A DNA stretch of 64,000 nucleotides from contig NC_049981.1 in assembly GCF_000003815.2 (NCBI RefSeq), positions 13,599,035 through 13,663,034 on the forward strand, written 5' to 3'. Shown here piece after piece: positions 1-64,000 of the stretch (position 1 is the first letter of the stretch; each line of letters begins with the position of its first letter). Under the pieces are notes generated by a model. That model had not been told where the DNA came from and made no database searches. It saw nothing but the letters and a program-made list of their open reading frames with translations. This stretch comes from Branchiostoma floridae (Eukaryota; Chordata; Leptocardii; Amphioxiformes; Branchiostomatidae). Position numbers and translations under genes: made by a program.

Positions 1-3000
1 GGCTACTTCGACTGTGTCTGCTCAACTGGTTACGTCATGGGGGAGGGCGGCTGCCAAGGTCTGTTCTTGTTCTTTGAGAAAAAATTAGATTCTGAATTAG
101 GGTAGACATGACAATGGAAATTAAGTCGCAATTCAATTTCTCAATGTTTCCTGCAAGAAAGAGTGAAGTAAGAAGAGTGCAAGAAGTAACTCACATTGTT
201 TAGTGACTAAAAGTTTACCATTAACCAATTCCTTTTAGATATTGATGAATGCAGCAGTGTAGAGTCAGTGTGTGACTTTAACGCCTTTTGTGCGAACACG
301 GATGGGAGCTACCACTGTGTGTGTCTGGACGGATTTACAGGAGACGGGAACAATTGTCACAGTACGTTTTCTCTTATTTTATTTTGTTGTTGTGTGCTAA
401 AACATACAGGAACTCGTACAGCCATTGCCTTCCAACGCTGTGTAATTTGTCGGTAGCTAAATAAAAAAAAGTTAATGACGAAGATGATAGTTCTTTTTCT
501 TCTTATGGTACTCCTGGTGTCAGAAAGTGGGAAGGGAGTTTTTGCTCAATTCCTAGTCTATCTTTCCTTCTCGCCTTCGTAAAGGATTTTCAACGTCAGC
601 ATCAACATCAACAACAACAATACGCACTACAGACCAAACTACATCTCATACAGAAGCGCCTACTGCATCTGTGAAATCAACCGGCTGGTTTCCTCTTACA
701 GACACGGACACATCTACGTCAACTGTGGTATCTACCAGATCAACAGCCATGAAAACGACCTTGCTTCAAGATGTCTTTGGGGGTAAACAATGAAATCAAA
801 TTATTTGATAGCATGTGAAATAAAACGATTTACTTGTAATTGTGAACAAATGCACGTGTTTATGTTGAATTGGAATGTTACAAACTCTATGCATACCACC
901 TTGGATGGTATGCATAGATTGTTCCAGTTATGACTTATTTCTACCCGATTATTTTTTCTTAACAGAGATTGACTCAGAAATAACTGAAGAAAGTTCTACC
1001 GAACATGTGTCGACTATGCTCACATCCCCAACTCAGACACCAGCTAAGTCAACTCCTCAGCCTCATGTTTTCATGGCCACCCAGGAATCCTCAACACAGA
1101 CGTCCTTTCTAATGGAGGTAATAGATTTCACACATCGATCTTACAAACTTCCTTCAGTTGTTGTAATTTAGTTGTCGTAATACTTGTATTTGTTAAAGAT
1201 TTTTCACAACCCGTATCAAAATTTCTTAAACTGCAGGAGGATATACCTGCTCTTATTCAAACTCTTGGTGACAAGGTGAACTACTTCAAAGGGTCGCTGG
1301 ATGATCATACGGAGCTTCTGAAAGGTTCTTTTTCCTTCCAATCTTTTGATTTAAAAGAAATCAGTTTTCTAAGGTGAATGGTTTAGTTATTTGTAATATT
1401 CCGCTTTATCATGTCCGTTATGTTATACGTGACTGACTTCATGTCATATTTAAAACATACAGAAGTGACTTACGCGACATCGTCTGTACTACGAGCTCAG
1501 AGCAGTAGCAGGGAGATTGTTGCCATGGGCACCAGTATTGACCTTTTCGTTGGCGTCACTGATGAGGTGAAAGACCTGATAGACGTTGATTCCCCCGACA
1601 TGTCACCGATAGAACAACTGGAGCAAAAGGAGAAAGAGCAAGAACGTCGTAAGTCTCGGGTAGGTGCCTATTCCTTTTATTCTTGAACTGAACAGGCTTA
1701 AAATGCTTCATTGAACATGAGACAATCAAGTGACTTTGTTATCTCCATAAACTGGAATTTCCGATTTGTATATTTTCTTCTGGACTATCTTTATTTTTTT
1801 TGTCGCAGGTAATTTTATTAAGTGGGTTTGGACCCCCTAGTGGCTTGCTCTGGAACTGCACGGGCATTTTTGTTAGAAATAGTCCCTGGATAAAGAAACG
1901 ACGGCTTTCCATGATATTTGGTATGCAGGTAGCTTAGACAGAGATTTAAAATGAGATGCAAATTATGTAACTTCACACCTAATTTGCATAATCAATGAGG
2001 GTATTCAATAATCTCAGTGTTTTTCATTATAGGATATTACTACATGTAACATATGTAATGCATCGCAGGAGGAATATCTATAGATAATCTTTCTTGGGGG
2101 TATGAGGTCTACCAACTCTTGTTTTACAATTTAGATAAAGAGTGAAACTCTGCAGTTGCTGGACCTGTTGGAGACGGCAGCACACAAGCTGTTGGAGGAA
2201 ACATTACCGGGAGGGGAGGGTGCACACTTCGAGGCAGACGGTGTGTTCACGGCAGTGAGGAGGGGCATCCCTGATGTTGGGACCGTTCCTATCGATCGGG
2301 ATATCGGCTTCATCGACCTTACAAAGGAAGATGGCCTTCCTGAGGATGTCAGTATAACGGTAAGATGGTACTCCCAAAACTGGACAGTTGTCTTTCTCCA
2401 TTCTGTTTGCTTTTAATCCTGTTATAAAGGTACAGTTACGATTAAAATTTACGCGATACTTGTAGCAGCAAGCTTTATGTCTGATTTCTAAAGTTACTTT
2501 TTCACAACAAATTTGGCACGTTCGCATAAAGGCTACGATCATTAAAATGACTTGAACCACTTGACTCTTGCAGATTGTGGCGTTTGACGATGATCCTTTC
2601 GTGTGGAGTAAAGACGATGCCGAAGTATCCTCAGCTGTAGTCATGATGACAATCGCCAAAGATACCGATGTCCATGGAGGCCAGTCCCACAATTATGCAT
2701 CACCAAGCCTGCAGTTAAACATCACCGTTGGTCTGAGGTCTTTGATACAGTTTGGGACCACTGATGACACAGAAAAGCAGTATCACGAGACCCTGCCGAC
2801 ATCATACAAGCAGAAACTCGATGATGCCAAGAAATCATTCCCCCTGACCAAGGTTCCCAGCCATAACANNNNNNNNNNNNNNNNNNNNNNNNNNNNNNNN
2901 NNNNNNNNNNNNNNNNNNNNNNNNNNNNNNNNNNNNNNNNNNNNNNNNNNNNNNNNNNNNNNNNNNNNCAGGTGCCTCTGCTCCAATTCTCAGTCGATGA

Positions 3001-6000
3001 CGTCGACACGGAGCTGCATGTGTACGTCCGGATTCACGACTTCCCAACAGAAGAAGAGTACGACTACACGACAACTGTCAAACCTCCTGACGTCACTGAT
3101 TATGACGGCTTTGAGATGCCGTACGGCTTAGTTTACTCCAACTTCACCTTTTCATTCGTTCCGGAGATGCGAAACGAACATGGATGGGTCATAGTTGGAG
3201 TGAAGGATAAGGGTAAATATAATCTTGTTACAATAAAAATCATGATCCTCACAAGATTTTTGCCCATCATCGTGCTTCTAAATACTAGTATCAACAACCA
3301 GATTTCAGCTTTTAGAAGGTTTCCATAAAATGTTTTTTTAATGAAATATTGAGATTACAAATGTGTTGATATTTTCCTATGATTTTTCCATGCTGCTGTA
3401 ACATCAGGTAGAGACAGACCGGACAGTGGTTTCAGACGACTGCTGACGTCAGCGGATCGAGGCTACCAAACCACGCCCCCTGCAGGTCGCCATGGCAACC
3501 CGTCAGGATTCACTCTGCAGACAGCTGCAGTCTCCTGTCTGATGTGGGGAAGGGAAAACCAGACGTGGAATAACCAACGCTGCAAGGTTGTATATATACT
3601 GACTAACCTAGTAGGATCGTACTGGTTAACGCAGTGTCCGTCTAAGTTTAGTTTGATATTGATAATTTCTAGCGCTATTTTGAAACGGTGCACGCCTTTC
3701 ACCGAAATAACGAGTGCGAATTTGGGATGGGACGCCATTTTGTATTTAATTTCTTGCTTTGGGAGAATTACGAATAGTTCTATCTGTACCGCAGGTTGGG
3801 ATCGAAACGAACGAGACGACCACACGGTGCACGTGTGACATAGCACAACGCAGCAATGGGAAAAGCAACAGGGTGATTTTGGCAACATCTTCTGTGGCGA
3901 TTCCAAATTTCGTGAATTTTGACAAACTTGTTCGCAACATAGACAAATTGTCCACAAATTCAACCGTGTTTGGAACAATCTTTGCTCTGTGGATGATATA
4001 TCTGATGTCCCAACTATTGATACTGAGGTCCAATATCAAGGTATGTCAATCAATACATTCAATTTTTTCGTTTGTAAATCAGTTATTATATTCTAAGCTT
4101 CATAGCATTATCTGTAATACCTTGTAACGTTCTTACTTTTTTCTGCTCCGACCAGTTACATGATTATTCTGTGTTATGGAGGTATAAACTTTCTTTGTGC
4201 ATTTTAAAATGTCAATGGAAGTCTAATATCTAATTATCAACCCTTTACTTCAGAGCAACATTTCCATAAACAACAAAGTGGCCACCAGCTTTAGTCTTGG
4301 ACAAGCAGCAAAGCTGGACAAAGCAAACACCAGCATGGCGCTTGTTCCCAAAGTCTCCACCATCCCATCAGAGGTCCCCGGTGCGGACTACGTCTATGTT
4401 ATGTCTGTCCGTACGGGAACCCAGCCTGATGCCGGCACGGCGTCTGTGGTCGGGCTGATGATCACAGGGTCAGAGGGCAGGACAGCCATGGTTACACTCA
4501 ACCCTGCTGGTTCGGTATGAAGTGCTGTATTCATTGTACTTGAGTAAACACGCGCTTTGAGCATTTTCTTATCAGTAACATCAACAAGTTATGCTATGGC
4601 TAACATAAAAAGACATTTAAGAGCTTATCTAAAATACCATAAAGATAAAGAAAGTAGTGTATAGATATCAATGGAAATAACACTCTAAAGCAAACACAAC
4701 TCATCAATGATATAGCTATAATGATAAACCGTCTTGTTCATAAATGTCCTTAGATCCTAGCCCGAGGTGGTGACACGTACCACATCATGACGACACCAGC
4801 CTCTATCGGCGAGCTCCAGTCTGTACAGGTCTGGCATGACAGCTCCGGGAAGGGCGCCATGGAGTCACTCTTTATAGACAACGTCACAGTCTGGGACGTA
4901 CAGACATCACGGGGGTGTGTACTGTAGCATAATATATTATAACAGTGGACTCTTCATACCTTTCAATCTATTGTACGCTTATTCGCAGTCATGACCTATG
5001 TGACTTTTATAAATAGGGAGAAGAGATGCTGTTTCAGTCTAACTGTGTGGTCACTTGGTACTGTACTGAGAAAACGTGTTTCCATATAGAAAAGTACCTA
5101 CTAATAGACATTCTCTTGTACCTTAAGAGCACATGTCAGATTGAGACCTAATAAGTGCCATGTGAGCTACAGTAACTGTCTCTTTTTCCACAGATTCCCT
5201 TTCCCATGTTGCGCCTGGCTCTCTTCACACAAAGGAGACGGTAGGACAATCAGGACGTTGAAGGCAGCACCTGAAGGAGACATGTGGTGAGGACAGTGTG
5301 GTTTCACCTCCCTTTTCTTCTTTCAAAGTATCTTGAATAAATGGCCTAACATTCAAATAATTTCAACTTCGCATCCAATACATTGTATACAAAGAAGTAG
5401 CAGATAATACAATAATCTAATAATGATTGTAACAAGGAAACATATATATACCTTTTTTATCTTCATTGATGAAAATCCTAATCGCGTTAAGTGTCTTCAG
5501 TGTTGTACAAAATCTAGGCCAGACTACGGCGTATAATAGATCATAATATACGTACCAGCCAATATATCATAAAAAAAGTAAATCTTATATGTTCTAAGAT
5601 GTAACCTTTCTTTGAAATCTCGATACATGTCTTTATGATGTGTCCTAGGATATCGGAGTATTCCCTACCGACGTTTTCGTATCTGCTATATGATGAACAT
5701 CTGCTCCTGTCAGTGATGTGTAACTCCGGTGTGAGACACTTCAGCCGGGCGCAGCGCCTGGTCTGCTGCCTGACTCAGATCACCCTGTGGATGGTGGGCA
5801 GCGCCATGTGGTACGGGGTTACAGTTGGTGCAGACGATGTGGTTTTCCTTGACATCGGCGTATTCACCCTCCGTCTTTCGGAACTGCTTGGTACTGCAGC
5901 GACGTCGTTCACGGTGTTCCTGCCAGTTTACGTCATCCTTGTACCGATGTTTCGTAAGCAGCTCCCTTTGGTAGATCAGATCCCTTCAGATGTACTGAAG

Positions 6001-9000
6001 ACGCCGACATCTCCTTCCACCCGCCGGTTTCCTTACAAGACGGTGGCGTGGATCCTCGCCACCCTGACGTCTGTCTGCAACAGCTTCTTCGTCATCGTGT
6101 ACAGTCTGCAGTTTGGAGCTGGGAGAAGCCAGGCTTGGCTGAAGGACTTCGTTCTGACATTCCTGTTCTCTACATTTTTACTGGAACCTGTTCAGGTTGG
6201 TAGCAGTCATGTATTATCATGAACCAGCACATAATGATAGCCTGATTGTAAATATTATATACCATGTGTAAAATAGATTAGTCTCTTAGATTTTTAGATA
6301 CTAGTAACTCATGTAGTGTTCTGTTCTGTATGTATTGTATGTTCAAGTTGCCAAACACTGTATCCTCTACAGTTGTCGTGCAATAAAGTTCTTCTTCTTC
6401 TTCATGTATTGTTCTCAATCTTTAAATCGTTAGTGGTATGGTAATTGTTCTCGTAAAAGGAAGAAGATGAGGTACCAATTGCAATTCCATGGCAAAACGA
6501 TCCTCAAGATTCAAAACTGGCTACAATTCCTTATAGGGAAATTAGATATCAGCTTTTTGACTGAACAAATATTTACGTCGTGACTTTGCAGATCTTTTTG
6601 GCTGCCTGCACAAAAGCAGTCATCATCGCACCGATGGTTTGCTCTGTGACATCTTGTGTTCGACTGAATGCTTTGGGGATAAAAGCAGGGGAGAAACAGC
6701 GGTCTCCGATCGGTATTGTTCAAAAGAAGAACAAGGATTATGAAGGTACATCTCAATTTTACGTGTAACAGTGGATTGCTAAAAATAATAGATAGCCAAA
6801 CGACAACGTGGATGCAAAGCATTCAACAATGTTTCGTCTCACAAGATCGTGTTAATTTTCTACTAAAATGAAGATGATTTATGTTGAATGGATAAGAAAT
6901 GCTGTTAACCAAAACAGTGCATGAGGTATGTTGTTTGATACATTATCTTCAGCAAGTTAAATGTTTATATGCACATCATGAGAAAGCAGTGTCTTTTTTA
7001 AAAAATAAAAATGAGATTGCTGCAGTACAGCATCTATTGAATAGGTCTTTATTCTAAAATTGGCATCATACATGTATGTATTTCTTTTAGTCCCTGAGCC
7101 GAGGGTTTTACCACCAGCCCCGAAGAAAACCGACCATGACCCGAACTGGACGGAAAGGATGGCTGCGGGTAGAAACATCCTGGTTACCCTAATGATACTA
7201 CTGATCTCCACCGTGATTGCCTTCTACATCGGGTTTCTGGACTTCGACAGACACACCTACCACGTCCGGACATCGCTGGAGAACAGCCTGCTGTCCGGAT
7301 TTGATGAGGTACTGTTAAACAAATCATCCCACACAAGTTGACCATGGTGACCACATTTCTCTCTCTCCCTCTCTGTGTATAACCAATTTTGCGGATATTC
7401 GACAGGTCACCACGGCAGACGACGCTTGGGAGTGGCTGTCATCTGAACTGATGCCGTCCCTTCATCCAGAGCGTGGATACAGTGGGAAGAAACTGAGGTG
7501 GCTGGACAAACAGTTTCCGGTTGGAACAAACGCATTCCGGATCAGCCCCGTTCGCCTGGAGAGAACCACCATCTATCCAAGTGACCATTTCAAAGCTTCA
7601 GCTTATTGTTATAATCAAACATTTTGCTTAAAACTGTTTTCTTTCGTAAATAGTACGCTTATGTGATATGTTTCTAATTGTGTAACTCCCGCTTCCTCCC
7701 TCTTTCAGATGACCCAACAGACATAGATCTCGAGCTTTTGGGGGAAGGGCTCTATCCTGAGCTGCTGAACAAGCAAATACGTGCAGTTCAGGACCGACTG
7801 AGCGAACCGAACTGTTCATACAATGGAACCACACACATCTTGGATGTTTTTAGGTATATAGACACATGTTTGCCGTGTTCCTTTATTTTGTTTGCCCACA
7901 GGATTTCGTTTTTCTATCTCGTAATCAAAATACGCTGTGTTAATGAATTTGTTTGGTTTTCAGAAACGGAAGTTCGGCGTGTATCACCACAGTGGACCTA
8001 CCACAGGATGCTGGCCAGGCCAGTGCGATGATAGACCTCCTACAACAGACCAACTGGATCCTGATGGTTTCCGACACTCTCATCCTCCGGGCCAACTTCT
8101 ACCACCCTGACGTCAAGCTGTTCAGCACCATGGTCATCACCCTGCAGTACATACCAGGGGGCGCTGCTGAACTGCAGCCACACATCCAGACCTTCCGACT
8201 GTTCCAGTACGAGACAACAGACGACTTCGTCCAGATGCTTTTCCACATCCTATTCCTCCTATTCTTCATTTACAACGTCCTTCGTGAAATTGGTAATATC
8301 CGAAAGAGCGGCCGTCTCTACTTCGGTAGTTTCTGGAACATTTTGATCCTGTGCAACATTGGCTTGTCGATAGCCGTTATTGTGACATTCGGACTACGGT
8401 ACATCCGAGCAGCTGCTGCATTGGGTGATATACAGCGCGTAAAAGGTACAAAGTAGAGACACATCCTTTATTATTGCATATATGTAACAAAAGCGATGTC
8501 CGTGTGGTGACAATAGGCCAAGTCTTAATGCCACACGTTAAAAGCCGAACACACAAATAATTTTTCAATTCTATGGGATATATGTAATGTATATCGGTGA
8601 TATCTTAAACAGGACTACACGGCATTAATGAGTTTGTGGACATCAGTGCTGCCAGCCAATGGGACACAACCTTCAAGTCGGTCCTGTCCTTCTCCATCTT
8701 CATAAGTACCTTCAGCATCCTGCGGGTTCTCAACTTCTCCAGGAGTGTTGCTACCGTCTTCGCTCTGCCTCGTGTACGTAGAACTCAGCTTAAATGTCAA
8801 CGTTTTAGTTGCTTCTGTTGATCCAATAAATTGAGAGTAAAACCACTAGACTCTAGAGTTACATCTTGAAACTAATAATTAATGTGTGTAAAATAAGTGT
8901 TCCCTTTTATTATACTAGCTGATATACCGTGAGGCCTTTGGGTATGCGGTGTACATGCTGGTTATCATAGTGGCCTACGGCTTCTGCGGGATACTGATAT

Positions 9001-10317
9001 TCGGCAAACACATGAAGAGCTTCTCCGCCTTTAAGGAAACATCGTACGTGCTGTTTGAGATGGGCTTGGGGCGGCCGTTCGTCGATGTCTTTGCCGACGA
9101 CATGAAGAGAGTGGATCGTGTGTTGGGACCTCTGTACTTTTCTACATTCGTCTTGGTCTTCATCACTTACCTGGTCAGAGAAAGTCCATTTCTTTAGCCA
9201 CACGGACTCTACTTGGTCATGTCGTATATTATTTCAACTTTAGGGTCAAAATTAGCCTATACTGTATCTACTGAATCGACATGGCAATCTATATTTACCT
9301 GCGTGAAAACTGAGGTATTGTAATCATTTGCTGTGTTTGTATGGGCTGACTTTGCAGTTATGAGTGGTAGTCTACAAAAAGGACAAAAATGGTTTGAAAT
9401 GATACTTGGTGAATTTTTATGTCTCACATTTGGCTCTGGTCCAATGTTGTATACGTATTGACAGGAAGGGCGTGATAACAAGCGAGGAGAGCATGGGTTG
9501 TCATGGCTACAACCACTCAGTTCGTGAGGACAGGCCTAGGAGTACCGATTTAATTTTTTTTCTTGTATTGAAACAGAAATTCTGCTTATGTCTTCCACAG
9601 ATGAATCTAGTAGTCGGGATGCTGTGTAACTGGCTGAGCTACTGTCAGACGTCAGACGACATTGAGGTGGACACCGCGATGGGAGATTACTTCTGGAACT
9701 CCTTCAGGAGTATTCTGGACATGCGCCATGAGACCCAAGTCTCTGACGGTAACTTCAGTATTTGCCATTGTCTGTTTCATGACAATCATTTTCACTTTTT
9801 TACCAACGAATCTATTTCCAAAGGCTCAACCAGAAGTGTAGGCAGAACATTATTCATGTGATACTCAGTATTATCGTTTTTATACAATTATACATATAGC
9901 ATATACGTGTATAGGGTCAAACCTATCCAAAATTCAAATCATTGATCACGAAACAAACAGGAAATCAATTTTTTGTGTGAATCCTTGTTTTATCTCTTGT
10001 TGTTTATCTATAATCTCTCGCTGATTCTGACTATACCCTTTACCACTGGCTTGCACAAGGCAACATACGCCCGTGTGGCAGGAAAATGAAGACCGGAATT
10101 GAAATAATCATTTACGATGACTTGTGTGACCTTTTTTGTGAATTTTGGTCTAACTAAATGTGTTTCTAAAGATGAAGCACCACTTCCGGAATACTTTATG
10201 AACGAGACCTTCCAGCGGACGGATGCGGTACTGCAGGAGGTGGCCAGGGTGACTGACCTGGTGTACAAGTTTGAGTGCAAGGAGCGAGGTTCCACGTCTA
10301 CTGATCCATACGCTTAG
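1..10317 (+). CDS. Polycystin-1/PKD1L-like receptor-channel, 3' part of gene
   Basis: Exons read by frame and splice phase: 1-58, 239-361, 585-782, 966-1117, 1237-1324, 1463-1659, 2135-2359, 2574 into the gap, 2972-3212, 3408-3586, 3795-4040, 4254-4514, 4754-4914, 5194-5286, 5649-6195, 6592-6745, 7091-7308, 7406-7580, 7709-7853, 7964-8445, 8613-8773, 8919-9173, 9601-9748, 10172-10317 (TAG stop). About 1,650 codons are present and the 5' end is outside the window. Order of parts: the end of one EGF module, a complete calcium-binding-type EGF (DIDECSS start), a Thr/Ser-rich linker, an ectodomain, a GPS motif (SCLMWGRENQTW then RCTCDIA), one TM helix, a PLAT domain (4254-4914, starting DYVYVMSVRTGTQPDAGTA), a block of TM helices (5649-7308), a polycystin extracellular domain, and S2-S6 (to 9748). 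Known family role: cleaved adhesion-type receptor and partner or subunit of PKD2-type cation channels. The pore region reads FEMGLGR instead of the acidic PKD2-type filter. The C-terminus is short, with no long coiled coil. Which PKD1-family paralogue it is cannot be told here. Confidence 0.92.
2869..2968. other. Assembly gap of exactly 100 N
   Basis: The run of N interrupts the polycystin-like ectodomain. The exon starting at 2574 is still open where the gap begins, and the next readable base is the CAG acceptor of the exon starting at 2972. A round 100 usually marks unknown length, so at least a splice donor and possibly whole exons are missing. Confidence 0.98.
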
Positions 10318-12081
10318 AGTTTAACAATTTGACATCATAAGAGTTATGATATGCGTTATGTTTTTGAATGAATGAGAAATGTATATAAAACGGTTTTGCA
10401 ATACAAGTAACGTTATATCTTACATTAATACATTATGGTTGCCTTTGATCAAACGTGTTTATAAACTGACGTTAGTTAATTTTTATTATCAAGAATGTAT
10501 TGTTTGATATCTAGCTATGACACGGCCTATGTTTTAAACTATTTTTCAAATTGTATTCTCACGTGACACAGAAAATATGTTTATCATGTAGTTTGAGGAT
10601 GGGTTCTGCCTATAATTGAGACATGTGAATGACAATACAATGTATTCGTTTTAATTGAAGTTGTGAAGGTGCAAAGAATTATTCATGTAAATACTGTATT
10701 ACAATCTACCATCAAATGTGTGATGTGCATTATTCTAAGAAACTTTGAATTTGCATGTCACTATGATATCTAAAGATTTGAATATTGCCATACTTAAAAA
10801 TATAAATGATAGTTCATAAATAATTCTTATTTATCAATAATATGCAGCAATCTGTAACGGTTAAGACTCTTAAATGTTTGGAATTAAATCATTGTTACTC
10901 AAGATTGTGATCTGTTTTACTGAGCAGTTCTTGGTTCTTTCATCAAGCTTGGGTAAAATTAACTACACCAATGTCATAACGTTATATATAATTTCATTCA
11001 TAGATCTAGAGTGGTATTGTCTGCACGCCCAATATGCTGCAACAGCTTGGGTGGGCGAGGCTACACATGCAATCGTCATACCAAGACACACTCCAAAATC
11101 TATCATATTTCGTGAAAGATTAATCATAACCTTCCATCAATTCCACTACTAACACTGTAGATAACAGTACATTGGATCATTTTTCTCGAAATTTTATTCT
11201 GACAATTCATTGCAAATTTGACAATTCATTAATTCCTGTGACTGTCTATATTACGTATATTGTAGCGATTTTTATGTTAACGTTATGACTATTCATATTG
11301 AATAAAATATAGTGTAATCCCTTTTATGTAGGTTATGTCTAACCCAACTTCTCTTCTTGGCTGGACTTCGCGAACGAAGATCATCTAGGGGGTTGGTCCA
11401 CTTCGATCACATGACCTAACCCAGCACAGACCTGACAAAACCAACAGGCTGACGGTCGGAAACGCCCCCAAAGCGCACAAAAATCAACCTGCTGTACCAA
11501 TGAGACAAAAAAAAATCAAACCTGGCCGTCTGGTCACCACAACCAATCCATGTACCAAATATCATCGCAATAGTACACTGTGAACTGGAGATATATCGCC
11601 TGAAACGCACCAAAACGCACACTGACACAAGAAAGTGAAAGCTAAACATGCGCATTTCCATATGCAGATAATAATTCAACTATCATACTTCGTGAAAGCT
11701 TCAAACAAAAGTGGTTTAGAAATGTTAGATTTTTATTCGTTATACGACAAGGCTCCACAGAATTCTAGACATATTTCGAACCAATAATCCATCATTAATC
11801 GATAATTTCTCTGTGACCACAATATCAGAGCTGCTATCAAAGTTCAGGGAGAAGGTCGCTGAACACCTGAGGAGCAATAACTGTAACGTTACATCAGTTC
11901 CTGGGCGTTTCACCATGCACAACAAGAGGGGTGTTGCACAGTAAATATCCAGATCATAGTGTAGCGATAGCACTTCAGATATACATGGGGTAATTTGGAC
12001 GCTTCCAACTGGTTGACTGCACCGCGGAGAGAAGTCGCAGAGTGGCGTGGCGCTGTTTCCCCAGACCGGCCAAACAAGTCG
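10318..12081. other. Intergenic, AT-rich, no gene recognised
   Basis: This stretch covers the 3' flank of the polycystin-like gene and the 5' flank of the F-box gene. Short open frames here have no recognisable domain and no convincing splice context. An AATAAA lies near 11300. The part from 11340 to 11700 has a different texture (the palindromic motif TTCGCGAACGAAG near 11370, then purine-rich runs) and looks like an old repeat, which I cannot assign. Confidence 0.5.
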
Positions 12082-12131
12082 GTTGCTTGGCAACAGCATA
12101 GCTGAGGTAGCTGTTGTTTCAAGATGGCGGC
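12082..12131 (+). promoter_or_regulatory. X-box (RFX-like) site followed by a YY1-type start element
   Basis: GTTGCTTGGCAAC at 12082-12094 is an inverted repeat of GTTGC and GCAAC half-sites with a 3-base spacer, resembling an RFX X-box. About 27 bases downstream is AAGATGGCGGC (12121-12131), the classical YY1 element often found at TATA-less animal start sites. A first non-coding exon would run from about here to 12266 (donor ACAAAG/GTAATG) and join the coding exon at acceptor 12792. The ATG inside the YY1 motif opens a frame that stops after five codons. The promoter role is inference. Confidence 0.5.
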
Positions 12132-12562
12132 CGGGACTTGAAAGTATTGGCGGGCTCAGAAGATGCAGGCTCATTGTCATCGTTTGTAATGTTTACGCTA
12201 GGTTCAAGTTGATTTCTAGCTGCGAAGACACGGCAACATTTTAGAGATAACTCCGGAGCAACAAAGGTAATGAGATAAACTCTATATGCAACTGACAGAA
12301 ATAATATAGGGAAGTGCCTCTTGCACGCCCCCCTCCCCCTTAATTAAGCCACGTTTGAGGTGTTAAATTTCAAAAGGACGAGTTGAAACTTTAGGTTTCA
12401 GTTTAGATTTCAGGTAGGAGGGGTACAAGTATGGATACACGATAGTAAGTTTGGCTGTATGTTCACACTTACGTATAATGCCAAGTCAATTTGCTTTGAC
12501 AATTCGTAGATATGTGGCAAAAAATGAAAAATGTTAGCTTGTGAAATTGTTACTTAGCTACC

Positions 12563-12592
12563 TTACGTTACTTAGCTACCTAAGTAACGTAA
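12563..12592. repeat. Perfect 13-bp hairpin in 5' intron of F-box gene
   Basis: TTACGTTACTTAG is followed by the loop CTAC and then its exact reverse complement. The motif TTACTTAGCTACCT also occurs twice in direct orientation (from about 12549 and 12568). No function is evident. Confidence 0.8.
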
Positions 12593-12802
12593 CGTATGTG
12601 GTATTATTCAGTAATGCAATGGTAGCCTATTTGACAAAATGAAAGTTAGAAAATTAATACAGCAAATGATATTTGATGTACTTTTTTAGAATGTGAGGCA
12701 ACATTCCTGGCCCACTATTCTGAACTACACATATTAAGTTTCTGCCTTAATCAATGAATGAGTATTTAAATATTCAAAACTTTTCTCCAAAGGGCTACGA
12801 CA

Positions 12803-15800
12803 ATGCTGTCTGTTGATAAAAACTTCTCTCGGCTGGGAGGTGCTTCCACGGAAAGCTTTGCAAAAGACACACCAAGGACAAAGCAGCGAAAAGAAATTCG
12901 GCAAAGGAGATTGGCATACTTTGAAAGAAAGCAAGAGGAAGAGAATGCTCCATGCAGAAATGTCTCAGCTCAGATGCCTACTGTACATAGAACACACTCA
13001 CAGGACAAAGGAGAAACCTTAGATGCAAGGAAAAGCAGAGAACAAGACAGAGATACAAACTCTAAATCTTTAAATTCAACACAACAAATGAAGAAGCCAG
13101 AAACTTTGGGCAGACGAAAAAATGAAGGATCTAATGAATTGTTAAGAAAGGACAAGTTTGATGTTACAACTTTACCCAACAGAAGTTTACCTCTGGAACG
13201 GTATCAGAATCCATCAACATATATTGACAAAGCACTGTATTCTAATCAATCTGGAAATGGAAAGATTGCTGTACCAGATAGGAAACAAAATCCTGAAGCA
13301 TATTGGGTCGACTTGGATACAGATACCACAATTCCCAAGAAAGGGTCACAAAGACAAAGTGCAAAGGAACTTTTACTGTCCAAAAAAGGTCTACAGAAGA
13401 AAGCGTATCGTGGAGATATGGATCGGACTGATAACAACAACATCTTGTATACAGGTCGATATGAAACTAAACCTAGGAAGAACATAATACCAGCTTATGA
13501 AGATAACAGAGGTGATGAGACCTACAGGGTTGAACATGAAGGAAACATCAGGAAACGACAAGTGAACTCAACATTTGAAGGCGACAGAGACTTAGTTTTA
13601 AAGGCAGAGAAGTCAAACAGCTGCAATACAAACAATGAGATGAAGCAAAATGGCGCTTATTTCCAGAGCTCTCAAATAAAGTCATCACCACAAATGGACA
13701 CACCCTATGGGGTCTTGGTTGAGGGGAGTAATGGAAAAGTTAAAAGTTCCACTTCAAATGTAAGACAAAAGTTAGAGGGTTCTAGGATTGGTTCTGGTGA
13801 CCAGGTTGAGGATGATCTACTCTTAGACATTTGGGGGTTGAAAGAATCTGACTTGTCAGGGAAACTTGACCTTGGGCGCTTCCTGTGGAACCCTAAAGAT
13901 GCCAGCGGATTGAAATCCTCAGGAAAAAAGCAGGTAGATGATCCGACAGAACTGGCTACTGAAGTGGCAGAGGAAAGTGAACCAATAGGACACAAGCTGT
14001 TTGTAAGTGTGGAACACGGAGTACAATCAAAAAGCGGCAACACATACGTGCCTCACACGTCAGACCTTTTTGACTCTTCTCAGACAGAATCCCAGGTTGA
14101 GGAACTTGGGCTGAAAACCCACAGACCAAGTGCCAGACCTATTTCACCATTAAAAGTTACCACCGTCTTCAACAAATATGCAGGAAAGGAAGAACGACAG
14201 TTGGATCCTGAGGGAAATTACTTGGAATTGGAAAATGTTATGAACAAAGGTGAACAGACAAGAGAAAATGCAGAAGCAAGAGGTGAAAGACCGTGGGATC
14301 TAGGTCGCAAAATATCGTTTGAAGAAAAGAGGTCACCAATGAGCAGAGGAGTAAGGACAGCAACTTCTCCACCGCCCGGAAGGAAAGAGTCGACAAGAGA
14401 CTTCATCCGCCGCTCCTGGGATAAGAATGACTTTCAGAGACACAGTCCACCGCCGCATGTGCATCAGCGGAAGCACAGCTCACATTCCAAGACGTCCAGC
14501 TCCCCTGAAAGACATCTGGAAGCTGTGAGGTTCTATGTGGAACAGAAGCTGAGAAAAAGCATTGATGAGGAGCAGGTTGCCAGGGAAGGGTCCGTGACTG
14601 GAGAAGAACAGAGTCGTACAGATTTTGTTGCTCGGTGGGTTCAGTCAGTAAATAACTCTGCCCTCCCACAAACAGACTCTCCACGGCTTGGGGAGTCAAA
14701 GGAAAAAAGTACTGCGAGAGAAGTGGGAAAAGAAGACCCAGAACTTAGCCCTGTTTCCAGAACACTCAAAAATCTTGGAGTTGGTCATGTCAAATTTGGA
14801 ATTAAAAATCCAACTGTTGGACATAAAGAAGCTACAAAGATAGACACAAGAAGCAGTGCTGCCATTGAAGAAGATGAAACCCACTCTAAGGAGCTCATGT
14901 CACCACTTCTAAGCCCAGTCTCAAGAACATTAAGGAAACTTGGGTTCGGATACCTCAAGGGACCACAAGAAGGACCAACAAAGAGACTGCTGGTAAAAAT
15001 TTGTCCAAAGTGTTCAGAGGACAATGACTTTGATGCTGCCTGGTGCACAGAATGTGGATCTGCCTTGGTTGGCGTAGCAGACTCATCACCTACCAACCAT
15101 TGCCTTGGTGATGTAACCACACCTAGCAACAACACACCTGGGATCAAAGACCTCCAGGTCAATGACCTAGAAAACAATGAAAGATACAAACTCTTTCAGG
15201 GTGGGTCAAATCAAGTACCAAGTAAGGGACATGGTGGTAATAAATTTACCGTAGTTCCTAACAGTATCCATGGTACATTCAAAAGTGGTCTGAGCCATAC
15301 TTCCCATGGTCATAGTGATTACACAAAATCTGCAGACAGCTTTTATGCAAGCCACAAGGAGGCTAGAGATGCAGCATTAGACAGGCATCTCACAGGAAAT
15401 CTACCTACAAGTTCTAGTGGCAAGATTAATCCAGCTTTTACCACAGATCCCACCCTTCCCTCTGATGATCTGAATGATTTTTTTGGCCAGTGTCCAACTG
15501 TACCAAGCTACAGGTCGCATGAAAAGTATCCGCTCCTAAGCCAGCCAACACAATTAGACACAGACACTAGTATTTCTAAGTGGGACTGGCAAGGTAGCCC
15601 ACCTAAACGTGATGAACACACCTCAAAAGACATCACAGCTCTAAAGAGGACAACTGTTACACAGGACTATACTGCAGGTACTGAAGATAATGCAGTGCAA
15701 GATCTTCGGCGAATCCAAAGCAGTGACAAGATCATATTTGAAAGATCAAGGTCTATTCCTGAGCATAGTGGATTTGCAGAAGTAGACACTAAGATGTTGT

Positions 15801-18800
15801 CATCACACCACAAGCAGTTTCCAAGCAGAGAAGAGCTACGGTTGACTCTGGACAGTGACTCAAGCGATGAGGACAAGCAAAAAGAAAAGAGAGAGCCTGT
15901 TTGGAACACAAATGGTTCTAATGATGTGATGAAATCAAGAAATGTTGATGCTAGAGACAACATGGTTGTTGAAAATGAGCTGCAAGAGTCTCAGGCTTTT
16001 GGTGGAGTTGAAGCATGGAACAAGCATCCATATAGAATAAAAGAAAGACATGAAGTGACAAAACCAGGTGAAAGTACACCACCACTACTACAGCAAAGCA
16101 AAGAACCTCAGGTTAGAAAAGGGAAACAGAAATCCCAGGACGCCAGCCAAGGGGCATCTTACATCACACAAGGTTACAAAAGACATTGGCAAAGGTCAAG
16201 TATTGCATGGGATTCATACAACCCTGGTGAACTAAAGACAAGGTCAAGTGTCGTCAAAAGTGGAGAGAAGAGAAAGGTAGCTGGGGCAAAGCAAAGGTCT
16301 GTAGGTTTTGACTTGAGTACTGAGTCAGCCAGCAGTGCTAGTGGTGACAGCAAACCATCTAGGAGACGACCTGCCAGTGCAGGTCAGAGGTCAACAGGAG
16401 CACAAGGGTCAAGTTCTGGTGAAAGGTCAGTAAACGTGTCTGGAGGTCAGAGGCCATGGTCAGCTTCAAGGTCATCCACAGTGGTCAGGGAAGAGGACTT
16501 CCTTTCCATTCACAGAGCAAGCTTCTCTCAGGGAAAAGGTAACTAGAATCAATCTATTTTTGGTAACACCTCAGGCCACAGTCATAGATTGATGTTGACA
16601 TTTTTGAATTGCAGGTTTACATTTGGATAAACTGTATGTACTTTTGTATTGAAATGCACTTTGAGTTTGTATTTTTTATCAAGATACATCATGTATACAT
16701 AAACACTTAATTGCAGTCACAAAATATTTCGAATAATCCGAACATAAAGTTTTTCAAATAATTCAATTATTATGATATAATGTAACATTGCTATATGGTG
16801 TCAATTCCAGTTGTAGACATGATAGAAGAAACAGTATTAAGTGCTTGGAGATTTGGAGACAGGGAAACAGCTGAGGCTACTGAAGTGTAGTGTAGGAGAA
16901 GAGGTACCTTTTGTGCAAATTCTGTGAACACTCAGGTTGAATCTGTTAGTTACATCAAGTTTCCGTCAATGCAAAATATAATTTGTTGCATTGCATTGTT
17001 TGTTACCTTTTACCAACCAACCAACCAACACAAGAGTTTGGTGGAAACAGTGTTTGTTTCATTCTCTGTTCAGTCTGTTGAAGTTCAACATTTTAATCTT
17101 TTTGTTGTATCTCACATCAATTGTTCAATGTAATCCAACATTATCATTTCAACTACAAATGTTTCTGAACGTAGTTGCAAAAAGTAACTTGATGTCTGTT
17201 CTTGTTTGATATCAATGTAGTTAATAACCTTGTTCTAATGGTCTTTGAAACTCATTGTTGACATATGACATAATAAGTAGGCATTATAATCATTGAGATA
17301 AAGACAACTGTTGCAATCTGTTATATTCTCACTCTTGGTTTCTGCCTTTATTCAGGTGCTGGCTCCAAACCAATGATGAACTACCATCTGGATAATCAGA
17401 CATATGCTAAGATTCTGACAATGGTGAGTGGGAAAACATGTACTGTAATTCCTGATTTTTTCACTGTAATGTTATGTTCACTGTTTTCACGGTGACGACT
17501 GTAACGTGAACTTATCATTACCGATAAAAAATAATTCACAGACATTTTTCATGTGCACTTGCCTCGACAGTGAACATATAGTTCCGAGAACAAGTTCAAT
17601 TTTCTCAGACCGTGAAAATTTGGTACCGTGAAGATAAAGTGATTTACAGTATTTCAAGTATGGGGACACATGTATATAGATAAGGTATTCATTTATCCAT
17701 GGAGTTTAAATCAAAGTAAGAAGCATATCTACATTATAATTAATACTTGCTGTATTCATAAAAGAAAGTAGTAGATATGTAGTCACTTACTAAGTTACTT
17801 TTTTTCTGGCATCTTTTGCTAGATAATGTGATAAGTATATTGTCAGTCAGAAAATCTCTCTCACCTGTAAGTTTGCATAATTATGACTGGATTTGAAGAT
17901 GATTGGAACAGACTTGCATCTTCCTTTCAGAAGACATACCGGTAAAGCTGGCGTCGTCGTGTATGAGGGAGCTTTAGGTGTTAGCTCAAATGTCAAACCT
18001 CTACACGTAAAAGAACCAAACACACTTGAAAAGAGTGAAAGAGTGTTTGGCCCAAAATGCAAGCCTTAGCAAAGTTGCATTACACTACCAATAGCTACTT
18101 GAAGCATCATTCTATCTTTGCTTCACCTCAGTTAAGAATGGTTGCCTTGTTCCCCTGCAGACTCCCCGTGGAGACAGCGATGAGTCGCCATGGTTGTTCC
18201 TCCCAGACGAGCTGCTGCTGTACATCCTGTCCTTCCTGTCCCAGCCTGACCTGGCCAGGGTCGCCTCCTCCTGTCAGCACTTCTACAGGGTAGCCATGGA
18301 CGAATCTCTGTGTAAGAATCTAAGTATTATAGTAACATTTGTACATCCTGTCCTTCCTGTCCCAGCCTGACCTGGCCAGGGTGGCCTCCTCATGTCAGCA
18401 CTTCTACAGGGTAGCCATGGACGAATCTCTGTGTAAGAATCTAAGTATTATAGTAACATTTGTACATCCTGTCCTTCCTGTCCCAGCCTGACCTGGCCAG
18501 GGTCGCCTCCTCCTGTCAGCACAGGGTAGCCATGGACGAATCTCTGTGTAAGAATCTAAGTATTATAGTAACATTTGTACATCCTGTCCTTCCTGTCCCA
18601 GCCTGACCTGGCCAGGGTCGCCTCCACATGTCAGCACTTCTACAGGGTAGCCATGGACGAATCTCTGTGTAAGATTATGGTAACATTTGTACATCCTGTC
18701 CTTCCTGTCCCAGCCTGACCTGGCCAGGGTGGCCTCCACATGTCAGCACTTCTACAGGGTAGCCATGGACGAATCTCTGTGTAAGAATCTAAGTATTATA

Positions 18801-21800
18801 GTAACATTTGTACATCCTGTCCTTCCTGTCCCAGCCTGACCTGGCCAGGGTGGCCTCCTCATGTCAGCACTTCTACAGGGTAGCCATGGACGAATCTCTG
18901 TGTGAGAATCTAAGTATTATAGTAACATTTGTACATCCTGTCCTTCCTGTCCCAGCCTGACCTGGCCAGGGTGGCCTCCACATGTCAGCACTTCTACAGG
19001 GTAGCCATGGACGAATCTCTGTGTGAGAATCTAAGTATTATAGTAACATTTATACATCCTGTCCTTCCTGTCCCAGCCTGACCTGGCCAGGGTCGCCTCC
19101 TCCTGTCAGCACAGGGTAGCCATGGACGAATCTCTGTGTAAGAACTCTTTGTGGCAAAGGGAAAAAATTTAGTACGAAATTTACACCTATTCATTTAAAA
19201 GAATCTTTGGGATTGGAGATGGAGACATATAGTACTGTATTTGAAAGATTTCTGACAATTGCACTAAGACATGAAGGATCTTTTTGTAAGAACACTTTTT
19301 TTTGGATGACATCTAGAAATTGGAGGCAAGAATGATTTGGAGCAATGCTTTAGGAAATGCTGTACATTTTACCATCTTTACTGAATTGCGTTTCCTCAGA
19401 AAACAGAATCTATATCAATTCATAACTATAGGCTCCATCCTAGAATGGATTAATGGGCTAGACAAAACATTGTTGGATTAGACAAAAAGTCATGAAATGA
19501 AATCGATGATGTATTTTTGTCAGCTTAGAATGACAGATTTAACCATGAAGATTAACAACAAGCTCCCAATGAGTGGGATGGTAAAAAATTCAAACCCTAT
19601 TAAGAGGTTAACGTTGATCTTCGAAGTTTTATGATATTGCATGGTTGTGGTGACACCCATATCTATACTAATGTTTCTTGCCTTGTAGGGAGAAACATCA
19701 CCCTGACCAAGAGGAGTGACTTGAGTGATGAGATGCTGTGTTATATTGGGCAGCACAGTCCACAAATCCTGAGGCTTCTGCAGTGTACAGGTAGCACAGT
19801 CACAGAGCGGGGGCTCAGGGACCTCTTCAAAGGGTGTAAGGACTCACTAAAGGTAATCGAACAGATTTTTCAACCATCACAGTAATGAACACTATGGACA
19901 ACAATGTATCAATGAGAACATTTATCTGTCAATCTAAACATATGTGCTGAAATCAAAGACTAGAATAGTATTTTATGCTGTTCAGGTTTTTCTTTCTATC
20001 ATGAAAACTAAAAATGCTGGTAGAGAATAGGAAAATCAAGAAAACTGATACCTTATAATAAAAAGACAGAACATTCAGCATTTTGGGAAATATGAATATC
20101 AATTTGATAAAGATAAAATGTATGAGGTGTTTCGAAAATTGGAAGGACAAAATTACTAATTTTTATTGTGTATTTCTAGGAGCTGAATTTCAGTGGCTGT
20201 AATGGAGGTGCTCTAACTGGAGACCTGGTGTTACTCCATGCCTCGTCACGATGTCATAACATCACGTCTCTCGACGCCAGCTGGAGTAATGCTACTAACA
20301 ATGGAGCTATGGCTGTAGCAGACATCAGCAAAAGGTAGGACTTTTCTCTTTCAGGCCACATCATTTGACTTGTTTGTTCTCAAGTCTTTATAAAAAATTG
20401 TACATGTGTATCTTAACTGTTAGATAAACATGAAAACAGTTTCAGTCAGTTGCTAAAAGTCTTTGCCTTGCTACACACAGTTTGTTTTAGCTTACAGTTT
20501 TCCTCCCAGCCCTCTGTGTTCATGTGCTCAAATAAAAATTGTTGTGGACTAAAACAGAGAACAGAAGCCTTTCAAAGACTGCTATTTTTGTTTGACTGCT
20601 TATTTGAAGACAATAATGTACTGGGAACTAGACAGCTGTTTTGTGCATGAATTCTACATTCCAATAACTTAAAGGGGAGAACTGATGATGATGATCTATT
20701 GTTTTCTAATCACTGATAGCAGTTAAGTACAACAGTTACTCCACTTTTGTTGTATGTTTCAGACTGGAGGTCCTGTGTGTGAATGGTTGTCAGAGCATCA
20801 CAGATGAGGCCCTGAACTATGTAGTGAACAGACATGGCAGTACTCTCCAGGTGCTGGAGGTCTTCGGATGCTTCAACATCAAGCAGCAATGCCTGCTGGG
20901 TATGGCTCAGAACTGCCCCAACCTCAGGGTCCTCAACATGGGGCAGTGTTACAAGGTCAGTTGATGAACAGTGCTTTCAAACGGCCACATTTTCAAAATA
21001 CCATAAATGCATTCAAGTTTGTGGGGATTTACTTTTGCGCTAGTGGGAAAATGGCGTGTTTGCGGTGGTTTTAAGTTCGTGGTAGTGCCATAGACAGTGG
21101 TCACATACTATAATGGAAAAATATTCGCTGTGGTTTTAAGTTTGTGGTGAAGTGTCCACCCCGAAAACTGCGAAATTAAACTACCGCAAACATATCTGCA
21201 TTTACAGTATAATTGCAATTTGAAACCACCATCCATTGACTTGATAGCCCTAGATACCCAGTTTGTAAAAACATATAGGATATAGGTTACCAGTCAGGTG
21301 AACTAGCGTTACATATATATCAGATGCATTTAGATGTGTTGCAAAAAGATTCCTGTATCATTATTTGAAGGTCCCTTAGTTCTGATGGAAATGTCTGCAG
21401 TGATGCAGTTTTTACAAATCTGTATCTTTCATATGAAGAAAGGTGTTTGTGTTCCGGTGTGCAGCAAATAGGTTCCCTTACGTTGTTGGAGGACATTTTT
21501 ATGTTGATGAAAATGTTGTACATCTTGTATGTCCTCTTGTGGCGAAAGCAGTTTTTGTGGGTCTGATTCTATTTACACAAATTAGTTAAAAGAAACAAAT
21601 ATTTCACAAACTTCTGTATCATTCTGACAGGTGACTGACAAACTGATCAGACAGATGGCCAGTAAGCTGAAAAGTCTGGAGGTTTGGGACCTGAGAGGAT
21701 GCAAACAGGTCAGTTCTCATGTCTATTTGCATTTATGCATTTGCTTATTTTTAACCAGAATTGCGCTTTCAGTGTCTTCCATGTCATTCTGATTAGTTTA

Positions 21801-23650
21801 TTGAGATTTCCTTTTTGTTGGGAAATGCGTCAGTATCATTTATGCTGTTTAAGTGTAAAAGAGTACTTAAGTTTCTTTTTTGTTGGACCCCTTACATTTA
21901 AGGTTCAAGATGAGTCGGTTCACCAGATAGTCCGTTGCTGCAGTGGACTACAGACGGTCACCCTGGCTAACTGCCCTCTGGTGACAGATGTGGCACTGGT
22001 GGAGATTGCTACGTATCTTCCCAACGTACGGTAGGTAAAGTAGCCTCAAAAAGTAGTGAAACAGACATAGACATGCAGCAATTGCTATCTTCCTACGGTT
22101 TGGATTTTTCACACCAACATGAGATTAATGGCAGACATCAGTGCCAGTAGCCTTAAAAAAAACCTACTTACTTCTGTCAGTTTTCCTCAGAGGGCCAAGT
22201 TATTAAAAAAATTGATAACTATCAAGACAAAGGTTCAAGCTTTGAGCAGTATCATTTTTCGTTTTCAAATTGTTTAATTTTGCTTTTATGAATTAAGCAT
22301 CAACAGTTAAAAAATGTTTGTTCATTCTAGGTGTGTTGATGTGAGTGGATGCAGAAATGTGACAGACTCCGGAGTTCGGGCATTTGCCAATAACAGCAAA
22401 CAGTTGACATATATAGACCTGAGCTCAACAGCCATCACAACCAAAAGGTATAGTGTTGTTGTGTCTTATGTTTGTCCATGCATATCCATGGTGCTAAACA
22501 CTATATGTACTCCCATGTGTTGAACACCATCCACACAGGTGAACATGCCTGTCCTTGGTGCTGAACACTATCTACACACACACACACACACACACACATG
22601 TAAACATGCCTGTCCTTGGTGCTGAACACTATCTCACATCTAAACATGCCTGTCCTTGGTGCTGAACACTATCTACATACACACATGTAAACATACCTGT
22701 CCTTGGTGCTGAACACTATCTACACACACACACATGTAAACATGCCTGCCCTTGGTGCTGAACACAATCCACACACACATGTAAACATGCCTCCTGTCCT
22801 TGGTGCTGAACACAATCCAGACACAGGTAAACATACCTGTCCCTGGTGCTACACACTACTCACACAAAAGCATTTTTAATATAAACATGATGATAGAAAT
22901 TTAAGTACCTCTCTGAATATTATCTGTTTTGACATATCTTGGATATAATTAAACACACATCTGCAAGTACAACTTCCAAAAGATACCATACTTAGAAATT
23001 GTATGTCAATTTGATGTATTTTTTCTGATGTAAAGATTTATTGTTCTGCAGTGTGACCCTACTGGGCAGCTACTGTAGCAGAACCCTGGAGACTGTGAAA
23101 CTCAGCTTCTGTGACATCACAGAGTCTGCTGTAGTTAAACTGGTAAAGAACTGTCCAAGGTAAGATTATAAATTTGTGTGTGATATACGTACATGTACGT
23201 ATTTCTACAACACAATTTCAGAGGAAAAAGTGATTATATACCTCTCATTGACTCACATTGAAGAAGATGATTATCATGTTGTAATGAATATATTATAGTC
23301 TAGGACATTGCTGCCATGGTTGTTTTAATGTGCAGAAAAAATTATATGTGGAGTAGTCAAGAATAGGGGATGTGCAATATATATCTATAGTTATGAAGAT
23401 TTTTTACCATGGTTTCTGACTCAAAAGAATTGGACTCCACAACATCAGTCAAACGTGCTGTGGATTAAGCCATATTCCATTGTGTTGGAGATGATTGATT
23501 CTTACCAAATTTAACTTTACAAACTTTGTTATTCCCTCTTTCTTCTGTAGACTTCACACCCTCCATGTGATTGGGTGTAAAAGGATCAGAAATGACGGTG
23601 CAATCAAGGTGGCAAACAGCAAGGTGGCCGTGGAGCTGGGGAGAAAGTAA
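12803..23650 (+). CDS. Zinc-ribbon/F-box/leucine-rich-repeat protein
   Basis: Coding exons: 12803-16538, 17356-17423, 18161-18311, 19689-19852, 20180-20334, 20763-20955, 21631-21708, 21903-22030, 22331-22447, 23052-23159, 23551-23650. All phases agree; total 4,998 nt, 1,665 residues. The first exon alone gives about 1,245 residues, charged and low in hydrophobics, probably disordered. Residues 734-751 hold a zinc ribbon (CPKC, then CTEC). The F-box begins near residue 1281 (LPDELLLYILSFL) and is joined at DESL/WRN. The rest is LRRs of the cysteine-containing FBXL type (for example SGCRNVTDSGVRAFANNS). Known family role: F-box proteins bind SKP1 and use the LRRs to present substrates to an SCF ubiquitin ligase; here that is inferred. 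The long N-terminus with a zinc ribbon is unusual for FBXL proteins, and I cannot name a vertebrate orthologue with confidence. A candidate 5' non-coding exon ends at 12266. Confidence 0.9.
17441..17651. mobile_element. MITE-like element in F-box gene intron
   Basis: The 211-bp segment starts TACTGTAATTCC and ends GATTTACAGTA, so the ends are imperfect inverted repeats (TACTGTAA-type). Its interior carries further inverted pieces around CCGTGAA/TTCACGG. It begins 18 bases after the exon ending at 17423, leaving that donor intact. The family is not assigned. Confidence 0.6.
18221..19150. repeat. Eight-copy tandem array of half the F-box exon plus donor and intron
   Basis: Copies start at 18221, 18342, 18463, 18578, 18690, 18811, 18932 and 19053. 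The full period is 121 bp. Copy 1 is the real 3' half of the F-box exon, coding from YILSFLSQPDL to DESL, followed by the donor and about 30 bp of intron. Copies 3 and 8 share the same 6-bp loss (TTCTAC), and copy 4 lacks 9 bp in the intronic part. All copies keep a usable donor (CTGT/GTAAG, or GTGAG in copies 6 and 7), but none contains the true acceptor and first half of the exon. The 121-bp period is not a multiple of 3, so read-through from one copy into the next hits a stop. Confidence 0.95.
20999..21209. mobile_element. MITE, same family as the outer element at 43347-44498
   Basis: The ends are TACCATAAATGCA and TGCATTTACAGTA. The interior contains GTGGTTTTAAGTTCGTGGTAG and GCCATAGAC, which recur in reverse complement in the 43.4 kb element. 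It lies in an F-box gene intron and has no coding capacity. Confidence 0.75.
22540..22860. repeat. Intronic minisatellite with embedded CA runs
   Basis: The core CTTGGTGCTGAACAC recurs about six times with spacers of roughly 40-60 bp that contain variable (CA)n and ACATGTAAACATGCCT. It lies between the F-box gene exons ending at 22447 and starting at 23052. Confidence 0.85.
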
Positions 23651-25082
23651 CACGGGAGCATACATTCCTGACTGCAAGAAAGAAAGTGATAAAGAAATTG
23701 AAAGTGATGTTGATCCCATTTAGCTCACTAAAGAGCTTCTCTTCCATCAGCTATGACAGAAAAAGGTAGACATCATTTACCGGTTTATCATGTGGAGAAA
23801 TTTCCAGCAGCTCTTTTTGACAATGAAAAGCATCCCACAGCTTAGCATCCTATCCTAGAAACTACCACCCTTTCTAGAAGTGTGCATGTTGGGTCAGCAA
23901 CAACAGCCGGGACTAGAACTCCCAACCTTTTGATCCAGAGGCAGGACTATCTCTGGACTAGATATGCTACCTTTAAAGTGCAAGAAAGCTGTTTTAACCT
24001 TCCTCTTACTAAGGTAGCTGAGGTAGCCAAATTTGTCTTGGTGATGGGATGAGGCAGCATGGAGAAGGTTAAAGCACATACTGTTACATGCCCAGAATTT
24101 AATGACATGACAAGCATATATTTGGTAACTGGTAAAACAACTACTGGTTTGTATATATTAGCAATATTTTTGTACAATTTTTAAATGCCATACATGATAC
24201 TGTAGAACTGTATGAAATCATGGCATTGTGAAATATGGAAAATACATTGATGTGGAAAATTTTGACATGAATTTGCTGATGTAGAAGAGTGTATAATCAT
24301 GAAAGGTACCAGTAGACATGTTTATGGAAAACTTTGCAAAACACAATCATTGATGAGTAGAGGATATATAAGATAATTTATTCCCATATTTTTGTCTGGA
24401 AATTTTCATTTACATACGTCAGCAATTGGTATATTTTAAACATAAGAATCCGAATAAAGAATTTCAAAAATACATAGTATATCTAGTCCTACCAATGGTC
24501 AGCTTTACAATGAATTTATATTGTAATTGGGGAATACTCATCATGCAGGCTTTAAAATAGCAATACATTGTATATCCTAAAAGCCACAGATATCTTATAT
24601 GTAACAACAGTTTTACATGCTGAACATACGTGTAGCTCTCAAAGCATAGGTGATGTGCAATACAATATTCTTAAAAGTGCAGCTAATTGTATTCATTTCA
24701 TGATCATAATGTTTGGGTGACTTTAACCCCAAAATGATGAGAAGTTTTCTTAACTCAATTTGTGTGTTTTATATTTTTGTTTTACCAGTGTTTTCAGTTG
24801 AGTATTGGTGTGGAAATTTGACAACTTTTAATCATTTTTAGCAAGTTTAGTTTTGGAATGATGTGTCATACAGTTAAGTTTCATCATTTATAAAATTGTA
24901 CAGTTTTCTTTTTTATTTGTTTCTCCTCCAATATACAACTAAGTCTTACTTGCAGCATGCAAGTTGAATGTTTTATAATGAATTTTGCACATGGAAATCC
25001 AAAAATAGCTTTACAGTTGTTTTTTTCATATGTTATTATTCCATAGTTATCACTACGGCATATTTTGCTAGATAACATGATT
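23651..25082. other. Convergent 3' UTR region between F-box gene and ALG13
   Basis: No coding sequence was found. A plus-strand AATAAA at 24453-24458 is about 800 bp past the F-box stop. On the minus strand, AATAAA (TTTATT at 24912-24917) is about 165 bp past the ALG13 stop. The two transcripts would therefore end tail-to-tail with roughly 400 bp between their poly(A) signals. The DNA is AT-rich. Confidence 0.6.
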
Positions 25083-28000
25083 TTATGACACCCCCATAAC
25101 TTTGTCCAAGAAAGCTGCAAACTTCTCAGGTTGTCCAGGAGGAAAAGTCTTTAGTTTGCTGATGTCCATGTCTTTAAGAAGATGTCTAAGGTTGCTGCAA
25201 GAAACAATATGACTGAATAAATAAAGACACTTTGAAGTTGTGATCTGTTGTCTTGAACTGATAACTATTAATGGAAAAATGGCAGAATGAAAACATGAAT
25301 ACACATAGGGCATGCCTGTCTTTGGAAATACACAACGTGTTATATGTATATGTCACAAGAGAGATTAGAATCCAGGCAAATTCAGAATTCTCCTAGGAGA
25401 GACTGGAATTCCAATCTTCCCTAGGGGAGAGTGTAGTAAACTGAAGTGGTGACCCTGGAGAAGCATAAGAATATACGGCAGCTTTAATCTTTTTTCATTT
25501 TCTTATTCCATGGTTTCACTTACTCTATGTTTAATTGAAAAATTCCCATGTTGGCGAAAAAGACTTAAAACTAGAAAGGCCGACATTTGCTTAAGAGCAA
25601 ATACAGCATATTTCAGCCATACCCCTTCCCACGCAACATTGGACTGTTCCAAATCACCCCTGCGCAAAAATGGAACATCCTCTTAACAGTACATTATCCC
25701 CCAAAGTGGACTGGTATTGTGAATTGATTCCAGGTAAAAACAGAGCTTGCTTCTATTTTTCAGAAAATGACAATAATCACACCTTCCATTCAGAAAATTT
25801 TCATCATGACTGAAAATTGTTGAATGACTTCATGTAATGTCATTAACAATTTTCAGTACGATAACTAGGTGTAAGTTTAAAAAAAGTATAAGCTCCTTGT
25901 GATGTGGGTACATTTATTATTGCAGTGAACTTTTTTTTTATTCAAGTAGGGCATACGATTTAATAATTATCAAGCAGGTGCAGGTACTGTAGGAGCGTTT
26001 GTTTTCTTCAAGCTGTAAAACTGTTAAACTGTTTTACTTTGTATGCAATCAGCCATCGAGCCTATTCTTATTTTAGTTTAACAACTTCCTGCCAGACCCG
26101 GAAGATACGATTGAACCTTGTTCGAGGATTTATTTTCGTCTGTCTGGTCAGTCTGTTCATACCCTGGCGCTGAGAGTGTTTTATTGGGCTGAAACTCTGG
26201 CAGTTTAAAGTTACTTACAATTTAAATGTTCAAAGTTTATGTCAAACAACAACAGCACTAGGAAATGTGGCCACTATAGACAGGTGGTCACTATAGAGAA
26301 AATGCTGATCTATTGACTAGGAGCCATACGTTACACATGATTTCAGTACACTGATCATTAATCATATAAACATTGCACAGGTAAGCCAATTGTTTAGAAT
26401 GATGTACAATTAAGTTCAAATAATTCTGAAGAGAAATATTGATGAGAAAATAATCATTCTTGCCACTGTCTAACTTATAATTACGTATCAAAACTAAACG
26501 CAGATTTTCTAACTAACGCACCTTTCGCCGACTTCATCAAAGGACCGCCGGCTATCAATCAAACACGGCTGTTGATTAGACTTAGAGTTTCAAACAGTCA
26601 TGTGCTGTGTGCCAGTTGACAGCGAACTTCATGCTACGTGATGTTTTACATAGCTTGGACCTTCTTTCCTACAGCGGTGCTTCTACAAAATATTTAGACT
26701 GTAACACTGAGTCCCACATGTTTTATAGAATAGAATTTGACGCAGAACAGCGTTTTTTGCTGGGTATTTTTCTTGAAACATGTCCGTGGGAATATCAGCG
26801 AGGCGGCGACGTAGGGATATCAGACCGTCAACAAAAGTCGCACGGCGGCTAACGGCGCAGCGAAGATACTAGCGCTATAAATAAGCGCTTCAACTAAGGA
26901 TGGCAACCCGTACAATATTTTTGTATACTGTTGAGCTAAGTAAAGTTTGTTGTTTATGAGGTTTTAGTTGTCTTTGAAGCTTTGACCCGAAATATTTTAA
27001 AGTCAAACTGCTGAAGAGAAGTAAGTGACTGCTACGATTATCGTAGATATGGCCCTAAAAAAACTGATAAAAGAAGCCTTCTCAATAGTCTAAAATGCAA
27101 GAGCTTCCGGGGGGGCTTCGCCCACCTGGGTCCCCCCCACAGTGGCCCTGCCCCTGGACCCCGCCAGGGACATTCGGCGGCCCCCGGACCCCTGTCCAAC
27201 GCTTTGAAAAAATCCTGGCGAGAAATCTGTTCGGCCTGAGTCTTCAAGTTAACGTATTGTGTGGTCCCGCTTATGAATATTAATTAGCCTTCGCTTTCCT
27301 CTTCGCTGATTGGCTGAACCATTAATTGAATTAACTCTTCCTGCCGGCTAGACGCAGGTGCAGATGTCGGCTCTGTGGGGTGAACGTCCGAAAGGTCATG
27401 GCATGGAGAACGAAAGAAAACCAATTTCCCCTAAAAAAAGTGCTGTAATTAAGCCTTTTACAGTACTTTATGCCAAAAATTTTACTTGGATCATTTTACC
27501 AACTATCTTATGCCTATCTATAACAAATGTTACTCATACCAGGGTACAGGGGTGCAAAATATACCGTTATAAGACCGTCAACAACAGTCGCACGGAGCTA
27601 ACAGCGCAGCGAAAATACCATCGCTAGCGTTTCAACTTCGGATAACAAGTTTTAAGTACTGTTGTACTCAGTAACGTTAAAGTTTGTTTTTAGTTGCCTT
27701 TGACGGTTTGACCTGAAATAGTGTTACGCTAAACTCCTGAAGAGAAGTTAAGTGACTGCTGCGATTATCATAGATATGCCCCTAAGAACTGATACAATAT
27801 AAAGCCTTCTGAATAGTCTAAAATGCGAGAGCCTTAGGCGGGCTTCGCTCCCCCTGGCGGGAACACTGCTATATACGGGATCATGAGGCCCCGCTTATGA
27901 ATATTAATTAGCCTTTGGCCTCCTCTTCGCTGATTGGCTAGGTCTTTGATTCAATTAACTCTCCGGCTGACGCGCACAGGTGTGGCTCTGTGCGGGGTCA

Positions 28001-31000
28001 CGGAAGGTCACGTCAGGAGGCCAAAAGAAAACAAATTTCCCCTCAGAAAAGTGCCAAAATTAATCATTTTAAAGTTGTTTATGTCAAAAATTTTACTTGA
28101 ATCTTGTTACCAAGCATCTAACGCCTATCTATACCAAATTTCAGGTCATTTAATTGTAATACCAGGGTACAGGAGCCAAAAGTGTCCTTTTTTGGTAAAA
28201 AATTGGCCAAAAATCGCAAAAATAAGCATTTTGTTGCACTGTACACCAAAAGTGTTATTGAATTTATATGAAGGGTTTATCAAGGCACATCTGTGTCAAA
28301 TTTCAGCTCATTCGGTTGCAATACCAAGGTACAGGAGCCAAAAGTGTCCTTTTTGGGTCAAAAATTGGTAAAAAAATCGCAAAAATAAGCATTTTGTTGT
28401 ACTGTACACCAAAAGTGTTATTGAATTTATATGGGGGCATTATCAAGGCACATCTCTGTCAAATTTCAGCTCATTTGGTTGTAATACCAGGGTACAGGGG
28501 CCAAAATATACAGTTTTGGTCTAAAATTGACCAAAAAATCTCAATAAAATCATTTTAGAGGCAGATATGAAAAAACTGAGAAAAAAGCATTAAGGTATTG
28601 GCCCATTCTACCCCTGTGCCAAATTTCAGGTCATTCGGTCCAGGAACGGCGGAGATGAATCACTTTGAAGATTTGACAGGAGAAGAAGAAGAAAGAAGAA
28701 ACATTACGAATACAATATATTTCACCATACTATGTATGGCTGAAATATAATGATGCAGAGTTCTACAATTTAAGTTGCTGAAAACAAAACTAAGAAGATA
28801 TGTGAGATATCACATACCTGCAGGTGGCATAATACAGGTGCCCATCCTTGTACAGCTGGTTAGCCAGTTCCAGCTGGTGGTTATTCATTAGCGTCTCGTT
28901 AATCACCACAACGAGGGGTTTCCCCGCTCCCAGGGTCTCCAGGCAGCTCCCAGCACCTAAGGACACATGAGTGATACAGTTACTCCCTCTGGCAGAATCA
29001 TCAGGAATTTCACTGCACAATTTAGATATTGTGGTGGGTAATGCTAGCCTGGTTTCTAGAACCACCCTACTACACAATAACCTCTTTGACTCTATTGAAG
29101 AGTGGCTGGTGTGGGACATGTGGCGTCCCTGACTGTTGAGGTTTACCTGTAGCACAGTGGGTTTGGCAACCAGCCTAGCGTTTAAGTTGTCACTAAATTT
29201 TTACACACTCTGATTGTAATGGAGTGCAGCCGTATTACGCATGAGATGTCGTGGCTTCACTGTACAAGTGTACCATGCTGATACTTCAGTATACTAGTAC
29301 ATGATTATGCATACAACTACTACTAGTACTACAAATGAATTATATTTAGACACTTCTAGGACTATAACCCTACCAGACTGTTACAGTCTGACTTATAATA
29401 TCTACTTTTACACTTCGATGGTTAACTGTACCAAGGACCGTACCAGAAGCTCTGACTTTGTGAAATGTCTGTCTTGTTAGCGTAGCCGCGGCGACTGTTG
29501 GTCTATTTATCGCTATGCTCCCGACCAACGGAGCATAGCGATAAATAGACCAACAGAATCGCTGGGTTTCTTTATGCAANNNNNNNNNNNNNNNNNNNNN
29601 NNNNNNNNNNNNNNNNNNNNNNNNNNNNNNNNNNNNNNNNNNNNNNNNNNNNNNNNNNNNNNNNNNNNNNNNNNNNNNNNNNNNNNNNNNNNNNNNNNNN
29701 NNNNNNNNNNNNNNNNNNNNNNNNNNNNNNNNNNNNNNNNNNNNNNNNNNNNNNNNNNNNNNNNNNNNNNNNNNNNNNNNNNNNNNNNNNNNNNNNNNNN
29801 NNNNNNNNNNNNNNNNNNNNNNNNNNNNNNNNNNNNNNNNNNNNNNNNNNNNNNNNNNNNNNNNNNNNNNNNNNNNNNNNNNNNNNNNNNNNNNNNNNNN
29901 NNNNNNNNNNNNNNNNNNNNNNNNNNNNNNNNNNNNNNNNNNNNNNNNNNNNNNNNNNNNNNNNNNNNNNNNNNNNNNNNNNNNNNNNNNNNNNNNNNNN
30001 NNNNNNNNNNNNNNNNNNNNNNNNNNNNNNNNNNNNNNNNNNNNNNNNNNNNNNNNNNNNNNNNNNNNNNNNNNNNNNNNNNNNNNNNNNNNNNNNNNNN
30101 NNNNNNNNNNNNNNNNNNNNNNNNNNNNNNNNNNNNNNNNNNNNNNNNNNNNNNNNNNNNNNNNNNNNNNNNNNNNNNNNNNNNNNNNNNNNNNNNNNNN
30201 NNNNNNNNNNNNNNNNNNNNNNNNNNNNNNNNNNNNNNNNNNNCTAAATGGGATCAACATCACTTTCAATTTCTTTATCACTTTCTTTCTTGCAGTCAGG
30301 AATGTATGCTCCCGTGTTACTTTCTCCCCAGCTCCACGGCCACCTTGCTGTTTGCCACCTTGATTGCACCGTCATTTCTGATCCTTTTACACCCAATCAC
30401 ATGGAGGGTGTGAAGTCTACAGAAGAAAGAGGGAATAACAAAGTTTGTAAAGTTAAATTTGGTAAGAATCAATCATCTCCAACACAATGGAATATGGCTT
30501 AATCCACAGCACGTTTGACTGATGTTGTGGAGTCCAATTCTTTTGAGTCAGAAACCATGGTAAAAAATCTTCATAACTATAGATATATATTGCACATCCC
30601 CTATTCTTGACTACTCCACATATAATTTTTTCTGCACATTAAAACAACCATGGCAGCAATGTCCTAGACTATAATATATTCATTACAACATGATAATCAT
30701 CTTCTTCAATGTGAGTCAATGAGAGGTATATAATCACTTTTTCCTCTGAAATTGTGTTGTAGAAATAGCGTACAGGTAAAGTAGATCCAACAGTCGCCGC
30801 GGCTATTGTTAGCATTAGTTAATAGTGACTTAACCAGTTAACAGACCTGCATGACTGATGACCAGACCAGCACCCTGTATATCCTCAGCAATGGTGTCCT
30901 TGAACCTGAAATATTCCAGTCTGAACCCAGGTCTCACAAACGCTTCTGGTTCGTACTGGCCTCTTCCTATCTGTAGCAACAGTCTGGTGTACCCTAAGTC

Positions 31001-31277
31001 TTCAAGTAGCTGCAAAAATAAAATAAAAATGTTCTCTTACAAAAATTAAAGATTTTACTGTAGAATTTCTGGACGTTTGACAAAAAAAAAAAAAAAAAAA
31101 CAACAGTGACTTAGCTTTGTTGAGCATTCCTTGATGAAGTGTCAAAGATCTTACCTTGCAGAAACTGCTGCTAGAAACCAGCTCTATAAGAGGATCAAAG
31201 CTAGTTGTTCCGACTGTCACAAAAACACATTTTTCTCTGTCCGACATTTTCGATTGTTTACCTGCAGGCTGTTCCAT
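25083..31277 (-). CDS. ALG13: ALG13, UDP-GlcNAc transferase catalytic subunit
   Basis: Minus-strand exons: 31277-31155, 31009-30847, 28956-28818, 25194-25083, phases consistent, stop TAA at 25085-25083. The first ATG gives 178 residues; a second in-frame ATG at 31247 gives 168 and sits closer to the usual family start, just before EKCVFVTVGTTSFDPLI. Family hallmarks are VTVGTTSFD, QIGRG, LVISHAGAGSCLETL, NETLMNNHQLELA and the C-terminal PPGQPEKFAAFLDKVMG. ALG13 pairs with membrane-bound ALG14 on the cytosolic face of the ER and adds the second GlcNAc to dolichol-PP-GlcNAc in N-glycan precursor synthesis. The length fits the short, single-domain form, with no sign of OTU or Tudor extensions. 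The gene is head-to-head with NTAQ1. Its second intron holds an assembly gap and an inserted element; its third is full of repeats. Confidence 0.95.
25195..26823. other. ALG13 third intron, distal part: repeat-like but unassigned
   Basis: No exon signal was found. The sequence GTGGTCACTATAGAG occurs near 26283, with a related form GTGGCCACTATAGAC just before it, resembling transposon end motifs. Two related GTGGTCGTTTT-type motifs occur near 42000. I cannot delimit an element here. Confidence 0.35.
26824..28170. repeat. Diverged direct duplication, about 745-bp unit, in ALG13 intron
   Basis: Unit 1 (from about 26824) and unit 2 (from about 27570) share the same order of blocks: AGACCGTCAACAA, a CGCAGCGAA block, CTGAAGAGAAGT with GTGACTGCT, a GGGCTTCGC block, TATGAATATTAATTAGCCTT, and AAAAATTTTACTTG. 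Substitutions and indels are frequent, so the duplication is old. No function is evident. Confidence 0.8.
28141..28640. repeat. About 162-bp tandem repeat, three units plus partial
   Basis: The marker TCAGCTCATT(T/C)GGTTG and its variants start at 28141, 28303, 28466 and, in shortened form, 28626. Each unit also carries CAGGAGCCAAAAGTGTCC and GCATTTTGTTG. The array continues from the 745-bp duplication and ends at a GAAGAAGAAG-rich tract near 28680. It resembles a dispersed invertebrate repeat, but I cannot name it. Confidence 0.85.
29495..29556. repeat. Perfect 27-bp-arm palindrome with 8-nt loop
   Basis: Arms 29495-29521 and 29530-29556 are exact reverse complements around CGACCAAC. The arms start and end with CTGTTGG/CCAACAG, overlapping the left terminal repeat of the element described at 29474-30813. 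It may be a subterminal hairpin of that element, and it sits next to the assembly gap. Confidence 0.9.
29580..30243. other. Assembly gap, 664 N
   Basis: The gap has a non-round length, so it was probably sized by read pairs. It lies inside the terminal-inverted-repeat element in ALG13 intron 2. The first base after it is already inside the copied F-box segment, so the other border of that copy is hidden. Confidence 0.98.
30244..30775 (-). pseudogene. Inverted copy of F-box gene last exon and preceding intron
   Basis: Reading the minus strand here reproduces plus-strand 23192-23723 of the F-box gene. I saw no substitutions in the parts compared by eye, and homology fades near 23192. The copied last exon lies at 30416-30317 with its acceptor and TAA stop. 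The copied exon is in the sense orientation of ALG13, whose intron contains it. Splicing of ALG13 exon 2 into it would add five residues after the junction codon and then stop (TGA). It is a fragment without promoter or start. Confidence 0.9.
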
Positions 31278-31487
31278 GCAAAAGATAATGTGCCTAAAAT
31301 AATCTAATTTTAAAAATGCGTATTTAGTTTATCATAATCCCAGGAGACATAACTTTTCAACGTTCTTAGATATTTTTCTAGTTTCAACAATCGCCTCTTA
31401 TTGTCCTTGATCGGTTCAAATATTATTTTCGATTCAGGCAACAAATCTGCTTTAGTAGCCACCATTAAGGTCAAAGGTTAAAACAAA
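31278..31487. promoter_or_regulatory. Shared bidirectional promoter, ALG13/NTAQ1
   Basis: The outermost ALG13 start codon (31277, minus strand) and the NTAQ1 start codon (31488, plus strand) are 210 bp apart and point away from each other. I see no clear TATA box. Both genes would be transcribed from this interval, so shared control is likely (inference from arrangement). Confidence 0.6.
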
Positions 31488-34400
31488 ATGGCAGCCGCTC
31501 CTGAAAGAATTTTGCCGACGAGTGAAGAATGTGTCTATACGGCTTGTTATTGGTAAGAAATAAGGATGGATTTTGCTTTTTATGATAGAATATAGTCTAA
31601 GGAAAGGTTCTACCAGTTTTTGTGACTGCAACCTTTTTCTTAGCGACGCCTGTCTAATAATTATATTCACCGATTGCCCTCTTTCCTTTGTTCGCGATAT
31701 ATCTTCATGATGTCATGCATTTGTTTTTCAATATATTTTATTCCAAATCATCGTAAATCATTATGTTACATCATACCATCGTAAATAGTGAACTTAAGTT
31801 GAAAGCTTGATCATACCAAGGAGGTTGAAGGCTTGATCATACCGAGGAGTTTTTTCAACCTCCTTGATCATACAAGGGTCGTATTTATGTTCGGTATACT
31901 AGTAACTCGTATATTTAATAGTAAATAGTATGGCCAGAGGCTCCATACATTGTAGTTCTAATTGGTTACTGACAGAAGAAGAAGACATGAAAAGAACACA
32001 CCAACAAAAATAATATGTATTCTACTATCGGGGAGAACATTAGTAGGGTGTCTTGTAAGTTTGCTTTGGTGAAAATAGATAACAAAATTGTTGGATAAAT
32101 CTAATATATGGGGTTGTGAATCCACAATTTCTTTTGTTGCATAATAATGGTTGATAATGGCTGCATGATAATGGTTACTGTAAATATTGTATTGTTTGCA
32201 ATTTTGTCAGTTCCAGCTGTACTACTTCTTTGGTTCTTAAGCTACCAACTTCACGTTTATGAAGATTCTGTACTCTATGATAGGTTGTGTGTTTCTATGT
32301 TTGTATGCTACAGTATTGCGTTGATTGTGAACTTGAAATGCTGCAAAAACAAATGACTATACATCAATGTATTTGTCTCCACAGTGAGGAGAATATCTAC
32401 AAGTTATGTGAGTGGATCCGAGACAACACTTCTCACCTTCAGGAGTTCTATGTGGTCTTCATCTCCAATGCTGCCCAACAGGTAGGGCTGTGTACCTAAA
32501 TACCCGTACCTGTACCGTACCTAAAAATTGTTTAGGTACAGGTCCAGACCTAAACATCTGTGTACCTGTACCTGTACCTAAACAAACTAAATCACTATTA
32601 AACACTACTTTTTAAGACTGCTAGACAATTAAATCCTGAATCAACAATGACAATGGTGATAATCTTGCAGTTGAAACTTAAGAAAACTTCCAAAAAATTG
32701 TTTTGAGATTCAAATATGTAATTGCCCATACAAAGATGACAATTTGTCACTAGAAAAGACAGCTAGCTACATGTTTAACTTACATTTACTTGGTTAAACT
32801 TTTTTAGGTACAGGTGCAGGTCCGGACCTGTACCTAGACCCGTGTACCGGTACCTGTACCTGTACCTGTACCTGTACCTGAAAATTTGTTTAGGTCCACA
32901 GCCCTACCAACAGGTAACAAATTTCACAACAGTCTCCCAACCAACACTGGCACTGACTGATGCAATCATATCTTTCATGACCATCGAGACAATTTGCTTT
33001 CTTTCAGAACCTAGCATAAACATTCTGAGCTTGACCGGAGATACATGTATTGCTAATCGTAAAGGCAGCCAAACTTTCATGTATGATAGAAATTATTCTG
33101 TTAAGTTCAGGAGGACAGTGAATTGTTTGAAGATAGTTGCAGCTGATATTACTATTTGTACAGTTTTTGTGTGGAAGAGACAACTGGTAGAGATGATTTA
33201 CATGTATATCACCTATTTTGTCTCCCTTCATTCTTTGTAATGGGAAAAATTCAAGTAAAGAAATAGCATTACTCTTTTTTTAATGATTTATATACGCATT
33301 ACATGTACACTTACTATTGCTTTTATTGTACTACTTTTTTGTAGGTTCCTTTGTGGATGCAGAGAGCAGGTAGACAATATGGCCCTGGAAAGCCTGTGGT
33401 GTGGGTAAGTTTGGTCATGAAAATATATGATGCTGAATATAGATGTCAAATACATGCAGGCCCTATGGGCTGGCAGTACAAGAAAACCAGTACAAAAAGA
33501 AATGGCTAGCAAAATGAGCCCCCAAAAAGATGAAAAAGGCCCAGAGAGCCTGCTATTGAGGCCAAAAGAAATGGTGCAATTTTGTAATAGTCCATTTCTG
33601 TACAGGAGCAAATCCCAGCAATTCTGGAGTGATCCTGGCTCCATTTTGTTCAGCTGGTTCTAAAACTGTTGATATTTGCATTTGTTATGAAAGGAGATAT
33701 CTACTGGTTTCAAGTGACATGTATCAAAGTTGAAAACTTCTGACTGTTTAAACGGAATATCTTTAAGTTTACAGTTATTAGGGTCTCTATTTCTCCACCA
33801 GATTGCAGTCTCTCTCCTGACATGTACTCTAGTAGTTTACGTCAGCCGAATTTATTGGGTGTTTTTATAGTATAGGCATGGTCTTGAAGGAAAAGGTTGA
33901 CAAAGAAACATCCTTGTTTTAGTATCCAAAGAAAGACTCTCTATATCAGAAGCTGATGATGATGAAACAGTTTAACCACAGTCTGTATTATTCTGTGGAC
34001 CTCCATGTAGGACTACCATGTTGTCCTCCTACACCAGAGAGAGGGGCAGCAGACTGATGTGTATGATCTAGACTCCATGTTGCCTTTCCCTTGCAACTTC
34101 TCCCGGTACTGCACTGCTACCTTCCATAGTGATGAAGAGCTCAGGCCTCAGTTCCACAGGTCAGTGGTCTGATAGGGAATTGATAAGGTCCTGAAATTCC
34201 AAATAATTACATATAAATGATATCAGGCGATTCTCCATCAAGCTTCTAGGGTGCAGACTGGATGTTGATAGGCCACTTTATAGCTGAAAAGAATGATTTG
34301 ATCAGGCTAATGTAATAATTAGGAGTGAAATGTGTGGTCATCGGTATACCTACCACTTCATGCATTTTGATATAAAATATTTTCAATGTAAGAAAAATTG

Positions 34401-35620
34401 CTACAACACCTTTTGGTATTAAATAGAAGAGATGAAGTTATAAGACATTATAGTCTGTCTATGGCCTTTGTCAGTGCTGAATGCCTTCCATGTAATGTAT
34501 CTGTGGGCATTGGTCCATGTACATTATCATTTTGGCCTAAAAAGTTTTGATTCATGTACTTTAATTTTGAATTCATGGAAAAAAAAGCTAACCGCATGAT
34601 CTTCTTGAGTTGACATCGTTTTGAAGTTGACTATTGCTTCTCCTTCAGGAAGTTCCGTGTGGTTCCTGCCTCAGACTACCTGCTGATCTTTGCCTCGGAC
34701 AGGTCTCACATGAGGGTTGCTGGGGGTTGGATGTCTCCTCCACCCGAGTACCCCTGTATCCAGACTGATCGTAAGCACCTTTCATTTGCTTCTTACATGC
34801 ATGTCTGTGCAAAATGTATCTACAACATACTAGGATCTAAGGTGCAAAATGTACCAGGGCAGAATGTACTGGAAAGGTATATAAGTGCAAACTTCACTGT
34901 ACTTGTGTCATTTAGCCTCTAGCCACTGAAGAAGCTGTACATAGCGAAACTAGTTTGGCCGACAGGCTGAATAAAAGTTCAAAACTTGAACTATGCTGCT
35001 CCAGATGTCTTTCTGAGGGATGACTGCAGTGTGCAAGATGTCGCGGTAGCTTGAGGGATGAATCTACCCTACTATATACAAAATGTATCTACAACATAAC
35101 TTTCACCTTGTATTCAACGTTTTGACTTCATACCATAGCCAAGATGGTTTCCGTTTTGGTAGCATGTATGGTTTTGTGGTCGAAAAGCAACTAAAGAAAT
35201 TACGGATTGATGCATACGATATTTTGGGAGGCTTTACATTTAGGTCTTGATGTCTTCAGGCAACAATAAGATTTTGGGCCCCCAGCGGCTTTCTTAAGTA
35301 CTGCAGGGTATGGTTTTCATGTTGTGGCCGTAATTTCTAGGTGGTAACTAGTAGGTATTACTTCAATGTGCATTGATGCATGAAGACTTTTGCAGATTGG
35401 TTCTTTGGTCTTTGAAATACAATGGAATCGATTCTATAATGTGGTTTTTATATTTAAGACAACACTTTTCGTTTTTTCAGAGAGTGCTATGAATCTGCCG
35501 ATGTTCATCGACATGAGTCCCAACACTTTTGTTGGAGAAATTCTCAACCTCAAAACTTTCAGACTTCGCTTTCGGACACCAACGGTGGAGGAACAAGCCC
35601 TGGCCCCAGATCCTAGTTAA
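31488..35620 (+). CDS. NTAQ1: NTAQ1, protein N-terminal glutamine amidohydrolase
   Basis: Exons 31488-31552, 32385-32481, 33345-33404, 34011-34159, 34649-34770 and 35481-35620 join in frame to 210 residues, close to the usual length of about 205. The enzyme deamidates N-terminal glutamine to glutamate, feeding substrates into arginylation and the N-degron pathway; it acts in cytosol and nucleus. Motifs seen: CYCEENIYKLCEWI (catalytic Cys22), VWDYHVVLLH (His77), VYDLD (Asp93), LPFPC, FASDRSHM and PPPEYPCIQTD. The Cys/His/Asp triad is intact. Odd: a hAT-type element sits exactly across the exon 2 donor, so the GT used there is formed by the insertion. A short retroposon-like insertion is in intron 5. 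AATAAA at 36386 probably ends the mRNA. Confidence 0.95.
31817..31866. repeat. Small inverted repeat in NTAQ1 intron 1
   Basis: CAAGGAGGTTGAA (31817-31829) faces TTCAACCTCCTTG (31854-31866). The motif CTTGATCATAC recurs three times around it. No function is evident. Confidence 0.7.
32475..32914. mobile_element. hAT-type MITE inserted across NTAQ1 exon 2 splice donor
   Basis: The 424-bp element (32483-32906) starts TAGGGCTGTG and ends CACAGCCCTA, a typical hAT terminal repeat. It is flanked by a perfect 8-bp duplication CCAACAGG at 32475-32482 and 32907-32914. The interior is built of ACCTGTACCTGTACC arrays in both orientations, so the whole element can fold back. It has no coding capacity. 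The target duplication spans the junction CCAACAG/G: the left copy plus TA of the element makes the donor GTAGGG, and the right copy retains the ancestral donor GTAACA. Confidence 0.93.
34810..35098. mobile_element. Short retroposon-like insertion in NTAQ1 intron 5
   Basis: The 19-bp direct repeat AAAATGTATCTACAACATA occurs at 34811-34829 and 35080-35098, and a matching preceding C makes it 20 bp. It brackets about 250 bp not related to its surroundings. Long direct repeats fit target-primed retroposition. The insert contains CTGAAGAAGCTGTAC and GCTGAATAAAAGTTC but no poly(A) tail. The family is not assigned. Confidence 0.7.
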
Positions 35621-38600
35621 TGTGTCTAATGTAGCCATGCTAATGTGTGCATTGTGCTTGGGATTCACCGATAGGATGTCTGCATGTGATGTCACGGAGG
35701 CCGTGCTGATTGGTTAAGCCTGGAAGAGTCAGTAAATTTGAAATGCCATGATTGTAATTACAAGTTACAGCAAATCTTGGAACTTTCCCAGGGATTTTAT
35801 CTTTGCAGTTTTTATGGTTACCTTTCCATTACTGATTCATGACACCATTACAATGTCTCCCTTGTATGACTACTGTGCCACAGAATTGTTTAAACCGCAA
35901 TTTTGAAGTACCAAAAAACCTCCTTTTCCTATCTCAAAATAAAACCACTACAAAAGTAACTGAATTTACAGTACATTGTATTCAGATTACATGGCATCTT
36001 CCAGCTGTAGCTATCCAACATGACAGACAGTATGTAGACTAGTATAACATCAGCACATACATCTGATATTGATAGTATATTCTCATGATACTCAATAAGA
36101 ATACCCTTTTTGGTGTATCAACTGAATACCTCCAGACCAATATTTGCATGGGTGTATGAAACATTAGATGTAGATTATACCACAAGTACTGTGACAAACT
36201 GATAAGTGTTTAGAAATACAAGTTCAACTAATGCTATAATATATATACTATTTCCTTGTGCAACATTTTAGTTCTTTATCAGGGCATTGTAAATAGGTGT
36301 TTTTTCTGCATGTAAGTTTGTTTTGAATAACAAACTGTTAAATGCTTAGTCACCTTCACCTATGATATTTTTGTCATAGATTTTCAATAAAGCTATGAAA
36401 GAATTGACCACTGATTAGAATCTGTCTTTTCTTAATGCCCTCATTTTTCTGTCGACATGTCATGAGACAAATGTGACCACAACCTCACTGACACTTTCTG
36501 GAAATTATAATCTGAATAGTGTGGCATAAAAGGTCCATACATCCCATACTATAGGTAGGTCAAGGAAATATTCAGTCTCAAATCTCACAACATTGCCATT
36601 TTTCTTCCAACCTGTTGTCCTATATAGATTACTACTATACCGCACCATAGTATATATTGCTGTTTGTGTGATTATTCATGGCATACTTTGTCAGTGGTAA
36701 ATGTGATGTATTGTGAATCAAGTAATAAAGATCAATGCCTGTCGCTGTGTGTTCTGCATCTTCTTATATCTGTCTACTTTTCTGGAAGCTATTACCAACA
36801 CCTACTGTAGCCTCAGAACATAAGCCTACATTTTAAAGCCATGTGTTGGAAAAGTTGTATGAGGAATGTGCGTAAATGTACAGAAATATTATCATTGTTT
36901 AGGCAGCTGGAACAAATCATGGATATCAGTAGGTAAGGATACATGTAGTGGGGGTTCAGGCAGTGTTTGGTATAGCCACCTCCATTTACGGACATTGGTA
37001 TCCACTACACTGTCCATGATACTGATTGCAATGTCATTTGTACTGACAGAGCAATCCATGGTACTAACTTCAGTGTCCTTCCTACTGCCATGGCTATCCT
37101 TGGTACTGACTACACAATCCTTGGTACTAACAACACAGTATCAAATGTAGGGTCCAACTCCCCAGGGAAACTACCGATAAAACAAAGGAATCTCATTATA
37201 CTGGTTTTGTGTCAATTTGTGACCAAAAGGCACGGAGGAAATGGTCAAACACGCTTACATTATTAGTAATCAGCTTCAGTTGCATAGATCAAAAGCGCCC
37301 TCTATTAATCACCATCAGTACTGCAGCAGTATGGTCGCGGTCAAGCACAGCTGACCTGCAATAATTACCTCAACAGCTAGGGGTCCCCACTGCCACGTTG
37401 GTTGTGGGACCCCACAGATATATATAATTGCTTTAGTACATGAAGTAACAAGTTCAACTTTGCGGAACAACAGAATTGCACACAAGAGAGTTGCCTTGGA
37501 GGCGTGACGAATAGAATTAATTTTGATTCTTTCTTTGTGTCAAAATTTGTCTTGAAACGACGTCAAGAAAATAGACGTCGGAGCATTTGCGGGGAAACGT
37601 TGCGTCCCCCCCTCCCCCACTTTCCTATAGATGGACCATTGATATTCAATTGTTGCATTCAAAACCTTAATTTTCACTAGATTTCGGGAGAGATTTCTAG
37701 CTTTAATTTACATTTGTCAGCTATAGGAGCCCCAAATACTCCTTTTTGTAAGGAAACCCTTTATCCCCTCAGTACGCCGCATATGGACTATTCCTAAGCT
37801 ATTGGGTTATCAAACATAAAGAAACGTTTGAATTGTTCATCAGTTTTTGTCCTACACACTTTCATTACGATTTGAAGTGCTTTGGTTTACAGACATTTTG
37901 GTTATCTCAACTTTCGAAATTCAAACATTATGCTTGCTAATGTTAGTACTAGTATGTAAAGCCATTCTCTTCTGTAGGTCTGCTCTAAGTATTCAATCCA
38001 TGTCGAAGCCTATGGCAGTTGTCACAAATGTGAAAATCTAACTACATTAAAGCAATGATTCACATTGATCAAATATATTGAGTACGTTGAACTTTGAGTG
38101 ATATACTGTGGTCTGCATGGTGTGTAGGTATTACGTTTAAGCCCGGGAAGGCACTGGCTAGGCCACGTCTCATGTAGAATTCTTGCAACCTCTCTACGAA
38201 TTACATGAAAATAAATCGATTTCTCTGTGAGTAATGCGAAATTCAAATAGCCTGCAGGTCCCCAACATGCAATATCATTCAATGGACACAAACAACAAAC
38301 CAGAACAGTTTATATTATACCGTCTGTATATCACTCCAAAAACATCTTAAGTGCCAGAAAACCTGCTCAGGAAAACACAACGGTCTTTTCCTCAATATCT
38401 ACTTGGAGATTACTCTGACCATGGTAACTATGGAAGTGCGACGGAATTTTCTGCACCCTTATCGTTCGTTCGCAGCTCTATTGCAACCCAAGGTAAATCG
38501 GAAAGTCCCCGAAACAGCACACACCGGAAGCCTTATCACTGATATATTGTATTTTGAGCTGTGTGCCATTTAATCCGATAAGAGAGATTTACGGTTCGAC

Positions 38601-38745
38601 CACAAGTTGTGTGCTCATTAGCAAAAAAACTCAGGCTGCCATTGTTTAGGGTGCCCTAGGTGCGCATGCGTCCCAGGTGTTTAAGTATTGTGTTGCCCTT
38701 TGTTTGACAAACTGTAATGACTACAACGCTGGAATCTTTTTTCAG
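35621..38745. other. NTAQ1 3' flank and intergenic DNA
   Basis: AATAAA at 36386-36391 is the probable NTAQ1 poly(A) signal and a second lies near 36724. Between about 36980 and 37140 the motif TTGGTACTGACTACACAATCC and variants recur at roughly 20-25 bp, a weak minisatellite. No gene was recognised. Confidence 0.55.
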
Positions 38746-40580
38746 GTCGCACAAAGACGACGAAATACAATCCCAGCTGCTCAGAATTACACTTCGGCGT
38801 TGTCAGATACTCTAAGACCAACTGGTGACGAGTTTTGTACCAGAAATCGCGTCGTTTCTGTCCAAAGGTTGCGCCTTAAGGCGACATTGTAATGGTAAGT
38901 GTACCAACTTGCTCAGATCTGGTTTAAGTTGTTTGTTAATGCCTACGGAGCTATGTGGCAGAACAATGTGCTCCAAGGCTGCCTTCTGTGCTTGCTTTTG
39001 TGTAGCATGAATACTGTCAGTGCAGGTTCCTGTCATCCTAACCCTGCCCCCTACTCTATCCCAACATGTTTAGGCGGGAAAATTTGTCCTCGCCTGAGGC
39101 CTTGCTTCTTTTGCAGATGGTATCGTTTTCGCTGGGTGGTCTAGAAGCTTCTCAAGTTCGGGTAAATGGACACCGAAGCTAGCGTCCTTTGGCTGGGTAA
39201 ACAGTAATGGAAGCCGTTTCTTTTGTGTGGAAAGTTGGCTGTTTCTCTGACGCAGGTATAAAAGCGCGGGCACCTGCTACTCCAGCTCTGTTCCCGCGCG
39301 CAAGAGGTGCCGTCTGCAGCTGACAGAAGTCTCCTCATGTTTGGGTGAAGTTTTGCTGGGTCATTTCTTCCTTGCCTTTTTAAAATACGGCTTTATAATT
39401 ACAGTTCCTCTATGTTTTACAGGTGTTGTTTTGAGGTCCCTGTATTTAGTTTGCTGCCACTTGTGGCTGTCTGGATATGTTTGTACTCAAACGGTGTGGC
39501 GGAAATTGGTGTTGGCGCCATCAGCTTCCACTTGCCCCCCTCCCTCTGTTAAAGGTGTGTTAAGTCACTGCTCTCTTTCAAAATATCGAGTTTGTGTTTT
39601 TGATGACATGTGCATTTCATATCCGCTGTTATTTTCGTCGTATTCGTGTGGTTTGTGGGGCAGTTCTTGTGCATTGACACGGACATGGACCGCTAGGTAG
39701 TGACTGATGCGTTTAAACGTTTTCTTTTACGTTAGTGCTACCGTGCTGAGAGCATGTTGACAGTCCTCACCGCTTGAGATGACGTCTTGTTAACTCGGTC
39801 AACATCTCCGGTCATTTGTTTTAGGGGACTGAATTAGACAGAACGTGTAAAATCCGTACTTTTCCGATGAAAAAAACAACTGGAAATCCTCCGCTGGCGC
39901 ACGTCGCTAGGAAGTTTTAGAGGGCAGGGAGGGAATTTTGAAGTGATTGTGTTTGTAAAATTTAGCGGTTTTGTTTTTGGCGGGAAGGTCGGGAGAAGAA
40001 ACAATGTTTCCAACCGATATTGCACTTGTCCCGGCTTGCCTGCTGCCGCCATCTTGCTCCAGACATGACTTTGTCACTTCTTTATTTTAAGCCACCCGTT
40101 CTGCAGTGTTTCTTCTCAATCTGTTGGCTTTATAAGCCCGGAAGTTTGTGTATCTTTGGTTGACTTCACGACAAAACAGTTCCGCTGGTTCACTGTGTGC
40201 AGACTCTGTTCTGTGACCTTGCAGAGGCCACTAGAAAGAACACTCACACTCACTCCCTCGAAGCTTCAGACTTGGATGAACTCTTCTCGAGTAGGTTCTA
40301 ATGCATACGTGGATATTTCTGTTAGGGGAGTAGAGACGAAATGCCTTTTTTTTTCTTTGGGGTCCTTTTCTTCTTTCAGGTCGCTCAAGATACGGCGTTG
40401 TTGCTTAGGTCTGGACAGTTGCAATCTTCGTTCTGTTTCAGCCGAACATTGCACTCGTCCCGGCCTGAGAAACCGCGCCAATTTTCAACTCAACTGTGGG
40501 GATCACTCATAAATTCTCAGACTGACTGTAATAGAAATTTGTCCTTTTGAATCGGTAATAAAATTACGATTGTAATATCT
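38746..40580 (+). ncRNA. Candidate spliced transcript of unknown nature
   Basis: 38746-38894 is bounded by a strong acceptor (CTTTTTTCAG) and donor (AATG/GTAAGTG). TATAAAA at 39257-39263 sits in GC-rich sequence and would start RNA near 39287. A polypyrimidine acceptor (CTTCTTTCAG) precedes 40380, and AATAAA at 40557-40562 is followed by a GT-rich tract. Both candidate exons begin GTCGC(A/T)CAAAG or similar. Open frames here are short (up to 119 codons), with no domain I recognise. This could be a lncRNA, a small novel gene or chance signals. Confidence 0.25.
39257..39263 (+). promoter_or_regulatory. TATA box, TATAAAA
   Basis: TATAAAA is preceded by GCAGG and followed by GCGCGGG, so it is a sharp AT island in GC-rich DNA, as in core promoters with BRE-like flanks. 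No coding exon can be tied to it. Confidence 0.45.
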
Positions 40581-43346
40581 TGGTCTTTGTGTATTTTTCT
40601 TAATCTTGTTTAATCTTGTTTGCTGTAGTGTGGTACTTGAAGTTGCACTTAGTGAGAACCATGGAACCATGGCTTTACTATGATTACTTAAGCGTAACAA
40701 AATTTGTCAGCCAATTTGTATCACTCCGCTTAAAGTAAGATAGATACGTGTTGCATATATATATCTAAACACAACTTCACCAAACATCGGGACGCGCAAA
40801 GCAATCTATGTTTAAAAGAACAAATTCCCCATTTGATTAAAAAAGTTTTGTATTAACTGGTTTTAATGTCTGAAAAATAAATTTGGTAAATATGAATGCG
40901 GTAATTCAACATGCACCATCATTGGCATCAAGATTGTGGTTTTGAACATTCGTTATTGGAAACTGGAAAGGTTTCAGGAGTGAGTTTTTACATTGCTAGA
41001 AGGGGAGTAAACCGGGCTGTCATCAGCTCTACTAAAGTTTGCGCTCCCAGACGCTGTTTACCAAGAGTATCATCTTTTCAACCGGCGAACGCTCATTGAA
41101 AGGAATTGTTTGCCCGCTAAGTCTGAACCGATCGAGTTAGGAAGATATATTACATCCCCTTTCACACCCTCACAATGGGGATAGATCAAATATTTCTCGC
41201 CACCTGTATGGATGGGAGGCTCTGAGGCTAAGGTTCGCCCTCAACCATTCAAAGGGGTGCTTCTATAAGCAGAGAGGTTCGGAGGCAAAGGGAACAACAA
41301 TAGGTCTGATAGAACACTATTGTCTTTGTGTGTGGCGTACGCTTATCGTTTAGATATTGATGTCGCCCGTTGGTCAACAAGACAGAGGGTGAAAAGACAT
41401 ATAACATGCGACGGTTGGACGGATTTGTGAAGAATAATAAAAGGAAGTTTGAAAAATACTGGCGGGAGAGTGTGGATTGTACTATTGATCTGTGCGTGTG
41501 TTTGTTGGCTTTTGAAATTACCGAATTTCGCGCTACCGTAAAAGTTGTATTGTTTCATATGGTGTTCTGAAAAGGTAAGGTTTCAGAGCAAGAGGTAACT
41601 TTCCTCAGGTGAGATGTCAGGGAGAAAGATCCCATACACTTGTAACACGAAGTAAACTTGTACACTCGTAAATAAACCAGACCGATAGGCAGGAAGGTAG
41701 TATATATAATAAGCTAAGCGTACTGTGCCAACTGTTCAACAATACTAGTTAGTCATTCTTTCCATCTATCTAGCACGCCCTGACCTTAATCAAGGTCAGC
41801 TGTAGACAGTCTTTGTGTGCCTGAAAACTGAGGGACTCAGTGAAGGTCGAACGAAGGACGAAGCAAGACGGTTTGGACTTCCCCGTGTAAAAGAGAAGAC
41901 TGACAAAACCATTATTTGAAAATCAAAACAAAATAACTAAAAAAAAAAAATTAGGTACCTGCTCAAGACGAGGGACCGAAGACGAGTGGTCGTTTTGGAC
42001 AGTTGGTCGTTTTGAAGAATATCAACTCACAACATGCCCGAGGCATAGTATGAATAGTTTCCGATTTTCGTACAACAAAATTTGCTCCCATCAGTAGTCT
42101 GCCCCATTGACCCCAAATGACCCACCCACGTACGTATATGCGATCTTTATTTTCAACATAACATCGTATGGCAGTCAAAATACGACGCAAACCGGTCAAT
42201 TTCGGCACAAAATGGTGTGTTTCGCCAAAGGGCGGTTATACCGGCTATACAAATACAGAAAATCGATGACACCTCAAGCTGTAAAATGACGCGGTCGTTA
42301 TGGGCAGTTATTCGGTTCTGTTCGGTCCCAATTTCTGGCGGTCGCGTCGGCCAGGTGGTCATCTAGAAAAGTTCGCTTAATTCTTACGTCAATGGGGAAA
42401 GTTTTCGGGAGCAAGGAAAGGCGACCGTAATGACCAGGTGGTTGGCTTGAAGGAGTGGTCGCTTGGGTAGGTTTGACAGTATGTTTTAAATATGGCTCGC
42501 ATGGTCGTCCCCAAACTATAACTTAAAAATTTTAGTATAAAGCGAAGCGAAACATGTAGAAACCCAGAGTTGGTACGTACAGCGAAAGATCCCTGCAGTA
42601 ACGCTTTAACGTTGTGACATTTTGAAAGGATCTGTCGATAGACAGACTGTTGCATCCGTTGAAAGTCTTCTCATTTGACAAAATAGGTTCGAATGTGTGG
42701 ATGTGGTAGCCCTTTAGAACGAGACAATTAAAGAAAATGAACACTCTACTACTTTTGCTGGTAAATTACAAAGAAAAATATTATCTATTTGATATCTAAT
42801 GTCTTTTTGTGCAATTCGTGACATGCCTTAGATATTGTCATTCCTGATTTTGAATGTTCGCATATCGAGTTCAAGGTCAAATAAAACCCAAAATAATTAA
42901 ACCCATTTACGACCCTTTGGGGAATTCCCCATGATATTCCCGAAAAGATCGTAAGTTGACAGTTTGACGGTCGTTATTAACACTTTTCTCGCCGCGACCG
43001 GGAGCGGTACTGCAGATTAGGCTCTCATTGGGTATATTATTTCTATATACTCCCAAGTCCCAACCTTTAAAAATGTGAACATACACACGCCATTGGGCTT
43101 AAAACAAGTGAAATCTTTCCTAAACATTCAAAGGTAACAAGGTAGCAGTGTCTGGCTTGATAATACATAAACGAGAGAAAGAGGCCAGGAAAACCGTCCC
43201 TCGCCTATTGGATATGATAAAGAGAGACACTTGGTAGGAGGCTGATGGCATGGAGAAGGACATGCAGGACAGAAACGTCTGAGCGGCCATGGCGGCGAGG
43301 GTCACAGAGAAGGAGTGGCAGCCGACATAAATCAAGTAAGTCAGGC
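40581..43346. other. Intergenic, no gene recognised
   Basis: Only short open frames without domain features were found. Poly(A) is at 41939-41950. GTGGTCGTTTTGGACAG-type motifs near 41985-42010 and GTGGTCGCTTGGG near 42455 suggest an old transposon whose borders I cannot place. TGACCTTAATCAAGGTCA (41781-41798) is a perfect palindrome. Confidence 0.45.
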
Positions 43347-44498
43347 TACAAAGTAAATGCAGAAATGTTCGCGGTGGTTTTATGTTCGCGGTTTTAACTT
43401 AAAACCACCGCGAACATTTTTGCATTATAGTTACTGACTAGTCTATGGCGCTGCCGGGAACTTAAAACCATCGGGAAAACTCATTTTCCCGCCCCCGCGG
43501 AAATAAATCCTCGCGATCTTAACCCTATTCAGACCGGGGGGGGGGGGGGGGGGGCTTTTGAGGCCCGCGCTAACTTCGATGTCCTATAACGCCAGAACGG
43601 CTTACGCTAGAGCCACCAAATTTAGTGAGTTTTCCTAAAATCTTGTTGGCAACAATTCTACGAAGTTTGACAAATTTTCCATTTTTTCTTGTTGCCATGG
43701 CAACCGTTTGTTGTCAGGCAGTTTTGCCAAAAATCACTATTTTTGGTTCTAACAATGTATTTTTCAAATTTATTTGCTATATTACTGTGATTTTGTTACA
43801 TAAATAAAATCTTATATTATTCAGCATATCTTTCATAATTATATATGCATAAATTATGCTAATTTGATGACGTCATCAGCCCAAAATCCAAGATGGCGGA
43901 CGGAATGGCCAGATCAAGAAAAACAAGCTAATTATCCCTTAAAATTTGCAACTACCTGGTATTTTTTCATCAAAAAACATCTAAATGAATGAATTTAGTC
44001 TATTTCCATTGCCCTTTGTGATTATTTGTTGCAAAAAAAGTATTTTTAAAAATTCAAGGTGGTGGATATAATATGGCGGAGCCCAACTCGTATCTTAGAT
44101 GTGCATGACGTCATTTTATGACGTCATATTGACGTCATTGATGTTGCTATTGGCAATGCAAGTCGCAATAAACATTATTATTCTGTTATCTGCACTTGCT
44201 GTTACATTTTTGCAGCATAACTTGAAGTTTTCTGAGAATACCCATTTTTCATGGGTTTGGCCAATGTAATCAAATTGATGACGTCATAATTACGTCATCT
44301 TACATCAACGTAACGTCAAACGTCACATACTTGCCAGATATTATGTCTAAATCATGTCCTGAAAATTTGGTGGCCCTACGGCACGTCGTTTTAGAGTTAT
44401 AGGACTTAGAAGTGGAGGGCCTCAAAAGCCCCCCCCCCCCCGGTCCAGGGATGACCAAAAAAGCCCGGTCTGAATAGGGTTAAAATACATTTACAGTG
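43347..44498. mobile_element. Outer MITE, split by a piggyBac-type MITE
   Basis: The left part (43347-43518) and right part (44484-44498) together match, in reverse complement, the element at 20999-21209. Shared are the GTAAATGCA/ATTTACAGT ends, the TTAAAACCA block and GTCTATGGC. The left part also holds a strong palindrome (CGCGGTGGTTTTA/TAAAACCACCGCG, 43370-43415). The inner element sits at a TTAA inside it. Confidence 0.75.
43519..44483. mobile_element. piggyBac-type MITE with TTAA target duplication
   Basis: TTAA at 43519-43522 and 44480-44483 flanks CCCTATTCAGACCGGG and its reverse complement. Inside the ends lie a poly(G) run with GCTTTTGAGGCC and, at the other end, GGCCTCAAAAGC with poly(C). 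A TTAA duplication and a CCC start are piggyBac hallmarks. The 957-bp body has no transposase. It carries five perfect TGACGTCA sites and one perfect GTTGCCATGGCAAC. Confidence 0.88.
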
Positions 44499-45714
44499 CC
44501 AACTGGTACATTACTAAAAGAGTCTTATTGCCGTATCATTCCTGAAATTGAAACGATGAGTTATTGTTCCTGGTGTTTGTTGCCAAAATTCCTGTTTAAA
44601 TCAGGATATGCTAAGGAGGTACGGAGCCTAAGCCTTTGGAATGGCTTTTCTCTGCCATGGTACAGAGCTAGCGCTGTACATTCTAGACCCGACATGTTCT
44701 ATATATGACTGTTATGAGATTGATTCAGACAATAACAAACCTGCCATTTTGACTTTGCTCACTATCAGTTTACACAAAACAAATGAGAAAATCATACGTC
44801 ACTTCCCTGAATGTGATCTTGTTTATTCCAGAAATATCAACATCTTGTGCAAAATCACAGTCAATGTTTTTATATAGATTGACTTCCTACAACAAAGTTT
44901 CGCAAGGTACATGTGCACATTCCTTACAAATCAAGCCATATATATAAATAGGTGATAGGTGTGCTTCAGAACTATACACTACACTGCGGTACTTTACCCA
45001 AAATGTAGCAAAACCTATTCATCGCAATCATATCGCGGTGATGTCAGATCTTGGCCACAATATTTCAAACACATTGTTCAAGAATGGTGTTCAAACAAAA
45101 ATACAATTGCACAAGTACAATGAACACAAAAAATGGTAACAAAGGCTTTTAAGCACACTATACGAACACTACAATGCTTGGTGAAAAACGTTATGGTGAA
45201 AAAGCACTAATTCTACTGTTACCCACAAGCTTTTGAAGTTGCAGGTTGGTCTGATAAATACATACTTCGTGCTTTAACAAGAAACCATATAATCCGGAAA
45301 GTATATATGGTTATCTCAAAAATACCTTAAGTGCACTTACACATCTGTACTTTCCCCTTTGGGTCTATACTGTCTGTAGTACATGTAGACACACATTGAA
45401 TGTATGCTCATACATGTACTGTGGTCCTTTTCCCATATCGTGCAACATCACATTGATAGTCTGTGCTATCTAGTGCGGGGTTGTTGTTACGTAGGATGTT
45501 GTAAGTAATTTAAGATGGACCAGAAAGGACGAGAATAGAATGAACTTCTCATTGATACTTCACAGAACAACTTCAACTGACAGTGACAATAACAAAATAA
45601 TGCATCTACCTAATACTAGTAGTATGCAAAACGGAGTGCTCACGACTATCACATACACGTGAAAACAATAACAAACAAACAAAATCATAATGTTGAACCT
45701 TAAAGGCATTCTTT
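44499..45714. other. Probable 3' UTR and flank of the zinc transporter
   Basis: The stretch is AT-rich, without coding signals. The minus-strand transporter gene ends at 45715, so its 3' UTR extends to lower coordinates. I could not choose a single convincing minus-strand poly(A) signal (one candidate near 44822). Confidence 0.4.
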
Positions 45715-48700
45715 TTAGATTTTTATTTTGCTCTCATACACTGCGATGAGTAACATGATCCCAATGCCCACCAGAACTCCAAAGGACTGCACCAAGACAG
45801 GGTAAGCCGGCCCCTGGCTCTTTGTCTTCTTCTTCTTGAGGTTGTCGTGAGAAACGTCACTGTGGTCGTGGCTGTGGCCGTGTTCACTATGGTCATGCTT
45901 GGCAACGACCTGCGGCTGATTGGGATGTACCATGTCCGGCAACTGGATGGGGATATGATGATATAAGATCTCAACCATTGTATACGCTGAATAAAGTTAA
46001 ACTGTATTTCAAGCAAAGGACTTAACCGAAATTTTCGACTGATCAAATCCAATCTTTTGAATGTCAAAGAATGGACGATCCTGACTTCTTCTGTGATGTT
46101 ATGTAGATATCACACCTGCCTCAGTGAACAGTGGATCATTACGAAAGTTGTGATTACAACAGTGAAATCCATTAAAAACCACAAGTCTTCACAAAAGTAA
46201 ATGAAGAGAAAAGGGGCTGAATGCATAAATTACAGAATACAGTCAAGCCTGGGTGTATTAAAGTGACAGACATATCTACATCTCTACATAAGGCCACTTT
46301 TTGATGGTCCCATAGATCATCCATAGATAGGTTTTCCCATTGACACAAGTATTGGCCACGGGGCAGTTTGAACTGTACATTCCATTCGAAGCACTGTAAC
46401 TTACCATGTCCACAAGACTAACGTACAGGAACATCCCAGCGGTGACTGCAAACACATACTGGATGACGTTATCCGACAGGTTGCCGATGCCCAGTCCGAT
46501 GAGCAGGCCGATGTAGCAGACACAGGCAGACATCAGGTTGTACAGGATGGCCTGCTTCACCGACATGCCTGCCCTGATCAGCAGGGCAAAGTCACCTGGG
46601 AGGGAAAGTAATGGTTAGGGGATAATCATCGTCATTGTCATTTCCATTGCATGGTGGCTGAGGAGGAAACCATACATGGATAATGTCAAAAGGATGATGA
46701 TAACTTCAGACAGGCTTCTATATGTATCTAAAATTGTTGTTGTAACATAGTGTATGCTTCTATCTAAAATTGTTGTACAGTTATAACATAGTGTATGCTT
46801 CTATCTAGAAGTGCTGTTATAACATAGAGAGTGTAATGCTTCCCCACTTCTGTATCAATAAATGGTACATTTAGTAGCAAGTACAGTTAAATTAATAATT
46901 GTTCAATGCACAACAGCCCCAATCAGTGACCAAAACACACACACACGTATAGTACCATATATACAGGATACTGATCAAGCATCTCACCAAGCTCATGTGG
47001 CAGCTCATGGCAGAAGATTGCAATAGATGTACTGATGCCTCCTGGGATGCTGCTGGCAAAGGCAGCCCCTGTGCAAACAAATCATCATCTCATAATCCAT
47101 GATATTGCATATTGGTGCAACCCCATAGCTTTCTTTCTATCTTTTTTCATTAACATACTACAGTGAATAGAAGCTAGCACTCATTTACATATCACTACCC
47201 CCCAAATGGAAGACTAATCTCTCTATTTTTCAACCTCTTCAATTAGATGATGCATTAACATGTCTGTCTTATTTGTAAGGGAAACAGAGTATTCCTCACC
47301 AATAGCCAGGCCATCACTCAAGTTGTGAAGTCCATCCCCCATGATCACCATCCATGCCATAGTGGCTATCCCAGGATCCTTCAGCTTCTCGTTGTCATGG
47401 AGATGATGATGATGATGGTGGTGGTGACAGTGGTCATCCTCTATTGGAGAGTCTGTTACTGTGTGCAACTCGTACGATTCCTCAGGATGGGCCAGTTCCT
47501 TTTGTTTTCGGAGTTTCTTTGCTTTCTGTGATAAAAACAAGCAAAAAAACTGAGTACCGTAAAGTTTCTGTTTAATTTGATGTGGAAAAGTGAAAACTGC
47601 ACATCTCTATACATAAGCACATGATAAAGGTTTGAGTGAAAGCTTAGCACATAGTTCTGACAAGGAACAGTGTGAAAATTGTCCATCCCAGCGAACCCCT
47701 TCTTGAAATTTTCACATTGAATTCCCAAGAATGAAAATAAGCAAGACCCAACCACAGTCCTATTATGCAGAGCTTTCTTGCAATGGCTATACAAAGCCTT
47801 ATTAACCAGGAAATAGTCTGTTGATCAGCCTTCACAGGCCAATGCTTTAGATAGGGACCATTGCTAAAAATATTTATGAGCTTGTCATACGAATAAAGCA
47901 CAAGCAATCAGCTTTACTTGAAGAAAACATTTTGGCAACTTTCTGATTGGCTGACAGCTGGTTTGTGACCACGCCCTAACAGCGGGTCTGTGAAAGAGGT
48001 TTGGCAGAGTAATACTTATATGCTGGTGGCCTTGCATATATAAGCTGCTGCAGGAAATTTAAAGCTCTGCCCTGAAAGATTTGAAGTGAATGAACCCACC
48101 CTTTTGGCCCTCCTCTTGGTCATGACTCCCATGAGTTTCTCCATCATGAACAGGAAGTAGATGCCAAACAGCACAGTCAGACCTTTCAGCACTGGGTCCA
48201 GATGGCTGCCCTCGTCGTGACCTTCATCATGACCTTCATGCCCCTCATGACTGTCCTCTCCAGCATGGGAATGGAGGCCGAGTGCCTGAAAATTGATACA
48301 TATACATTTTATTTGTCCTGCTGATTATAGTTAGGATTATAGTTAGGATTCCAAAGGTCGGGTGCTCTGCAAAACTATGACCTCCCTATTGTGGCTAGCC
48401 TGGGTGCCATCCTAGTTTAATTGCTCAAAAAACATAGCACCCTGGCTGCTGGCTCTCTTTCCACCTGCTTTACCACGGAAGGAAGCAAGCAAGAAGGGAG
48501 AGCCAGAGGGAACCACGGAGGATGATACCCAGGCTTGATCCATGTAGTTGTACGACAAGACATTAGGGTTGTTTAAGTTACTTACATGTGGTAGAAGATG
48601 AAGGACTGCATCTCCCGTCAGTGTTCCCATTGCCAACGCAATCAGGAAACACAGCACGAACTGGTACACTCTCTGGTCCATTAACGGGAGCAGCACGATT

Positions 48701-51700
48701 CCCACAACAGCCAACATGCTGATGACAGTCACAGCCAGAATCCCGTATCCCCACACTGTAGGGAAATATGTAGATGAAAAACTGAGTCTACCGAAAATGT
48801 ACCAAAGTAAAAGTTACCTTCATTACGATCACCATGCTTCAAAGAAATGAGTACATATAGTGTTATTTATGCATACACGGAGAAAATATAGACTCAATGA
48901 GCACGATTTAGTTGTGCCATGCACTGCAGCAAAAATCTCTACCAAGATAGCACAGTCACCAACTCGGATGATATCCCTCATGTAGGCTGATAGGTTGACT
49001 ATAAAAAGTATAAGAATTCTGAGTGTTCACAAAGTCAAACAGAGAGTCTGTTACCTGCTGCTGGTACGCCTTGTGCTTTCCCTTTGTGCTCGTCATGATC
49101 GTCATGATCGTGACCGTCCTCTTCATGAATGATACAAGCCTGTTCATCTATCTGTGCGATGAGCAGTGGGCAGATGTTCACGAAGTCTGGCATTGTCATG
49201 CGAGACATGTCTGGCGGGATGTTGTATTCTACCAGAATCTCCCTCGCAGAGAGGCACTGCAGGAATGAGGGAAGTGAAAAATAACTTTTACATTATTAAG
49301 ATATATTAACTGTATTGTTGTTCTCATGAAGATGACAGTTCTCAATTTCCAGAATACACAGAATATATCTATTACAAATAATCAAGAGCTTTATTATAAG
49401 CACTTGTACCATTGAGCAAAACAACTGCAGAGTGTGAGAGAAGGTTGGCTTACATGGGCACCTGGAGCATGTTCAGGATGATCATGTCCACGGCCGTGAT
49501 TTTCATTTCCATCGTCGTGATCTTCATTTCCATGGTTGTGATCTTTAGGTCCATGGTCCTGTTCTTCAGGTCCATGGTCTTCGTGGTCGTGATCTTCATG
49601 TGCATGGTCTTCTTGATCGTGATCTTCTTGTCCAATATCTTCATGGTCGTGATCTTCATGTCCATGGTCTTCATGGTCGTGATCTTCATGTGCATGGTCT
49701 TCATGGGCGCGATCTTCTGGTCCATGGTCTTCATGGGTGCGATCTTCAGGTCCATGGTCTTCATGTCCATGGTCTTCATGTGCATGGTCTTCATGGACGT
49801 GTTCTTCATGGTCGTGATCTTCATGTCCATGGTCTTCTTGATCGTGATCTTCATGTCCATGGTCTTCATGGTCGTGATCTTCATGTCCATGGTCTTCCTG
49901 GGCGCGATCTTCAGGTCCATGGTCTTCATGTCCATGGTCTTCATGTGCGTGGTCTTCATGGTCGTGATCTTCATGTGCGTGGTCTTCATGTTCGTGATCT
50001 TCATGTGCATGGTCTTCTTGATCGTGATCTTCATGTCCATGGTCTTCTTGATCGTGATCTTCATGTCCATGGTCTTCATTGACGTGGTCTTCATGTTCGC
50101 GATCTTCATGTGCATGGTCTTCTTGATCGTAATCTTCATGTCCATGGTCTTCATGGACGTGATCTTCATGTGCGTGGTCTTCATGTTCGCGATCTTCATG
50201 TCCATGGTCTTCATGGTCGTGATCTTCATGTCCATGGTCTTCATGGTCGTGATCTTCATGTGCGTGGTCTTCATGTTCGCGATCTTCATGTACATGGTCT
50301 TCATGGTCGTGATCTTCATGTCCATGGTCTTCATGGACGTGATCTTCATGTGCGTGGTCTTCATGTTCGCGATCTTCATGTGCATGGTCTTCATGGTCGT
50401 GATCTTCATGTCCATGGTCTTCATGGGCGCGATCTTCATGGGCATGGTCTTCGTGATCGTGATCTTCATGTCCATGGTCTTCATGGTCGTGATCTTCATG
50501 TCCATGGTCTTCATGGGCGCGATCTTCATGGGCATGGTCTTCGTGATCGTGATCTTCATGTCCATGGTCTTCATGGTCGTGATCTTCATGTCCATGGTCT
50601 TCATGGTCGTGATCTTCATGTCCATGGTCTTCATGGTCGTGATCTTCATGTGCATGGTCTTCATGGTCATGATCTTCATGTCCATGGTCTTCATGGGCGC
50701 GATCTTCATGTGCATGGTCTTCGTGATCGTGATCTTCATGTCCATGGTCTTCATGGTCGTGATCTTCATGTCCATGGTCTTCATGGTCGTGATCTTCATG
50801 TCCATGGTCTTCATGGGCGCGATCTGCATGTGCATGGTCTTCGTGATCGTGATCTTCATGTCCATGGCTGTGACCTTCATGGTTATGGCCATGGTCATGA
50901 TCCTGTTCCCCATGGCCATGTTCATCCCCCTCTTCATGTTCATCATGACCATCATGGCGTTTTGGGTCTTCTTTGCTACCTGTTGTACTGTTTGCATCCC
51001 TGGGCACCCTTCTGGGCGACTCTGTTGCAACCTGCATGAGGTCTAAGCCTCTGGTAGGTCGCACTGCCGTGGACTTACGCCCTCTCCGTCTCTTCCCTTT
51101 CTTTCCCTGTCTCCTACTGCTGCCGTGCCTTCCCGGCCTGGGAGTTGGGGCTTCCTGCACAGCAGCAGGTTCTGGTGCTACAGTTGAGGTCGGACTCTGT
51201 GGAACCTGCTTTATTGGATCTGTCGACTCCTCATGGCGATAACCATTGGCCTCCCCTGACATTGTACTCTCATGGGAGTGATCCGAATGGTCAGGATCCT
51301 GATGACCAGCACCTGTATCCTCATTCTGATCTTCCCCATGATAACCAGAATGATGGTCATTACAAAGTACATCATTGGTGTGTGGATAATGCACGTGATT
51401 AGTGCCACCGATTGTGTCCACAATCAATAAAGAAGTGCCATTACTGTCTTCTTCGTGATCACCGATCAGTTCCTCGTGATACGCAATCCTCACCTCACCA
51501 AGTCCCAGTCTCCCTAGGAGCTTCTTGAAACCTCTAAAGCTAATATTTCCATCCTTGCCATACTTCCTAAATAGCTTCTGTAAGCCTTCGTTTTCTTTGA
51601 AGGACTTTTCATATCTAGCTGTAACAGAGACTGGGTTGAAGCCTTCATTATGATCTACTGCCCCCGCCTGATGAAACACTCCAAACGTCAGCAAGCAAAG

Positions 51701-51733
51701 GAAACACACACAGTGCAGGGGAGCCCTGTTCAT
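45715..51733 (-). CDS. LIV-1-type zinc transporter (ZIP6/ZIP10 group), giant His-rich ectodomain
   Basis: Minus-strand coding exons: 51733-49454, 49256-49055, 48755-48586, 48285-48100, 47525-47300, 47068-46988, 46595-46405, 45942-45715 (TAA). Total 3,564 nt, 1,187 residues. The start is the ATG after acceptor TTTTCAG at 51747, giving a signal peptide ([20 protein letters not shown]). Next come the LIV-1 N-terminal element ([27 protein letters not shown]), about 460 residues of HEDHx repeats, a Cys-containing pre-membrane domain, and eight expected TM helices. Zinc-site signatures are intact: [10 protein letters not shown] at the exon 6/7 junction and [10 protein letters not shown] at the exon 7/8 junction. 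Cytosolic His clusters occur in exons 5, 6 ([12 protein letters not shown]) and 9. Family role: zinc import across plasma or ER membrane, with a prion-like ectodomain. ZIP6 and ZIP10 both fit; one ancestral-type gene is plausible. Confidence 0.94.
49500..50880 (-). repeat. 15/30-bp coding minisatellite (HEDHx pentapeptides)
   Basis: About 90 in-frame units of [25 protein letters not shown] and similar, mostly paired into a 30-bp higher-order unit. They cover roughly residues 285-745 of the zinc transporter. All six reading frames stay open across long parts, because a 15-bp unit is a multiple of three and contains no stop in any frame. The antisense frames are therefore not genes. Confidence 0.97.
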
Positions 51734-54131
51734 GGCTACAATCACACTGAAAACAAAAGAGAAGGTCATTAATACGTATCCATACACTTTCAAAGACTTC
51801 AAGTCTGATTTGAAGAAAATAGCATTTAAAAAAAACCCAATGAAATACGGATCTCTCAGCAACTAATTTCTTCATTGCACCCTTAGACTTCCATGGAATG
51901 ATAAAGTAGAGAGCGTCATATCTCTCTGACCAATTCATGATTTTATCAGGACGTGTACTGCAGCTGAAGCTTAGCATCACATTCAACATTACCTTCATCC
52001 TACTTACTGCACTTAAAAGTTCCTCCATGGATATACCACCTGGAATTAATTACCCCCGGAAATGTGGATGACAGCAAAAAGTAACTTATGGATAGAAATA
52101 ACATAGAACATGTGCACATGCATCTGTCAACTCGTTAAAGGTGATCGGTACTTGGTATACTTAATTTCCGGTATATATGTCAGATCTGTATCAAAACAAT
52201 GTTACACATGTACATATACACCACGTAACGGAAGTTACGGAACACAGTCCATGTGGCGTCACTGAATGGAACTTTTGACAGCTATATACATAGTGACAAC
52301 TCACTGTCCATCAATCTTTTGAATATATCTGGGACGAAAGGGAAACTGGAAAGGACTTAGGTGGCAGTGTAACTCAGCCACTCACAGTGGCCCATTGCCT
52401 TGGGAGATAACTAGCGCTACTAATGTATTACATTCAAAACAGACATACCAATAAATGGTTAAAATCCTTTCCGACTCAGAGCAGATTAGAAAGACAAAGG
52501 TTATGTCTTTGATTTGCATTTGCAATTTTAGTGGATCTTTAATGATATGATGATATTTTGTACGTTAGCTGGTTTGGGCAAATTCAAAATCAAGAACTGA
52601 TCAGATTATGGGACCGCCCAAAGATGTTCCAGAGGGTGTCCACTGAATGTACGCCATGTTTCCGTTCTGTAAAAGCTTTTAAAGTTCGCTTTTAGGGTCA
52701 AAATTTACGGCGCGATTAGGCGCGATTACCGCACATGCGGGACTGTTCCAGGTGCCGAAGGAGGGGCGCAACGTGCGGGGAGGGAGACTCTAGCAAAGAT
52801 TTTTCCACCGCAACTTGGGCCATTTCACGTATAAATTCACACACTTTTTATGACCTTGCAATAAAAAAATTCTGTAGGAAATAAAGTTTATAGATTATGT
52901 TGCAGCTAGATATAGAGAACAAATGTACTATCATACGGCGACAATGTCTCCACCCAATTGCATGTAGACTGCCCCAAACCCATTCGGCTTCAGTGCTGTC
53001 ACAATGCAATTTCAGGCAAATTAACGCTTTTTCAGGCAAACTAACAAAGGTTTCTCAATAGCTATCGTAAAAAAATATGTGCCCGCCCATCAGTAAAATA
53101 GTTGGCCGTCTTTGGCAAGTTGGCCGTCTTGGGAAGGTCGCTTTACATTACGCTTTTCGCGTCAGCGGTGAAATTTCCCGCTGTCGGGACGCCGCTATCG
53201 GGACCTCTTTACACACACCGCCCGGAAATCTGACAGGACACCCGCGGCGCGCGATGGAATTTGTACAAACTTTCATTTTTTTGCATTTTTTTTCATATTG
53301 AACAAACTTTCATTTTTTTGCTTGTGTACCGCTTCCAAGCGATTGAAAATTCAAATACGTGACTTGCATAAGAAATACAAGTCCCTGACTACGTTGTTGT
53401 TTCGCTGACACTTCCGGTAACTTCGAGTTCGAACGCAAAATTTTTGATAAAAAAGCATTTCAAAACCCTTTCAAAGCGAACTGTTTGATAAGAAGATTCC
53501 CTTTCTTTCAGTGATGACCTGCTAAATTATGGCTACGCACTGAAATAACCGTGAAAATACGCATAATTCCTGCAGGTATAATAACTACCTTCATACGTAG
53601 AAACTCTTGAAAACTGCCAGCAGTTCATGTGGCGGGAATTTCCCACCAATGTCATAGCAACGGCCAATCAGAGACTCGTAGTGGGATTACTTCATACAAA
53701 ATTTGCAGAGATAGCGGCCGCCAGTTTCGGTGCATCCAAGAAGGTCTCTTTTTTTAACCTCCTTGGTGCAACGTAACGATGTATTGCAGGGGAATATATT
53801 CGGAATCGAACTTGTATATTTTTTACAGGTCTTCCACGAAAATCATGCGAAAGTAGGTCACCCAAAAATGTGAGAAGGAGACTACTTTTCGCTGGCAGCC
53901 CGCTTGCTTTGAAGGTTGTCTGCCGACCCGATTGACGTGATAGCCTGCGTAGGTTGCCCACCATGTTTTAGATTAATCGTTGAAACCATGTGTGCTGTAT
54001 TACGACCTTTCGTATCTATATGCCTGTACTTAGCCCGATAGGGCATGAATGGGGCATTGTTATATTGAATTTCACGCTTTTATAACGTATTTACTTATTT
54101 ATATAACTCATTAACTTACTTGTTTATATAA
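51734..54131. other. 5' flank of zinc transporter; no gene recognised
   Basis: 51734-51746 is the 5' UTR part of the transporter's first coding exon. Upstream non-coding exon(s) must exist but cannot be fixed from sequence. From about 52660 to 53250 the DNA is GC-rich (for example ACCGCACATGCGGGA), which could be a promoter or a repeat. GTTGGCCGTCTTTGG-type motifs near 53100 look transposon-like. Confidence 0.4.
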
Positions 54132-54730
54132 GTTTATGTAATTTATTTACATAACCTTTTTCTAACCCCCGCCTGATAAGGAACAACTGACGATAAACCC
54201 AATAGTAATAGTAGGCTCATAATAAACATTTCGCTAATTAAGTACTTGGTAACAAGGACTTCCTGTTATCACTACTATTTAGATCAGCAGTTTGGGGTTT
54301 GGGGAGAACTTCTGTGTGGAAATTAATTAACCCCCAACGTTTGATGCCCCAAAAGTTCTTTTGTACGTTATTGCATAGAATAGAATAGATTAGTACTGCT
54401 AGGCACAATGGGACTCATCAAAATTCTAGAAGGGCCGTGAAAATCGGCCCGCTCTTCTGGAATTCGCAGTATCGTTCAACAACCACTTCTGAATATGTTC
54501 AATCGCGACGTTATATAAGACCCATGTGAAGATGTACAAATTGATACAACTAAGATTACTATCACATAAATCACTGATTTGCAAGATTGTGAGGGAGGAC
54601 GGACCACGGACCGTCCAAATATTTTAGATGGGCCCTGAGAATCGGCCCGTCCCACTGGAAATTTAATCACTGTTGAATTTGTCCTTTATTCAATTCTAAA
54701 ACATGTTCCATTATCCTCGGGAGTCGGCAC

Positions 54731-55241
54731 TACGAGGGGTGATCAATAAGTCGGCCTGACCTAGAAATGATAAGCACAACTCAGATTTCGAAGAACAACT
54801 TTAGAGTATACAGCCTTTTCTCAATATCCTCCAATTAAAAATCAAATTTCAAATCATTGCAGTCATTAATTTCCAGGCGAGTGGCGAGAAAAACAAGGGT
54901 AAATTGTGATCAGACATGTGTGGGTCGAGTTTCCCATGCTGTAAATTCTAAAATGTTTGATAATGATTCTCTTCCTATTTCAAGCAGAAATAATTGGGTG
55001 CCTGACTTTCAGGTGCGCAAATTAACCCGCACACCTCAGGTCGCAGCTCAATTGTCCGCCCCTTTCCCCTTCTCCCTTACGTAACGTTACTGGGTGTCGC
55101 CTGCAAAGTAATTATCACACGAATTTGAATTTTGGTACACATTCATATAAGACTACTTTATACTTGACATCTTTGCTTCGAAGTCTGAGTTGTGCTTATT
55201 ATTTCTGGGTGAGGCCGAGGAATTGTTGATCACCCCTCGTA
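54731..55241. mobile_element. mariner/Tc1-type MITE with long inverted ends
   Basis: CGAGGGGTGATCAA starts at 54733 and its reverse complement ends at 55239, each flanked by TA. The inverted ends extend about 60 bp with a few mismatches (shared inner block AATAAGCACAACTCAGA with TTCGAAG). The interior has no transposase frame. The TA duplication and end sequence fit the Tc1/mariner superfamily. Confidence 0.85.
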
Positions 55242-56098
55242 TATACAACAAAGCTTGTTGCTTGAGTTAACAACTATGTACGTTTGAAATCACCATTTCA
55301 CACCTCGAGCACGTTAAAGATCCCATCACACTTATCGAAAAGAGTGACGTTAGTCCAGTGTGAGTGAGTCCCGGTGTGAGTGATTCAAACATACAGTCCC
55401 ATGGCCGCACCTGGGGCGATTACACCCGTGGTCCGTAATGTAAATACGATATTGAGTGGCGCCGAATTAATCTCCAAGCAGATCTTCCGTGGCCACGCAA
55501 GATTTGCTTGAAGCAAAGATTAGCGTCGAATGGCAGCTCGCTCCAGACACTTGCGACAGTCGTATTGAGGTCACCTGAGTGGCGCCGAATGGCAGCTCGC
55601 TCCAGACCTTTGCGTAAGCTCTTCGGAATTCAGCCCCTGGCTGCGAAGAGGGAGTGGTCGGCCCACCCAAATACAAGAACATTGATTCATCCCATCTATA
55701 ATTTTCAAGCTTTCCAGTTTACTCCTATAGATTGTTTGAACCGATTGTTGACCTGAAGACATTCAATTTTAGTGCAAATGAACCCTACCGTTTTGTATAC
55801 TTCAAAACAAAGGAAATTTATAGACTAAGTCTTTACTTTCTGGTGACATGTAATTGTTCAATTTTGATGATGGCGCAATGGGTTTCCTTATAAATCGCGA
55901 GGCAACTTCGTCAGACTGCGGCATCGTTTTAATTCTGAAAAGGAACACACAAGCCAGTTCCCGTTCCACAGACGGCACACCAGATTCGCATCGTTCATCG
56001 GAATTTACGTACTAGTATTAATCGTAGGATACTTAACGGTTCGTCTTCCCATGGTTTGTTTCGTTAGGCATCATTTGACCGCAACTTGTGTTAAAGGT

Positions 56099-56221
56099 CG
56101 ACTGCATATCAAGTACACCGACACCTTACAATGTTTGGGCGACTGCATATCAAGTACACCGACACCTTACAATGTTTGGGCGACTGCATATCAAGTACAC
56201 CGACACCTTACAATGTTTGGG
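56099..56221. repeat. 41-bp tandem repeat, three perfect copies
   Basis: Units starting at 56099, 56140 and 56181 are identical, each beginning CGACTGCATATCAAG and ending CAATGTTTGGG. The matching place in copy B (near 59550) lacks the array, so it expanded after the larger duplication, or B lost it. Confidence 0.95.
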
Positions 56222-58345
56222 CGTCAAAGAGTCGAAAAAGTGGCCTCGGTACCGCTGTAGACATGCACTTAATCAAAACCTTACCAGATTTCAAACCAAC
56301 AAGAATTTCACGAGCTATAACGTTAGCTGTATAGTCAAAGATTCAATTCAACGATTCGGACTTAGACATTTAAATATTTACGACGCGCTGCCATTTGGCT
56401 ATTTTGACTTTGTTCGAAATATGATGATACAACTAAAAATTTTTGTAAAATCCCACAGAAATGGATTCTATCGAGAGCACATGATGTTCCAGTCTGGTGC
56501 ATATAACGCAATCTTGGCAAAATGCCCGCCAGTCAAACTTAACAATGCTGTCAAAGTCGGATGAAATTTAATCCAACTGGCGAAAAGACTTTCCTTCGCA
56601 ACGCGTTACTAAGGATCGCGGAACGATTTGAACTTCAAATAAAAAGGGTTCTAAATGCGTTTGATTTACAACGTGGCTCGCCGGCACCCTATTTTAGCCG
56701 AATTCTACTTTCCACTCCGCATGAAGGCCAAGTGGAGGATAATTCGGTCAGTAGTGTGCTGTCTCCCCTGTCTTTTGTCCATGGCACAAGAGCCATGTGC
56801 TGACCATGGACCACCGGCGTGAGCATACTCATACGGTACAGGAAATAGGTTTTGCTATCGCAGAGCTGTAAACACAGTAGCAAAGGCGATCATTAAGTTT
56901 GTTTTGCATCAATTCACGATAAGTAGAGTAATTCACACTTCGTTTGGTCCCTAACACAGCACAGATGAAAGACGCCTACACTAATTATATCCCGTTAACG
57001 CGTTCAGCTCCACTATTATGGCTGTCGGCGCGCATTGTAGCTTTTCCCGTCGTTTTTGCCTTTGAACGTAAGACAGTCTACAATTGTGGGATCAAACGAT
57101 GTCAAAATGTAACTCACCACTGCGTAGGACACCTTTAAATACCCCTCCCGGGTTGGAGACGTGTGCAAATTTTTCACACGGCACCGCCATGGAACCAAAC
57201 CGCCCGGCTTCCAACATGGCGCACACTGAACCTATTGTGACATTCGCTACACGATTCGTATCGAGCAAACATGCCCCAAAATGAGGATATTGATAAGAAT
57301 GACATTTTTAGAGACATAACAAAATTGGTATTTTAACTGATGTTAAATATATGCTTATTTACCTTGTTATCGTGAGGATGCCGATGGATTGAGGGCGCGA
57401 ACAAAGTGCTATGCTTACAGGCAACGGAGAGGATATGCAAATAGCCAGCCTTGCTTTGCAATCGTCAAATGACGTCAAACGTAGTCATGTGACTGACCGG
57501 ATATGGGGAGATCTTGGACACACATGCTCGATCGAGCGATCGAGCTAATGAGGGTCAATGAGGACTTTCTTTACAAGCTCCTTGTATAGAGTGACCATGG
57601 TCAATATTGACCGAAGAAGGCCATATAAATATTACAGAGTTGGTGCAAGGTCCTTGGCTGGAGCAAGGAGTTGCAGTGAAGAGGATACCACGGCCAGTAA
57701 CTACATGTAGCGTACTTGAGCTTAGTTTATTTTACTGAAATTACCTCCTTCTAGAAATACACATGTAGTACTCTCTTATTCTCGGTATACATGCGACCCT
57801 CGCTTTTACAGGATGTTTGCGAAGTCTGTCATGCGGATATCTGAAGAATCTCGAAATCTGACAACGCGGATCAAAGCAGGAATCATTACCCAAATATTGG
57901 GTACCTATTGGCTGCAAATACACTTGATGAGCCCTTGATATCATCATTATTATTATTACTATTATCAATATTATTGTTTTTAAAATAATCTGTTCTCGAG
58001 ATCTGTAAGGATGATGTTTCATTTGATTTGTTTCATTTCCATTTGGAATATCATTTCGTTCATATGTTATACATGTAGACCTTACGAAAGTCGCTGTACA
58101 TTTGTCGTGTCCTAATAAAGATTATATGTCTCGTTCAAGCTAAGCCTATCCATATCGTAGGTTATTGGCCTAAGCAGTCAAGATACCGGCACACATCAGC
58201 CCTTACGCTTAGAATCTGGCAGCTCCGAACTAACACGGATTCATAAACAAAGGTGAGCGCAATTTGTAACCTTTACGTCAAAGTGTAACGACCGTGATCT
58301 GTGCTGTGATGTAGTAAGAGCATTAATCAGGATAGACGGGGCGCG

Positions 58346-58811
58346 GGACTTATATTAATGAGCTGGTTAGGTTATATTGAATTCCATGCTATATGTGTCA
58401 GGCTGACTGCACATGTCCTCTCGATAGCCCAGATGCCAGTCATATCAGCTTTGGCGTACAATGATAGCTACTCAGCCAACACCGATGGTAGGGAGCCGAC
58501 TATTAAAGGCCTAGGCCTACCTCACATTTTCTACCCAGGACCCAGCCGGGCTGTTTGCGGAAACAAAAAAATCAAAGTTTACGCCAATGAATATGCAAAA
58601 GGCGTGCTGTTTTTATCGTACTTTTCGTTCCCCAAGACCTGCCCGGCCGGGCCCCTATGTGGAAATGTAACGTTTAACCTCAAGCTAACATAGCTGGCAT
58701 CTAGACTAAAATGTTTAACAGTTCCCGTCACCTACTATTGTCCAAAGGCACGGACAAATACTTGAAGCTATGAATAGCGCGTTTGTTGTCATTCGGCAGG
58801 AACCAAAACCT
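58346..58811. other. Unique spacer between the two duplication copies
   Basis: It contains a 111-codon open frame (58358-58693, plus) without recognisable domain, conserved splice context or homologue in the duplication. I do not call it a gene. Confidence 0.4.
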
Positions 58812-61660
58812 TGTTTATATAACTTATTTACATAGCCTTTTTCTAACCCCCGCCTGATAGGGAACAACTGAGGATAAACCCAATAGTAAAAGTAGGCTCA
58901 TAAGAAACATTTCGCTAATTAAGTACTTGGTAACAATGACTTCCTGTTGTCACTACTATTTGGATCAGCAGATTGGGGTTTGGGGAGAACTTTTGTCTTG
59001 TGTGAAAATTAACCTCCCAACGTTTGATGTCCCCAAATATCCTTTGTACGTTATTGTATATACATGTACATGTAATAACAAATAATAGAATATACTGTTA
59101 GACGCAATAGGAAACAAAATTCTAGAAGGGTCCATGGGCCGTGGAAATCGGTCCGCTCCTCTGGAATTCGCAGTATTGTTCAACAACCACTTCTGAATAT
59201 ATTCATAAGACTCATATGAAGATGCACGAATTGATAATACTCATTACCATCACATAAATCACTCATTTGTAAGATTGTGGGGGAGCCGACTAAATTCTCT
59301 TAGATGGGCCAGTTTTACCTTTAAAACAAAGGAAATTTAGTGCATGCAGTAGACTCAACTAAAAAAAGGTCTTTACTTTCTGGTGGTATAGAATTTGAGG
59401 GCGGAATGGGCCGGGTTTCCTTAGAAATCGCGCGAGGCCACTTCAAAGGCATCGTTTTAATTCTGAAAAGGAAGCTCTGGCGCCAGCGCCCGTTCCACAG
59501 ACCGCACATAACACTCGCATCGTTGAATTTAAAGTACGTTTCGGCATAAAACAGTCGGAAAAGTGACCCCTATAGACATGCGCTTACAAACCTTACAGCC
59601 AACAAGATTTTTACGAGCTATAGGTAGATTAAACGATTCTGACTCACTATTTTAGATACTGAATCGAGACAGTAATGCAGATGCCCCCCAATCTAAAAAT
59701 CGTCGAAAATTTAGCTATCTACGACGCTGCCATTTATTTTGACTTTGTTCGAAACATGATGATACAATTAAAATCGTTGTAAAACCCCACTGAAATAGGT
59801 CCTATCGAGAGCACATAATATTCCAGTCTGGTACATATCAGACGCAATCTTGGTTAACGCCCGCCCGGCCGCGGCTGAGTCATAGTCGGATGAAATTTAA
59901 TCCAACTGCAGGTGAAAATACTTTCCTTAGCAACGCGTTGCTAAGGATCGCGGAACTATTCGAGGGTTTTGAATGCGTTTGATTTACAACGTGGCTCGGC
60001 CGCGACCCTATTTTACCGAATTTTACTCTCCATTCCGCATAAAGGCCTGGTGGAGTGGTACGGTGTCTCACTCTCAGTCAGCCTTTTGTCCATGGCAAAG
60101 GCTGAGCCATGTGCTTACCAGACCACATTGCGTGACGGTCGGTGCAGAAACGTGACACTCGCCGGGGTGAGCATACTGTGCAGGGAATAGGTTTTGCTAT
60201 CGCAGATACATATACACAGTATCAAAGGCTATCATCGAATTTGCTCGCATCAATTCACGATAGGCGTCGCCATGTAGAGCAACACCGTTCGTTTCAATTG
60301 TCCCCGGGTTTATACGGCAAATTGAGCAGCAGATGAAAAACCGGCCTACACGGATTACCGTGTTATATCCTGTTCAGCTCCGCTATAAACAATGGCTGTC
60401 AGCGCGCAATTTGGCTTTTCCCAGCCGTTTTTGCCTTTAAACGTGCGATTGTCTTCAATTTTGGGTCCATACGATGTCAAAATGTAACTCACCACTACGT
60501 TGGACGTTTAGGCTGACCACGGCTTTAAATATCCCTCCTGGATTGGGGCCGTGTGCAAATTTTTCACACGGCACGCTGACCTGCTGCTTCCAATATGGCG
60601 GAGTGGCTCACACTGAACCTATTGTGACATTCGTTACACGATTCCTACCAAGAAACATGCCCCCAAAAGAAAATATGGATGAAAATAACCACATCTAAAT
60701 ACATCACAAAATTTGTATCTTAACTATTGCAAAATATATGCTTATCCACCTTGTTGTCGTGAAGATGCCGATGGATTGAGGGCGCGAACAAAGTGCTATG
60801 CTTACAGGCTGTGCGTTGGATATGCAAATAGTCCGCCCTATTTCGCAATGGACAAATGACGTCAAACTTAGTCATGTGACTGACGGTGTCCCGGAATATG
60901 GGGCGATCGAGGACACGCCGGACATGTTCGAGCTGTTTCAATGAAGACTCAAGTTGTTTTGGCAAGCAAAGTTGGAGCAAGATCCTTGGTTGGAGCAAGG
61001 AGTTGGAGTGAAGAGGATGCCACGGAGTGTTTGCTGTAGCGAGTAACTTGTGGCGAAGTTTAGCTTAGTTTATATTACTGAAAGTAACTCCTTCTAAAAA
61101 TATGATGTAACGTTTGTTACTTTTTAGTCGGTCACGCCAATTAATCCACACCACAGGTAAATGTGGTAACTTCTCTTATTCTCCGTTATACATAAACTTC
61201 CATACTCCCTCGCGATCCTTATTTTTACAGGATGTTTGCGAAGTCTGTCGTGCGGATATCTGAAGAATCTCGAAATCTGACAACGCGGATCAAAGCAGGA
61301 AGCATTATCCAAATATTGGGTACCTATTGGCGGCAAATACACCCGATATTATTATTATTATTATCAAAATAATCTGTTCTCGGGATCTGTAAGGAATGAT
61401 GTCACAGAGAATTGTTTCATTTCCTTTGGGAATATCATTCTCAGAAATGTTTCGTTCAATTCAAGCCTATTCATATCGTAAGCTAATAGCCTCGCTCAAG
61501 ACCCGCATCAATCCTTACGTTTAAATTGGCAGCCCCGAACACGGATATATAAACAAAGGACCCGTCACAAATATGTGCGCAATTTGTAGCCGTTATATAT
61601 GTCAAAGTGTAACGACCGTGATCTGTGCTGTGATGTAGTAAGAGCATTAATCATGATAGA
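58812..61660. repeat. Copy B of the tandem duplication
   Basis: Collinear with copy A but shorter, with many substitutions and indels. Both copies contain a CAAATGACGTCAAAC block (57465 and 60855), an ATT-rich microsatellite (near 57945 and 61350) and the block AAGTCTGTC-GGATATCTGAAGAA. Confidence 0.85.
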
Positions 61661-62520
61661 CGCGGGATGCGGAACTGACATGTATTAGTTGGTTAGCCCT
61701 GATTGGCTAGTGGGAGTGACCATGCTTATTTGATTGGCTAAGGAGATAAACTATATGTATTGTTCTCTGAGTCGAGCTTGTCGGTTGTTAGAGATTGTTG
61801 TACCCTGGGGTCTCAGTATCTAAATGTTAGTCTCTGTACTTACATACTGTGTACACTGTACACTGTAGTAAAATCTTAGACCTAGTATCTCTGTATCGTA
61901 TTTAGACCTGGTGTACCTCAACGGTTAACCTACACACTGTATCCCTACGCTGTATGTTGAAGACTTGACGTAACTGTATACATGTACTTGTATAATGTTA
62001 ATTGAGTAAAGCATATTAGGTAGAATTAACACGACTCACAGATAGTAATCGCTGGTTTGGCTCTGGGTTTATGATACAGAGCATGGAAACCAAAATCTCA
62101 CACAGGATCTTTGCGCATTGCCCTCACTGTTACAAAGCTTCTAGTATAAAATGTCTGTAAGGCCACACTGACTTAATTTTATCGATGACATCCGCGCGCG
62201 CATTGCTTTCCGCCTGTTCTCCAACTACATGGAAGACGTCTGTATTCTCTCTCTCTCCAAACTCAACTCAACTCAACCCTACTCTGTTACATGGGTTCTA
62301 ATGCTCTCCTTAGATATGTTTCCTAACCGCCTACGCCAGAGTTCTAAGAAAAATGGAATTATCTCCCATTGGGTCTATGTATCATCTATAACATCGTTCT
62401 AGCTTATATTCCTAATTTTGCACCTTGGAATGACACGTTCTGAAATCTGGAAACCCTTACCACCGTTACCAACACGCCGCATATACGTAATAACTCATTT
62501 GCGTGGTTCTATGGAATACA
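61661..62520. other. Intergenic, no gene recognised
   Basis: The stretch lies between the end of copy B and the crystallin-domain gene. It contains short CTCAACTCAACTCAAC and GTACACTGTACACTG runs and no supported coding sequence. The part near 62520 belongs to the 3' UTR side of the crystallin gene. Confidence 0.45.
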
Positions 62521-63923
62521 TTAAAGACGTTTAGCTGAGCTGAGTTTATCGTTACAGCCCAGGGTAGCGAGGTTGTTGTAGTGGCCTGGGCTGAGCTTCC
62601 ACTGCTTCCCTCCGTAAGATGGGTCTTCATACACTTCCCAGTCTCCGCCTGTAGGCAGGGAAGAGATAAGATCTTATGATCATATGCATGATGATGATGA
62701 CGATGATCATCATATATAACTCTGGTTAACTTAAGTCTGCATGAAACAAGTTACGTTTACTGTGAAAACAACAAGATAGGACATAATGCAATTTTCAGAC
62801 AGACAAGTCTGTAGAAGGTATTTAGACCCCTGACCTCCCCCGCCCTTGCAATCTTGAAAAACGGCTTAGGCCGAAGATGTACCAAGGTTAAATAAAGGTT
62901 GAAAAAGTCCTTGATAGTTCATCAATGCGTGAAGACACTTGAAACTTGTTTGGGACCTCGATCATTTTGCCGCAGCGCCATCTTTCGACAAGGAGTAGTA
63001 GACACCATACGCCCTGATACGAATAGAGGTAGATAACATGGTTCTACCATGCAGCTGACAAGTTACCTAAACTTTGCAACAGTTGAAAACATTTGGCAGT
63101 CAATGTGAGCAGACTTTTCAAAGAAGTAAAACACACCAGTAACAATGGCCGAGGAGGCTTTGTCGTCAAACCCCAGGTCTGCGAAGTTGCCGTGACCCTC
63201 TACCAGAGGCAGTGCGGCGTAGTTGGAGAAGTCAGCGTCTCCGAACAGGACCAAGGCGTTATCAGGTACACCACGGACAGAGGTGATGGTGTCTTCTTCT
63301 CCTATAGAACAAGGAATAGAAAGAATACTACCGTAACGATTTTCCAACTCACCGACAGATTAAATACAGCTCTCCAGGCTCACTTGTAATTGGTAACATT
63401 AGATAAGAATTAGATATTTGGTAAGAAATCGACTGTACGTGCACTGGGATTTGTAATAAGCTATAACGAGATATGACCTTATTTTTTCTAGTTGAAAAGC
63501 TTAGCTGTTTTGAAATGCGTTATTTCTGTCCAAACGTAAAACGAGCGACGTACACACGTGTGGCTGCTAGAGTCACATTCTCGCCGCAGCGACACCTAAC
63601 GGTGAGATCATGTAACGTTATAGCTCAAGTCATTGAAACCCAATAGAAGGTATAGCTGACGTGACGGACTACGTAAACGTTGACAGGTGAATTCGAAAAC
63701 ATTACATGATTGTGTTAAAGAAAATGCTATTATAACACACACATAGCATATCGAATGAACAATTATTACTCCATACCTCCCCATTTTGCACAGTCGGAGT
63801 AGTCTCCTGGTTTGAGAACGTGCGCCTTGCCGCGGAAGTTCATGTGCTCGTACACAACCCACGTGCCCTGCTGCACCATGATGGACGAGCACTTGTTGTT
63901 GAAGTCTCCGCCTAGCCAGCCAA
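62521..63923 (-). CDS. Beta/gamma-crystallin-domain protein, C-terminal part
   Basis: Minus-strand exons 63923-63777, 63301-63137 and 62648-62521 (TAA stop), all joined in phase 1. The gene continues beyond 64000. It encodes at least four Greek-key motifs, the first partial: one ending DFNNKCSSIMV; one starting TWVVYEHMNFRGKAHVL; one reading ALVLFGDADFSNYAALPL to FDDKASSAIV; and the last DWEVYEDPSYGGKQWKLSPG to NDKLSSAKRL. Three motifs carry the (N/D)(N/D)xx(S/T)S calcium signature (NNKCSS, DDKASS, NDKLSS). The motif reading EDTITS lacks it. Known family roles are calcium-binding structural or stress proteins, and in vertebrates lens crystallins. Exon borders fall at motif borders, as in beta-crystallins. 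Total domain number is unknown. Confidence 0.88.
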
Positions 63924-64000
63924 CTGCGTACAAAACAGAACATCGCGTAACCTGCCTGCATAAACCGCCATACAAAGTTTGACGTAGTATCTATTAAGAG

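Follow-up and report, generated by a model that had tools for sequence, protein, structure and literature searches.

The window analysed here is a stretch of 64,000 nucleotides from the amphioxus Branchiostoma floridae, and positions are counted from its first base unless another locus is named. Its forward strand carries a homologue of NTAQ1, organized in six exons that have GT-AG borders and give an open frame of 210 amino acids when joined. Exon 1 (from the ATG, 31488..31552, with the donor TTG/GTAAGAAA, where the slash marks the splice junction), exon 4 (34011..34159), exon 5 (34649..34770) and the coding part of exon 6 through the stop codon (35481..35620) were placed by in-frame joining. 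Exon 2 (32385..32481), which ends at a codon boundary, ...CAA CAG, and exon 3 (33345..33404), which starts with GTT CCT behind the acceptor TTTTTTGTAG and also joins in frame, were placed by matches to Pfam and to human NTAQ1. Joined to each other, exons 2 and 3 match the Pfam family Nt_Gln_amidase (N-terminal glutamine amidase) at 2.2e-12 and the chains of human NTAQ1 structures at about 1e-08. A minus-strand open reading frame containing MSDREKCVFVTVGTTSFDPLIELVSSSSFCK (31002-31328), which we take to resemble ALG13, is arranged head to head with NTAQ1; the two possibly share a promoter. A run of N, marking either a gap in the assembly or withheld sequence, occupies 29580-30243, its end lying 2.2 kb upstream of the insertion described below. 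Elsewhere the window holds a tandem array of about 44 copies of a 30-bp unit (49552-50867), another array whose periods are 121 and 469 bp (18219-19144), and four neighbouring matches to the mir-2060 precursor on the minus strand (22492-22875), within a tandem-repeat region.

At the 3' edge of exon 2 the gene carries a hAT-type MITE of 424 bp, TAGGGCTGTG...CACAGCCCTA (32483..32906, plus strand), flanked by a perfect 8-bp direct duplication, CCAACAGG, whose copies lie 432 bp apart at 32475..32482 and 32907..32914, both read on the plus strand. The upstream copy takes in seven bases at the end of exon 2 plus one base of intron 2, its last G being intron position +1. The left terminal inverted repeat (32483..32500, plus strand) and the right one (32889..32906, minus strand) were found by a repeat search as 20-nt arms, 32481-32500 and 32889-32908, that pair at 95% with 2 nt of flank within each arm. 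ACCTGT-type repeats lie inside the element. The right repeat holds CACAG/CCCTA, a candidate acceptor that ends at 32901, and the downstream copy of the duplication is predicted to be a possible acceptor as well, CAACAG/G. The repeat search gives the direct repeat as CCAACAGGTA, with a length of 10 nt rather than 8 and a spacing of 432, since TA opens the element and also comes next in the old intron. There are two donor sequences on the plus strand, CAG/GTAGGG at 32479..32487, which from its T onward is element, and the ancestral CAG/GTAACA at 32911..32919. The first-pass annotation had named the gene as NTAQ1, had placed an 8-bp duplication across its exon 2/intron 2 junction and a 424-bp hAT-type MITE between the copies, and had read the upstream donor as CAACAG/GTAGGG, its G contributed by the duplication and its T by the element's first base, and the old donor CAACAG/GTAACA as surviving 432 bp downstream. 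The protein matches bear out the gene, the inverted-repeat ends and the duplications of the family bear out the element and its length, and the duplication and both donors read as had been claimed. From the duplication we infer an ancestral empty site in NTAQ1; when the joined flanks were used to query the window's own assembly, only the occupied locus was returned, in two pieces with query ranges overlapping by 10 bases.

We searched that assembly (513 Mb in 431 contigs) for other members of the family. A left-end pattern allowing at most one mismatch gave 210 matches, and the reversed control gave 0. The element search scored 40 places, the window's own among them, from 474 candidates. At the ends TAGGG...CCCTA an 8-bp duplication is perfect in 29 of the 39 other copies and matches at 7/8 in 2 more; for the remaining 8 the scripted search found no duplication, though L034 among them shows 8/8. 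Because the 29 perfect duplications lie exactly there, the boundaries TAGGG...CCCTA are settled, and the alternative considered for the NTAQ1 copy, GGTAGGG...CCCTACC with a 4-bp AACA duplication, is ruled out. Elements of the hAT type have short terminal inverted repeats with a YARNG-like start, and the consensus of their target duplications is nTnnnnAn. Among the 29 duplications 57% have T at position 2, and pooling of the two strands gives A at position 7 in 57% as well; the NTAQ1 duplication CCAACAGG itself has C and G there. The family is thus short and multi-copy, with 8-bp duplications of nTnnnnAn profile and YARNG-like ends, as hAT MITEs are.

Sixty-one distinct copies have a duplication of at least 7/8 and a right end within two mismatches of CACAGCCCTA. 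Their lengths range from 295 to 583 bp, 55 of them falling within 385-427 bp. CACAG/CCCTA is present at the right end in 60 of the 61, a count biased upward by the choice of copies, which required a right end near CACAGCCCTA. The position table of the duplications indicates a target preference, sites ending in CAGG being favoured 2.3-fold. Likeness between the NTAQ1 copy and its nearest relatives reaches 95.9%, and the insertion could therefore be a recent one. A related subfamily, TAGGGCTGGGTACC, has its duplication TTCCCAGG at a pyrimidine-rich, acceptor-like TTCTTCCCAG/G (L147/L148, G000:C6:18938090-18938730), and a further copy (L002, G000:C13:15909785) lies just past a match to ECSIT (Pfam ECSIT_N, 2.5e-30), apparently slightly into an intron as judged from the open reading frame.

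It is quite likely that the hAT insertion took over the NTAQ1 donor, with the upstream donor in use and the old site now intronic. A non-autonomous hAT element would have inserted into CCAACAGG at the exon 2 edge; the 8-base duplication would have placed the exon end and the intron's first G ahead of the element, and the element's T would complete the GT. Productive mRNA would most likely arise from the upstream CAG/GTAGGG, with exon 2 keeping its ...QQ end and exon 3 joined unchanged. Intron 2 would be lengthened, now opening with the element, followed by the second copy of the duplication and the old donor. The rest of NTAQ1 is intact over its six exons and, elsewhere in the genome, a second copy stands in the same register (below), both of which support this reading. 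We infer both that the upstream donor is used and that the insertion is nearly neutral. Use of the old donor had been said to disrupt the frame, and here the claim needs amending: retention of the 432 nt would add V G L C T and then a stop, truncating the protein after five codons, with the frame unshifted; a frameshift is rejected because 432 is a multiple of three (3 x 144).

Duplex energies, calculated with what we take to be the U1 5' end sequence, are -11.2 kcal/mol for the new donor and -8.0 kcal/mol for the ancestral one, and the other four NTAQ1 donors range from -4.6 to -10.3 kcal/mol. The new donor is therefore predicted to be a better U1 partner than the ancestral donor, not just a restored GT. 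Folding of the transcript puts this donor in the stem formed by both terminal repeats (whole-fold z -7.2), where positions -1 to +6 are wholly paired (unpaired probability 0.0), and in shorter folds of the nascent transcript it is likewise paired, save at +4. Averaged over nine positions, the unpaired probability is 0.22 at the new donor, 0.17 at the old donor where it now stands and 0.44 at the donor of the joined empty site; the remaining four NTAQ1 donors span 0.19 to 0.45. On these predictions the insertion would reduce donor accessibility yet leave it within the range of NTAQ1's own donors. The donor's predicted burial in the stem is the chief objection that the sequence raises to easy splicing, but naked-RNA folding is a weak guide and predicts donor use poorly.

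The same folding could be read as a hypomorphic allele, in which the terminal-repeat stem hides the new donor, intron 2 is spliced poorly and NTAQ1 is partly damaged, possibly as a polymorphism. We think this unlikely: the pairing of -1 to +6 and the low z would fit it, but every coding exon is open, and the nine-position mean of 0.22 is no worse than the 0.19 of the exon 5 donor. A young insertion, as the 95.9% likeness of its nearest relatives allows, would also suit a polymorphic allele, as would the heterozygosity of amphioxus, given in PMC12500494 as 3.2 to 4.2%. The NTAQ1 gene on the sequenced haplotype may in that sense be damaged.

The arrangement is seen a second time, in a homologue of NCF4 (p40phox), where a copy of the family lies on a coding donor (L060, G000:C13:18573074, locus positions about 1426-1910 and 2850). 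Its perfect duplication, CATGCAGG, falls on CATGCAG/G, where an exon of the PX domain ends. With borders set by eye, the left-flank exon ends in ...GKIYFGRSAIREVAERRKPELNKYMQ and the next exon runs from ELLSLDPKISRDPDVRLFFGQ; joined, the exons match the PX domain at 1.7e-16 and human NCF4 (p40phox) at 1.5e-18, in an alignment that spans the junction. Pairing with U1 is -7.1 for the old donor, CAG/GTGTGG, and -11.2 for the new one, again CAG/GTAGGG. The two insertions are in different genes and in one register, the duplication ending in the intron's first G. That the NTAQ1 arrangement is an assembly artefact or a chance direct repeat is accordingly extremely improbable: the locus is known from one assembly, and the run of N that ends at 30243 is 2.2 kb away, but the element boundaries match those of 29 of the 39 other copies and the second gene shows the same arrangement.

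Further cases were sought among the ends of the family. Fourteen ends are preceded by AGG, one of them that of NTAQ1 and one that of the NCF4-like gene; duplications in the fourteen are 8/8 in 9 and 6/8 in 2, with none found in 3. Inspection by eye placed the remaining 12 ends in introns or non-coding sequence, for three of them from just 40 bases of flank. The genome has 98 ends with a G directly before them, and 84 distinct rows were examined, the difference being ends that were unfetched, lay too near a locus end or had repeated flanks; 58 of the rows have a duplication of at least 6/8, and by eye no third coding donor was recognised in the 84. One candidate (L099), in which a duplication seemed to span a donor, was rejected with a match of only 6/8. 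A pattern search for AGG on both sides, restricted to element lengths of about 357 to 417 and thus with NTAQ1 outside its range, gave 10 places. By chance, 0.06 to 0.65 donor-register insertions would be expected, with a probability of at least two of 0.002 to 0.14; the copy number was taken as 210 to 474 and the number of donors was assumed to be 150,000 to 300,000, and the larger values include the 2.3-fold preference for CAGG. We speak of a suggested enrichment in the donor register because the number of donors is an assumption and the test was made after the hits had been seen.

Open reading frames across the joined flanks of the 61 copies were also listed (119), and ten were scanned by Pfam. 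One copy (L138, G000:C19:10368605-10368994, minus strand) lies within a coding exon of an ankyrin/SOCS-box gene, in a frame of 128 amino acids that has an ankyrin repeat before the insertion and a SOCS box (1.6e-08) after it. Left unspliced, the insertion reads GAG TAG, an immediate stop. Splicing from a donor made of the duplication's G and the element's TAGGG to the element's CACAG would add four codons and leave the frame intact. Use of the duplication's own AG would shift the frame; of the two acceptors tried, CACAG alone keeps it. Another copy (L129) has long open frames, with no Pfam match at 0.01.

The arithmetic of this route is general. Wherever the duplication ends in G, the donor G/TAGGG and the CACAG acceptor leave 5 + 8 - 1 = 12 extra nt, and the frame is kept because 12 is a multiple of three. 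In NTAQ1 it would yield a possible in-frame microexon, CCCTACCAACAG, predicted as CCC TAC CAA CAG (PYQQ) at 32902..32913 on the plus strand, from the element's acceptor to the ancestral donor; in the NCF4-like gene it would yield CCC TAC ATG CAG (PYMQ). Inclusion of this microexon is possible as a minor route. So is a two-step path in which the element is cut out as a separate intron (GTAGGG...CAACAG) and the old donor is then spliced, a path that would give the same mRNA as the upstream donor alone.

On a rival reading the element would behave like an introner, either being cut out as its own intron, after which the regenerated CAG/GTAACA is spliced to exon 3 in the manner of a zero-length exon (recursive splicing), or using the CACAG acceptor and keeping the 12-nt microexon. 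CAACAG does stand immediately before GTAACA, CACAG/CCCTA closes nearly all copies (with the upward bias given above), the microexon is in frame and free of stops in NTAQ1 and has its PYMQ counterpart in the NCF4-like gene, and the ankyrin/SOCS-box frame is one that such splicing would rescue. The candidate acceptors of NTAQ1, however, have pyrimidine tracts of 0.53 (before CACAG) and 0.59 (before CAACAG) against 0.65 to 0.76 before the gene's five acceptors, and the ankyrin/SOCS-box case has a donor weak on U1 (-4.7) and an alternative acceptor in its duplication that shifts the frame. Because the tracts are poorer than the gene's own, we treat the 12-nt route as no more than a possibility. 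Introner-like removal at NTAQ1 seems decidedly unlikely.

One expects insertions at an exon edge to be purged. Here one family stands twice on a donor in the single register where its own first base completes the GT, each time with better predicted U1 pairing than the old donor. This offers a simple rule, open to test, on which exon-edge insertions are able to persist, and it ties the target preference of a hAT family to the CAG/G of the exon end. Why some transposons get spliced, and whether target preference matters, were named as not understood in a 2012 review (PMC3443670). Were the 12-nt route true, an introner-like element would be present in a chordate. More broadly, the hAT family might be a nascent introner in a chordate, with CAGG-ended targets favoured, G-ended duplications removable with a 12-nt in-frame gain and CAG/G insertions removable exactly, and with the NTAQ1, NCF4-like and ankyrin/SOCS-box copies as three survivors; we offer this tentatively and regard it as doubtful. 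Judged by sequence, the element and its duplication can together supply a donor (G + TAGGG) and an acceptor (CAACAG or CACAG). Many copies standing as introns at new positions, as introners do, were not found: two copies are on old donors and one is in a coding exon, of 61 distinct copies (about 210 in total), with coding context judged by eye and by Pfam on 10 of the 119 open reading frames plus NTAQ1 and NCF4, so that cases may be missed.

Maize Ds1 has an 8-bp duplication and a TAGGG-type end. The splicing of Ds/Ds1, which are hAT elements, from maize pre-mRNA was described by Dennis 1988, Wessler 1991 and Giroux 1994, which are cited in PMC3260210 and PMC3443670. The amphioxus copies are alike insofar as a short hAT element would act as an intron, or part of one, within a gene, their splicing being predicted. 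They differ in their animal host and in their position at a donor that was already there, which the element takes over instead of making a new intron.

Introners are described by Gozashti 2022 (PMC9860276) as non-autonomous DNA elements, many with terminal inverted repeats and duplications, whose splice sites are part element and part duplication, and one family, in Aureococcus, is reported there to add 12 bp to the transcript. The mixed origin of the splice sites is shared with the amphioxus family, and the 12-bp addition is the one predicted here for G-ended duplications. Introners, however, make new introns in numbers, whereas here two copies are on old donors and one is a candidate within an exon. 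Among animals and land plants the same paper gives introners in two groups only, both animals, and its main text has 0 occurrences of 'Branchiostoma' or 'chordate'. A model of intron gain by transposon insertion into AGGT, in which the flanking AG/G(T) duplicates could give donor and acceptor (Biol Direct 2012, PMC3443670), resembles the present case in having duplicated AG/G(T) on both sides of the element; it differs in that the number of introns is unchanged here, because the site was already an exon-intron junction. In the [D1,2] stwintrons of PMC12403724 an internal intron likewise lies at the donor of an external one, but it splits that donor between bases 1 and 2, whereas the possible inner intron here would stand before base 1 and is a transposon. 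A [D1,2] stwintron at NTAQ1 was considered and ruled out, there being no GT after the first intron base. Among open-licence papers, judged on titles and abstract openings, there was no match to the same arrangement. The splicing of hAT elements and the existence of introners are already established; what differs in amphioxus is that an existing donor has been taken over twice by one family and that the host is a chordate.
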